Shown: one piece after another, positions 1-41,822 of the stretch | How positions within the stretch are numbered: the stretch's first letter is position 1 | How the letters are laid out: each line of letters begins with the position of its first letter | IMG/VR virus record: IMGVR_UViG_3300008266_000125 | Coordinates: 1 to 41,822 of that record | From: a virus | Strand: one strand, 5' to 3' | Length of the DNA: 41,822 nt | Made by a program: the position numbers and the translations under genes | The notes under the pieces: generated by a model | Database searches by the model: none | Told to the model about the DNA's origin: nothing | Seen by the model: the letters and a program-made list of their open reading frames with translations, nothing else

Positions 1-25
1 GACAAATATAGTTTTATTTATTTGA
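1..25. repeat. Direct terminal repeat, left copy (circular assembly overlap)
   Basis: The first 25 bases are identical to the last 25 of the window. The copy contains the stop codon of the last lysis gene. The simplest reading is an assembly overlap from a circular or circularly permuted molecule, giving a unit genome of about 41,797 bp. A true 25-bp terminal repeat on the virion DNA cannot be excluded from sequence alone. Confidence 0.85.
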
Positions 26-665
26 AAAGAAAAAATCCCGTTGCAAATCCGATTCCGAAATTGAACAATCTTGTTTCATGAAATGGTTTTGGGATCTTGA
101 CTTCTATTGTTTGAACATTTGTTGTTTTGATCAAATCATTCGAATTTGTGATGTCCGTTGTCAATGTTTGACGTCCGAAAATCCATTTTCTTTTGAACCC
201 GGTGATGATCGTTGTTTCATTCGGAATTTCAATGTCCTTCAATTCAAATTTCTTTTGACTGAATTCCCAATTGAATTTAAAATCTTTATTGTCATATTTT
301 CCAACACGTTCAAATTCACACGGGATTGTGTCGGTAAAATAAACCGGAACCGAATCAATTTGAATTTCGGTTTTATATTTTACAATTGATTTCACACGCG
401 AAAATTCATCCGTCAATTTTTTCAATTTTAAATCATTTTGCAAAAGTTCTTGTTTCAATAACTTGTTCGATGTTTCCAAAACGATTTTCGACGCGGTTTC
501 CGCGCCTAACTTGTTTTTGAAATACTTTGTTTCATCATTCAAACTTTTCGTTGCTGAAATCGCTTGATTTTTATTTTCTGTACATTTTGTAATTGAAAAA
601 ATTAAAATGATTAATAAAATCAAAATCACAACGTCTTTCAAATATTTTTGGAACTGATCTTTCAT
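18..665 (-). CDS. Spanin-like membrane-anchored coiled-coil protein (lysis)
   Basis: A 215-aa protein, last gene of the late operon. An N-terminal hydrophobic segment (about residues 11-27) follows a short charged tail and ends near a cysteine that lacks a proper lipobox. Residues about 45-100 are charged and helical, likely coiled coil. The middle is beta-prone, and the last 15 residues are again hydrophobic and glycine-rich. A membrane anchor, a periplasmic coiled coil, and a place directly after the endolysin fit a Rz-like spanin that disrupts the outer membrane at lysis. The hydrophobic C-terminus is unusual for a classical i-spanin and could span to, or insert in, the outer membrane. No separate o-spanin is seen. 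Function is inferred from architecture and position. Confidence 0.55.
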   Translation of the reverse strand: MKDQFQKYLKDVVILILLIILIFSITKCTENKNQAISATKSLNDETKYFKNKLGAETASKIVLETSNKLLKQELLQNDLKLKKLTDEFSRVKSIVKYKTEIQIDSVPVYFTDTIPCEFERVGKYDNKDFKFNWEFSQKKFELKDIEIPNETTIITGFKRKWIFGRQTLTTDITNSNDLIKTTNVQTIEVKIPKPFHETRLFNFGIGFATGFFLFK

Positions 666-674
666 GGTTTCTTT

Positions 675-1178
675 TTATTTTGGTAATCTTCGAATCACCG
701 ATTTCATCACTTGTTTTAATTGGTTTGCGTAATCGGGCGCGGTTGCATAACCGGCGCGGGCGATTTCTTCAAAGAATCGTTCCGGGTTGTCCTTGTGCTT
801 TATTGCTTCCGAATATCTTTTGTTTTTCAAAAAGAAATTGACATGATCTTCAAACGCTATTGACGCGGACGGGTACTTTCGGAACCAATCTTTGACAATG
901 TATTTGAATTTATTTCCAATTTTCGTGATGCTGATCACTTGTGGAAACTTCACATTGTTTCGTGATAAATATTCCGTCGTTGTGATCAATTGTTCGTTTC
1001 CATTTACGCCGTCCGTGTCCTTAATTCCAAAGAAATTATTTCCGACGGCTTTCGCGCCCCAACCCGATTCCAACGCGCCTTGTGTCAAAGGAATCAAATA
1101 ATGAAATCCCGTTTTCGCTTCAACCTTTTTCGCTTCGGGTAAATACGTTTTGACAAATTGTTCCGGTGTGATTTTCAT
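675..1178 (-). CDS. Endolysin, glucosaminidase (GH73/FlgJ-like)
   Basis: A 167-aa single-domain enzyme. Residues 29-52 carry the family core (IPLTQGALESGWG, then GNNFFGIK); Glu37 is the expected catalytic acid of GH73 N-acetylglucosaminidases. The C-terminal half has the usual tail of the family (KYPSASIAFEDHVNFF and an ARAGYATAPDYANQL motif). It cleaves peptidoglycan glycan strands. There is no signal peptide or cell-wall-binding domain, so release to the periplasm should depend on the holin encoded just upstream. It sits between holin and spanin-like genes with 7-9 nt gaps, forming a lysis cassette. Confidence 0.9.
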   Translation of the reverse strand: MKITPEQFVKTYLPEAKKVEAKTGFHYLIPLTQGALESGWGAKAVGNNFFGIKDTDGVNGNEQLITTTEYLSRNNVKFPQVISITKIGNKFKYIVKDWFRKYPSASIAFEDHVNFFLKNKRYSEAIKHKDNPERFFEEIARAGYATAPDYANQLKQVMKSVIRRLPK

Positions 1179-1185
1179 GATGTTT

Positions 1186-1722
1186 TTATTTTAGTATTGA
1201 TTTTAATTTATTCAAAATACCTTCATTTACAATGTCAATAATTTTGTCCAACAAAATAAAAGGTTTGGACTTTTTACCAAATCGATCAAATTCGTTTTCA
1301 CCAATCGATTGAAGTTCTATCAAAATAACATAAACAAAAAAGATGAATTTAATTGACAAAATAATCGACAAAAGGAAATCAAAAGATTTCAAACGGATGA
1401 TTTCTTTTTCTAATGTCCAAAGGAACCAAATGATCAAAGTAAAAATTATAATTTTTTCAAATGCGCGCCAACCTTTTTTGGATTCAAATTCAAATTTTTC
1501 GCCGTCTTTTTCTTTTCTTGCCGTGTCGGCTTTTATTCCGGTATGTATATCAATAATGTTTATAATTAAAGCGATCAACCAAAGTGACGCGGTTACACCA
1601 AGAAAAAAACGTTCATGTATTGTTGATACAAAATTGATAAATGCTGAAATTAAACCGCCAATTGAAATTGATAAAAAATAAAATTCTTTGTGATAAATGA
1701 AGGATTGAAAAACTTGTTTCAT
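1186..1722 (-). CDS. Phage holin (holin_4-like)
   Basis: A 178-aa integral membrane protein. A longer reading frame runs upstream into the preceding gene, but the ATG at 1722 follows that gene's stop (1749) and is the likely start. Hydrophobic segments lie near residues 14-32, 37-58, 90-104 and 116-136. Between the second and third is the cytoplasmic loop typical of the TcdE/Cp-1-type holin family: an aspartate and TG pair (IIDIHTGIKAD), then a charged stretch with EFESKKGWRAFEK. It would form the membrane lesion that releases the endolysin and set lysis timing. Placement directly before the glucosaminidase supports the call. Confidence 0.75.
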   Translation of the reverse strand: MKQVFQSFIYHKEFYFLSISIGGLISAFINFVSTIHERFFLGVTASLWLIALIINIIDIHTGIKADTARKEKDGEKFEFESKKGWRAFEKIIIFTLIIWFLWTLEKEIIRLKSFDFLLSIILSIKFIFFVYVILIELQSIGENEFDRFGKKSKPFILLDKIIDIVNEGILNKLKSILK

Positions 1723-1748
1723 GTTTTTAATATTAGTTAATTTATATT

Positions 1749-2180
1749 TTAGTCCGGAATATTCAATTGACGTGAATAATAAAATCCACCAATCCAACGA
1801 ATCACGCGATGTGTGATCCAATTTTTCAGTTTCTTTTTTGGCGCAATCCCTTTTCGCCATTTCAATCGTTCATCATCCGCGAATTTCCTTGCTTCAAAAA
1901 TACTAAAATTATGACGTTCTAATTCATTTTTTTTATCAACCCACAATTTATCATGAATTAAATCACCAATGAACGCCGAATCAATTGGATACAATATTGA
2001 CCAAAATTTTTTCGGAATTGAAATCAAATCAGTTTCAAAACCTTTTTCAATCTTCAAAACATATCCATCCGACAAAGTGACGAAAATATCTTGATCAACT
2101 TTGAATCTTCTTTCGCTTTCGTGTTTACAAAGGAAAACCAACGGAATTTCCGTTGGTTGTTCTAAATATCCCAAAATCAT
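1749..2180 (-). CDS. DUF1353-like phage protein
   Basis: A 143-aa protein matching the DUF1353 pattern: a beta-rich N-terminus, the signature FETDLISIPKKFW (about residues 48-60), then a short helix ending in an HD dipeptide (DLIHDKLW, about 73-80), and a C-terminal helix with ADDERLKW. Members are common near tail and lysis genes of siphoviruses; the conserved histidine and aspartates suggest a small peptidase or metal site, but the role is unknown. Its start overlaps the preceding stop by four bases (ATGA), so it is translationally coupled to the tail gene before it. Confidence 0.65.
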   Translation of the reverse strand: MILGYLEQPTEIPLVFLCKHESERRFKVDQDIFVTLSDGYVLKIEKGFETDLISIPKKFWSILYPIDSAFIGDLIHDKLWVDKKNELERHNFSIFEARKFADDERLKWRKGIAPKKKLKNWITHRVIRWIGGFYYSRQLNIPD

Positions 2181-3139
2181 TTGTAATTTCTTTTTAAATT
2201 GTTTTCAAATTTATCATTGAATGTGAAATTCAATTGCGCTTTTCGTGTTTTAACACCATATTTTGTCCCGTCATTTTGCGCAACCTTGACACCGAATTTG
2301 ACAAAATTGTATGAATGATTATTCAAATTATAATCATTGAAATAAATGTCATTTGCAAACAAAATGAAGTCAAAGAATTCATCCGTCAAACAATTCGGGA
2401 TCAAGTTCGTTTGGAATTTATATTCGTTCGTTTGTTTCATCGAAATTTGTTTTTTCTCATAACTTCGATTTATCAAATTGTCTTCTTCAATTGACGGATC
2501 ACGTCTTCCGAAAAATCCCGGCAAACGAATCGAATGTTTCCAAGCGACACCGGTGAAATCAATTCCCGTTTTTTCCAAACGTCCATTCATCACAACATCA
2601 ATTCGTGTTGTTTTATCCGCTTTCAATGCCGAAAATTGATTCAATGTGAAAACAATTGAATTGAATTCCGTTGTGATCCCGGCGATTGTTATTGATTTTA
2701 CAATCTTGAAATTTCCTTCACCAATGGTTTCCAAAACTTTTTTCCATTTGACCAAATATCCTTTCAAATTTATGTTTTCTGAAAAATATCCAAATCCAAA
2801 AAATGTTCCGAAATCATCATTGTTCAAATTGTATTCATCCGATGTTTCCAAATGGATCAATTTGAAATCACACGTTTCCGATGACAATTGTCGTTGGTGA
2901 TAAAATGCCGAATAATCATTTTTAAAATCATCGTTTGAATTTGCGTCGGCGAAAATGTGGTGAACATAACAACATTCTTTGAATATTGCTTCCGGATCTT
3001 CCGTCGGGATTGGTATTTGAACCCCGATTGCATAAGACAACGAACGTTCCTTGTAAGGGCATTTTATTTTTGTTCTACATGGAAAAGCATCATTCCCAAT
3101 GAACACAATGTCTTTGAGTTCTTTTATATTATCGATCAT
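2177..3139 (-). CDS. Putative tail/virion protein
   Basis: A 320-aa protein of mixed beta character, with no family I recognise. It has a cysteine group near the N-terminus (DAFPCRTKIKCPY at about 17-29, then KECCYVHH at about 54-61). It overlaps both neighbours by 4 nt (ATGA), forming a tight block with the 589-aa gene upstream and the DUF1353-like gene downstream. Position between the tail-tip genes and lysis cassette suggests an accessory tail or baseplate component. The CDS is certain; the function is inference. Confidence 0.6.
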   Translation of the reverse strand: MIDNIKELKDIVFIGNDAFPCRTKIKCPYKERSLSYAIGVQIPIPTEDPEAIFKECCYVHHIFADANSNDDFKNDYSAFYHQRQLSSETCDFKLIHLETSDEYNLNNDDFGTFFGFGYFSENINLKGYLVKWKKVLETIGEGNFKIVKSITIAGITTEFNSIVFTLNQFSALKADKTTRIDVVMNGRLEKTGIDFTGVAWKHSIRLPGFFGRRDPSIEEDNLINRSYEKKQISMKQTNEYKFQTNLIPNCLTDEFFDFILFANDIYFNDYNLNNHSYNFVKFGVKVAQNDGTKYGVKTRKAQLNFTFNDKFENNLKRNYK

Positions 3140-4905
3140 TTTGTGTATTTTAAAACGTTTGAATAAACAATATTTGAAGACGCGTCAACCGCTTTCAATC
3201 TTATTTCGTTGACACCAACAAACAAATCAATTAAGTAAACCGAATTTTCAGAAACCGAAATTCCCGACGGCAACCAAACGCCGTCAACGGCGGTTTGAAG
3301 TTCAATTCCGGTCAATGTGTTTGAATAGTTGCCAACATAAATTTCAATATTTGCATCGCTTCCGGTTCGATCTTCCGTTGAAATTGTATCAAACCAAACA
3401 ATTTCCGTGAATTCACCGGATCCCGTTGGACAAATTCCGCCAATATTCCAATTTGAATTTTCAATTGGTGCATGAATACGAACAATCGCGTTTTGTGGAT
3501 CTTCTAAACTTTTAAAGAAAACTAATTGACCAACACCCGTTGAAGGATTCCCCGTGTTGATTTGCGAATTTGGAATTCCTAAATTCAACAATTGATTGTC
3601 AAATGAATTTGATCCAACATAATTTGTTGTAAATGTTTGACCATTCCATTCGATTTCAATTTTTACCGGGACATCAATGACATTGAAATTCAATCCACAA
3701 TTTCCGGTTCCGGTTCCAAAGTTCATCAAGAATTCGAAAACACCCGTGTTTTGACCTTCATAAACAAACGATTCCGAACATGAAATTGAATTGGTTTGTG
3801 ATATTCCACCCGTCAAACCCGACAAAAATCCGTCATCATAAACCGAATTATTGATCAACGGATTTTCCGACAACATATCATTGTACCAAAAACCAACAAC
3901 ACATTTTGTTTCATCAAATAAAATTGTGTACTTTCTGTAAATTCTTGGTGAATTATAAACATTTAAGGCGTCAACGTCATTGACTAAAACTTCAAAAACA
4001 ACCTTCAAATTTTTGGTAAAATCAACGTCAATGAAAAACGCGCCGTCCTTTGATTCCAACAATCCATTCAAAACACTTGGTTTTTCAAATCCGATTTGCA
4101 TGATCCCGGATCCATAATTTGAACCCGAAATTGTTCCGATCGGTTTTCCGCCATGAAATGAATTCACATCATCAAATTCCAATCCCCAATCAAGAACAAA
4201 CGGATTGAAGGAATTTGGATTGTCGTCATCTGAAATTCTATTTTGTCCGTCGATGTTTGCTTTTGCAAATTTCCAATTCAAAGGCGTTTGACCAATCGAT
4301 GTTGTTTCGGCGAAAAATTCAGTTGTCAAAGTTTCAACGTTGTCAATTTTCCATTCCAACAATTTCACGCCCGATGACATTGAATTTTTTACATCATTCA
4401 ATAAATTATCGATGACAAAATATGATCGGACTTTTTCTTGACAAAAAAAGAAAGTTTCCGCTTTTAAATAATCAAGCGAAATCACATTTTCAAAACCATC
4501 CGTCACAATAATTTTCAAAGAAATTGAACCCGTCAATGATTCATATTTGTAAATTCTTTCAAAATTATTTTCGATTGTTTCGTTTGCTGACATACCATTC
4601 ACAACCAATGAAAATTGATCAATCAAATTCAATCCATTGAAAACACCGAACACAATTTTTGTGTCCGGTGAAAGTGATGTTTGTGGACGATAAACATCCA
4701 AGTTTATTTGAAGACGAATTCGATTGTTTGCGGGTTCCAATGTTCCCAATCCGCGTCGAAATTCAGTTGTTGACGAATCGGATTTCAAAACCAATTGACC
4801 GCCAATTGTTTCAATCGGAATCGTCGATCCGTTTATCCAATTGAATTCATCGTTTGTCGTCGAAAAATCAACGAATAAACTTTCGGTTAAATTATTATTA
4901 CACAT
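3136..4905 (-). CDS. Large tail-tip / appendage protein
   Basis: A 589-aa, Ser/Thr/Asn/Gly-rich, beta-strand-rich protein without signal peptide or membrane segment, typical of virion surface proteins. It contains several paired cysteines (for example ICPTGSG near residue 490). The last ~70 residues look like an immunoglobulin-like or carbohydrate-binding module ending in a repeated strand pattern (GVNEIRLKAVDASSNIVYSN). It sits after the receptor-binding-type protein and a 167-aa gene, and is coupled by ATGA overlap to the next gene. A role in host surface binding is likely but unproven. Confidence 0.6.
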   Translation of the reverse strand: MCNNNLTESLFVDFSTTNDEFNWINGSTIPIETIGGQLVLKSDSSTTEFRRGLGTLEPANNRIRLQINLDVYRPQTSLSPDTKIVFGVFNGLNLIDQFSLVVNGMSANETIENNFERIYKYESLTGSISLKIIVTDGFENVISLDYLKAETFFFCQEKVRSYFVIDNLLNDVKNSMSSGVKLLEWKIDNVETLTTEFFAETTSIGQTPLNWKFAKANIDGQNRISDDDNPNSFNPFVLDWGLEFDDVNSFHGGKPIGTISGSNYGSGIMQIGFEKPSVLNGLLESKDGAFFIDVDFTKNLKVVFEVLVNDVDALNVYNSPRIYRKYTILFDETKCVVGFWYNDMLSENPLINNSVYDDGFLSGLTGGISQTNSISCSESFVYEGQNTGVFEFLMNFGTGTGNCGLNFNVIDVPVKIEIEWNGQTFTTNYVGSNSFDNQLLNLGIPNSQINTGNPSTGVGQLVFFKSLEDPQNAIVRIHAPIENSNWNIGGICPTGSGEFTEIVWFDTISTEDRTGSDANIEIYVGNYSNTLTGIELQTAVDGVWLPSGISVSENSVYLIDLFVGVNEIRLKAVDASSNIVYSNVLKYTK

Positions 4906-4908
4906 AAA

Positions 4909-5412
4909 TTATTTTTTAATAGTTGAAATTTTTGATTGTTCAATTTCTATTGGTGAATAATTTTCGGAAATGTAATTGTCAAAAATATACAATAATTCAT
5001 TGTATAATTCCGAACCAATAACCGAATCGCCAATTTGAATCAAAAGGTTTCGTCCGGTTATCCATTGTCCAAAAGGAACAACAATGTCCAAAACCGGTTT
5101 CAATTCCGCCAAAATTATATTTTCCGACGCGTCATCCAACAAACCTTGTTGTTTCTTAATTCTAAACTTTGCCGACAAACGCGCCCAAATTTGTTTGGCG
5201 TCATCAATTCTTTTTAAATATAGAATTTTTTCATTTTCTTCAATTTTTAAATTTTGAATTTCTTCAATTTCGTTTCCAAAATAATCAACATAAACAACTA
5301 AATTATTTTCTTTATCAATTAAAAATTGTTTATAATCAATATTATTATCGTCTAAAATTATTTTTATTCCGTTTTTATAGACGTTCCCCGTTTTTTCTGA
5401 TACTATCCACAT
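4909..5412 (-). CDS. Tail-associated hypothetical protein
   Basis: A 167-aa protein. The N-terminal third is beta-rich (WIVSEKTGNVYKNG, then a Val-Val-Tyr-Val strand). The middle is a basic helix (about 63-90, IWARLSAKFRIKK), and the C-terminal half is helical with a conserved-looking LYNELLYIFDNYISENY segment. It is small, soluble and lies between two large tail-tip proteins, so it could be a tail-fibre assembly chaperone or connector; I do not recognise a named family. The gene is more AT-rich than the large tail genes before it. Confidence 0.5.
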   Translation of the reverse strand: MWIVSEKTGNVYKNGIKIILDDNNIDYKQFLIDKENNLVVYVDYFGNEIEEIQNLKIEENEKILYLKRIDDAKQIWARLSAKFRIKKQQGLLDDASENIILAELKPVLDIVVPFGQWITGRNLLIQIGDSVIGSELYNELLYIFDNYISENYSPIEIEQSKISTIKK

Positions 5413-5423
5413 ATTTAATATTT

Positions 5424-7049
5424 TTAATCTGTTATATATAACTCAACCCTTCTAACCAAAAAAGCACAAGCGACCGCGACCGATTCATTGTTTCTAAATA
5501 AACCCAAAGAAAGGGCGTTAATTGCAAAAGTAAAACTACCCGAAACAACGGCGTTTGTTGTTGTGTTTGTTACTTTGTAAAATATTAAAGTTGTGTTTTT
5601 TTCTCTGAAAAATTCAATAATATAATCATCTGTACTGCTTTTTGGCATTGTAGCACCCAAGTCAATTTTGGTTGTTGCTCCAAGTCCATTTTTGTACATT
5701 ATTTGACAATTTGAATCCGTTCCATCACAAGCAAATGACAATAAAACTTGAACATAAGTTGACGGATTTGTGTTTGTAATTACTGCGGTTCCACAAAAAC
5801 CATAAGAAAAACGCGCGGTTGGAATATTTGACGCGTCTTCGTTTTTTATTCTTGCCCTATAATAAAAACCCGATGTCGGCGAAACTCTATAAATTCCCGA
5901 ATCTTGAAGATACACCCAAGATCCCGCCGATGCGGGACTCAAATATTTCCTATATGGCAAACTTTGCGAACTAACAACAACCGATTGTGTTCCGGCTGAT
6001 ACATGGGCATAAGTTCCGAGATATTGCATCGCGTTTCCAATTTCTTGCATAATTATAAAATTTGGATAGTCTTTGTCTATATTGTAACCTAAATCTATTG
6101 GTAAACCATCTTTAACACCATAAATTTTCCCATCACTTGGAAATTCAATTCCCGATGATAATTGAACATAAAGCGAACCCGTCCAACGATATGTTTTGTT
6201 CATGTCTAATGCCAAATAAATTTTCCCCGTTTCACCCGTGACCGGAAACGATGCCAAATTTGCAAATTCCAAAACGTCATCAACATACGACGGCAATTGT
6301 GAAGGCGGAACCAAACCGCCAACCAAATCCGCTTTGTTAGCAAGTAAAGAAACAACATTTTCTTTTGTTTCAATTGTTCCATCTTCATCCGGAACAAACA
6401 ATTCGCGATCATCCGTCAAAATTTCGGTTTTTATTGATGAATAATTATCAACACCCAAAACCCTTATTTCCGTCGTTCCTATTCCGCCGGAAAATTCACT
6501 ATAATTTGAAGTACTTGAACCAACATTCGTGACGCTTTGCAAATCTTGCGGTTCAAATTCATTTACTTTTTTATGAAAAGAAACAACACAAATTTGTGTT
6601 TCGTTTACTTGGTATGTATAATTTACGTTTGTTGAAAATCCAACAACTGAAATGTCATAATAAATCGCGCCGTTTCCGTCCGTTTCTTGCGCATGTCCTT
6701 TGTAAGTTAAAAAAACGGAACGACCGACATAATCTTTGAATTGAATGATGTCGTTTAAAATCAACATATCCAACAACAATCCAATGTCATTCAAATCCGT
6801 TGTAAGTTTTGAAACCGAAATGATGAATTCCGTTTCATTATTCATTGCGTTTCCGTTCCAACTCAAATCACCCGGTGAAAACAAAGTCAAATTCCGTTTC
6901 GCGATGAATGGTGATCCCGTATATTTTCCAACCTTTTCCAAAATAGCTTTGAAAATAGTTTGATTATTTTCCGCCAATATCGATCCCGGCGCGCCGTTTG
7001 GATCGATAAAAACGTCAATGTCGTTTTCTATTAATTTTAAGTTATCCAT
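5424..7049 (-). CDS. Tail fibre / receptor-binding-type protein
   Basis: A 541-aa protein. Residues 1-180 probably form the virion-attachment part. Around residues 245-290 it has a motif typical of Bacteroidota phage fibre proteins: a GLVPPSQLPSYVDDV stretch followed by TGETGKIYLALDMNKTYRW. The C-terminal ~230 residues (DNA about 5424-6120) form a separate module rich in Tyr, Ser and Thr with beta-strand periodicity, a plausible receptor-binding tip. Base composition and codon choice in that C-terminal DNA look different from neighbouring tail genes, which hints at module exchange. Assignment rests on the motif and location; the receptor is unknown. Confidence 0.65.
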   Translation of the reverse strand: MDNLKLIENDIDVFIDPNGAPGSILAENNQTIFKAILEKVGKYTGSPFIAKRNLTLFSPGDLSWNGNAMNNETEFIISVSKLTTDLNDIGLLLDMLILNDIIQFKDYVGRSVFLTYKGHAQETDGNGAIYYDISVVGFSTNVNYTYQVNETQICVVSFHKKVNEFEPQDLQSVTNVGSSTSNYSEFSGGIGTTEIRVLGVDNYSSIKTEILTDDRELFVPDEDGTIETKENVVSLLANKADLVGGLVPPSQLPSYVDDVLEFANLASFPVTGETGKIYLALDMNKTYRWTGSLYVQLSSGIEFPSDGKIYGVKDGLPIDLGYNIDKDYPNFIIMQEIGNAMQYLGTYAHVSAGTQSVVVSSQSLPYRKYLSPASAGSWVYLQDSGIYRVSPTSGFYYRARIKNEDASNIPTARFSYGFCGTAVITNTNPSTYVQVLLSFACDGTDSNCQIMYKNGLGATTKIDLGATMPKSSTDDYIIEFFREKNTTLIFYKVTNTTTNAVVSGSFTFAINALSLGLFRNNESVAVACAFLVRRVELYITD

Positions 7050-7067
7050 TTTTATTTGTTTTATTAA

Positions 7068-10000
7068 TTATTCGAATGTGTCTTCATAGCGGAATTCATA
7101 CAATCCCGGATCGAACCCGTCTTCACCGCTTGCGTCATAACAACCAACGCGTCCCGTGATTCTGTATTTTTCACCCGGTTGCAACAATTCCGGATCAACC
7201 AAACATTTAGTTGTTAAAAACTTGAACGTTCCATCAACTTCAATTTTCAATTTTGTTTCGCCCGCGATTGGTTTCAATGGATTGTCGTTTTCCGATCCCC
7301 AAACCGATGACAATTGACGTTGTTCAAATCGTCCCGCGCCTTTGTCAATTTCTATTGTTGTAACCGCGTAAACATTTGAAGGATCCCAATTTCCGGAATC
7401 TAATATTTGAAACGCAATTTCAATTCGTGTTGGTTCATTTGACAAAATAACACCAAGCGGTTTTCCCGTTTCCGGATCCGTTCCAACATTCAACAATGTA
7501 TTGTCGGAATCACGAAAATATTTGTGTTCAACTGAAATGTTTTCGTTTTGGTCATAGTCTTTCAATTTAACTTCAAAACGATTTGTGAATTGTTTTAAAT
7601 CACCATTTTCAATCGCGTCAATCTTTGTGAAAAAATTCAATTTAAAACCGCTATTTGTATAAAAGTCAAACCAATCATTGTTGAACCCGTTGTTCGCTTT
7701 TGTAGCGTCATAAAACACACCCGGAACGTCATTTCGTTTGATCCAATCTTCCCAACGAATCTTGGTTGCAAAGTACGCCAAATAACCATTCAAATTTGCC
7801 GTGTTCATTGTTGGTTCATTTTTTATTTTAACCCAATTTTTATTGTTTCCGTTTTCTAATTTGAAACCGCGTGATTGATCAAAATTAAATTGTTGAACAC
7901 CGCTTGAATCTATTGGCGACGAAACCAAATCAACTTCATATTTTTCCAATTCAAATGAAACGCCGGTTGAAACATTAAAAACATCAAATCCAAATTTCAT
8001 TTTTTGAAAAACAATTGATCCGTCTTTTGGAATTCGAAAAGGAATTCGACACAACAAATCATCTTGAACAATTCCATCGAAAACCAATTCACCAACATTT
8101 GTTTCCAAATATGGATGTTCAATGAAGGCGTTGTCTAAATATTCGTATTGTCCCGCCGGCGGAATTGATTTCACCATGTCATTCAAGTCAACCAATAATG
8201 AAACGCGATTTGAAAAATTTCGAACCAACGTTCCGTCGGCAACTGATAACCAAAGAATATATTTTCTATTCGTTGAATCTTTTGAATCAAAAACCGAAAA
8301 GAAATCCGACGTCGGAACGAACATCGCTTCAAAAACAATTTTGTTTCCAACTTGTGTGAATTTCACATTTTCAACATTCATTGAAGCATTTCCCGAACCG
8401 AATCCATAAAACACACCCGGAAACAATGTGTCCAAAACAAATCCATTTTCAACATCACCCGAATTGATAAACAAATTTTTGTGGAATGAAGTTGTTTTGT
8501 TTTTGAAATCATTTTCATCATTTGGAATCCATGCAAATCCAAATCCACATTCAGTTGTTAAACCTAAATTTTGAACACCGGAAATGATTGATTTCACTTT
8601 TGTTTTGTTGGCATAGTCAATTGACGCAACCGGATTTCCAAGTTCATCAAAATATTCAATTGAATCAACCGAAAAATCATTTGGTAATTCGTTGAAATTC
8701 TCATTGAACCAACCCGTGTTTCCAAGTCTTTTTGTTTGGTTCAAATCATTTTGAATTTTTGTGTTTGGATTGTTCCATTCCGGATAAAAATACAATTTTA
8801 AATTATCGGTCAAAGATCCATCGCCGTTCAAATATTCCGGAATTTCCATGTTTTCCAAATTCGACAACGTTTCAAAAATTGACGGAATCATGAAATCAAT
8901 TTCCAATTCATAAAATCTTTTATGTGTTGTTGGGAAAACCGCTTGCAATTCTGTTTGGATTTCCGCTTGTTCAACCTTTATATCAATATATGTTGCGTCC
9001 GTGTTGTTGTTATATTCAAACGCTAAAACAAACGATTCACCTTCTAAAATATTAACATTTACAACTTCCGAAAAAGTCAAAGTTTGATTCAATCTTGATT
9101 TTGTGTTTGTCCATTTTTTTAATTCTGTTCTACTTAAAAAAGTATTTCCATCAAACTTCAATAAAACCAATGAAACAAAATCGGTTGTTGTAAAAAATCC
9201 GGATTGTGAATTTGTAATTCTAAAAGAAACATTGAAAAATATATCACGCGGATCATCTTGTGACGCATCATATAAAAAACAATTTGACGTTTGTGTCGTT
9301 ATATATGATCCCGTCAAAGGTGAACGTACAATGTAAATATTTGACGTAACATTTTGAAAATTATTTTGAAGGTTTGTTCCAACAAATTTCATTGGTTTTG
9401 CAACTCGATTTCCGGGTTCATCAATTTGAAGTCGCATTGTTTCAAATGTTTCATTTTTCAAATAGATCGTTTCCGCGTTTTGAGTTGGTGAAATTATTTT
9501 TCGAATCTTTGATTTTCGAATAGCCATTCCGGATTGATAACCGGTCAACTCAAAATCTTTCCATGTTCCAACCGACAATGTGTTGATTCCTTCACAATTC
9601 ATTTCCGGCGTTGTTTGATCGATGAATGATTTCAATTGTGTTGTGTCAAAATCTTCATTTGTTAAATGACAATAAGACGCGACACATCCTTCCGATTCAA
9701 TATCCGAATAAATCAAAATATCTTTGAATGATTCGGTTGAATTTTCAAACGGCTTGAATCCCGTTGTGAATTCGGTGAAAATCATTGGATCCGGATTGAT
9801 TGAATTTATTTCCAACGTGTCAACTTCAATTGTGTCATCATAAACATTTAAAATTGTGAATTCACCTTCAATGATTGTCCCGTTTGGAAAATCTTCATTT
9901 ATAGCAACACCACGCAATTTCACCAACATCCCATTGTCAAAACCAAAATCACCCCAATTTTTCCCGGAATTCAATTTGATTGTTTTCAAAGTATTGTTGA

Positions 10001-10154
10001 CTTCAATTGATTCCGAATCCGTCACAATAATTTCGACGGCGACTTCAACTTCAACATTCAGTTTTTGCCAATCACCGACATTCCCCAACAACCAATCCGT
10101 TTTCCCGGTTGTGAATGTTTCGGAATATTCGCGTTTTTTAATTTTTACACTCAT
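7068..10154 (-). CDS. Large tail-tip / baseplate protein
   Basis: A 1028-aa, beta-rich, Asn/Thr/Phe-rich protein. The frame extends two codons further to a TTG, but the ATG at 10154 is preferred. The start lies inside the 3' end of the preceding 82-aa gene, a 17-nt overlap. No transmembrane segment or enzyme motif is evident. Its size and position after the tape measure and the tail-associated 584-aa protein match the host-specificity or tip protein that closes the siphophage tail. It probably forms the hub or shaft onto which the 541-aa fibre attaches. Confidence 0.6.
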   Translation of the reverse strand: MSVKIKKREYSETFTTGKTDWLLGNVGDWQKLNVEVEVAVEIIVTDSESIEVNNTLKTIKLNSGKNWGDFGFDNGMLVKLRGVAINEDFPNGTIIEGEFTILNVYDDTIEVDTLEINSINPDPMIFTEFTTGFKPFENSTESFKDILIYSDIESEGCVASYCHLTNEDFDTTQLKSFIDQTTPEMNCEGINTLSVGTWKDFELTGYQSGMAIRKSKIRKIISPTQNAETIYLKNETFETMRLQIDEPGNRVAKPMKFVGTNLQNNFQNVTSNIYIVRSPLTGSYITTQTSNCFLYDASQDDPRDIFFNVSFRITNSQSGFFTTTDFVSLVLLKFDGNTFLSRTELKKWTNTKSRLNQTLTFSEVVNVNILEGESFVLAFEYNNNTDATYIDIKVEQAEIQTELQAVFPTTHKRFYELEIDFMIPSIFETLSNLENMEIPEYLNGDGSLTDNLKLYFYPEWNNPNTKIQNDLNQTKRLGNTGWFNENFNELPNDFSVDSIEYFDELGNPVASIDYANKTKVKSIISGVQNLGLTTECGFGFAWIPNDENDFKNKTTSFHKNLFINSGDVENGFVLDTLFPGVFYGFGSGNASMNVENVKFTQVGNKIVFEAMFVPTSDFFSVFDSKDSTNRKYILWLSVADGTLVRNFSNRVSLLVDLNDMVKSIPPAGQYEYLDNAFIEHPYLETNVGELVFDGIVQDDLLCRIPFRIPKDGSIVFQKMKFGFDVFNVSTGVSFELEKYEVDLVSSPIDSSGVQQFNFDQSRGFKLENGNNKNWVKIKNEPTMNTANLNGYLAYFATKIRWEDWIKRNDVPGVFYDATKANNGFNNDWFDFYTNSGFKLNFFTKIDAIENGDLKQFTNRFEVKLKDYDQNENISVEHKYFRDSDNTLLNVGTDPETGKPLGVILSNEPTRIEIAFQILDSGNWDPSNVYAVTTIEIDKGAGRFEQRQLSSVWGSENDNPLKPIAGETKLKIEVDGTFKFLTTKCLVDPELLQPGEKYRITGRVGCYDASGEDGFDPGLYEFRYEDTFE

Positions 10155-10386
10155 TTTCAAAATCTTTTATAAGTTTCAAGGCTTCATCCGTTTTTCCTTC
10201 TTTTGCCAAATTTACCACTTTTTGTGACACGTTTTTTAATTTCAACATTTTATCCTTTTGATCATCCGGACAATTATCAATGGCAACTTTTATTGATTTG
10301 TCAATCATGTTTTGTTGCGATTTTATTTGTTCAATTGCGTTTTTAGATAAATTCATTTGATTTATCAAGTTTTCAAATTCTGTCAT
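10138..10386 (-). CDS. Small coiled-coil tail-region protein
   Basis: An 82-aa, charged, all-helical protein. It contains heptad-like hydrophobic spacing and a central KLKNVSQKVVNLAKEGK segment, ending in a cysteine. It overlaps the upstream 584-aa gene by 4 nt (ATGA) and the downstream 1028-aa gene by 17 nt, so it is co-translated with tail-tip proteins. It may be a chaperone or small tip component. No family recognised. Confidence 0.55.
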   Translation of the reverse strand: MTEFENLINQMNLSKNAIEQIKSQQNMIDKSIKVAIDNCPDDQKDKMLKLKNVSQKVVNLAKEGKTDEALKLIKDFENECKN

Positions 10387-12137
10387 AATAGTTCGATTTT
10401 CAAATTGTTTGTGTATTTTCTTTTTATTCTATAATCAATTAACCCGGTTGTTTTGTTTGGATTGTAAACGATTTTTTCAATGATGATTTCATTTCCATCG
10501 TCATCAATTGCGATGTTGTTTTCCAATAAAATTGAAAAATCTTGAATAGTCATTGGAACCGGTTGTTGTTCGTATCTGAAAAACTGATTGTGTTCACCTT
10601 GATATTCCGCGAACGAATTAATGAAATGGAATTTGTCCCAAAGTTTTCGCGCATCCAAATTTTTTCGTTGATCATTTGCCAATTTAGATCCAACCATTTT
10701 GACAACTTTTCCCGATGTCAAAAAATGCGATGACAACAACAAAGATCCGACGCGTTCTTCAATCTTTGATTTGAAATTTGTTCCACCGCCAAAAATACCG
10801 GTCAAAGAATCCACAATTCCACCAAGAACACGCGCCAATTTTTCAACTTCATTCAATGATTTTTTTTCAACACCCAACGAAAAAGGAATTTGAATTTCTG
10901 TCAAATTCTTAATTGTCACAAAATCTTGAATATTTACGCTGACCGGACTTGTGATCGCTTGAAAAACACGTCCGTCCGAATTGTCCAATGTGTTTTGATC
11001 TTGAACATCCAATGTCCAATAAATGTTATAATTTGAAATTATTTCATTTGTGTTCAATTTATATTTTTGATGCAAACGTTCTTGGTCATTGAAATAAGAA
11101 GGTATTTGATAAGATGACGGAAATTGGAAATTGTCGCGTCTTTGTAAATAAAAAGTCCCGTCTTTGATTCTAAAATCCGCGTTGAACATTTCTTTCATCG
11201 TTCGGATCAAATCACCAAACAAATAAATCGGTTCACTATTTGTTGGAAAACCACGTTCCCCGCTTGATCCACCTTTTTTTGATTTTCTTGGAATGTGAAC
11301 CCAATTCAATTCGTCAATGTCGGAATAAAAATTCAATCCCAAATGTTCACATCCTTTTTCAAGCATTTTTCGAAAACTCATTCCAAGATGAAAACGTTTT
11401 GTTGGCAAAATTTGCGCAAATACTTGATTGATTAAATTGATCACCGCGATTGTCATTGCAATAATATAAGCCAAACGCGCCAACGCTTTCAATGTTACCA
11501 ATATAAAATCACCCAAATCCCAAGCGGTTACAACGCCCGCACCAACACCAACCGAAACACCAACAACCGGCGTTGACGCGTTGATGATGTCGGCGATTGT
11601 TTCGGATAACTTTTCAACGTTTTCGATTATTTCTTTTGTCATCATATAAATCGACATTGACAAAACAATCAATTGCATCCCGTCGGGAATGTAATTGATC
11701 ACATAAGGAACACGAACAAAATCGGAATTGGTGATTGTTCCTTTTTCGTATAAATATGCGAATGAAAATCCGTCGGCGACATCGTTCAACCAATCTTCAC
11801 CCTTTTTTTTCTTTAATGAACAAATGATTTCTTCACCACCAATTGTTGTCATGCCATCGGTAAAATCTAAATATCCCAAAAATTCAAAAGTTGGATTTGT
11901 TGGATCACCAATGACAATTTTGTATTCATCACCTTCAAAGACACCAACACCGCCATTCAAGCCGTCCAAAACACGTTGTTGCAAATATTTGTTTGCATCA
12001 TCCACAAACGCCAATTCCGACACGTTAATCGCGCCGGAATCCTTTTTGTTCAACCAATCAATTGTGATTTCCAAGTCTTGCCAATTTCGAGGTTCACCGA
12101 AATCATTTCCGTTTATAAAATGTCTAATTTCCGCCAT
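10383..12137 (-). CDS. Tail-associated protein (distal tail / tip candidate)
   Basis: A 584-aa protein directly after the tape measure. The N-terminus (RHFINGNDFGEPRNW) resembles a beta-sandwich tail adaptor. Around residues 190-245 there is an unusual hydrophobic Ala/Val/Ile/Gly-rich stretch that could cross or disrupt a membrane. The C-terminal half has FHLGMSFRKMLEKGCEHLGL and a strand-rich DGTFYLQRRDNFQFP segment, a layout recurrent in Bacteroidota siphophages. It may be the distal tail protein or the tail-associated protein of the tip hub. The hydrophobic stretch is odd for a structural protein and suggests involvement in DNA entry. Confidence 0.55.
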   Translation of the reverse strand: MAEIRHFINGNDFGEPRNWQDLEITIDWLNKKDSGAINVSELAFVDDANKYLQQRVLDGLNGGVGVFEGDEYKIVIGDPTNPTFEFLGYLDFTDGMTTIGGEEIICSLKKKKGEDWLNDVADGFSFAYLYEKGTITNSDFVRVPYVINYIPDGMQLIVLSMSIYMMTKEIIENVEKLSETIADIINASTPVVGVSVGVGAGVVTAWDLGDFILVTLKALARLAYIIAMTIAVINLINQVFAQILPTKRFHLGMSFRKMLEKGCEHLGLNFYSDIDELNWVHIPRKSKKGGSSGERGFPTNSEPIYLFGDLIRTMKEMFNADFRIKDGTFYLQRRDNFQFPSSYQIPSYFNDQERLHQKYKLNTNEIISNYNIYWTLDVQDQNTLDNSDGRVFQAITSPVSVNIQDFVTIKNLTEIQIPFSLGVEKKSLNEVEKLARVLGGIVDSLTGIFGGGTNFKSKIEERVGSLLLSSHFLTSGKVVKMVGSKLANDQRKNLDARKLWDKFHFINSFAEYQGEHNQFFRYEQQPVPMTIQDFSILLENNIAIDDDGNEIIIEKIVYNPNKTTGLIDYRIKRKYTNNLKIELL

Positions 12138-15100
12138 TACAATCGAGGTTTTCGGGTTCTATAAATATTTCGTTCTAATTTGTTTTTTTTCGTTATTGTT
12201 TCCACAATTTCAACAACGCCATCCATCACACCAACAACATCCAAGTTTTGAACCGGTTTTGATTCAATGGCGTTTTTCACTTCACGCATTTCATCGATCA
12301 ACCTTTTATCAGTTGTTCCAACCGGAACCGCTTTAATGAACGCTTTTCGTTGTCCGGAAAAGAAATTTGAATCAACTTTTCCCATCGATGCAATATCTTT
12401 CATTTTGTAGAAATTATCTTTTCCAAGATTTTCCATTTCGCGCGCGCTGAAAATACCTTCTTTTCCTTCAACCATGATTGGGATTCCACCTTGATTTCCG
12501 CGATGCGATTGTCCTTTGAAAATTCCGTTTGACGGCAATTTATCTTCAACAACACCACCATCACCAAAAGACGCCGAAATCGATTCAAGAATTGAGAAAT
12601 CGCGCAACGCTTTTAAAATTGGATCTTTGTCACCTTGCGACGCGTAATTGTTATAGCTTGTATATAAGGCGCGAACTTTTTCGATTCGTTCTTTTCGTTT
12701 TTCTTGCTTGATCAATTCCGCTTCGCGTTTTCCCAATTCACGTTGTTCAAATGCCAATGTATTCGACAAACCTTGTTCCGCGCGTTGTCTTTGAACGTCA
12801 ATCAATTGTGTTTGTTTTTCAACTTCTTGTTTGGAAACATCAACGCGTTTTTGTGAAATTTCAACCGCTTTGTCCAACACTTGATTCAAAACATTTTTTA
12901 AATCTTCAATAAATTTTTCGTATTCGTCAATCGATTTTTGGTTTGATTCACGCGTCAATTCAACGTTTTTGTTTGCCAAATCTTCTTTGATTTGTTTTTC
13001 CAATGATGCGCGTTCACGCAACAATTCCAATTCACGTTGCGAATCTTTTTCAACCAACTTCAATTCCGCGTCAATTGACTTGATTCGATTTTGTCGTCTT
13101 TGCGCTTCCGCGTCTTCAATTATTTTGGTTTTTTGTTTCTCTAAATATTCTAACTTTTCCAAAATTGATTTTCGTTCCTTTTGGCTTATGTCTTCCGGGT
13201 TGATTGCTTTTAAGTTTTCAATTTGCTTGTTCAGTAAATCAAACAATCCCAATTCTTCTTTGTCAACTTTTAAATTGTTTGTCAATTCTTTCACATTGAT
13301 TCCCGCCAATTTCAATTCCTTGTTTAAATCACGGAAATCACGAACGCCGTTTCGGGTTTCCATCACGAATTCACGGAAACGATTGATGTCGATTTCGTTC
13401 ATTCCGGTTCCTTGCAATTGTTTGTTTAATTCAACGATGTTGTTTAATGCCAATTCTTGATCATTCACAAACACTTTGAAGTTTCCGTCTTTGTCATATT
13501 CAATTTGAAAATCAAGATTCAATCCCATGTTCGACGCTTCTTTGGTGAATTCATCCAATTCCTTTTGCGAGTTTTGACGGAACACAACCAAAAAACGATT
13601 GAATTCATTGATCCTTGCTTTAAAATTTTTAGTCACATCATTCACGTATTGTTCCGACAAATTCTTTTCCGTATCAATCAAGTCAATCAACAAATCCAAG
13701 TTTTGTTCAAATATGTCGCGATTGATTTCACGGGTTTTTTTCGCGTTTTCAACACGCCCCAAATTCAATTCGTTTTCCGCTTTGATAACTTCTAAAAGGG
13801 CGGTTTGTTGTTCTTCAATTAATTCGTTTGAAATTTCCAAATCAATCCCGCGTCTTTGCGCCAATGCTTGAACTTGTTCGGCAAACGCGATTCCTTCCGA
13901 TTGTAAATCAAGTGACTTTGCTTCAACAACGTTTGCCAATGCATTTTGTTTGACTTTATTGTTTGCCACTTCTAATTGTTTTTTCGCAACTTCTAATTGT
14001 TTTTTATTCAATTGCTCTTGGACTTGCAAAGCCAATTTGGAATTGTAAAGTTGTGTTTTTAAAGACAATGTCGCGTCGTCCGCCTTTGATTGAATGATCG
14101 CCAATTTTCCCGCCATTCTTTCAATTTCTCTATTCAATGAACGGACTTGATCTTCAATTTTAAACGATCTGTCAATGTATTCCAAACCGGCAACAATAGC
14201 CGTTGCGCCTTGTTCAAATGACTTTTTAATTTCTTTCATTCCTTTGTTCATCGTTTCTTTCGCCCCGTCAAAATTAAACGTCAACGCTTGAAAAATTGCC
14301 GTAAATCCATCAACTAAAACAACTTTTGCAACTTTTCCAAAAGTGATCAAAGAAGACGACAAAGACATCATCACCTTTTCCATTCGAACCGCACCCGCAC
14401 GCGATGAACCAAACATTGAAGCCAATCCCGCCAAACCTACAATCACCAATCCAATGATCGACGCTTTTAACGCCGTGTTTAAACGTCCAAATGAAATTGT
14501 GAATCTTTGAAGCGCGGTTGCATTATTCCCCAACGACGTTTCCATTTCGTCAACTTCTTGACGTGTCTTTGTCAATATACCGACGAAATTATTCATGACG
14601 CCATCAAGGGCGGAAATATTTGTTTTGAAAAGATCGGATGACTTTAACGCGTTGATGATGCTTTCTTCATAGTTTCCGACGTTGATTTTGTTTTTGATGA
14701 ACTGATCGGAATTGTCGGACAACACCGCCGTCAATTCGTCGATTTCTTGGTTGTATGCTTTTATTTGATCCGCTTGTTCTTTCATGTCTAATGACTGAAC
14801 AACCAAACGCAACGCCGACATTCTTTCGCGAACATCATCCAAAGTTTTGATTTCTTCTTTTTCCAAAACCAATTTCGCTTTCAACATTTTTTGTTCTTCT
14901 TTCGACAACGTTGTCAATTTCAAAACTTCACTTTGTTGTTTTCTAATTTCACCGGAAACACGCTTGATCGCCAATTCCGCTTCGACGCGTTCTTTGTTTA
15001 AATCGCGATCAACCTTGACACCAAGATTTGACAATGTGTTGATTTCTTTCAACCTTGAACGATGTTCCGCCAATTGTTTGTCCAATGCAACCAAATCATT

Positions 15101-15400
15101 CAATTGATCTTCCGTTGTTTGCGCTTCTTTTTTCTTGGTTTCCAAAAAGGCTTTTTCAATTTTGTTGATGTCTTCTTTGGCGTCACCATATTTTTTCACG
15201 GCTTTCACCAATGCTTCCGTTTGAACTTCCGTGTCTTTTATTACATCAACATTATCAATGTCGATGAACTTTGTTTTTTCCCGAACTTCTTTCGCTTTTT
15301 TGATTAAATCATCACCAAGCGCGTCAAAGTCTTTTCGGATTTTATCGAATCCGCCATCATCGGAAAAAAAGTCGCTATACTTAAAAATTATTGATTCCAT
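12137..15400 (-). CDS. Tail tape measure protein
   Basis: A 1087-aa protein. Long charged coiled-coil regions (about residues 15-300 and 400-960) flank a hydrophobic segment near residues 310-330 (ASIIGLVIVGLAGLASMFG). The C-terminus holds the glycine-rich tail common in these proteins (FGDGGVVEDKLPSNG, then RGNQGGIPIMVEGKEG). It is the longest gene in the window, as usual for siphoviruses. It sets tail length during assembly and is ejected with the DNA; at roughly 0.15 nm per residue it would give a tail near 160 nm (inference). The stop codon overlaps the next start (TAATG). Confidence 0.93.
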   Translation of the reverse strand: MESIIFKYSDFFSDDGGFDKIRKDFDALGDDLIKKAKEVREKTKFIDIDNVDVIKDTEVQTEALVKAVKKYGDAKEDINKIEKAFLETKKKEAQTTEDQLNDLVALDKQLAEHRSRLKEINTLSNLGVKVDRDLNKERVEAELAIKRVSGEIRKQQSEVLKLTTLSKEEQKMLKAKLVLEKEEIKTLDDVRERMSALRLVVQSLDMKEQADQIKAYNQEIDELTAVLSDNSDQFIKNKINVGNYEESIINALKSSDLFKTNISALDGVMNNFVGILTKTRQEVDEMETSLGNNATALQRFTISFGRLNTALKASIIGLVIVGLAGLASMFGSSRAGAVRMEKVMMSLSSSLITFGKVAKVVLVDGFTAIFQALTFNFDGAKETMNKGMKEIKKSFEQGATAIVAGLEYIDRSFKIEDQVRSLNREIERMAGKLAIIQSKADDATLSLKTQLYNSKLALQVQEQLNKKQLEVAKKQLEVANNKVKQNALANVVEAKSLDLQSEGIAFAEQVQALAQRRGIDLEISNELIEEQQTALLEVIKAENELNLGRVENAKKTREINRDIFEQNLDLLIDLIDTEKNLSEQYVNDVTKNFKARINEFNRFLVVFRQNSQKELDEFTKEASNMGLNLDFQIEYDKDGNFKVFVNDQELALNNIVELNKQLQGTGMNEIDINRFREFVMETRNGVRDFRDLNKELKLAGINVKELTNNLKVDKEELGLFDLLNKQIENLKAINPEDISQKERKSILEKLEYLEKQKTKIIEDAEAQRRQNRIKSIDAELKLVEKDSQRELELLRERASLEKQIKEDLANKNVELTRESNQKSIDEYEKFIEDLKNVLNQVLDKAVEISQKRVDVSKQEVEKQTQLIDVQRQRAEQGLSNTLAFEQRELGKREAELIKQEKRKERIEKVRALYTSYNNYASQGDKDPILKALRDFSILESISASFGDGGVVEDKLPSNGIFKGQSHRGNQGGIPIMVEGKEGIFSAREMENLGKDNFYKMKDIASMGKVDSNFFSGQRKAFIKAVPVGTTDKRLIDEMREVKNAIESKPVQNLDVVGVMDGVVEIVETITKKNKLERNIYRTRKPRL
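13968..14006. repeat. Short tandem repeat in tape measure gene
   Basis: Two nearly identical copies of a 21-nt unit encode back-to-back KKQLEVA heptads within a coiled coil. This is a recent in-frame duplication of one heptad and would lengthen the helix slightly. Confidence 0.7.
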
Positions 15401-16151
15401 TTTTTTTCGGGTTTTTTTCTTTTAAATGTTCCAACGTTGCATAAAATGTGAACGTCATCATTTCGTCCAATTTTTGATTTGTTCTTTCGGCAACCGCAAT
15501 TCCGAATTTTTGGAAATCAACTTCCAATGTTCGTTCCATGTTGTTTGAAACCCAAACATTCCAATTGTTTGGTTTGTCATGTTCCAATATTTCTTTTTCA
15601 ATGGTGAACAATCCGTCGTCGTCAAATTTACCATTTATAATTCCGTCTAATAAATTATTCACTCGACGGACGCGCAACGCGGTTTGTTCTTTGTCGCCAT
15701 TTTTTGGAAAAAATTCGGGATAGTAAACCACCAATTCCGTTTCGATTTTTTTTTTTACTTCTTTCAATTTGTCAATTGATTCCCCAAATCCAAAACCGAT
15801 TCGATCCAAATGTTCCAAGCAACGATCAAGATCATCCGGCGAAAAAGTTTTGTATTCCGTTTTATCAATTCGCTTCACTAAAACCGCAAATGATTTTCCG
15901 ATTGGCGTGAAATTATTAAACGCATTAAAAACCGATTGACGGCGATTTTCCAATTCTTGCAACGCTTCCGTTGTCATTCCTTTTTTTACAAATTGAATCG
16001 CCTTTGCGGTTCGTTGGTCATAGTCTTCAAACGTGTTCCCGATTTCCATCGCTTGCATCTGATATTTATTGAATCTTTGAAAACGTAAAATTGGCAAATT
16101 GTGAATCGAATCAAATAATTCGATTTCATGGTTTTTGAATTTATAAATCAT
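15381..16151 (-). CDS. Tail assembly chaperone-position protein
   Basis: A 256-aa soluble, helical, charged protein immediately upstream of the tape measure, overlapping it by 20 nt. In siphoviruses this slot is held by the tail assembly chaperone, which coats the tape measure before tube polymerisation. The sequence gives no family signature I can name. I saw no second frame producing a longer fusion product, so a gpG/gpGT-type frameshift is not supported. The start overlaps the preceding membrane-protein gene by ATGA. Confidence 0.5.
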   Translation of the reverse strand: MIYKFKNHEIELFDSIHNLPILRFQRFNKYQMQAMEIGNTFEDYDQRTAKAIQFVKKGMTTEALQELENRRQSVFNAFNNFTPIGKSFAVLVKRIDKTEYKTFSPDDLDRCLEHLDRIGFGFGESIDKLKEVKKKIETELVVYYPEFFPKNGDKEQTALRVRRVNNLLDGIINGKFDDDGLFTIEKEILEHDKPNNWNVWVSNNMERTLEVDFQKFGIAVAERTNQKLDEMMTFTFYATLEHLKEKNPKKNGINNF

Positions 16152-16414
16152 CTTTTAATTATTAAATGCGTTAAACCTAAAACGATAAACGGGATCAACA
16201 AATCATGAATGTTGAACCCGAAACAAATCGAATGAATTAATGTGAATAAAACCGACAAATGAAATCGCAAACAAAAACGACATTGTGTCAAATCATAAAA
16301 AAGACGATGTTTTGACATTGCACCAATTAACAAAAGTTTGTCCCAAATTCCCCACTTTTCGAAAAGGGCGTCCACAAAATGAACCAATCCCAAAATCACA
16401 AATATTTTTTCCAT
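16148..16414 (-). CDS. Small membrane protein with CxxC motif
   Basis: An 88-aa hydrophobic protein with about three membrane segments (residues 4-17, 52-66, 70-84) and a central LTQCRFCLRFHL stretch holding a CxxC pair. It lies inside the tail operon between the tail terminator candidate and the chaperone-position gene, where a membrane protein has no structural reason to be. Similar CxxC membrane proteins occur in other phages (a DUF1360-like flavour), but I am not sure of the family. Possible roles are superinfection exclusion or an accessory lysis function. Confidence 0.6.
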   Translation of the reverse strand: MEKIFVILGLVHFVDALFEKWGIWDKLLLIGAMSKHRLFYDLTQCRFCLRFHLSVLFTLIHSICFGFNIHDLLIPFIVLGLTHLIIKR

Positions 16415-16426
16415 GTATTGTTGTTT

Positions 16427-17020
16427 TTAAATGTTGCAATCTTCTTGAATCTTAATTGTCAAATCAAATCGGAATGTTTGCATCGGTGCGCGATTGTATG
16501 ATTCAATTTCGTCAATCACGAATTCACGGAAACATTCACGCAAATCACGGATTTCCGCGTCGATCGTATATTCAAATTCATGATTCAACATTGTGTTGGT
16601 CAAAAGTCGTCGCGCTTCACGGATCAATTCTTGTGTGAACAATCCGTTGTCCAATTTCAATTTGTCAATTAATTCCAAATTTACGGAAAATATAATTCCG
16701 ACCGGGTACGAAATATAATTGAATTGATTTGGTTCAAATTCCGGACGTCCGGTTCCGACCATGAAAAAGAATTGACCTTTGAAATCATTGTCCGGCGTTA
16801 ACCTTTGATAATTTCTTGAACCGGTTTTGTCCGGCGCGTATGTTTCCGGAAAATAAAACGAACGCCCGTTTTGGTTTTTGAAAAATCTTTGCGCGATGAA
16901 ATACGGACGATCAATCCAAGATAAGTTCGCAAGAACTTTTCGAATTTCATCACAAGCGAATTCGATTTCAATCGGTGAACCAACAATGATTGGTTTATTT
17001 TGTAAATTGGTTATTGACAT
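16427..17020 (-). CDS. Tail terminator / head-tail completion candidate
   Basis: A 197-aa protein. The ATG at 17020 is chosen; the open frame extends further upstream but only into the previous gene. Features include an N-terminal helical part, a NYISYPVGIIFSVNLELIDK strand pair, and a C-terminal DAEIRDLRECFREF helix before a final strand (QTFRFDLTIKIQE). Size, fold pattern and position before the tail genes fit a tail terminator. It overlaps the previous gene by 26 nt. Confidence 0.45.
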   Translation of the reverse strand: MSITNLQNKPIIVGSPIEIEFACDEIRKVLANLSWIDRPYFIAQRFFKNQNGRSFYFPETYAPDKTGSRNYQRLTPDNDFKGQFFFMVGTGRPEFEPNQFNYISYPVGIIFSVNLELIDKLKLDNGLFTQELIREARRLLTNTMLNHEFEYTIDAEIRDLRECFREFVIDEIESYNRAPMQTFRFDLTIKIQEDCNI

Positions 17021-17435
17021 AGCTTTTAAAATTTGGTATAAAATAATTTTTGACAAACAATTGAAAGTTTTCGTCCGTTATACGCAACACGTCTTTGCCG
17101 TAACGCTTTAAAATGAATTTGTCGTATTCGACACCCGACGACACTTCGAAATGGTCGGAAAACGCCTTTATTTCAATATTTGCGTAAAAATCCCCACTAT
17201 CCTTCAAAGTTGTACGATCCGCCGGATCACCTTTTGAAATTTTCAAACGAATTGTTGTTCGCTTGTAACCGGGCAATTTTTCATTGTTTCCGTCAATTCC
17301 TTCACGGAACAATTGTTTGTTGACGATGAAATCTTTCAACACGAAATCAAATTGGCGAATCGTTTTTTCAAATTCCAAGAAAATGTCCGATTCCAATTTG
17401 TCCAAATATTCTTTTTGTTTTATAAAAATATCCAT
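16995..17435 (-). CDS. HK97 gp10-like head-tail connector candidate
   Basis: A 146-aa protein; the ATG at 17435 lies 2 nt after the preceding stop region and is preferred to an upstream non-ATG start. It resembles small virion proteins of Bacteroidota prophages: REGIDGNNEKLPGYKRTT, then TTLKDSGDFYANIEI, and a C-terminal LKRYGKDVLRITDEN motif. These are usually annotated as minor structural or head-tail joining proteins. Order (capsid, connector, this, terminator) supports that role. Confidence 0.5.
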   Translation of the reverse strand: MDIFIKQKEYLDKLESDIFLEFEKTIRQFDFVLKDFIVNKQLFREGIDGNNEKLPGYKRTTIRLKISKGDPADRTTLKDSGDFYANIEIKAFSDHFEVSSGVEYDKFILKRYGKDVLRITDENFQLFVKNYFIPNFKSYVNNQFTK

Positions 17436-17437
17436 AA

Positions 17438-18574
17438 TTAAACAACGCCATACGTCGGCGCGAATGAATCTTCCTTGCATCCTAAACAAACCGAATTGAT
17501 CCCGGAAATATTAAAAGAAACCGCCTTTAATTCTTTTTGATATTGCGTCGGAATGTTCGTCAATTTTGTATCGACGTCACCTTCTAAATCACGAATGATC
17601 ATCATTTTGATATTTTCTTCAATCGCGTTTATTTGTTGACTGAACTTCATCATGTTCAAAATCTTTTCCGTCACCTTGATTCCTAAAAGGTTTTTGAAGG
17701 CGAATTTGTTTTGAATGAAAAAATCGGTCAAATCACAAATCACGGAAAATTTAAGATTCAAACCGAACGATTGGTTTGATGAATAAAACACTTTTTCCAT
17801 GTCAAACATTTTTTCCTTTTCGTAATTACCGGACGCGACATATATTGGATAAACGTGAAAATGATTTTGAATTGATTTCCAAACTGACAAATGTGGATCG
17901 TTGCATCCACCACAAACACCCGTGTCCCAATTAAAGTTGGAATAATTGATCGCGTTTGACGCCAAATCGTCTTGATAATATCCAAGAACAAAAACACCGC
18001 CCGAATAGTTTTCAATTTTGAATGACTTCAAATCGATGTCGGTTGATTTCCATGTCCAACCGGGTGAATTTGTTGACTGAACTTCGAATGTGTGAATTGG
18101 ATCCAATTTTGACGAATGGAACAAATACAAATTCAACGTTTCATCCGATGCGAATTGCAATCCAACTTCCTTGATAATCGCTTTTAAACCCGACAATGTT
18201 TTCACACGGATTTGGAAACCAACGAAACGACCTTGATTTGTGATCGTATCATTAACCCAACCATATTTGTTCAACAAAACGGATTGTTCCAATAATGTTT
18301 TCCCATATTCGTTCAATTGACGATATTGAAAAAGATCATTGAACATTTCATTCATTGAATCTTTGATTGTGTTTTCCAAATAATTGTTCAAATCATAAGT
18401 TGACGGAATCAATGTTTGAATAATATCCAAAGACAACGCCGGATGTTTTTGTTGGTAGTATTCACCCGTTTCGGTTTGCGTCAATGCTGTATTAATCACA
18501 ATTGAATTGTCGAAATGTTGACGCCATCCAATCAAATTTTTGTATTGCGGGAATAAATCTATTGAATTAAACAT
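17438..18574 (-). CDS. Putative virion/connector protein
   Basis: A 378-aa protein starting at the ATG at 18574; the frame opens upstream through a terminator hairpin, so longer starts are unlikely. It is a mixed alpha/beta protein with two cysteine pairs (GVCGGCNDP near residue 220 and SVCLGCKED near 365) that could bind metal or form disulfides. It follows the capsid gene after a strong terminator, in the position of head-tail connector genes. No family recognised. Confidence 0.55.
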   Translation of the reverse strand: MFNSIDLFPQYKNLIGWRQHFDNSIVINTALTQTETGEYYQQKHPALSLDIIQTLIPSTYDLNNYLENTIKDSMNEMFNDLFQYRQLNEYGKTLLEQSVLLNKYGWVNDTITNQGRFVGFQIRVKTLSGLKAIIKEVGLQFASDETLNLYLFHSSKLDPIHTFEVQSTNSPGWTWKSTDIDLKSFKIENYSGGVFVLGYYQDDLASNAINYSNFNWDTGVCGGCNDPHLSVWKSIQNHFHVYPIYVASGNYEKEKMFDMEKVFYSSNQSFGLNLKFSVICDLTDFFIQNKFAFKNLLGIKVTEKILNMMKFSQQINAIEENIKMMIIRDLEGDVDTKLTNIPTQYQKELKAVSFNISGINSVCLGCKEDSFAPTYGVV

Positions 18575-18600
18575 TTTTTTATTTTTTGAGTTAAACAAAA

Positions 18601-18639
18601 AAACGCCGTTCAATTCCGAATGGAACCAAAACGGCGTTT
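18601..18639 (-). terminator. Strong intrinsic terminator after the capsid gene
   Basis: A perfect 10-bp GC-rich stem (arms 18601-18610 and 18630-18639), extendable inside the loop by about seven more pairs with wobbles. On the minus strand it is followed by seven T residues. It starts 22 nt after the capsid stop. No promoter is visible between it and the next gene, so downstream genes must be expressed by readthrough. Confidence 0.85.
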
Positions 18640-18661
18640 GTTTTTAAAAAATTAGTTCCGA

Positions 18662-19717
18662 TTAAGGTGCCGGAATAAATTCGAATTTACGAATCGAACT
18701 TGGTTTCGTTGTAATGTCACTATTGTAAGGAACAACGATTGCAAAGTCAAATGAAATTTGCCACATTTCAACCATTGTCGCCGTCAAATGACCAAGTCCG
18801 GACGCTTCCAATGTTGCTTTGTTGTCACATTTCGATTTGTATTGGATCCCAACCGGAAAAGGTAGTCCCGGCAATAAGTCTTGCGCCCATTCCGTTCCGT
18901 CCGTTGCCGTGTGTCCAAATTGTGAATCAAGATCAACACGCGTTAAAAGTCCAACACTTCCGTCCGGCATGAAATATCCGGTTGCTTGAACACCCGCGCC
19001 GTTTGTGATTCTATTTGAAAAAGTGAAATCTTTTCCAAAGAATTGGAACGCCGTGTTTGTTGCGTTCATGTCGGCTTGCGCTTGTAATCTTCTAACAACT
19101 GACATCACGCGGTGATTTCCAATCACTTTGATTGTCGGATCATTGAAGTCATCCGCGAAATTGATTGCATCAACATCGTTGAAAAAGAAATCAACTTGTG
19201 TTGGTTCAACTTGAATTGCATTTGCCGTTAATGTGTAAATGTCACCAACGATTGACGATCCATAAACTTGTGATTTGTTCGCGTCAAACGCCGAATCCAA
19301 ATCGTTTTCGATTTCTACTTTGAACGCTTCAACCGCTTCACGAATTTTTTTCGCCAAATCCGCTTGGTATGCGATTTCATTTTTCGCGTATTGCGACGGA
19401 ACCATCAAAATATTAGTTGACAATGTTTTCCAAGTCACACGAACCAAATCCGATTCCGATTGTCCACCGGTGATTGTACATGAACGAGCGTTTGAAATTG
19501 TGACAACGCCTTTTTGCATTACCGGGATGTCAAGGTTTCTCCCGACACTTGCGTTCGCTTGCGCGATTAAATCCGCCGAAACGATTGAACTTGGTGAATC
19601 CGTCATCGCCAACACAGACGTCAATATTCCGTCTTGTGAAATTCTTAATTCGTCGCGATCGTTGTTTGACGGGTACTTCGCGCGAATGTCTTGTAAAAAA
19701 GTTTTGATTAAACTCAT
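18662..19717 (-). CDS. Major capsid protein
   Basis: A 351-aa protein located after a scaffold-like gene and followed at once by a strong terminator, as expected for the most abundant virion protein. It has the mixed helix/strand pattern of HK97-fold capsids: a long helix (about residues 118-148, ADLAKKIREAVEAFKVE, leading into DLDSAF), then an A-domain-like region with PTIKVIGNHRVMSVVRRL (about 195-212), and a C-terminal strand set ending in IVVPYNSDI. There is no N-terminal scaffold domain to be cleaved; the scaffold is a separate gene. The call rests on synteny and fold pattern. Confidence 0.8.
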   Translation of the reverse strand: MSLIKTFLQDIRAKYPSNNDRDELRISQDGILTSVLAMTDSPSSIVSADLIAQANASVGRNLDIPVMQKGVVTISNARSCTITGGQSESDLVRVTWKTLSTNILMVPSQYAKNEIAYQADLAKKIREAVEAFKVEIENDLDSAFDANKSQVYGSSIVGDIYTLTANAIQVEPTQVDFFFNDVDAINFADDFNDPTIKVIGNHRVMSVVRRLQAQADMNATNTAFQFFGKDFTFSNRITNGAGVQATGYFMPDGSVGLLTRVDLDSQFGHTATDGTEWAQDLLPGLPFPVGIQYKSKCDNKATLEASGLGHLTATMVEMWQISFDFAIVVPYNSDITTKPSSIRKFEFIPAP

Positions 19718-19745
19718 GATTTTTTAAAAATTAAATGATTAAAAA

Positions 19746-20723
19746 TTATTTGATTGGCAATTCGGCAACTTTATATTCGTTATACGCTTGTGTTTTCAAA
19801 TCATTCCATCTTGGATCGCGGATTGTGATTCCCGCATTGTTCAACGCCTTTTCACATTCGTTGTTGAACTCCAATCGAGTTTTGAAATTTGTGTTTTCAA
19901 ACACAAGTTTTTGTGAACTTTTCCCGTCGGTTCCCGTAATTGTTTGAATATTTCCATTGATTTCCGTTTGCGCGCCACCGCCCTTGCTTGGTTCTTTTTC
20001 TAAAATGTCTTTTATAGCTTCAATACTTGACAACATAGCGAACGCGTCTTTCGGTTCGTATTTTACCGGATCAACAATTGGCAATTGTTTTTCATCCAAA
20101 AATATCAATTTCCCGTTTTCAATTTTTGAATTTGCAATCAATTGTTTTTTCACGTTATCAATCACCATGTTTTTCAATGAATCCGGAACTTTTGCATCAA
20201 ATTTCAGTTTTGCAAATGCGCTTTCGATTTCGCTTGTTTTCTGAAATGAAGTTGTTTGGTTCATCGCTTCCGACAACTTTGATTTATATTCCATTTCTGT
20301 TTGTTGCCATTGTTGTTTGGCTTGATCGAACATTTCTTGAACGTGTTTTCCACCACCTTCATTCGTTAATTTCGCAATTCTTGATTCCAATTCCTTCACC
20401 TTTTCATCCTTCGATAATGAATCCTTTTGAGTTCTCAACGTTTTCAATTCCGTCAAAGATCTTTTTATTAATTCATAGGTTTTTTCTTTTGATCCGTCTT
20501 CCTTTGTTCCCGGTGCTTCACCAAGAATTTCCAACACGTCTTGATCATATCTTGAATGAACGTTTTTGATTTCGGCGTCGAATTTTTCTTGATAAATCAA
20601 TGACGCTTTGTTTTCAATGGTTTTTTTGATTGGTTCCAATTCAACAAGGTTTGGCAAAATTTGTTCCACCAATTCCGGTTGTTTTCCAATTGCTTCGATA
20701 ATTAATTCTTTTGTAATTTCCAT
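19746..20723 (-). CDS. Capsid scaffold protein
   Basis: A 325-aa, highly charged, Lys/Glu-rich helical protein directly upstream of the capsid gene. Residues about 85-165 are strongly coiled-coil-like (SKDEKVKELESRIAKLTNE, then FDQAKQQWQQ). The C-terminal region has a Gly-rich linker (KGGGAQTEING) and a short basic helical tail ending NEYKVAELPIK. These are features of scaffolding proteins that template the procapsid and are then expelled. No protease motif is visible, so maturation cleavage is not evident from this gene. Confidence 0.75.
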   Translation of the reverse strand: MEITKELIIEAIGKQPELVEQILPNLVELEPIKKTIENKASLIYQEKFDAEIKNVHSRYDQDVLEILGEAPGTKEDGSKEKTYELIKRSLTELKTLRTQKDSLSKDEKVKELESRIAKLTNEGGGKHVQEMFDQAKQQWQQTEMEYKSKLSEAMNQTTSFQKTSEIESAFAKLKFDAKVPDSLKNMVIDNVKKQLIANSKIENGKLIFLDEKQLPIVDPVKYEPKDAFAMLSSIEAIKDILEKEPSKGGGAQTEINGNIQTITGTDGKSSQKLVFENTNFKTRLEFNNECEKALNNAGITIRDPRWNDLKTQAYNEYKVAELPIK

Positions 20724-20762
20724 GTTATTCCCTTTTTAATGGATTGATAATTTGTTTGTTTG

Positions 20763-21368
20763 CTATTCTTGTGACGATTCTTGTTCGTTTTTCCAAGTGA
20801 TCAAAGTTGCTTTGATTTCGTCTTTTGCTTTTAAACCTGATAAATCGATGTCATTGGCTTTTGCAAATGCTTTCATCGCTTCGATTGTTTCACCATTTTC
20901 AAATGGATTTGGGACGTCTTTTTTGGCTTTTGAACCCGTTGGTTCATTCACTTTGTTTTCGTCTAAATTCGCCAATTTTTCTTCAACAATCTTTTCGGCT
21001 TTTTCATTTGCGCGCGCTTCAACCAATGCGTCAATTTCTTGTTGTGACATTGATCCGTTTTTTGTTTCCGTTTCAATTGCTTCACCAATTTGGTTTGTTG
21101 GGTTGTGGACAACAATGATTTTGTTGTAACCTAAATAACCAAAGTTTTTTTCGATTTTCTCAAACGCAACTTTATTAAAGATTTGCGGAATGACTTTCAC
21201 TTGATTTTTCGGTTGTCCCGGACGATCAATGATTTGGATCAATAGAACGTGAAAATGTTTTGATTCTTTTTCACTTACTTGTTCCACTACTTTTGACACT
21301 TGATTTTCGTCAAGTGCTTTCATTTCTTTGATTGCTTGATCAAAGTTGTTTGCTTGAACTTTTTTCAT
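20763..21368 (-). CDS. Head-region protein with C-terminal HeH/SAP-like motif
   Basis: A 201-aa protein between portal and scaffold. The N-terminal half is globular (FHVLLIQIIDRPGQPKNQVK, then a YNKIIVVHNP strand). The middle is a Glu/Ala/Lys-rich helix (about 115-140). The C-terminus forms a helix-extended-loop-helix pattern (IEAMKAFAKANDIDLSGLK, then KDEIKATLITWKN) reminiscent of HeH/SAP DNA-binding modules. It could be a minor head protein, portal accessory or DNA-organising factor. Confidence 0.5.
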   Translation of the reverse strand: MKKVQANNFDQAIKEMKALDENQVSKVVEQVSEKESKHFHVLLIQIIDRPGQPKNQVKVIPQIFNKVAFEKIEKNFGYLGYNKIIVVHNPTNQIGEAIETETKNGSMSQQEIDALVEARANEKAEKIVEEKLANLDENKVNEPTGSKAKKDVPNPFENGETIEAMKAFAKANDIDLSGLKAKDEIKATLITWKNEQESSQE

Positions 21369-21391
21369 TTTTATAAAAATTATTAATTAAA

Positions 21392-23389
21392 CTATTCTTT
21401 CAAACCAAGAATTTGCAACGCCGTTTGGCGATTAAAACCATAAATTTCAATCATAGTTGCAATTGCGGATTCGGATGACATTGTTCCCGCGCTAACCGCG
21501 CCAACGATCCCCAAAATACCTTGAACACCACCAACAGAACCACGCAAATTCGCTTGCGCGTCCAATTGTTCTTGCGTCACTTTCGGTTCATTTTCGTCAC
21601 CTTCCGTTCCTTGTGGGTTGTTTCTTGCTTGCTTTTCGTTGATCAATTCTTGATTGTAAATATTCAACGTCTGTTTTATTATTTCGATTCTTTTCCAATA
21701 TTCCAACGAACTTCCGAAATTCAAAATTGATGTGTTTTCGGTTTCAAATTTAGAAATAAATTTTAACAAATTGACTTTTAATGACAAATCAAAATCATCA
21801 ACAACGTTTTCCGCCTTCAATTCGACACATTCTTTGATCGATAACATCGGGAACGGATCCAAATCAAGCAACATCAAATTTTTTTTCATTTTTTGCGCGT
21901 TGCCTTTGTATTTCGTTTCGATTAATTGTCGATAAATGTTCAATTGTTCTTCAACCGGCAATCCAATTTTTTTTGCGTTTTCAAATCTTTTTTGCAAATC
22001 GTCTTCACTTACCAAATAGAATTCCGTTCCGAAATTCGCTTCAACTGAAATAGAAACATTTTGATAAATCATTTTTGAAGCGGTTTGGACAATCCAAACA
22101 AACAACGCGTCCAATTCATCTTTCGTTCGGATCAAGATTGATTCCATTGAAACGAATGATCCTTTGACTTGTAATTCGTTAAACGCTTCGTTTGTCATTC
22201 CATTAATTCCAACGGATTTGACACGAATTTCCATTTCCAATTCATTCAACTTTTCCGGAACATATTTCAATTTGTCCGTGTCCGGGAAAATCATTTTGAA
22301 AACATTTGATCCATCATTCAATGATTTATCCGATTGAACTTTGATTCCAATGTGTGTTCCCGGAAAAATATGTTGTCCGCCGTCGGCACCACCGCAAGCC
22401 GTGCAATCTTTCCAAATTGTTCGTTCTTGTCCGTCGCGAGGTTCAACAATCGTTTCCGATACTTTCCCCCCTTGACAATCCGGATTTGGACATTTTTTGA
22501 TCGGTGCTTCCGTGACCGGAAATGGCGCGTAATGGTCAACATAATTTCGATAAATATCGAACAACGTCCAATCTTCAAATTTTGACAATGCCGACGTAAA
22601 CGCAACACGTCTTTTGAATTTGTTTTTTGACGTTCCGGTTTTAATAAATGACTTTGCGGGACAATATCCAATTTTGTGAATTTCTTCCGATACAAATTCA
22701 ACAAAATCCGTGTCCGAATCTTTTTTGAACACGAAAAATGTTTGATCATCATAAACGGAAAAAAACGTCGTTGTGACGTTTGGTTTTGTTTCGTGTTTTT
22801 GTACTGAATGAATAAATGAAATGTATTCCAAATTTCCTTCATCATCTTTGAATTTGGCGTCAACCAATCTTGATGAATCAATGAAAATCAAATAAGGTTT
22901 TCCGTTTTCGTCATAATCTAAAACAACGAATGAATTTGGTTTGTTTTTGAAAACTTTTTGCGCGTGTTTTTCAATCCACTTTGCCGGCTCCGATTCTTGC
23001 ATCCATTCCGACAACAATTTGACGTCTTGGTTTGAATCGAAATTGAAATATTTATTTTTCCCGTCAAAGACTTTGAAATAGTCATTCAAAATTGAATCGG
23101 ACAATTGAACAACCGGCAAAGGATAACGCGCAAATTCTTTCACGCGATCAAATTTTTTGTCGGAACGCTTTTTCATTTTTGACATCAAGGTTCCCCAATA
23201 TGGTTCACCATTCAATTCATTTTCCGACATTACTTCCGTAAAAACACGCAATTGTGATTCGTGAATTTTTACGTCATTGATTTGTTCTTTTGATTCGGGC
23301 GAAATTATTGTCGCCTTTGCCGTTTCTTTGTTCAACTTCTTTGTGTTACTTTTTTGAAATTTCGATTCCGTTCCAATCAAATTCGTCAT
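21392..23389 (-). CDS. Portal protein with zinc-ribbon-like insertion
   Basis: A 665-aa protein; the ATG at 23389 is chosen over an upstream TTG. It overlaps the preceding 63-aa gene by 44 nt. Size, position downstream of the terminase and a long helical stem region support a portal, the dodecameric ring through which DNA is packaged. Around residues 297-330 there is an insertion with two cysteine pairs (KKCPNPDCQGGK and DCTACGGADGG), a likely zinc ribbon rare in portals from other phage groups. The C-terminus (about 610-660) is Gln/Asn-rich and hydrophobic, ending in a helix with YGFNRQTALQILGL. Confidence 0.75.
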   Translation of the reverse strand: MTNLIGTESKFQKSNTKKLNKETAKATIISPESKEQINDVKIHESQLRVFTEVMSENELNGEPYWGTLMSKMKKRSDKKFDRVKEFARYPLPVVQLSDSILNDYFKVFDGKNKYFNFDSNQDVKLLSEWMQESEPAKWIEKHAQKVFKNKPNSFVVLDYDENGKPYLIFIDSSRLVDAKFKDDEGNLEYISFIHSVQKHETKPNVTTTFFSVYDDQTFFVFKKDSDTDFVEFVSEEIHKIGYCPAKSFIKTGTSKNKFKRRVAFTSALSKFEDWTLFDIYRNYVDHYAPFPVTEAPIKKCPNPDCQGGKVSETIVEPRDGQERTIWKDCTACGGADGGQHIFPGTHIGIKVQSDKSLNDGSNVFKMIFPDTDKLKYVPEKLNELEMEIRVKSVGINGMTNEAFNELQVKGSFVSMESILIRTKDELDALFVWIVQTASKMIYQNVSISVEANFGTEFYLVSEDDLQKRFENAKKIGLPVEEQLNIYRQLIETKYKGNAQKMKKNLMLLDLDPFPMLSIKECVELKAENVVDDFDLSLKVNLLKFISKFETENTSILNFGSSLEYWKRIEIIKQTLNIYNQELINEKQARNNPQGTEGDENEPKVTQEQLDAQANLRGSVGGVQGILGIVGAVSAGTMSSESAIATMIEIYGFNRQTALQILGLKE

Positions 23390-23537
23390 CCGCCAATTCA
23401 AATCGCGAGTTTGGCAACTTCAACAATTTGTTCGCTTGGTCAATTTCGAATTTTTGAACTTTTGGTTCCTTTGTGTCTTTCGCGATCAAACCAACTTGAT
23501 GTTTTTTCACGCCTTGAATTTCTTGTTTTTTAGCCAT
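23346..23537 (-). CDS. Small basic protein upstream of portal
   Basis: A 63-aa, Lys-rich protein (AKKQEIQGVKKHQVG near the N-terminus) with an acidic C-terminus (ELADDEFDWNG). It lies between the 204-aa virion protein and the portal and overlaps the portal start by 44 nt, implying coupled translation. No family recognised; possibly a small head or assembly factor. Confidence 0.5.
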   Translation of the reverse strand: MAKKQEIQGVKKHQVGLIAKDTKEPKVQKFEIDQANKLLKLPNSRFELADDEFDWNGIEISKK

Positions 23538-23559
23538 GATAAAAGGAATTAAAAAACAA

Positions 23560-24174
23560 TTACAATTCCGTTAATGGATTGAAATTTGGTTTGATAATTT
23601 CCAAATCATCCGACCAACCTTCCGACAATTGGAATGACATATTCACAATGTCTTTCGATCCATAACCGGAATTCGAACGATCCGAAACGAAAACCGATTG
23701 AATCGGGAATCCTTTTTTCTGATCCGTTGACACTTTCACAACTGCGATTCGTCCACCTTGTAAAAACAAATAGACAACCAAGTTTTTTTCACACATCAAT
23801 TTTTTCATTGCTTTTTCAGTTACCGACGGCAACGATTTGAAAACACATGAAAACGATGACGGGTTCACACCTTCGATTTCTTCAACACCATTCATTGTCG
23901 AGTTATCACCACCACCATTCGTGATTGCTTCACCCGCTTCAATAACCGGATCACCACCAATGATCGGCGTCACAACAATTTTCGTGTTGTCCGTTGCCGT
24001 CATTTTAGCTTGCCAAACCGATAAATTCAAAATATCCGTCGCCGGCGTTCCACCCGCGTCAAATAAATCACCAACCCTTTGGAATCCCAAACGTTGGATT
24101 TGTTTCAAATCAACACCACAATTTTCCGCGACGATTTCCGTCAATGCGCTTGGTGCGGGACAATTACAATCCAT
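23560..24174 (-). CDS. Virion protein, candidate major tail (tube) protein
   Basis: A 204-aa protein from the ATG at 24174. It is first in the head operon, behind its own promoter. The N-terminus is Cys-rich (MDCNCPAPSALTEIVAENCG), followed by a Gly/Thr-rich beta region (KIVVTPIIGG, GGGDNSTMNGVEEIEG) and a C-terminal strand pair (GWSDDLEIIKPNFNPL). This pattern matches proteins I associate with the major tail protein of Bacteroidota siphophages. No other tube candidate sits in the usual place between the tail terminator and tape measure. A head decoration protein is the main alternative. Confidence 0.5.
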   Translation of the reverse strand: MDCNCPAPSALTEIVAENCGVDLKQIQRLGFQRVGDLFDAGGTPATDILNLSVWQAKMTATDNTKIVVTPIIGGDPVIEAGEAITNGGGDNSTMNGVEEIEGVNPSSFSCVFKSLPSVTEKAMKKLMCEKNLVVYLFLQGGRIAVVKVSTDQKKGFPIQSVFVSDRSNSGYGSKDIVNMSFQLSEGWSDDLEIIKPNFNPLTEL

Positions 24175-24238
24175 AATCAATAAATTTAAGTTACTATTTT
24201 TTAAAAGTTTCGCGACCGCTATCCCTTTGAAGTCTTGA

Positions 24239-24267
24239 CAAATTTATACAAAAAATTTCAATATCAA
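24239..24267 (-). promoter_or_regulatory. Late promoter of the head/tail operon
   Basis: Minus-strand TTG (24265-24267), 18-bp spacer, TAAATTTG (24239-24246), matching the Bacteroidota TTG/TAnnTTTG pattern. It lies just after the terminator of the exported-protein gene and gives a leader of about 58 nt before the 204-aa virion gene. Confidence 0.75.
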
Positions 24268-24276
24268 TAAAATAAA

Positions 24277-24307
24277 AAAATCCAACACGTTGAATGTGTT
24301 GGATTTT
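24277..24307 (-). terminator. Intrinsic terminator of the moron gene
   Basis: A perfect 12-bp stem (arms 24277-24288 and 24296-24307) with a 7-nt loop, followed on the minus strand by TTTATTTTATTG. It isolates the exported-protein gene from the head operon, whose promoter begins about 10 bp further on. Confidence 0.9.
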
Positions 24308-24328
24308 GATTTTATATTTGGTGATTTC

Positions 24329-24784
24329 TTATTCTAATTTGGCGACAAAAAAGGCGGGATCTTTTATGTTTGTTAAATCTATCCGACCGGAATCCGTCTT
24401 CATTGTTATCGATTTGACGGGACTTTTTTTCAACGTTTCTTTTTGTTTGTCGGTAAGTAAGAAAACGAACATCGAATTGGATCCACAATGAATTCCGTTT
24501 TTGTTTGTCATGACGACTTTGTTTCCGTCATCCAATACAAATTCGATTTGGCTTTGGTTGGTGATGCAATACGAAACCGCGTCCAACTTTGCCGACATCA
24601 TCGTTTCGCCGTGAATTGTTTTCAGTTCAACAACGAATGGAATTGTGTTTTCATCCGTTCCAAATGCCAATGTCGATTTGATTTCCATTTTTTCGAAATC
24701 TTCTTTGATCACATCAACTTGTTTTTCCATTGCGACCGCCGAAAACATCGTTCCAACGAGCGCGACAATTAAGATTTTTTTCAT
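24329..24784 (-). CDS. Exported moron protein (signal peptide, 151 aa)
   Basis: A 151-aa protein with a clear Sec signal peptide: MKK, a hydrophobic core to about residue 14, and an SAVA site, so cleavage is expected after Ala18. There is no lipobox. The mature part (~133 aa) is beta-rich and contains exactly two cysteines (SYC and HCG), which could form a disulfide in the periplasm. The gene lies between terL and the head genes but has its own promoter, whose -33 element overlaps the terL stop, and its own terminator. That is the hallmark of a moron. No family recognised; superinfection exclusion or host envelope modification are plausible but unproven roles. Confidence 0.8.
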   Translation of the reverse strand: MKKILIVALVGTMFSAVAMEKQVDVIKEDFEKMEIKSTLAFGTDENTIPFVVELKTIHGETMMSAKLDAVSYCITNQSQIEFVLDDGNKVVMTNKNGIHCGSNSMFVFLLTDKQKETLKKSPVKSITMKTDSGRIDLTNIKDPAFFVAKLE

Positions 24785-24816
24785 GTTTTTTTGCTTTTTA
24801 ATTATACAATAGATTT

Positions 24817-24845
24817 CAAATGTAATAAATTTATTTTAATATCAA
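24817..24845 (-). promoter_or_regulatory. Promoter of the exported moron gene
   Basis: Minus-strand TTG (24843-24845), 18-bp spacer, TACATTTG (24817-24824). The TTG overlaps the TGA stop codon of terL. Expected transcription start is about 26 nt before the ATG at 24784. Confidence 0.75.
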
Positions 24846-26353
24846 CCGAATGTGACTTCAACTTCATTGTCGGTGATTAAATGTTCATGAACGGCGTATG
24901 TCAAAACATCAACCATGTCATCATGTGTGTCGTTCGGGAAATTACAACATTGATCAATGAACGATTCATTCCAATTTCCTTGAATCAAAACCACTTTTCC
25001 GGATGCCAACAATGGTTGAATGTTTTCAACGCGTGTCATCTTACCAAACGAAACAACTTTTGAATTGATCTTTCGGCAATTGAATGATCCATAATTCGGT
25101 GATTTTAACATTGAATAAAATCCAAACCCGGACGCCTTCATTTCAATCCAAACGGATGACGTTGATCGATAACCGGACGAACGCAAGAACGGAACAACGA
25201 AATCCAAATATTCGTTCAATTCTTTTCGAACACCATTGCAATTGAAGACATACAATTTCCCGTTGTAAAATGATGTTACCATTTGCGCGGATTCATCGTT
25301 TCTTGAATCATCTGTGAACGCGCCATCGATCCAAAAGTCTTTTTTTATTTGTAGCGGGTTGAATGGCAATTCGGATTCCTTCATGATCGGAAACCATTCG
25401 CGTTTCAATTTGTTCCCGGATGCCGGCGACGGACGTTGTTGGTTCAACGATGCGTGTGTTGTTGGGTTCGTTTCTTTTACCTTCAAAAGTTTTTTCGCTG
25501 AATGTTTCTTTTCCCATAAGGCTTCACCGATTTCACGCGGATCATCATATTCCATCGCATTTGACATTGGTAGTTTATCTTCTTTCAATGCTTGCAAACA
25601 AATGATCGTCCATTCTTTCGCTTCGCTTTCGTTGTAATGTTTATTTTTTGGATTGAATAATCGTCCCGCCAAATCGTCTTCATGCCATCTTGTAAAAAGC
25701 ATTAAGACACGCGAATCATTGTGAAGACGTGTCGAAAAAACGTCATTGTACCAATCCCACAACGTTTCGCGATATGTTTCCGAATTGGCTTGTTTTCTGT
25801 CTTTGATTGGATCATCGATGATTCCAAAGTCAATTGGATCACCGGTCAATTGTCCACCGATTGAAACCGCTTTGAAAAATCCTTTGTGACCAATCGTTTC
25901 AAAAAATGTGTTGTTTCTCAATTCGTTCCCGCCTTCAATACCTTTTGACGGCAACATCACGCCCGGATAAATTTCACGGAATTTGTCCGAATCGATAATG
26001 TCTTGACATTTACGATTGAACTTTGACGCCAATTTGTCGGAATAAGACGCGACAACGATTTTCGCTTTTGGATTGGAACCAAGTATTTTCGCCGGCGTGA
26101 TTTCGGATGACATCGTTGATTTTGTGTGTTGTGGGGGCATGAAAATAGCTAATTTATTGATTTTGCCTTCAATCCATTCGTCCAATTTTCCCATCACCAA
26201 ATGATGAAACCATTCGATGTCATATTCCGGGAACATGAACGTTGTGAAATGCGTCAATTTTCTTTTGGCTAATTGTCCATGAATGATCCTTTGTTCCTTC
26301 AATTTATCAAGAATTTCAGAACGCGTCAATTTCTTTGAATTATCGTCCGTCAT
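24842..26353 (-). CDS. terL: Terminase large subunit
   Basis: A 503-aa packaging motor. The ATPase Walker A is a degenerate loop PPQHTKS at residues 73-79, followed by Walker B DFGIIDDP with Asp180-Asp181. The C-terminal nuclease half carries the acidic clusters expected for an RNase H-like fold (WIDGAFTDDS, SVWIEMKASG, and HDDMVDVLTYAV near residue 485). It pumps DNA into the procapsid through the portal and cuts the concatemer. It overlaps terS by 14 nt. The stop codon doubles as part of the promoter of the next gene. Confidence 0.95.
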   Translation of the reverse strand: MTDDNSKKLTRSEILDKLKEQRIIHGQLAKRKLTHFTTFMFPEYDIEWFHHLVMGKLDEWIEGKINKLAIFMPPQHTKSTMSSEITPAKILGSNPKAKIVVASYSDKLASKFNRKCQDIIDSDKFREIYPGVMLPSKGIEGGNELRNNTFFETIGHKGFFKAVSIGGQLTGDPIDFGIIDDPIKDRKQANSETYRETLWDWYNDVFSTRLHNDSRVLMLFTRWHEDDLAGRLFNPKNKHYNESEAKEWTIICLQALKEDKLPMSNAMEYDDPREIGEALWEKKHSAKKLLKVKETNPTTHASLNQQRPSPASGNKLKREWFPIMKESELPFNPLQIKKDFWIDGAFTDDSRNDESAQMVTSFYNGKLYVFNCNGVRKELNEYLDFVVPFLRSSGYRSTSSVWIEMKASGFGFYSMLKSPNYGSFNCRKINSKVVSFGKMTRVENIQPLLASGKVVLIQGNWNESFIDQCCNFPNDTHDDMVDVLTYAVHEHLITDNEVEVTFG

Positions 26354-26753
26354 TGATCTTTTTCGTTGTTTGGTTCAACATTTGAATCAATTCGTCATCG
26401 GTTGCGTCTTTCAACTGATCTTCAAATTTCGATTTGTCTTGTATCTGAACGAATCTTCCGAATCCTTCTTGACGTGCCAAACGTTCTAAAACGAAATGAA
26501 TTGACTTTTCCGATTTGTTTTTCAAATGAAACGCCAATCCTTCTTTTGCAAGATCAATCATTTCACCTTTTCGCAATTCGTCGATTTTGTCACGCAATGG
26601 TTTATCGTTCTTTAACCAATCATAAATCGTTTGTCTTGATACGCCAAGCGCGCCCGCCATGTCCGAAATATTTCCGACCGCTTGTTCCGCCGTTTTCCAA
26701 ATGACTTTTTTTGACGGCTTCTTTGGAAACTTTTTTCCCTTTTCGTTTTCCAT
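26340..26753 (-). CDS. terS: Terminase small subunit
   Basis: A 137-aa protein with a basic N-terminus and a helix-turn-helix at about residues 27-48 (NISDMAGALGVSRQTIYDWL), followed by helical oligomerisation segments and an acidic C-terminus. This is the architecture of small terminase subunits, which recognise the packaging site and recruit TerL. It overlaps terL by 14 nt. A 175-bp non-coding gap lies upstream and could contain the pac/cos site. Confidence 0.85.
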   Translation of the reverse strand: MENEKGKKFPKKPSKKVIWKTAEQAVGNISDMAGALGVSRQTIYDWLKNDKPLRDKIDELRKGEMIDLAKEGLAFHLKNKSEKSIHFVLERLARQEGFGRFVQIQDKSKFEDQLKDATDDELIQMLNQTTKKINDGR

Positions 26754-26928
26754 GATAATTGATTTTGAATTATTAATAATAAAATGAACTTTTTATTGAA
26801 CAAAATGATGATTTGTCGTCCGTGTGATCCATTAATCTTTGCGAATTTATCACAATTTATTTCGTTTTTTTTTAAATTGTCAAGTATGTAAACACGGAAT
26901 TTTGGTCATTTTGCTTTTGTAAAGATAC

Positions 26929-27261
26929 TTAATTCTTTGATTTACTGATTTTTACACTTTGAATTTCATCACCAACAAAACAAATTCGTTCGGTTGATTC
27001 CTTCAACATTTGGAACGCTTTTGAACACTTTGTGATCGGTTCTTTGAATTGTGACAATCCTTTTGAAAAATTTATGTTCGTTTCTTGTAATTTTTTGACG
27101 ATGCTTTGTGTTTGCAATTCGACGTTCCATTGTTTTAGTCGGGCGATCGTTTCGTTCACTTCTTTCAATTCGCCGTTGCGGAATTCTTTTTTCAGTTTTA
27201 GCAATTGAATCTTTTTCGCTTCTAATTTTGCCAATCTTTGATCAATGATAAAATTTCCCAT
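26929..27261 (-). CDS. Coiled-coil protein of the early-late junction
   Basis: A 110-aa, Lys/Glu-rich helical protein (RLAKLEAKKIQLLKLKKEF near the start). It is the second gene after the late promoter, 4 nt after the preceding gene. No domain recognised. Its place ahead of terS would suit a late regulator or packaging accessory factor, but nothing in the sequence proves this. The 175 bp after it hold no gene that I can support. Confidence 0.55.
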   Translation of the reverse strand: MGNFIIDQRLAKLEAKKIQLLKLKKEFRNGELKEVNETIARLKQWNVELQTQSIVKKLQETNINFSKGLSQFKEPITKCSKAFQMLKESTERICFVGDEIQSVKISKSKN

Positions 27262-27265
27262 GATT

Positions 27266-27421
27266 TCAAATTTTTGATTTGTTAATGTTTGACTTTGCTT
27301 CCGGGATTGGAATTTCGGATTGTTGGATTTTTATTTTTGTAGTGCGTGAAATGAAGTCCAACAAAGTTTTCATTTTTGGATTTGTAGATTTTCCAACGAT
27401 AATTGTCCCACAATTTTTCAT
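27266..27421 (-). CDS. First late-operon protein, 51 aa, basic
   Basis: The frame opens upstream at a TTG inside the promoter, but the ATG at 27421 lies about 18 nt after the predicted transcription start and is preceded by a purine-rich AAAGGGAAAAGG. The product is a 51-aa basic protein with a hydrophobic helix (TLLDFISRTTKIKI) and a Pro/Ser-rich tail. No family recognised. As first gene behind the late promoter it could be a regulator. Confidence 0.5.
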   Translation of the reverse strand: MKNCGTIIVGKSTNPKMKTLLDFISRTTKIKIQQSEIPIPEAKSNINKSKI

Positions 27422-27445
27422 TCCTTTTCCCTTTGAAATGTTTGA

Positions 27446-27474
27446 CAAATATAAATAAAAAACACGGAACCAAA
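27446..27474 (-). promoter_or_regulatory. Late promoter overlapping the early terminator
   Basis: Minus-strand TTTG (27471-27474), 17-bp spacer, TATATTTG (27446-27453). The -33 element lies in the loop and the spacer in one arm and the T-tract of the terminator hairpin at 27461-27495, so one sequence ends the early unit and starts the late one. Confidence 0.8.
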
Positions 27475-27495
27475 CGTTTCCGTCGATTCCGTGTT
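27461..27495 (-). terminator. Intrinsic terminator of the early operon
   Basis: A 9-bp stem AACACGGAA/TTCCGTGTT (arms 27461-27469 and 27487-27495) with a 17-nt loop, followed on the minus strand by TTTTATTTAT. It follows the stop of the 25-aa gene by about 16 nt. Confidence 0.8.
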
Positions 27496-27510
27496 GAACT
27501 TAACAAACTT

Positions 27511-27588
27511 TTAAACTAAATATGATTTTTCAAAAGTAATGATTTCCGCGTCATTTACTTCAATGTCTTCGATTTTTTTTGGATCCAT
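27511..27588 (-). CDS. 25-aa microprotein, last gene of the early operon
   Basis: A 25-aa acidic open frame beginning MDPKKIEDIEV and ending in SYLV. Its ATG directly follows the TAA of the preceding gene, and its stop is 16 nt before the operon terminator. Gene coupling is the only support. Too short for a family call. Confidence 0.45.
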   Translation of the reverse strand: MDPKKIEDIEVNDAEIITFEKSYLV

Positions 27589-27840
27589 TTAATTCAATTT
27601 TTTATCCGCCTTTTTTGCGGGTTTGTCAATTGGTTCATAAGTGATCAACAATGAAGATTTGTTGTAATTGTGCGCGATTCTTAACAATGAATCAATCACT
27701 TCATAAACATTCAAATCCGGGTTGTTTTTCTTTGTTTCATCGATCGCGCCGAAAATGTTTCGCGACAATTCGTTTGTTCTTGCTTCCGATTCTAATTGTT
27801 CCGGCGATTTTCCGGTCGGTTGTTCTTTTGCTTTTTCCAT
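27589..27840 (-). CDS. Early hypothetical protein, 83 aa
   Basis: An 83-aa, charged helical protein. The N-terminus is disordered and Pro/Gln/Glu-rich, followed by a helix (YEVIDSLLRIAHNYNKSSLL) and a Lys-rich tail (KPAKKADKK). The distribution suggests a small adaptor or nucleic-acid-associated protein. No family recognised. Confidence 0.55.
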   Translation of the reverse strand: MEKAKEQPTGKSPEQLESEARTNELSRNIFGAIDETKKNNPDLNVYEVIDSLLRIAHNYNKSSLLITYEPIDKPAKKADKKLN

Positions 27841-27857
27841 GCTGAAATATTAAAAAA

Positions 27858-28091
27858 TTAACTAATAAATTTGATATGATTCGGATTGATTGTGTGAATC
27901 TGTCCGTCTTGATCTTCAACGATTCCGATTGTGAAATTTCCGAATCCACTTTCGCCGGCTTCAACGGCTTCATTTCCCCAACAATGGAACATTCCTTCAA
28001 ATTCAAAATCAACAAATTTTCCTTTTTCACATCCTTCCGGTTGAATCCATTTTTTCGTGTTTACCTTGACACGTCTTTTTTTCTTTTCCAT
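27858..28091 (-). CDS. Early small beta protein, 77 aa
   Basis: A 77-aa protein with a Lys/Arg N-terminus (EKKKRRVKVNTKKW) followed by a probable small beta-barrel (GMFHCWGNEAVEAGESG, then TIGIVEDQDGQIHTI and a final HIKFIS strand). This layout recurs in small Bacteroidota phage proteins. The gene is 3 nt after the previous stop. Role unknown. Confidence 0.6.
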   Translation of the reverse strand: MEKKKRRVKVNTKKWIQPEGCEKGKFVDFEFEGMFHCWGNEAVEAGESGFGNFTIGIVEDQDGQIHTINPNHIKFIS

Positions 28092-28094
28092 GAA

Positions 28095-28292
28095 TCAAAA
28101 ATTTTCGTTTGGAAATCGTTTTTTCGCCAATTTCAAATCGATTTCAATTTCTTGTGAATCTTCATGAAATGTGACTTCATTTTTGTTGAACCATTCCGGT
28201 TCGCCATAAATCGAATATAAATTCGAATTGACCGAATTTCGAATGAAAGTTGCTTTCAATCTTATCGTCTTTTTTTGCTTGTTTTTATTCAT
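28095..28292 (-). CDS. Early hypothetical protein, 65 aa
   Basis: A 65-aa protein with a basic N-terminus, three strands (RLKATFIRNS, LYSIYGEPEWF, SQEIEIDLKLA) and a Lys-rich tail. It resembles the neighbouring 77-aa protein in size and strand content. It begins 14 nt after a GC-rich hairpin. No family recognised. Confidence 0.55.
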   Translation of the reverse strand: MNKNKQKKTIRLKATFIRNSVNSNLYSIYGEPEWFNKNEVTFHEDSQEIEIDLKLAKKRFPNENF

Positions 28293-28305
28293 GCTTTTAA
28301 AATTT

Positions 28306-28373
28306 AACGGCGGGATGTTGCGGTTCCCAAATTTTATGATGTTATTTTTTTATCATTTACAAGTCCCGCCGTT
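28306..28373 (-). other. Long-loop GC-rich inverted repeat upstream of a gene
   Basis: A perfect 10-bp inverted repeat (28306-28315 and 28364-28373) flanks an AT-rich loop of 48 nt that contains a smaller ATGAT/ATCAT stem. It fills the gap between two genes, just upstream of the 65-aa gene. There is no T-tract on the minus strand, so it is not a standard terminator; a translational control or RNA-processing element is possible. Confidence 0.6.
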
Positions 28374-28376
28374 GGT

Positions 28377-28589
28377 TTATTTTATTGTTTTATCATATTC
28401 GTTTACGAAATAACGCCATTGAAATTTGCCGATCGATTCGCGACAAAGAAACCGCCATGTCATGACATTGAAGTCAAACCAACCAATTGTGTGTTCATCT
28501 GTCTTTTCATTATAAACAAGAACATCAACCGAATTATTCCCGGACGAACTGAATTCATCCGGAAAATCGCTTTCACTATTCCAATTCAT
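28377..28589 (-). CDS. Early hypothetical protein, 70 aa
   Basis: A 70-aa acidic protein with Trp-rich beta segments (NSVDVLVYNE, TIGWFDFNVMTWRFL, and a closing QWRYFVNEYD). The pattern is loosely like small DUF551-type phage proteins, without enough identity to name it. It overlaps the previous gene by 14 nt. Confidence 0.55.
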   Translation of the reverse strand: MNWNSESDFPDEFSSSGNNSVDVLVYNEKTDEHTIGWFDFNVMTWRFLCRESIGKFQWRYFVNEYDKTIK

Positions 28590-28929
28590 TTCCGATGTCG
28601 AATTTTTCTTTGGCTTTTATTGACTTGAAATCAACGTAATTTTTAAAACAATGTATCACGTTATAAAAAAAGAAAAGAACGAACACCGCAAAGAAAAACC
28701 ACTTTGCAAAGGCGAATTCCTTGATGATTAAAAAAATGATAATCGCAAAAATTGAAAATGACGCGTTCATGAATCTATAAATCGCGCGACGGAAAATTTG
28801 ATTTCTTTTTTGTTCAATATAAATTTCGTCAATCATTTCCGTTTGATCCTTTGTCAATTCGATTCCGAATTTATTTTTCATTGATGTTCGGACGAAATAT
28901 TCCGTTTGTGTTTGGTTTCTTGTTGCCAT
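28576..28929 (-). CDS. Early membrane protein, 117 aa
   Basis: A 117-aa protein with a polar N-terminus of about 50 residues and two hydrophobic segments (about 54-70 and 73-92) separated by a short loop with Lys (EFAFAKWFF), then a cytoplasmic charged tail. It is expressed with the early operon, so it may act on the host membrane soon after infection, for example in superinfection exclusion. No family recognised. Confidence 0.55.
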   Translation of the reverse strand: MATRNQTQTEYFVRTSMKNKFGIELTKDQTEMIDEIYIEQKRNQIFRRAIYRFMNASFSIFAIIIFLIIKEFAFAKWFFFAVFVLFFFYNVIHCFKNYVDFKSIKAKEKFDIGNELE

Positions 28930-28931
28930 GT

Positions 28932-30419
28932 TTAAAATTTATTTATGTTTGAAATTCTTTCATCACAATATTCAATAAAATGATTTTTTAATTCATCAAA
29001 ATATTGAATTGATTCGTCGTTGTCGAAAAGTCCTTTTGGCTTTTTTTCGTTGATTTGATTTTTGAAGTTTACAAAAATATCAATCATTGTGATTTTATCT
29101 TGACGGATCAATTCTTGACGTTTTTGTTCGTTTTCATTTTTATTTTTCGCCAACTGAATTTCATTCAACATTTCTTCAAAATCTTCATTGTGAAAATTTC
29201 CGATTTGATATTTGTCCCAATAAAAATCAAAACCGGAAACGTTTTGTTCTTGATCAACATTCATTCCGATTGCAATCAATTTTTTCAACCTTTGATCAAT
29301 AAGTTCCAAAAATAGTTTTTCTTCTTTTTCTTTGGCATCTTTCACGGCTTGAATTTCTTTGTTGATCGATTCCATTTTTTGAACCAAACTTTGATTCACC
29401 ATTGATTTCATTTTGTCGAAATCTTGTTGGACTTCCGGGATGACTTCTTTGTCAAACGCTTCGAAAATTGTTTTGTTCGTTTGTTCATGATTGTCGATTG
29501 TCATTTGGAAAACCAAATCCAACAATCCTTCACGGACATCGAAAATCCTTTGACGTTGTTGTGAAATTTCATTTTCCTTCAATAATGAAATCTTTTTCGA
29601 TACTTTGTCCAAACATTTTTGTTTTTCCAATTTCACTTTTTCATTTGATTCGTCATCAAATTCAACATCACAACCCAACATCGTTTGGAACACGCCGGAA
29701 ACCATTTGTCGAACCAATTTTTCATCAATGGTTCCAACAACATCGTCAACAATTTGTTGTCCATCAATGATCATTTTATTGATGATTCTTTCGCGGTCAT
29801 TTTGTAAATTTTGAATTCTTTGTGATTCTTTGATTTTCACATCATCAATTTTAAAATGAAATTCTTTTTCAAGTTGTTCGGCTGATTCAACAAATAAAAA
29901 GTCAAATTCTTGGAAATCATTTTCGTCGATACAACTTTGATAATAATTTTTAAAATCTTGAATCGCCGAATCAATGTTTTCAAAAACTAAATGATCGATG
30001 ATTGATTGGAATTGTTTTTTACAATCATCAATTCGGTTTTTTATTCCGTCGATTCTTTCGTTTTCCAATCGTTCTTTTTCTTCTTTTTCTTTGTCCAAAA
30101 TCGCTTGGAAACGATCGATTTCGATTTGTTGTTTGTCTTCATGCGGTTGAACAATTGAAACCAACATTTCGTTTTTCGCTTTTGTTGATTTTCTGAAATT
30201 GTTCAAAAATGTCGCGATCAATCCGTCTTGTTTCTGAACTTCCGTTCGCCCGGACTTCAACGCGGTTCGTCTTTTTTTGGCTTCATCAAACGTTTTTTTG
30301 TCGGTGATTTCGATGAATGGATTTTCATCAACCAATGTTTTCAATTTTGTTTCCCACTGATCCAATTCAACCAAGTTGTTCGGATCCAATTTCAAAAGTT
30401 CAAATTTGTTTGTCTTCAT
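28932..30419 (-). CDS. Large early coiled-coil protein (DUF1351-like, tentative)
   Basis: A 495-aa, strongly charged, mostly helical protein. The N-terminus has an ITDKKTFDEAKKRRTALK segment (about 40-57) like that of siphophage early proteins of the DUF1351 type. Long coiled-coil stretches cover about 90-125, 195-230, 260-300 and 330-390. There are no Walker motifs, so it is not an SMC/RecN ATPase. It is by far the largest protein of its transcription unit. Possible roles are annealing accessory factor or host protein binder; this is not shown by sequence. Confidence 0.5.
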   Translation of the reverse strand: MKTNKFELLKLDPNNLVELDQWETKLKTLVDENPFIEITDKKTFDEAKKRRTALKSGRTEVQKQDGLIATFLNNFRKSTKAKNEMLVSIVQPHEDKQQIEIDRFQAILDKEKEEKERLENERIDGIKNRIDDCKKQFQSIIDHLVFENIDSAIQDFKNYYQSCIDENDFQEFDFLFVESAEQLEKEFHFKIDDVKIKESQRIQNLQNDRERIINKMIIDGQQIVDDVVGTIDEKLVRQMVSGVFQTMLGCDVEFDDESNEKVKLEKQKCLDKVSKKISLLKENEISQQRQRIFDVREGLLDLVFQMTIDNHEQTNKTIFEAFDKEVIPEVQQDFDKMKSMVNQSLVQKMESINKEIQAVKDAKEKEEKLFLELIDQRLKKLIAIGMNVDQEQNVSGFDFYWDKYQIGNFHNEDFEEMLNEIQLAKNKNENEQKRQELIRQDKITMIDIFVNFKNQINEKKPKGLFDNDESIQYFDELKNHFIEYCDERISNINKF

Positions 30420-30430
30420 GTTTAATAAAT

Positions 30431-30853
30431 TTATTGTTTTCTTTTTTTTAAATCATTTATAAAATCAACATAATCACGCCATTCATCTTCATCAAGTGAC
30501 CAAATTTTTTCAATATAAAGTCCCGACATTATTCCCGGAATCCCGAATTGCGCTTCACCAACTTCAACCAATCCCATGTTTTCAATTTGAATCAATCTTT
30601 GTTTTGTTCTTTTATTATTTCCATTGAAATCATCATGTTCGAAAAAGAATTTGTTTTTAATTAACAAATAATCTTTTTGTGTCATTCTAATCAAATATTT
30701 TAAATATCCGATTGATCTTTCAAGGTGATGCAATGCGCGTGATTCAAGTTCATTGAACTTGACTATTGCTTGACGGCTTCCGTAATAATAACGTTCTAAT
30801 AACAAACCATGATTCCACAATTCTTTCACTTCATTTTTTTGACTTTGATCCAT
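30431..30853 (-). CDS. Early hypothetical protein, 140 aa (possible winged helix)
   Basis: A 140-aa protein with a helical N-terminus (ERYYYGSRQAIVKFNELE), a long basic helix and a wing-like QRLIQIENMGLVEVGEAQFG segment (about 85-105). The pattern could be a winged helix-turn-helix binding DNA. It sits 3 nt after the exonuclease gene. No named family. Confidence 0.5.
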   Translation of the reverse strand: MDQSQKNEVKELWNHGLLLERYYYGSRQAIVKFNELESRALHHLERSIGYLKYLIRMTQKDYLLIKNKFFFEHDDFNGNNKRTKQRLIQIENMGLVEVGEAQFGIPGIMSGLYIEKIWSLDEDEWRDYVDFINDLKKRKQ

Positions 30854-30856
30854 TGT

Positions 30857-31627
30857 TTATTTGTTTAATAGTGATTTTAATTTGTTTTTTGTTTCCAATG
30901 GAAAATCGTTTGACAAAACCCAATTCAAATAGCCGGGATCATCCAAAACATTTTTGTCTTTGCATTTTCCAAATGACCAACAAACGATTCCGTCTTTGAT
31001 GTAAGTTTTTCCCGCGAAATCAAATCGTTCGTTTTCACCTTGACAAAATTTGTCGATTGATTCAATTGTCAATTCGCCGTCAAAGTCTTCATTTTGGGTT
31101 TTTAATATTTCCAAAAGTTTCGGGATTTGATGTTCGAAAACAATTCGTGTCGCGTCCGTGTCCGCGCTTGCGTCATGTGCATTTTCCAAATCGTTCCCGG
31201 TATATCTTTTGAAGGTTTCACCAAGTTTGTGTGAATTGACGATTCTTTCAATTTTCATCACATCAAGCAAATTCACATCATCATCCGGAAAAACAATTCC
31301 GCATTTCTCAAATTCCATCGATAACAATGGAATGTCAAAGTTGTCCGAATTGAATCCGCCAATGTCGCATCCGGTGAATTCGTCTTTCAATGCTTTTGCA
31401 ATTTGTTTGAACGTTGGCGAATCCTTCACCATGTCGTCCGTAATTCCATGAACTTCCGTTGCTTCTTTTGGAATTGGACGTTCGGGATTGATGAATTTTG
31501 TTTTGTTTACAATTTCACCATTCGGAAAAACTTTCGTGACTGCTATTTGGACAACTTTGTCCGACGTGATTGAAACACCCGTTGTTTCAAGATCGAAAAA
31601 AACGATCGGTTTTGATAATTTAATCAT
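30857..31627 (-). CDS. DnaQ-like 3'-5' exonuclease with C-terminal DUF3820-like extension
   Basis: A 256-aa protein. Residues 1-170 form a DEDDh exonuclease: Asp12 and Glu14 in FFDLETTG, a second Asp in GFNSDNFDIP (about 93-102), and the His/Asp of NAHDASADT (about 149-157). This is the polymerase III epsilon fold. Residues about 200-256 carry an FAGKTYIKDGIVCWSFGKCK and DPGYLNWVLSNDFP pattern, like DUF3820 domains fused to exonucleases. It may edit, recycle or trim DNA ends with the host polymerase. It overlaps the previous gene by 8 nt. Confidence 0.85.
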   Translation of the reverse strand: MIKLSKPIVFFDLETTGVSITSDKVVQIAVTKVFPNGEIVNKTKFINPERPIPKEATEVHGITDDMVKDSPTFKQIAKALKDEFTGCDIGGFNSDNFDIPLLSMEFEKCGIVFPDDDVNLLDVMKIERIVNSHKLGETFKRYTGNDLENAHDASADTDATRIVFEHQIPKLLEILKTQNEDFDGELTIESIDKFCQGENERFDFAGKTYIKDGIVCWSFGKCKDKNVLDDPGYLNWVLSNDFPLETKNKLKSLLNK

Positions 31628-31856
31628 TTGATATTTGTTTTAAAAGATTGTTAATACCGCGCCCGTCTTTGATGCTTTTTCCCGAACCCCATCCCGAATA
31701 AGGAAAAAACGTGACTATTTCATTTTTAAAAACAAACTGAATTGATGTTTTTGTCTTTTGAATAATATCAAAACCAAGTGATTCAATTTGATTGATTGCG
31801 AATTGCATCCGTTTCGGTTCCAATTCTTGTTGACGTTCTTTGTCTAACCTTGCCAT
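31620..31856 (-). CDS. Conserved small phage protein, 78 aa
   Basis: A 78-aa protein. The N-terminal helix (ARLDKERQQELEPKRM) leads into strands and a C-terminal signature VTFFPYSGWGSGKSIKDGRG. I recognise the FFPYSGWxxGKSIKDGRG pattern from Bacteroidota phage early regions, where it has no assigned function. The compact Gly/Lys loop could bind nucleic acid. It overlaps both neighbours. Confidence 0.65.
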   Translation of the reverse strand: MARLDKERQQELEPKRMQFAINQIESLGFDIIQKTKTSIQFVFKNEIVTFFPYSGWGSGKSIKDGRGINNLLKQISND

Positions 31857-32074
31857 AAATCTTTGATAATATTTTTATTTGTTTCATTGTATTGGAATTT
31901 TTTTTCAAATTCATCGAATCCGATTTCATCAACGATTTTAAAGCCGTTTAAAAGACTAATCACATTTTGACGACACAATGTTCGGTTTCGGTTGACAAAG
32001 TTCATTTGAAGGAACGTTTGTGTGTTTGTGATGCGTTTTCGGAATGATTGAATGATTCCCGAATTCGTTTCCAT
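31844..32074 (-). CDS. Early hypothetical protein, 76 aa
   Basis: A 76-aa protein with a basic helical N-terminus (SFRKRITNTQTFLQMNF), and a central RNRTLCRQNVISLLNGF helix pair. Its start overlaps the stop of the preceding membrane peptide (TAATG). No family recognised. Confidence 0.5.
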   Translation of the reverse strand: METNSGIIQSFRKRITNTQTFLQMNFVNRNRTLCRQNVISLLNGFKIVDEIGFDEFEKKFQYNETNKNIIKDLWQG

Positions 32075-32205
32075 TACTTTTTGATAATTGATTGGATTGA
32101 TTTTCTATTCAAATAAACGATCAAACCAACACATAAAATCGAAACCAACATGATTGATGTGTGAATTCCGATTGTTGCCAATAATACACAATATAAATTT
32201 TTCAT
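32074..32205 (-). CDS. 43-aa membrane microprotein
   Basis: A 43-aa open frame: a short MKN start, one hydrophobic segment of about 26 residues (5-31), then a basic tail (LNRKS, IIKK). Topology would be N-out with a positive cytoplasmic end. It is coupled to the next gene by TAATG and sits 12 nt after the previous one. Small phage membrane proteins of this type can be holins, antiholins or host effectors. Confidence 0.5.
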   Translation of the reverse strand: MKNLYCVLLATIGIHTSIMLVSILCVGLIVYLNRKSIQSIIKK

Positions 32206-32217
32206 TTGTTTGCTTTT

Positions 32218-32388
32218 TTAATTTTCGATGATTTCTTTTTCTTCTTTTAGTCTTTCAATAAATTCCGAAATAAATTGATAATTGAAAAATGACAAAGGTT
32301 TTCCAACAACATTGATGATGTCATAACCACAAAAAATCATCAATTCGATCATTTCTTTCAATAGTTGTTTTTTTTCTTTTGGTTTCAT
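32218..32388 (-). CDS. 56-aa early microprotein
   Basis: A 56-aa helical protein (MKPKEKKQLLKEMIELMIF at the start, then a FISEFIERLKEEKEIIEN tail) bracketed by other early genes at 12-48 nt. It begins 17 nt after a GC-rich hairpin. Supported by position and coding look only. Confidence 0.5.
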   Translation of the reverse strand: MKPKEKKQLLKEMIELMIFCGYDIINVVGKPLSFFNYQFISEFIERLKEEKEIIEN

Positions 32389-32404
32389 TTATTGATTTTT
32401 TAAT

Positions 32405-32428
32405 AACCGCCCGAATTAACGGGCGGTT
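32405..32428 (-). other. GC-rich hairpin between early genes
   Basis: A perfect 9-bp stem AACCGCCCG/CGGGCGGTT (32405-32413, 32420-32428) with a 6-nt loop. On the minus strand it is followed by ATTAAAAAATC, a poor U-tract; the plus side is T-rich. It could be a leaky terminator or an mRNA-stabilising element of the gene ending at 32437. Confidence 0.65.
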
Positions 32429-32436
32429 GATTTTAT

Positions 32437-32982
32437 TTATTTGATTTTTCTTGTTGTTGTTATGAATCTAAAATGTGAACAAACTTCAACGCCATCAACC
32501 CAAATCAAACGCGCGTGAACTTCTTTGTCAATTTTAGAAATAAGAAATTCCAATTTTGAAGTTCGACTTTTAATTTCTTCAACGTTAAAATGTGAATATC
32601 CGAAACCTTCTTTCACTAATAAAGAAACCAAACGATCAACTTTTTCATCAAATGATTTTTTTGCATAGTTCAACGCGTTCATTGTGATTGTTGCGTCAAA
32701 TTTTAATTCATGTTCAATTCGGTCAATTCTATATTGAAAATTTTTGATTGATGTTTGAATTCCATGTTCGGACATTTTCATAGCTTTTTCCGATTTTGGG
32801 AATTCGATGATTTCTTTTTGAATGTTTTTGATGATTGCTTTTCGTGAATTAAATTCAAATGCAACACATGAATTCAAATATTCATTTTCAAATGTCATTA
32901 ATTTTCGACGCAATTGTGAATTTATGAATTCCGTGTTTTGACGATCCCTTTTTTCTTGTGCTTTGTTGATTTTTGTTTCCAT
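32437..32982 (-). CDS. Early coiled-coil protein, 181 aa
   Basis: A 181-aa, charged helical protein, first gene after the third early promoter. The ATG at 32982 is chosen; upstream frame codons precede it within the leader. Basic N-terminal helix (KINKAQEKRDRQNTEF), a long coiled coil in the middle (about 60-125), and a beta-like end with ARLIWVDGVEVCSHFRF. No family recognised. Confidence 0.55.
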   Translation of the reverse strand: METKINKAQEKRDRQNTEFINSQLRRKLMTFENEYLNSCVAFEFNSRKAIIKNIQKEIIEFPKSEKAMKMSEHGIQTSIKNFQYRIDRIEHELKFDATITMNALNYAKKSFDEKVDRLVSLLVKEGFGYSHFNVEEIKSRTSKLEFLISKIDKEVHARLIWVDGVEVCSHFRFITTTRKIK

Positions 32983-33023
32983 TTGTCTTCGATTTTTATG
33001 TTTATTTGTTTGTTTTGCGTTCA

Positions 33024-33048
33024 CAAATATAATAATTATTTTATACAA
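33024..33048 (-). promoter_or_regulatory. Third early promoter (weaker -33)
   Basis: A perfect TATATTTG -7 (33024-33031) lies 70 bp after the ssb terminator. The best TTG (33046-33048) is only 14 bp upstream, shorter than the 17-18 bp elsewhere, so spacing is imperfect. Surrounding A-rich sequence resembles the two other early promoters. Confidence 0.55.
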
Positions 33049-33100
33049 AAAACATTTTTTATTGTTTTTTTTAAAAAACTTTTATTTTGTTTAATAAAAA

Positions 33101-33130
33101 AACCATTTTCCCGACGTTGGAAAAATGGTT
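33101..33130 (-). terminator. Intrinsic terminator after ssb
   Basis: A 12-bp stem with one wobble pair (arms 33101-33112 and 33119-33130), 6-nt loop, followed on the minus strand by TTTTTATTAAA. It starts about 6 nt after the ssb stop. Confidence 0.9.
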
Positions 33131-33135
33131 GATTT

Positions 33136-33597
33136 TTAAAATGGCAAATCGTCATGTTCTTCACTTGAACTTGGCGGGTTTTCAATTCCGTTGTTTGGTT
33201 GCTTATTCATGTATTGATCAACCGCGCTTGATTCATTTGTGTTTTGATTGGATTCGGATGAATTTGAAGACGACATGAACGTCATGTTTTGACCAACGAT
33301 TTCCGTTGTGTATCTTTCAATGTTTGACGCGTCGGTATATTTACGCGTTTTCAATTTTCCTTCGATCAAAACTTTGGAACCTTTTTTCAAATACTTTTCC
33401 GCCAATTCTGAAAGTTTGCCATTCAAAACGATTCGATGCCATTCCGTCAATTCCTTTTTTTCGCCGGATGATTTATCCGACCAATGTTCCGTTGTTGCGA
33501 TTGATAATTGCGTCAATTGTGATCCGCCGTCAAAATGCTTTGTTAATGGATCGGAACCCAAATGTCCAATCACAATCGTTTTTTGAAATGTACTCAT
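33136..33597 (-). CDS. ssb: Single-stranded DNA-binding protein
   Basis: A 153-aa protein with the OB-fold of bacterial SSB: KTIVIGHLGSDP at the N-terminus, LTEWHRIVLNGKLSELAEKY at about 50-69, and GSKVLIEGKLKTRKYTD at about 73-89. A disordered Asn/Ser/Pro-rich linker leads to an acidic tip (EEHDDLPF), the conserved docking peptide for replication and repair partners. It coats ssDNA during replication and RecT recombination. It is the last gene of its unit, just before a strong terminator. Confidence 0.95.
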   Translation of the reverse strand: MSTFQKTIVIGHLGSDPLTKHFDGGSQLTQLSIATTEHWSDKSSGEKKELTEWHRIVLNGKLSELAEKYLKKGSKVLIEGKLKTRKYTDASNIERYTTEIVGQNMTFMSSSNSSESNQNTNESSAVDQYMNKQPNNGIENPPSSSEEHDDLPF

Positions 33598-33598
33598 G

Positions 33599-33814
33599 TT
33601 AATATTTTATTTTGTTTTTAAATTGTGAAAACCCGATTTGAAAAAACATATATTTCCAACCGGGTTTTTTCTTGATCGTTGGATGTTTCCTTGATTTGAT
33701 TTGTTCGATTTCTGAAAAATTTATTTCAGTTGAAAAAACCTTTTCGCCTTTGATCGAAATCATTTCAACTTTTGTTTCCGGTGACAAACCAAATGATGTT
33801 GTTGTTTTTGCCAT
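33599..33814 (-). CDS. Early hypothetical protein, 71 aa
   Basis: A 71-aa protein from the ATG at 33814; the frame extends upstream into the previous gene without a better start. It begins MAKTTTSFGLSPETKVEM and has a Lys-rich C-terminus (KKKPGWKYMFFQIG). It sits 1 nt from its upstream neighbour and directly before ssb. No family recognised. Confidence 0.5.
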   Translation of the reverse strand: MAKTTTSFGLSPETKVEMISIKGEKVFSTEINFSEIEQIKSRKHPTIKKKPGWKYMFFQIGFSQFKNKIKY

Positions 33815-33815
33815 T

Positions 33816-34151
33816 TTAAAACAATGAAGTTTGTGTCTTTGAATTTGCCTTGCGACAATTTTTTTGTTTTTGTGAATATTCACGGGAAATCCAAAGTGAA
33901 ACCGGGCGTCCATGTCCTTTTGGATTTAAGTATTTCGAATATCCATGATGAACGATTAAATTGTCACGTTTTAATTCTTTGAATATTGCGCCCCAAATTC
34001 GCGGTTCTTGTGGTTCATCATTTCGTTCATGAAATTTGTTTTTCACTTGTTCCGATGTGAAAGGTTTCATTTGTGTTTTTATAAATTCTTTTGCGAATTC
34101 AATCGCGAACGTATAATATACATTTTTCGTTTTCATCTTTTTTCCCGCCAT
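33816..34151 (-). CDS. Winged-helix-like DNA-binding protein
   Basis: A 111-aa protein. The start is either the ATG at 34151 or the one at 34136; both lie inside the preceding gene (overlap 53 or 38 nt). A helix-turn-helix-like pattern is seen at about residues 33-60 (PFTSEQVKNKFHERN), followed by a wing-like NLIVHHGYSKYLNPKGHGRP region. It probably binds DNA. No precise family. Confidence 0.5.
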   Translation of the reverse strand: MAGKKMKTKNVYYTFAIEFAKEFIKTQMKPFTSEQVKNKFHERNDEPQEPRIWGAIFKELKRDNLIVHHGYSKYLNPKGHGRPVSLWISREYSQKQKNCRKANSKTQTSLF

Positions 34152-34593
34152 GAATTTTTGATAATTGATATTTTTTTGATAAATCCGGATTTCTTTCAAA
34201 TTCCAAGTTGTGATCAAGACAACAAGGCGCAAAAAATCGTTCGTCAATTATTAATGGAATTTTATTTTCTTTTGCCAAATCGTCGGCAAATCCTTTTCGT
34301 CCCATTCGATGTTCAATTGTTGTTGCCAATTTTCCACAATTTTCAACAAAACAAAATTTGTTTTCCGGCTTTGATAAAAATTGAATTCTTAAAACTGAAT
34401 ATTTTGAATTCAAAACCGATTGTTTCTTTGATACTTTTCGAATTTGCTTTGGTTTTTCTTTTGGTTTTTTTTGCAATGTTTCTTCATGTTTTCTTTTGCA
34501 TTGTGACGAACAAAATTTGTCCGTCGTTCTATACATTTTGAATTCATTGTCACATTCGGAAAACTCACAAATTCGATGTGTTTTTGTTTTCAT
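34099..34593 (-). CDS. HNH/NinG-like zinc protein
   Basis: A 164-aa protein with two zinc modules. The first is CEFSECDNEF with FCSSQCKRKHEE (residues 9-38). The second has FCFVENCGKLATTIEHRMG and a CCLDHNLEFERNP motif (about 81-140), the C..C/EH/C..HN layout of HNH-type nucleases and NinG-like recombination proteins. It may cleave or process recombination intermediates. It overlaps the next gene by more than 35 nt. Confidence 0.65.
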   Translation of the reverse strand: MKTKTHRICEFSECDNEFKMYRTTDKFCSSQCKRKHEETLQKKPKEKPKQIRKVSKKQSVLNSKYSVLRIQFLSKPENKFCFVENCGKLATTIEHRMGRKGFADDLAKENKIPLIIDERFFAPCCLDHNLEFERNPDLSKKYQLSKIHGGKKDENEKCILYVRD

Positions 34594-34607
34594 GATTTTT
34601 TAAAATT

Positions 34608-34628
34608 AGCCGGACAATTCGCCCGGCT
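34608..34628 (-). other. Short GC-rich hairpin between early genes
   Basis: A 6-bp AGCCGG/CCGGCT stem (34608-34613, 34623-34628), 9-nt loop, 15 nt before the next start codon. On the minus strand it is preceded by seven A and followed by AATTTT, so it is a weak terminator candidate at best. Confidence 0.5.
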
Positions 34629-34635
34629 TTTTTTA

Positions 34636-35244
34636 TTACAACAATTCGTTTTCTTTTTCTTTTTCTTCAATTTGATCCAACAAATCTTGTTGCGCGCGTT
34701 TATTCTTGAAAATATACAAATAAACTTCCGAACGGATTTGTTCGCAAATATCTTCAACGTCTTGTTCGAAACCAAGTTTTTCCGATGAAAACGTGATGTT
34801 CGGCGTTGCAAGTCCAACCGATGAATCATTGCATTTTACGGATCCGGTGATCTTAATTCCGCGCAACTGATCTTTTCCAACATAAACAATCCCGGAAACC
34901 TTGCATCGATCAACACATTTATTGTAATTGTCAACGGCTTGTTGTAATGCTTCCGGATCTTTTCGCGTGTTTTCCCTTGCAAAATCCCATCCCGACAATA
35001 AATCAAGACGGCGCGCCATGTAAGGTTGTAACAAATTCAATTTTTCATTCATGTCCGGATGTGGTTCGCCTTCACATTCAATCATGTGTTTCACGGCGTT
35101 GGTTCCTTTTTCGTAGTAAGTAACCGCCAAACCTTCATTTGTCAATTTCATTTTTTCCAAATCGAAATTTTTAAAATCCAATTTTCTTGATTGTTGGACT
35201 TCTTTTGGATTCCCGGAATCCTTTGGTTCTTTTGATTTTCCCAT
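34636..35244 (-). CDS. Early conserved-looking protein, 202 aa
   Basis: A 202-aa protein. The Lys/Ser-rich N-terminus is followed by a helical region (MARRLDLLSGWDFAREN), then a beta segment (VGKDQLRGIKITGSVKCND) and an acidic C-terminal helix (EQIRSEVYLYIFKNKRAQ). It seems globular and conserved, but I cannot name a family. Position between winged-helix and HNH genes suggests DNA metabolism. Confidence 0.55.
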   Translation of the reverse strand: MGKSKEPKDSGNPKEVQQSRKLDFKNFDLEKMKLTNEGLAVTYYEKGTNAVKHMIECEGEPHPDMNEKLNLLQPYMARRLDLLSGWDFARENTRKDPEALQQAVDNYNKCVDRCKVSGIVYVGKDQLRGIKITGSVKCNDSSVGLATPNITFSSEKLGFEQDVEDICEQIRSEVYLYIFKNKRAQQDLLDQIEEKEKENELL

Positions 35245-35259
35245 TTTTAAAAGTATTAA

Positions 35260-35640
35260 TTAATTTTTGACTTTGTTTTTCAATGACATTTCCAATTGAT
35301 ATTTCATCGCGTCACGGACAACAATCATTGAATTGATTCGTTGATCAAGTGATTCGATAAATCTTCGACATTCACTTTCACTTGTTGCGCGATGATAACC
35401 ATTCCCCGTTGCGACTAAATTATTGATGACATTATTGATTCGAATGTGATTGATAATTTTTCGAAACCTTGCGGGATCTATTTTGAAGGAATTCAATTTC
35501 ATTTGCTTGATCAATTCCGTCGATGTGATTTGATTTTTTTGACCAACTTTTGTTTCCAAAATTTTCACAATGTAAGGCAACAAAACTTTGTGTTCATAAT
35601 CTGTCAAATCATGCGTTTGATTTTCAAAATTATTGACCAT
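35260..35640 (-). CDS. Winged-helix DNA-binding protein
   Basis: A 126-aa protein from the ATG at 35640, 1 nt after the preceding stop. It has the pattern of phage winged-helix regulators: DYEHKVLLPYIVKILETKVG (about 13-32), TSTELIKQMKLNSFKI, and a wing NNLVATGNGYHRATSESEC (about 75-93), then a C-terminal helix. It probably binds DNA as a regulator or replication accessory. Confidence 0.6.
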   Translation of the reverse strand: MVNNFENQTHDLTDYEHKVLLPYIVKILETKVGQKNQITSTELIKQMKLNSFKIDPARFRKIINHIRINNVINNLVATGNGYHRATSESECRRFIESLDQRINSMIVVRDAMKYQLEMSLKNKVKN

Positions 35641-35641
35641 T

Positions 35642-35800
35642 TTATTTTGATTTAATTTTCCAAACTCCGATTGTATATTCGTGAACAAACAATTCATCAA
35701 GTCTTTTTGATGAATGTGACAAATGTGTTTCTTTAATTAAGTTGAATTGATCAACGTAAATGAAACCCGCGTTTTTTTTAATGTGATGAATTATTTTCAT
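35642..35800 (-). CDS. 52-aa early microprotein
   Basis: A 52-aa basic open frame (MKIIHHIKKNAGFIYVDQF) with a His-rich centre (ETHLSHSSKRLDELF), ending EYTIGVWKIKSK. It fills the gap between two genes, with 11 nt upstream and 1 nt downstream, which is the main evidence it is real. No family recognised. Confidence 0.55.
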   Translation of the reverse strand: MKIIHHIKKNAGFIYVDQFNLIKETHLSHSSKRLDELFVHEYTIGVWKIKSK

Positions 35801-35811
35801 TGTAAAATATT

Positions 35812-36234
35812 TTAATAATCATCATGCCCGCCCGGCATTGAATCCCAATTCGGTTCATCCGTATCACCATAATCGCAAAAAGTACAATTGATATTTGTCC
35901 AACTATGTGAACCGCTTCCGTCATGTTCAACATCCAATTCACATCCACATTCCGGACACGGATTTTCACCGGTTCCAAAAAATATCACCGACGGCAATAT
36001 TTGAACCAATTCCGAATGATCTTTCAATGTTGGAAACGCTTGTTGAACAAATTCCAATGGATCAATTTTTTCATCGTCCAAGATCGTTTGAATTGAATGT
36101 CCGAAACAATCATCAAAAGGAATTTCAAATCTTTCGAATAATTGTTCCATGATGTGTTGTTCGATGTCTTTTCGTTGCGTTAATTTCTTGAATAAATCAA
36201 ACGCGTCGTTGTCTTTAAAGCTAAAATTTTTCAT
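35812..36234 (-). CDS. Zinc-ribbon protein, first gene behind the second early promoter
   Basis: A 140-aa protein from the ATG at 36234; a GTG nine codons upstream is possible but closer to the promoter. Helical N-terminus (DLFKKLTQRKDIEQHIMEQL) and a C-terminal zinc ribbon (PCPECGCELDVEHDG, then INCTFCDYGDTDEPNW). Similar ribbons occur in phage proteins that modify host transcription or bind nucleic acid. Its position directly behind a strong promoter suggests abundant early expression. Confidence 0.6.
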   Translation of the reverse strand: MKNFSFKDNDAFDLFKKLTQRKDIEQHIMEQLFERFEIPFDDCFGHSIQTILDDEKIDPLEFVQQAFPTLKDHSELVQILPSVIFFGTGENPCPECGCELDVEHDGSGSHSWTNINCTFCDYGDTDEPNWDSMPGGHDDY

Positions 36235-36265
36235 TTTTATTGTTTGTTTTAAATTTTCCACGCTT

Positions 36266-36297
36266 CAAAAATACAATTTTTATTTTATTTTCAAAAC
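36266..36297 (-). promoter_or_regulatory. Second early promoter, near-copy of the first
   Basis: Minus-strand TTG (36292-36294, within TTGTTTTG), 18-bp spacer, TATTTTTG (36266-36273). It shares a stretch of about 47 bp with the promoter at 41671-41702, with only about five differences. Expected transcription start is about 25 nt before the ATG at 36234. Confidence 0.8.
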
Positions 36298-36302
36298 AAT
36301 TT

Positions 36303-36461
36303 TTATTTTTTTTCATTTTCGTCAATCAAAAAACAACAATCATTTTCACTTTCACCAAAACCAATACATTCGTCACAATCCGTCAAACTATAAAAAATAT
36401 ATTTATCATTTTTAGTTCTTGAATTTTCATTCAATTCAATTTTATAATTTTTGTAAACCAT
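36303..36461 (-). CDS. 52-aa Cys-containing early protein
   Basis: A 52-aa protein from the ATG at 36461; the frame extends upstream into the RuvC-like gene without support. It starts MVYKNYKIELNENSRTK and has a C-terminal DCDECIGFGESENDCC motif with four cysteines that may bind zinc. It is the last gene of the first early unit, immediately before the second early promoter. Confidence 0.5.
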   Translation of the reverse strand: MVYKNYKIELNENSRTKNDKYIFYSLTDCDECIGFGESENDCCFLIDENEKK

Positions 36462-36462
36462 T

Positions 36463-36993
36463 TTAAAATAAATTATTTGATTTGTTTTTCTGAATTCGTT
36501 GTTCAATCCATTGGAAATCATTTTCAATTTTGTATTTGGCAAAAATCAAAATACAAAGTGAATCGGATGTTTTCAAATTCACTTTTAATTCCGGAAATCT
36601 TTTTTGTGCCAAATCTTTGAATCTGTTTTTCCGTTCCGTCTTTGTTATTTTTTCGCCTTTTATCCTTAAACCCAATGATGATTGCCATGTGATCGGATAA
36701 ACTTCAACGATGTCGATTCCAAACAATTTCAATGTCGTTGTTGTTTGTTCGTAATTCGCCAACATTTTATTGATCCCGAATTTTTTTCCCGGTGATTCAT
36801 CGTCGTTGATAAACGCTTGAACCTTTTCGATGAAACAAATTGGGTTTTCGTATGTTTCCAAAATGTATTTGATAAATTTTCCGAATTCGTCAACCGAATT
36901 TGGCATTTGGACGGCTTGCGTTTTCCCATTTGAGAAAACCGCAATTCCGCCACTTTTTCCCGGATCAATTGCGATGATTGTGTTTTTGTTCAT
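36463..36993 (-). CDS. RuvC-like Holliday junction resolvase
   Basis: A 176-aa RNase H-fold nuclease; the ATG at 36993 is chosen since the upstream frame runs into the previous gene. The catalytic acidic residues are in place: Asp10 (IIAIDPGKSGG), Glu56 (CFIEKVQ) and Asp144 (LKTSDSLCI). The GLRIKGEKITKTERK loop also fits phage RuvC-like proteins. It should cut branched recombination and replication intermediates before packaging. It lies in the recombination and replication block. Confidence 0.85.
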   Translation of the reverse strand: MNKNTIIAIDPGKSGGIAVFSNGKTQAVQMPNSVDEFGKFIKYILETYENPICFIEKVQAFINDDESPGKKFGINKMLANYEQTTTTLKLFGIDIVEVYPITWQSSLGLRIKGEKITKTERKNRFKDLAQKRFPELKVNLKTSDSLCILIFAKYKIENDFQWIEQRIQKNKSNNLF

Positions 36994-36995
36994 TA

Positions 36996-37232
36996 CTATA
37001 ATTTTATAGATTTTATTTCTTTTATTTCTTTCAAACATTCCGGACACGTTATTCCGCCACGTTCAACAAATTTTGTTTTAAATTCACAACCACTTTCGCC
37101 AACACCAAAGAATTCACCTTGACAAAGTGTTTGTGATCCGCCTTTGTTTGCGACATAATGCCAAAATTGAAATTCTTTTTCTCTTTTTTCACCACAATCA
37201 TCCGATAAAATTTTCACAACTGAATGTCCCAT
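36996..37232 (-). CDS. Small zinc-binding protein, 78 aa
   Basis: A 78-aa protein with about five cysteines (SDDCGEK, TLCQG, SGCEF, CPEC) and a His, consistent with a zinc-binding fold. The segment FFGVGESGCEFKTKFVERGG precedes ITCPECLKEIKE. Its start overlaps the helicase-loader stop (TAATG), implying coupled translation. A similar GFGES/Cys motif recurs in the 52-aa gene at 36303. Confidence 0.6.
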   Translation of the reverse strand: MGHSVVKILSDDCGEKREKEFQFWHYVANKGGSQTLCQGEFFGVGESGCEFKTKFVERGGITCPECLKEIKEIKSIKL

Positions 37233-38281
37233 TATTTAAAAATATATTTGTTTTGTCTTAATTCCATAAACTTCAAACGCGCAATTGAATTTTCGGCAAT
37301 GTTCACCGCGTCATTTCTTTTGATCCTTGAAATCGCTTCATTGATTGCGTTTGTTCGAATCAAACCGATTGGAACGTGTTTCAATTCCATGTTTTTAGTT
37401 TCGCGAATATCACGTTGCAAATAAAGTTTGCACGCGTCAATTTTTTCATCGGTGATGTTGTCAAATTCTTTTGGATCCAACAAACCTTTTTCGATCAAAT
37501 ATTTTTTCACAAACGTCCAAAATGAAATGTCGGTTTTTTCAAAATATTCATCCGGTTCGTTCATTAATTCATTGAAGTATTTTTCGCGATCTAATGTTTG
37601 AACAACTTCAACACGTTTGAATTTTTCCCAATTGTTTTCAATTTCTTGATTTGTCAATTTTCGTGTTTCCTTGTTTTGACGGAATGAACCTTTTCCAAGA
37701 AATTCAAAGTCGAACCAATAACACATTTGAACCAAACGATCCGCAACACGCCCGTCGTAATTTTCCGCGATTTCTTCAATTGTCAAATTCGTTGTTCCAA
37801 ATGTTTTCCAACCTTTGTCAATCCAAAATTCATATCGTTTCAATAAAACAAAACGAATCACGTTCAATTCATTTGAATAGTGTTTGAACGACTTTTTTTC
37901 ACCTTCGTCACCAATATCATCAATGAACAAGTTTTGAACGGAAATGAAGTCCAAAACCTTTTGTTGTGCATCTTCATTACTTCCGGCGGATGTGTAAATT
38001 TGGCAAAGATCCTTTGCGGTTGTTTTTACAAATTTATTTTTCCCAATGATTCGGCGATTTCGATGATTCACAACATCAAAGAAAAACGATTTTCCTTGAC
38101 CATACTTTGTCGAAAACGCGATGATTCCTTTTGTTGAATCCATCGTTTTCGTAATATCAAAAATAATGTCCATCGAATCGGAAAAAGTCTTTTTTATTTT
38201 TTCACTTACAATCAATTTTTTCACGAAAAAGTTTTCCGCTTCAAATTTGAAATTTTCAAATATTTCGTCCATGTTCATCAT
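37232..38281 (-). CDS. DnaC-like helicase loader ATPase
   Basis: A 349-aa AAA+ protein, longer than typical DnaC-type loaders. Walker A is STKYGQGKSFF (Gly61 to Ser65), Walker B is NLFIDDIGDE (Asp121-Asp122), a sensor-I-like TTNLT lies at about 163-167, and arginine-finger-type NYDGRVADRL (about 174-183) follows. It would load the host replicative helicase onto the phage origin. Its start overlaps the initiator stop by ATGA. No phage helicase is seen, so it likely recruits host DnaB. Confidence 0.85.
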   Translation of the reverse strand: MMNMDEIFENFKFEAENFFVKKLIVSEKIKKTFSDSMDIIFDITKTMDSTKGIIAFSTKYGQGKSFFFDVVNHRNRRIIGKNKFVKTTAKDLCQIYTSAGSNEDAQQKVLDFISVQNLFIDDIGDEGEKKSFKHYSNELNVIRFVLLKRYEFWIDKGWKTFGTTNLTIEEIAENYDGRVADRLVQMCYWFDFEFLGKGSFRQNKETRKLTNQEIENNWEKFKRVEVVQTLDREKYFNELMNEPDEYFEKTDISFWTFVKKYLIEKGLLDPKEFDNITDEKIDACKLYLQRDIRETKNMELKHVPIGLIRTNAINEAISRIKRNDAVNIAENSIARLKFMELRQNKYIFK

Positions 38282-39021
38282 AATAAATCATTTGTTGTTG
38301 TTGTTACTTTTTCAAAATTTCCGGATCCGTCGATTTTCTTTGTTGGCTTTTCATTTGCTTCAATCAAATATGAATTGAATTTGTCACCAAATAATGTTTC
38401 CGGGCGAATGTACTTTTTCATTTTTGGATCATTTGTCCATTCCCCAACCTTGAAATCAATCACGCTTTTAAAATCTTCAAATTTGAATTTTTCTTTTAAT
38501 CGATTTGTAATGTCTTTTAAATTTGCTTTTGTTGGCTTGAATGGAATGTTTGATTTTTTTGTTTGGTTCAAATATTCCAAAACCGATTCCGGGATTGGAA
38601 CAATCACGACATCCGTGTTTGTAAATAAATTAGTATTTGTATTATTATTTATATTATTAAGCGGACTAATTTCACCGACGCCGTCTTTTTCCGACACGGA
38701 CTTTTTCGGAATCGGAAATTTCACCGCGTCGGAAATTTTCGGAAACGGATTCAAAACGATTTCCATTTGACCGAATTTCCCTTTTTCGGCTTTCGCTTGT
38801 TCCGTTGTTATCCATCCAAAATTCGTCAATTCTTTCATGTATTTGATCCGCGTATCTTTTGAAAATCCCATGTCTTTTTCAATCACCGATGTTCGAAATG
38901 TCCAATCGTCCGGTTTACTACATAAGTAAACAAAAAGGAATCGCGCATCGCGGGAAATTTTATTGTCATTTATCAAGTCATTTGGAATTTGTGTGAAATT
39001 CCTTTTGATCAAATTTTTCAT
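38278..39021 (-). CDS. Phage replication initiator (HTH plus Phg_2220_C domain)
   Basis: A 247-aa protein. The N-terminal half has a winged helix-turn-helix (about 22-75; SRDARFLFVYLCSKPDDW, then DMGFSKDTRIKYMKELT). An Asn-rich linker (about 122-138) follows. The C-terminus has the signature of the conserved phage replication C-terminal domain Phg_2220_C (VIDFKVGEWTNDPKMKKYIR, then PETLFGDKFNSYL). It probably binds the origin and recruits the loader encoded next, which it overlaps by ATGA. The linker-coding DNA contains the candidate origin. Confidence 0.85.
   Translation of the reverse strand: MKNLIKRNFTQIPNDLINDNKISRDARFLFVYLCSKPDDWTFRTSVIEKDMGFSKDTRIKYMKELTNFGWITTEQAKAEKGKFGQMEIVLNPFPKISDAVKFPIPKKSVSEKDGVGEISPLNNINNNTNTNLFTNTDVVIVPIPESVLEYLNQTKKSNIPFKPTKANLKDITNRLKEKFKFEDFKSVIDFKVGEWTNDPKMKKYIRPETLFGDKFNSYLIEANEKPTKKIDGSGNFEKVTTTTNDLL
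38621..38744. other. Candidate replication origin inside the initiator gene
   Basis: An AT-rich tract (38621-38660, only three G/C in 40 bp) lies next to a cluster of TCGGAA hexamers (plus strand at 38706, 38712, 38729 and 38739, plus an inverted copy at 38689). Two longer repeats (TCGGAAATTT at 38712 and 38729; TTTTCGGAA at 38703 and 38736) overlap these. Iterons plus an AT-rich unwinding region in the initiator gene mimic the lambda O/ori arrangement. TTCCG-type words are common in this genome, so it remains a candidate. Confidence 0.45.
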
Positions 39022-39266
39022 TTCAAACGTTTTAAAGAATTTGTGATTTCGTTTGTTGTTCGCATTGACAACGATCGTTGATCCGCTTTTTTGGCTTTGA
39101 ATTTTTCAATTAACAAAACAAGAATTTGCGATTGTTCATCATGCGTGAATTTATTGAAACAATCTTCCGTGATAGATTTCAAAAGTGAATTCGACTTCAA
39201 TTCCAATTCCTTTTGTCGGGAACTTTCATCATGTTCGCCGAACAACCATTTCCAAAAATTAGCCAA
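39018..39266 (-). CDS. Small protein with TTG start, 82 aa
   Basis: An 82-aa protein. There is no in-frame ATG before codon 67; the best start is TTG at 39266, which follows an in-frame stop by two codons and overlaps the exonuclease stop. It begins MANFWKWLFGEHDESS, followed by charged helices, and ends SLKRLK. The stop overlaps the initiator start by ATGA. Function unknown, perhaps a replication or recombination accessory. Confidence 0.55.
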   Translation of the reverse strand: MANFWKWLFGEHDESSRQKELELKSNSLLKSITEDCFNKFTHDEQSQILVLLIEKFKAKKADQRSLSMRTTNEITNSLKRLK

Positions 39267-40113
39267 TTTGATTCAATTTAATTGTTTGATAATATTCCAA
39301 ACCATGTTTCACACGTTGTTTCATTTCTGAAATGAATTTGTCATCACGTTCGAATTTTAAAGTCTTGACACGTTCTTGTTCCGTATATTTCCCACTTGTT
39401 GAATAAATTAAATTGCGTTCTAATTGTTGAAATAATGGTTCCAATTTTGTTTCCAATTCTTGCGCTTCTTCAATTGTCATTGATGAATCGTAATATTTAC
39501 GCCAAAGTTTTTCACGTTCTTGGTTGAAAATATGATCGGGACAATCTAATAAAACGAAACGCAACCAAAATTCGTCGGCGTCATATAATTCACAATACGA
39601 TTGACCTTGTGCATAATACAACGGATCATTTGACGCGTTCATGAATGTTTCGGCATCCCAAGAACATTTCGTGTCTTGGATGATTCGTGTTGTTTTCGCT
39701 TTGAAATTTACATCACATTCGCCGGTGATATTGTCTTTGTATTTTCTTTCGGTATTTTTTTGATAAAAATTCCCATCAATTTTTGAAATCATCGCGATCG
39801 CTTCCGATTCATTATACAATCCTTTTTCCAAGAATGGTGATTTCACATCCTTTTTAAAACCTTTTTCGTAAAATAACCACGTTTTTTTCACAAATGTTTT
39901 TGCCGTGTCTGAAAGTTGGAACGGCGCTTTTTCCCTTTTCGAATAATCGTCAAATTTTATTTTTTGCGCGTCTGTTAATTTTCCGCCGTTTCGCAATTTT
40001 TCTTTGAAATCTGACAATTCTTTTTTCATGTTGTCGGTCAATGTGGTTCCGCGTCCGTCTGTCATCAACGCGCCAATTCCCGATGCGCGAAAATAAATGT
40101 TTTGATTTTCCAT
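39259..40113 (-). CDS. RecE/YqaJ-like PD-(D/E)XK exonuclease
   Basis: A 284-aa nuclease; the ATG at 40113 is chosen over a TTG three codons upstream. N-terminal RASGIGALMTDG motif as in YqaJ-like recombinases, a conserved KGLYNESEA glutamate (about 97-105), and the catalytic core GECDV with Asp134 then QDTK with Asp147 and Lys149. It resects dsDNA ends so that RecT, encoded just upstream, can anneal the ssDNA. The pair forms a Red-type recombination system for concatemer formation and repair. Confidence 0.85.
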   Translation of the reverse strand: MENQNIYFRASGIGALMTDGRGTTLTDNMKKELSDFKEKLRNGGKLTDAQKIKFDDYSKREKAPFQLSDTAKTFVKKTWLFYEKGFKKDVKSPFLEKGLYNESEAIAMISKIDGNFYQKNTERKYKDNITGECDVNFKAKTTRIIQDTKCSWDAETFMNASNDPLYYAQGQSYCELYDADEFWLRFVLLDCPDHIFNQEREKLWRKYYDSSMTIEEAQELETKLEPLFQQLERNLIYSTSGKYTEQERVKTLKFERDDKFISEMKQRVKHGLEYYQTIKLNQIG

Positions 40114-40122
40114 GTCTTTCAA

Positions 40123-41055
40123 TTATTTGTTTGTTAATTTTTTCTTTTTTTCATCGTACATCAAACGGATTTCATCATCCGGGATGTGTTCGAAACATTG
40201 TTCCAAAACTTCGATTTTCTTTGCGTTTTTAATGTGATCAATTATCGATTGTCTTTGGACGTTTCGGTTGTTTTCTTCAATGTCAACTTTTTGTTTTGTG
40301 TTTGGGTTGTCGGCATAATTCAAACTTTGTCCGTTTATGTCGTTGATAATTGCTTGATCAAATGAAATTGCGCGTTGCATTTCAACCGACTTTGGCGCGT
40401 ATTTATCCAACAATAATTTCAATGCGGTTTTTTTTCCCATTCCTTCAAAATCCTTTTGCCATCCGTTGTCCTTTTCGCGGAAATTCTTTGACCATTTTTT
40501 TCCGTGATCTTGCATTTCTTTTATTGTCATGAACCAAGATTTTCGAAAACCATTCGTCAACTGAAAGAACGCAACAAAACCGATCAAAGGTTGTTTTTTT
40601 CTTTCGTCTTGATCTTGGATCCAATCGAATTCAATTTCACCCGTCATTCGATCAATCTTTTTGAATTCACCTTCACGGACATCGATTGAATTGATGATGT
40701 AAAATTGATTTGTTCGATGTCCAAGTTCGATCAAACCTTTATAGCCGATTTGAAATTGTGCCAATGTTCGCCAAATAAATCCGTCTTTTAATTTATAAAC
40801 ATCGATAAACGCCTGACCAAATGAAGGATCAACCAATAAATTCAATGAAGCAATCGCGGAAAAAGCGTTCAACAATGAATTTGATTCGGCTTTCAACATT
40901 TCCGGATTCTTTTGAACCACTTGCAAAGCGGATTGCAAAAATGCAATTCCATTTTTTTCACCCAACATTTCTTTGAATTTTTCTTTCACTTCCGGTTGTT
41001 CGATTAAATCTTTGAAGGAAATAAAATCATCTTTTATTGATTGTTTTTTCGCCAT
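40123..41055 (-). CDS. recT: RecT-family ssDNA annealing protein
   Basis: A 310-aa protein with RecT core features: an SALQVVQKNPEM helix, NAFSAIASLNLLVDPSFGQA (about 63-82), and FIWRTLAQFQIGYKGLIELG (about 93-112), then a FVAFFQLTNGFRKSWFMTI strand pair. The C-terminus is basic. It binds ssDNA and anneals it to complementary strands, partnering with the downstream exonuclease. Starts 2 nt after the preceding stop. Confidence 0.92.
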   Translation of the reverse strand: MAKKQSIKDDFISFKDLIEQPEVKEKFKEMLGEKNGIAFLQSALQVVQKNPEMLKAESNSLLNAFSAIASLNLLVDPSFGQAFIDVYKLKDGFIWRTLAQFQIGYKGLIELGHRTNQFYIINSIDVREGEFKKIDRMTGEIEFDWIQDQDERKKQPLIGFVAFFQLTNGFRKSWFMTIKEMQDHGKKWSKNFREKDNGWQKDFEGMGKKTALKLLLDKYAPKSVEMQRAISFDQAIINDINGQSLNYADNPNTKQKVDIEENNRNVQRQSIIDHIKNAKKIEVLEQCFEHIPDDEIRLMYDEKKKKLTNK

Positions 41056-41057
41056 TT

Positions 41058-41231
41058 TTATTCGTTTTTATTAACCATGTCAACCCAATTTCGTGAACCA
41101 ACTTCGATCATCAATTCGGAAAATGAATTTTTTGTGATCGTATCTTTCAAAATCTTTTTTGAATGTCTTATTTCAAAAAGATTCGCAACCCATTGACCAT
41201 TGCGTTTCGACGTTGTGAATTCGTACACCAT
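41058..41231 (-). CDS. 57-aa early microprotein
   Basis: A 57-aa open frame beginning MVYEFTTSKRNGQWV, with an aliphatic centre (ANLFEIRHSKKIL) and an FSELMIEVGSRNWVDM end. Its ATG overlaps the regulator stop (TAATG) and its stop is 2 nt before recT. Coupling supports its reality. No family. Confidence 0.6.
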   Translation of the reverse strand: MVYEFTTSKRNGQWVANLFEIRHSKKILKDTITKNSFSELMIEVGSRNWVDMVNKNE

Positions 41232-41470
41232 TATTCGTCAATTTTTTTCACAAATTCGTCAAGACTACAACCACCGATTTCCGCCAACTTGAACAATCTT
41301 TCGATCATTCCCGTGTTTCGTCCTTTTTTCCATTCAACAAACGATTGTGTCGTTGTTTCAATTTTTTCCGACAATCTTTTTCGCGTCATTGGTAAAAGTT
41401 CCGGATTCTTTTCGTTGTATTTTTCAATTACAACATCAACATCAATGATAAATTTTTCTGTTTTTGGCAT
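41231..41470 (-). CDS. Cro/CI-type HTH regulator
   Basis: A 79-aa protein with a lambda-repressor-like HTH: PMTRKRLSEKIETTTQSF (about 27-44), then WKKGRNTGMIERLFKLAEIG and a CSLDEFVKKI end. Only the HTH domain is present; there is no peptidase or sensor domain. It sits near the start of the early operon and could bind the early promoters at 41.7 and 36.3 kb, which share sequence. No integrase or divergent partner repressor is seen, so it may be a Cro-like early switch. Confidence 0.75.
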   Translation of the reverse strand: MPKTEKFIIDVDVVIEKYNEKNPELLPMTRKRLSEKIETTTQSFVEWKKGRNTGMIERLFKLAEIGGCSLDEFVKKIDE

Positions 41471-41474
41471 TTTT

Positions 41475-41648
41475 CTAATTTTTAGTGATTAAACAAATAG
41501 TGATTTTTTCTTTTTTCAAAACGATTTGATTGTTTGGATTTAATTGTTTCATCTTAAATCCGCAATTGATCAAATCATCAAAAAGTTTTTGAAGTTTCGG
41601 CGACAAATAGTCCCTTTTTAACTCTTGATTTTGTGGGTTTTGTGTCAT
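41475..41648 (-). CDS. First early protein, 57 aa
   Basis: A 57-aa protein (MTQNPQNQELKRDYLSP, then LDDL-like helix LFDDLINCGFK and a basic KKEKITICLITKN end). It starts about 16 nt after the predicted transcription start of the first early promoter and ends 4 nt before the regulator gene. Being the very first early gene, it is a likely host takeover or regulatory factor. No family recognised. Confidence 0.6.
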   Translation of the reverse strand: MTQNPQNQELKRDYLSPKLQKLFDDLINCGFKMKQLNPNNQIVLKKEKITICLITKN

Positions 41649-41670
41649 TGTTTTAAAATGTTTGTTTTGG

Positions 41671-41702
41671 CAAATATAAAACTTTTATTTTATTCACAAA
41701 AC
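41671..41702 (-). promoter_or_regulatory. First early promoter
   Basis: Minus-strand TTG (41697-41699, within TTGTTTTG), 18-bp spacer, TATATTTG (41671-41678). It follows the terminator that ends the late operon, and shares about 47 bp with the promoter at 36266-36297. Confidence 0.85.
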
Positions 41703-41734
41703 AATTTTTATTTTTTTATTGAATAAAAAAGAAA

Positions 41735-41760
41735 AACGCCACCGGATGACCGATGACGTT
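41735..41760 (-). terminator. Intrinsic terminator of the late operon (across the circle junction)
   Basis: On the minus strand an 11-bp stem with two wobble pairs and a TCAT loop is followed by TTTCTTTTTTATTC. In the circular genome it lies about 55 bp after the stop of the spanin-like gene, so it ends the late unit just before the first early promoter. Confidence 0.85.
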
Positions 41761-41797
41761 TCGCAAACAAACATTTGAAGATTTGTGGAAAATCTTT

Positions 41798-41822
41798 GAC
41801 AAATATAGTTTTATTTATTTGA
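41798..41822. repeat. Direct terminal repeat, right copy
   Basis: Identical to bases 1-25. Marks the circular closure of the assembly; the late operon continues across it to the terminator at 41735-41760. Confidence 0.85.

What the first reader, a model, noticed from the sequence alone, without database searches (positions are those of the whole stretch)
24277..24845. Self-contained moron: exported protein with its own promoter and terminator between terL and the head genes
The 151-aa gene has a promoter whose TTG overlaps the terL stop (TTG, 18 bp, TACATTTG), a clear Sec signal peptide, a mature domain with exactly two cysteines, and a perfect 12-bp terminator. Right after it a fresh promoter starts the head operon. 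Genes framed like this in phages (morons) often alter the host envelope, for example by superinfection exclusion. I do not recognise the family, so it is the best candidate for a new host-interaction factor in this window.
Basis: partly seen in the sequence, partly recalled or inferred. Interest (0 to 1): 0.72.

Follow-up and report, generated by a model that had tools for sequence, protein, structure and literature searches.

The report
Exported cargo gene in phage slot
A small secreted protein of a Flavobacterium virus sits in a spot, between the DNA-packaging and head genes, where related viruses swap in different secreted proteins or none; it is therefore probably an optional tool acting on the host's envelope, but what it does there is not known.

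Summary
The 151-aa gene (24329-24784, -) has a Sec-type signal peptide, two cysteines, a Bacteroidota promoter overlapping the terL stop and a 12-bp terminator, followed by a promoter for the head operon. The window is a 41.8-kb relative of Flavobacterium phage tant8-1. The protein belongs to PHROG 13579, a phage family of unknown function (tant8-1 83%; Fpv5-type phages about 40%), with no Pfam, NCBIfam or PDB sequence relative. It folds with confidence as a beta-sandwich; the nearest solved fold is Bartonella IalB (Z 8.1), at best suggestive.

New here: the place upstream of the virion gene MP2 is a swappable slot. In 13 of 23 phages with the flavobacterial-type head module it holds a signal-peptide protein, from five unrelated families, against 4 of 245 other ORFs in the same loci. 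Close relatives have it empty or filled with a cytoplasmic gene. This supports "accessory exported cargo" (moron-type) and argues against a virion part. It does not support a recent or fully self-contained moron: composition is ordinary, the terminator also occurs without the gene, the family is old, and no lysogeny genes were seen. Superinfection exclusion is plausible but untested.

The parts
24329..24784 (-). 151-aa exported protein gene, PHROG 13579
   Evidence: ORF; phrog_13579 E 3.8e-31; tant8-1 gp037 83%, Fpv5-type about 40%
24731..24784 (-). signal peptide codons, residues 1-18 (MKKILIVALVGTMFSAVA), cleavage inferred after A18
   Evidence: Own heuristic; hydrophobic N-terminus kept in all five family members; residues 1-29 have pLDDT under 50
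24332..24697 (-). codons of the folded beta-sandwich domain, about residues 30-151
   Evidence: AlphaFold2 block means 76-98 pLDDT from residue 31; residues 37-106 nearly unchanged between window and tant8-1
24817..24845 (-). candidate promoter TTG-N18-TACATTTG of the gene
   Evidence: -7 box at similar distance in 11 of 14 slot genes; weak in tant8-1
24277..24307 (-). intrinsic terminator, 12-bp stem
   Evidence: structure conserved with changed sequence in L007 and L008; also found in phages without the gene
24239..24267 (-). candidate promoter TTG-N18-TAAATTTG of the head operon
   Evidence: box conserved before MP2 in 23/23 and 58/62 phages
23560..24174 (-). MP2 gene, major virion protein 2 (right neighbour of the slot)
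   Evidence: phrog_8193 E 1.1e-84; B40-8 MP2 40%; homologue found in phiB124-14 virions by MS (PMC3338817)
24842..26353 (-). terL, terminase large subunit (left neighbour of the slot)
   Evidence: PF03237, PF17289, phrog_38

Best explanation
The gene is optional cargo of a swappable slot between packaging and head genes. It is transcribed as a short unit from a host-type (sigma-ABfr) promoter, and the protein is exported through Sec, trimmed after about residue 18 and folded in the periplasm as a beta-sandwich, probably closed by a C73-C100 disulfide. There it most likely binds a host envelope component and gives the infecting phage an advantage over competitors, superinfection exclusion being the most likely single role. 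Shown from sequence: export signal, fold prediction, slot position, mosaic replacement by other exported proteins, promoter and terminator sequences. Inferred: disulfide, periplasmic site, separate transcript, envelope target. Guessed from analogy: superinfection exclusion (about 0.3 on its own).
For: Exported ORFs fill the slot in 13 of 23 flavobacterial-type phages against 4 of 245 other ORFs in the same loci (Fisher p 5e-13, rows not independent). Five families there share no detectable sequence similarity: A phrog_13579; B L025/L027/L028; C L023/L033/L040; D phage 1/32; E L034. On an MP2 tree slot content needs 11 changes (least possible 6), with sister pairs that differ, e.g. L024 empty / L025 family B and L026 cytoplasmic gene / L028 family B. 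terL runs directly into MP2 in B40-8, B124-14 and TCUEAP2 and in L021, L022 and L024. TAnnTTTG precedes 11 of 14 slot genes against 27 of 186. Sandwich model, mean pLDDT 80.9. No homologue in nine relatives' whole genomes except Fpv5.
Against: No functional data at all. Two GenBank records (FPSV-D19, FPSV-S20) call the protein 'structural', without stated evidence. Family A is kept by nearly all known isolates of its two phage groups, which would also fit a conditionally important function. The promoter is degraded in tant8-1, so a separate transcript may not be universal.
Confidence: 0.6

Rival explanations
1. It is a virion component (minor head or tail protein) encoded next to the major virion protein MP2.
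For: Directly upstream of MP2 wherever the family was found; labelled structural in two records.
Against: Has a Sec signal peptide, while tailed-phage heads and tails assemble in the cytoplasm (established knowledge). Relatives with the same head module lack it or carry unrelated exported proteins. The virion MS of phiB124-14, which has no gene there, found MP1, MP2 and ORF39 (PMC3338817). No structural Pfam or PHROG profile fits convincingly.
Confidence: 0.12
2. It is a late envelope factor that helps lysis or virion release (spanin-like or peptidoglycan-directed accessory) rather than excluding competitors.
For: Exported and next to the late operon promoter; unrelated small exported proteins could serve such an accessory role.
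Against: A candidate lysis cassette lies at the other end of the late operon: endolysin 675-1178 (PF01832) with hydrophobic-segment ORFs at 18-665 and 1186-1860. The gene has promoter-like and terminator sequences of its own, no lipobox and no enzyme domain match.
Confidence: 0.15
3. It is a phage member of an IalB-like family of exported beta-sandwich proteins that bind surfaces, taken from a bacterium.
For: Best solved fold is IalB of Bartonella henselae, 3dtd: Z 8.1, rmsd 3.7, 115 residues, next match Z 5.5; Foldseek probability 1.00 but E 0.028. IalB also has a signal peptide (PMC6299047).
Against: No sequence link in Pfam or PDB sequence searches; two peptide-pattern scans of bacterial genomes found no relative; Z about 8 can mean only a common arrangement.
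Confidence: 0.08

Closest known systems
PHROG 13579 (tant8-1 gp037 QHB40968.1; Fpv5 gp55 YP_009322432.1)
   Same: Same family by profile (E 3.8e-31), same slot 5' of MP2, signal peptide, two invariant cysteines
   Different: Window protein is 83% identical to tant8-1 and about 40% to Fpv5; no function known for any
Phage morons (single genes with promoter and terminator inserted between genes adjacent in relatives; PMC4378225)
   Same: Inserted between terL and MP2, adjacent in relatives; promoter-like and terminator sequences; patchy distribution
   Different: Ordinary base composition, terminator also present in non-carriers, phage appears lytic, family old
Exported superinfection-exclusion proteins (e.g. 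T5 Llp from own knowledge; Ltp lipoproteins, PMC3952083 abstract)
   Same: Small, exported, phage-encoded, accessory
   Different: No lipobox, no sequence relation seen, no exclusion data
IalB, invasion associated protein B of Bartonella (3dtd)
   Same: Exported beta-sandwich, nearest solved fold
   Different: No sequence similarity; IalB is a bacterial chromosomal protein tied to erythrocyte invasion

Membership tests
PHROG 13579 | Full-length profile match | tested here: met
   E 3.8e-31 over residues 1-150, profile 1-148 of 149
Phage moron | Single gene inserted between two genes adjacent in related phages | tested here: met
   terL-MP2 adjacent in B40-8, B124-14, TCUEAP2 and in L021, L022, L024
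Phage moron | Own promoter | tested here: inconclusive
   Promoter sequence present and enriched at this position, but degraded in tant8-1; no transcript data
Phage moron | Own terminator | tested here: inconclusive
   Strong terminator, but the same boundary carries one in non-carriers (15 of 23 overall)
Phage moron | Base composition different from neighbours (usual, not strict) | tested here: not met
   GC 38.4% against CDS mean 35.2%, sd 3.7 (terL 39.7, MP2 41.6); GC3 45.4% against 34.9%, sd 5.6
Phage moron | Patchy presence among relatives | tested here: met
   5 of 23 flavobacterial-type phages carry family A, 8 carry another exported family, 10 none
Superinfection exclusion protein | Exported or membrane protein | tested here: met
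   Signal peptide by own rule in the family
Superinfection exclusion protein | Expression blocks infection by related phage | not testable with these tools
   Needs experiment
IalB family | Sequence profile match | tested here: not met
   No IalB match in Pfam up to E 1 or E 10; none in PDB sequences up to E 10
IalB family | Same fold | tested here: inconclusive
   VIA Z 8.1, rmsd 3.7, 115 aligned
Virion structural protein | Present in purified virions | not testable with these tools
   No proteome of a carrier phage was found in the library
Virion structural protein | Needed by phages with the same head module | tested here: not met
   Absent from the slot in L021, L022, L024 and from the whole genomes of B40-8, B124-14, TCUEAP2, all with MP2

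The most novel reading that the evidence does not exclude
Siphophages of flavobacteria keep a dedicated, swappable slot between packaging and head genes for secreted proteins that act on the host envelope against competing phages. At least five unrelated secreted families take turns there, one of them made through a conserved +1 frameshift. The window's protein is an IalB-fold periplasmic member. The slot would be a ready source of new envelope-acting anti-phage or host-takeover factors.
Probability: 0.35. Interest if true: 0.62.

Novelty: new member of a known kind. Interest (0 to 1): 0.42.

Why it matters
Bacteroidota phages have few characterised host-interaction genes. A positional rule (the gene just 5' of MP2 in flavobacterial siphophages is often secreted cargo) gives a cheap way to find them by synteny even when sequences are unrelated. 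It also questions the 'structural protein' labels in some records. If any of the families excludes other phages, it would bear on phage cocktails against fish-pathogenic Flavobacterium.

Tried and rejected
Bacterial homologues: two genome-contig scans found none; these use short peptide patterns, so distant relatives could be missed. Genus- or family-wide genome searches could not be run because the window is a virus record. Plasmids: no match. Weak hits to Pseudomonas, Vibrio and Streptococcus phages at E 0.05-7 were taken as chance. Pfam and NCBIfam weak hits (HisZ-like, glucose dehydrogenase, a toxin B subunit over the signal peptide) are chance. Sigma-70 consensus sites are not informative in Bacteroidota. 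Recent acquisition from composition: rejected. Family B was folded to see whether it shares the sandwich: model poor (mean pLDDT 62.7), no fold match, so undecided. A virion proteome of a carrier phage was sought in the papers and not found.

Full report
WHAT THE WINDOW IS. The window is a 41,822-base virus record. It aligns at 81-90% DNA identity over most of its length with Flavobacterium phage vB_FspS_tant8-1, a siphovirus reported to be only capable of lytic replication (PMC7077304). Its head module (terL, MP2, portal, scaffold, major capsid protein) is shared with Fpv5-type phages of F. psychrophilum, phage 1/32, Croceibacter phages, Bacteroides phages B40-8 and B124-14 and an Elizabethkingia phage. 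The protein after the finding is MP2, a virion protein seen by mass spectrometry in phiB124-14 (PMC3338817).

THE OBSERVATION. Every stated element is present. The promoter TTG-N18-TACATTTG overlaps the terL stop. By itself the pattern is not significant (8 found, 4.3 expected on the strand), but its place is: 11 of 14 genes in this slot have TAnnTTTG within 110 nt upstream, against 27 of 186 other ORFs. The box matches the Flavobacterium -7 consensus TANNTTTG/TAHHTTTG (PMC6847099). In tant8-1 the element is degraded. The terminator folds well beyond chance in the window, tant8-1 and L007 (z -5.5, -4.6, -4.9) and more weakly in L008 (-2.2), with different stem letters. The MP2 promoter is conserved in nearly every phage looked at.

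WHAT THE PROTEIN IS. It belongs to PHROG 13579. Relatives were found only in phages: tant8-1, Fpv5-type phages and three IMG/VR contigs, L007, L008 and L035. Pfam, NCBIfam and PDB sequences give nothing credible. Residues 1-18 look like a Sec signal peptide, and the other members have a like N-terminus. C73 and C100 are invariant in all five aligned members. AlphaFold2 with four sequences gives mean pLDDT 80.9, with residues from about 31 on mostly above 80: a beta-sandwich with two short helices. The best solved fold is IalB (Foldseek E 0.028; VIA Z 8.1, rmsd 3.7, 115 residues). That stands above the next rows (Z 5.5), but is at the level at which a common arrangement cannot be excluded. Between window and tant8-1 the changes are concentrated in residues 1-36; residues 37-106 are almost unchanged, so the folded domain is under constraint.

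THE SLOT. I collected 80 virus loci with MP2 and read the gene just upstream. Among 23 phages with a flavobacterial-type MP2 (about 50% identity or more), 13 have a signal-peptide ORF there, against 4 of 245 other ORFs in the same loci. Among 62 other phages one does. The 13 fall in five groups without detectable similarity: family A (window, tant8-1, Fpv5, L030 = L007, L035), family B (L025, L027, L028, about 130 aa), family C (L023, L033, L040), phage 1/32 (130 aa) and L034 (145 aa). The rest have nothing between terL and MP2 or a gene without a signal peptide. On a tree of MP2 the slot content needs 11 changes where 6 is the least possible, and close pairs differ. The slot is therefore mosaic. 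The p-value treats related phages as independent and is only indicative; the same caveat holds for the promoter count.

MORON OR NOT. By the usual definition (PMC4378225) the gene is inserted between genes that are adjacent in relatives, with promoter and terminator sequences. Three points depart from the textbook picture. Base composition is like that of its neighbours. The terminator is a boundary also present in non-carriers (L021, L024, L029, L032, L037). The family is old and shared by 31 of 32 Flavobacterium records with this head module. I therefore call it moron-like cargo.

HOW IT MOST LIKELY WORKS. Shown by sequence: export signal, folded domain, slot, exchange. Inferred: periplasmic location after cleavage, disulfide, separate transcript. 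Guessed: binding of a host envelope component to exclude competing phages. Replacement by unrelated secreted proteins, and the presence of relatives without any, fit a competitive or host-interaction role better than a virion part. A lysis helper is possible, but the candidate lysis genes lie at the far end.

LIMITS. Signal peptides were called with a simple rule of mine, not SignalP. Lysogeny genes were not sought exhaustively in the window; the statement rests on tant8-1 and on the Pfam and PHROG hits seen. Absence from bacteria rests on peptide-pattern scans. No expression, localisation or phenotype data for this family turned up in what I could search.

Noticed in passing
L023:3570-3840, L033:3569-3842, L040:3581-3836 (slot upstream of MP2): A 42-43 aa exported ORF ends in all three at TTT CCC TAA; reading on in the +1 frame gives 85-91 aa proteins with alike ends (T/L-P-I-P/V-G-L) whose stops lie about 160 nt before MP2, as in the other slot families. 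Looks like a conserved programmed +1 frameshift; TTTCCCTAA occurs only 6 times in all loci held then; a further contig, L105, encodes the first 42 residues.
   Followed up: partly
L021 about 823-885, L022 about 3785-3865: Two relatives without the gene keep a TATATTTG box and a short unit of about 70 nt between terL and the MP2 promoter (terminator detected in L021 only), with no ORF: an emptied cassette or a small RNA.
   Followed up: no
L034:3360-3794: The exported protein in this slot weakly matches a major tail protein profile (phrog_9522, E 2e-4).
   Followed up: no
MK764438.1 and MK764447.1 (FPSV-D19, FPSV-S20): The homologue is labelled 'structural protein' while sister records with an equally matching protein say hypothetical; no evidence is given.
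   Followed up: partly
window 18-1860, minus strand: Candidate lysis cassette: membrane-anchored ORF 18-665, glucosaminidase endolysin 675-1178 and an ORF with hydrophobic segments at 1186-1860.
   Followed up: no
L089:5903, L090:6405, L092:6405: TTTCCCTAA also occurs downstream of MP2 in three related phages with about 47 codons open in the +1 frame.
   Followed up: no
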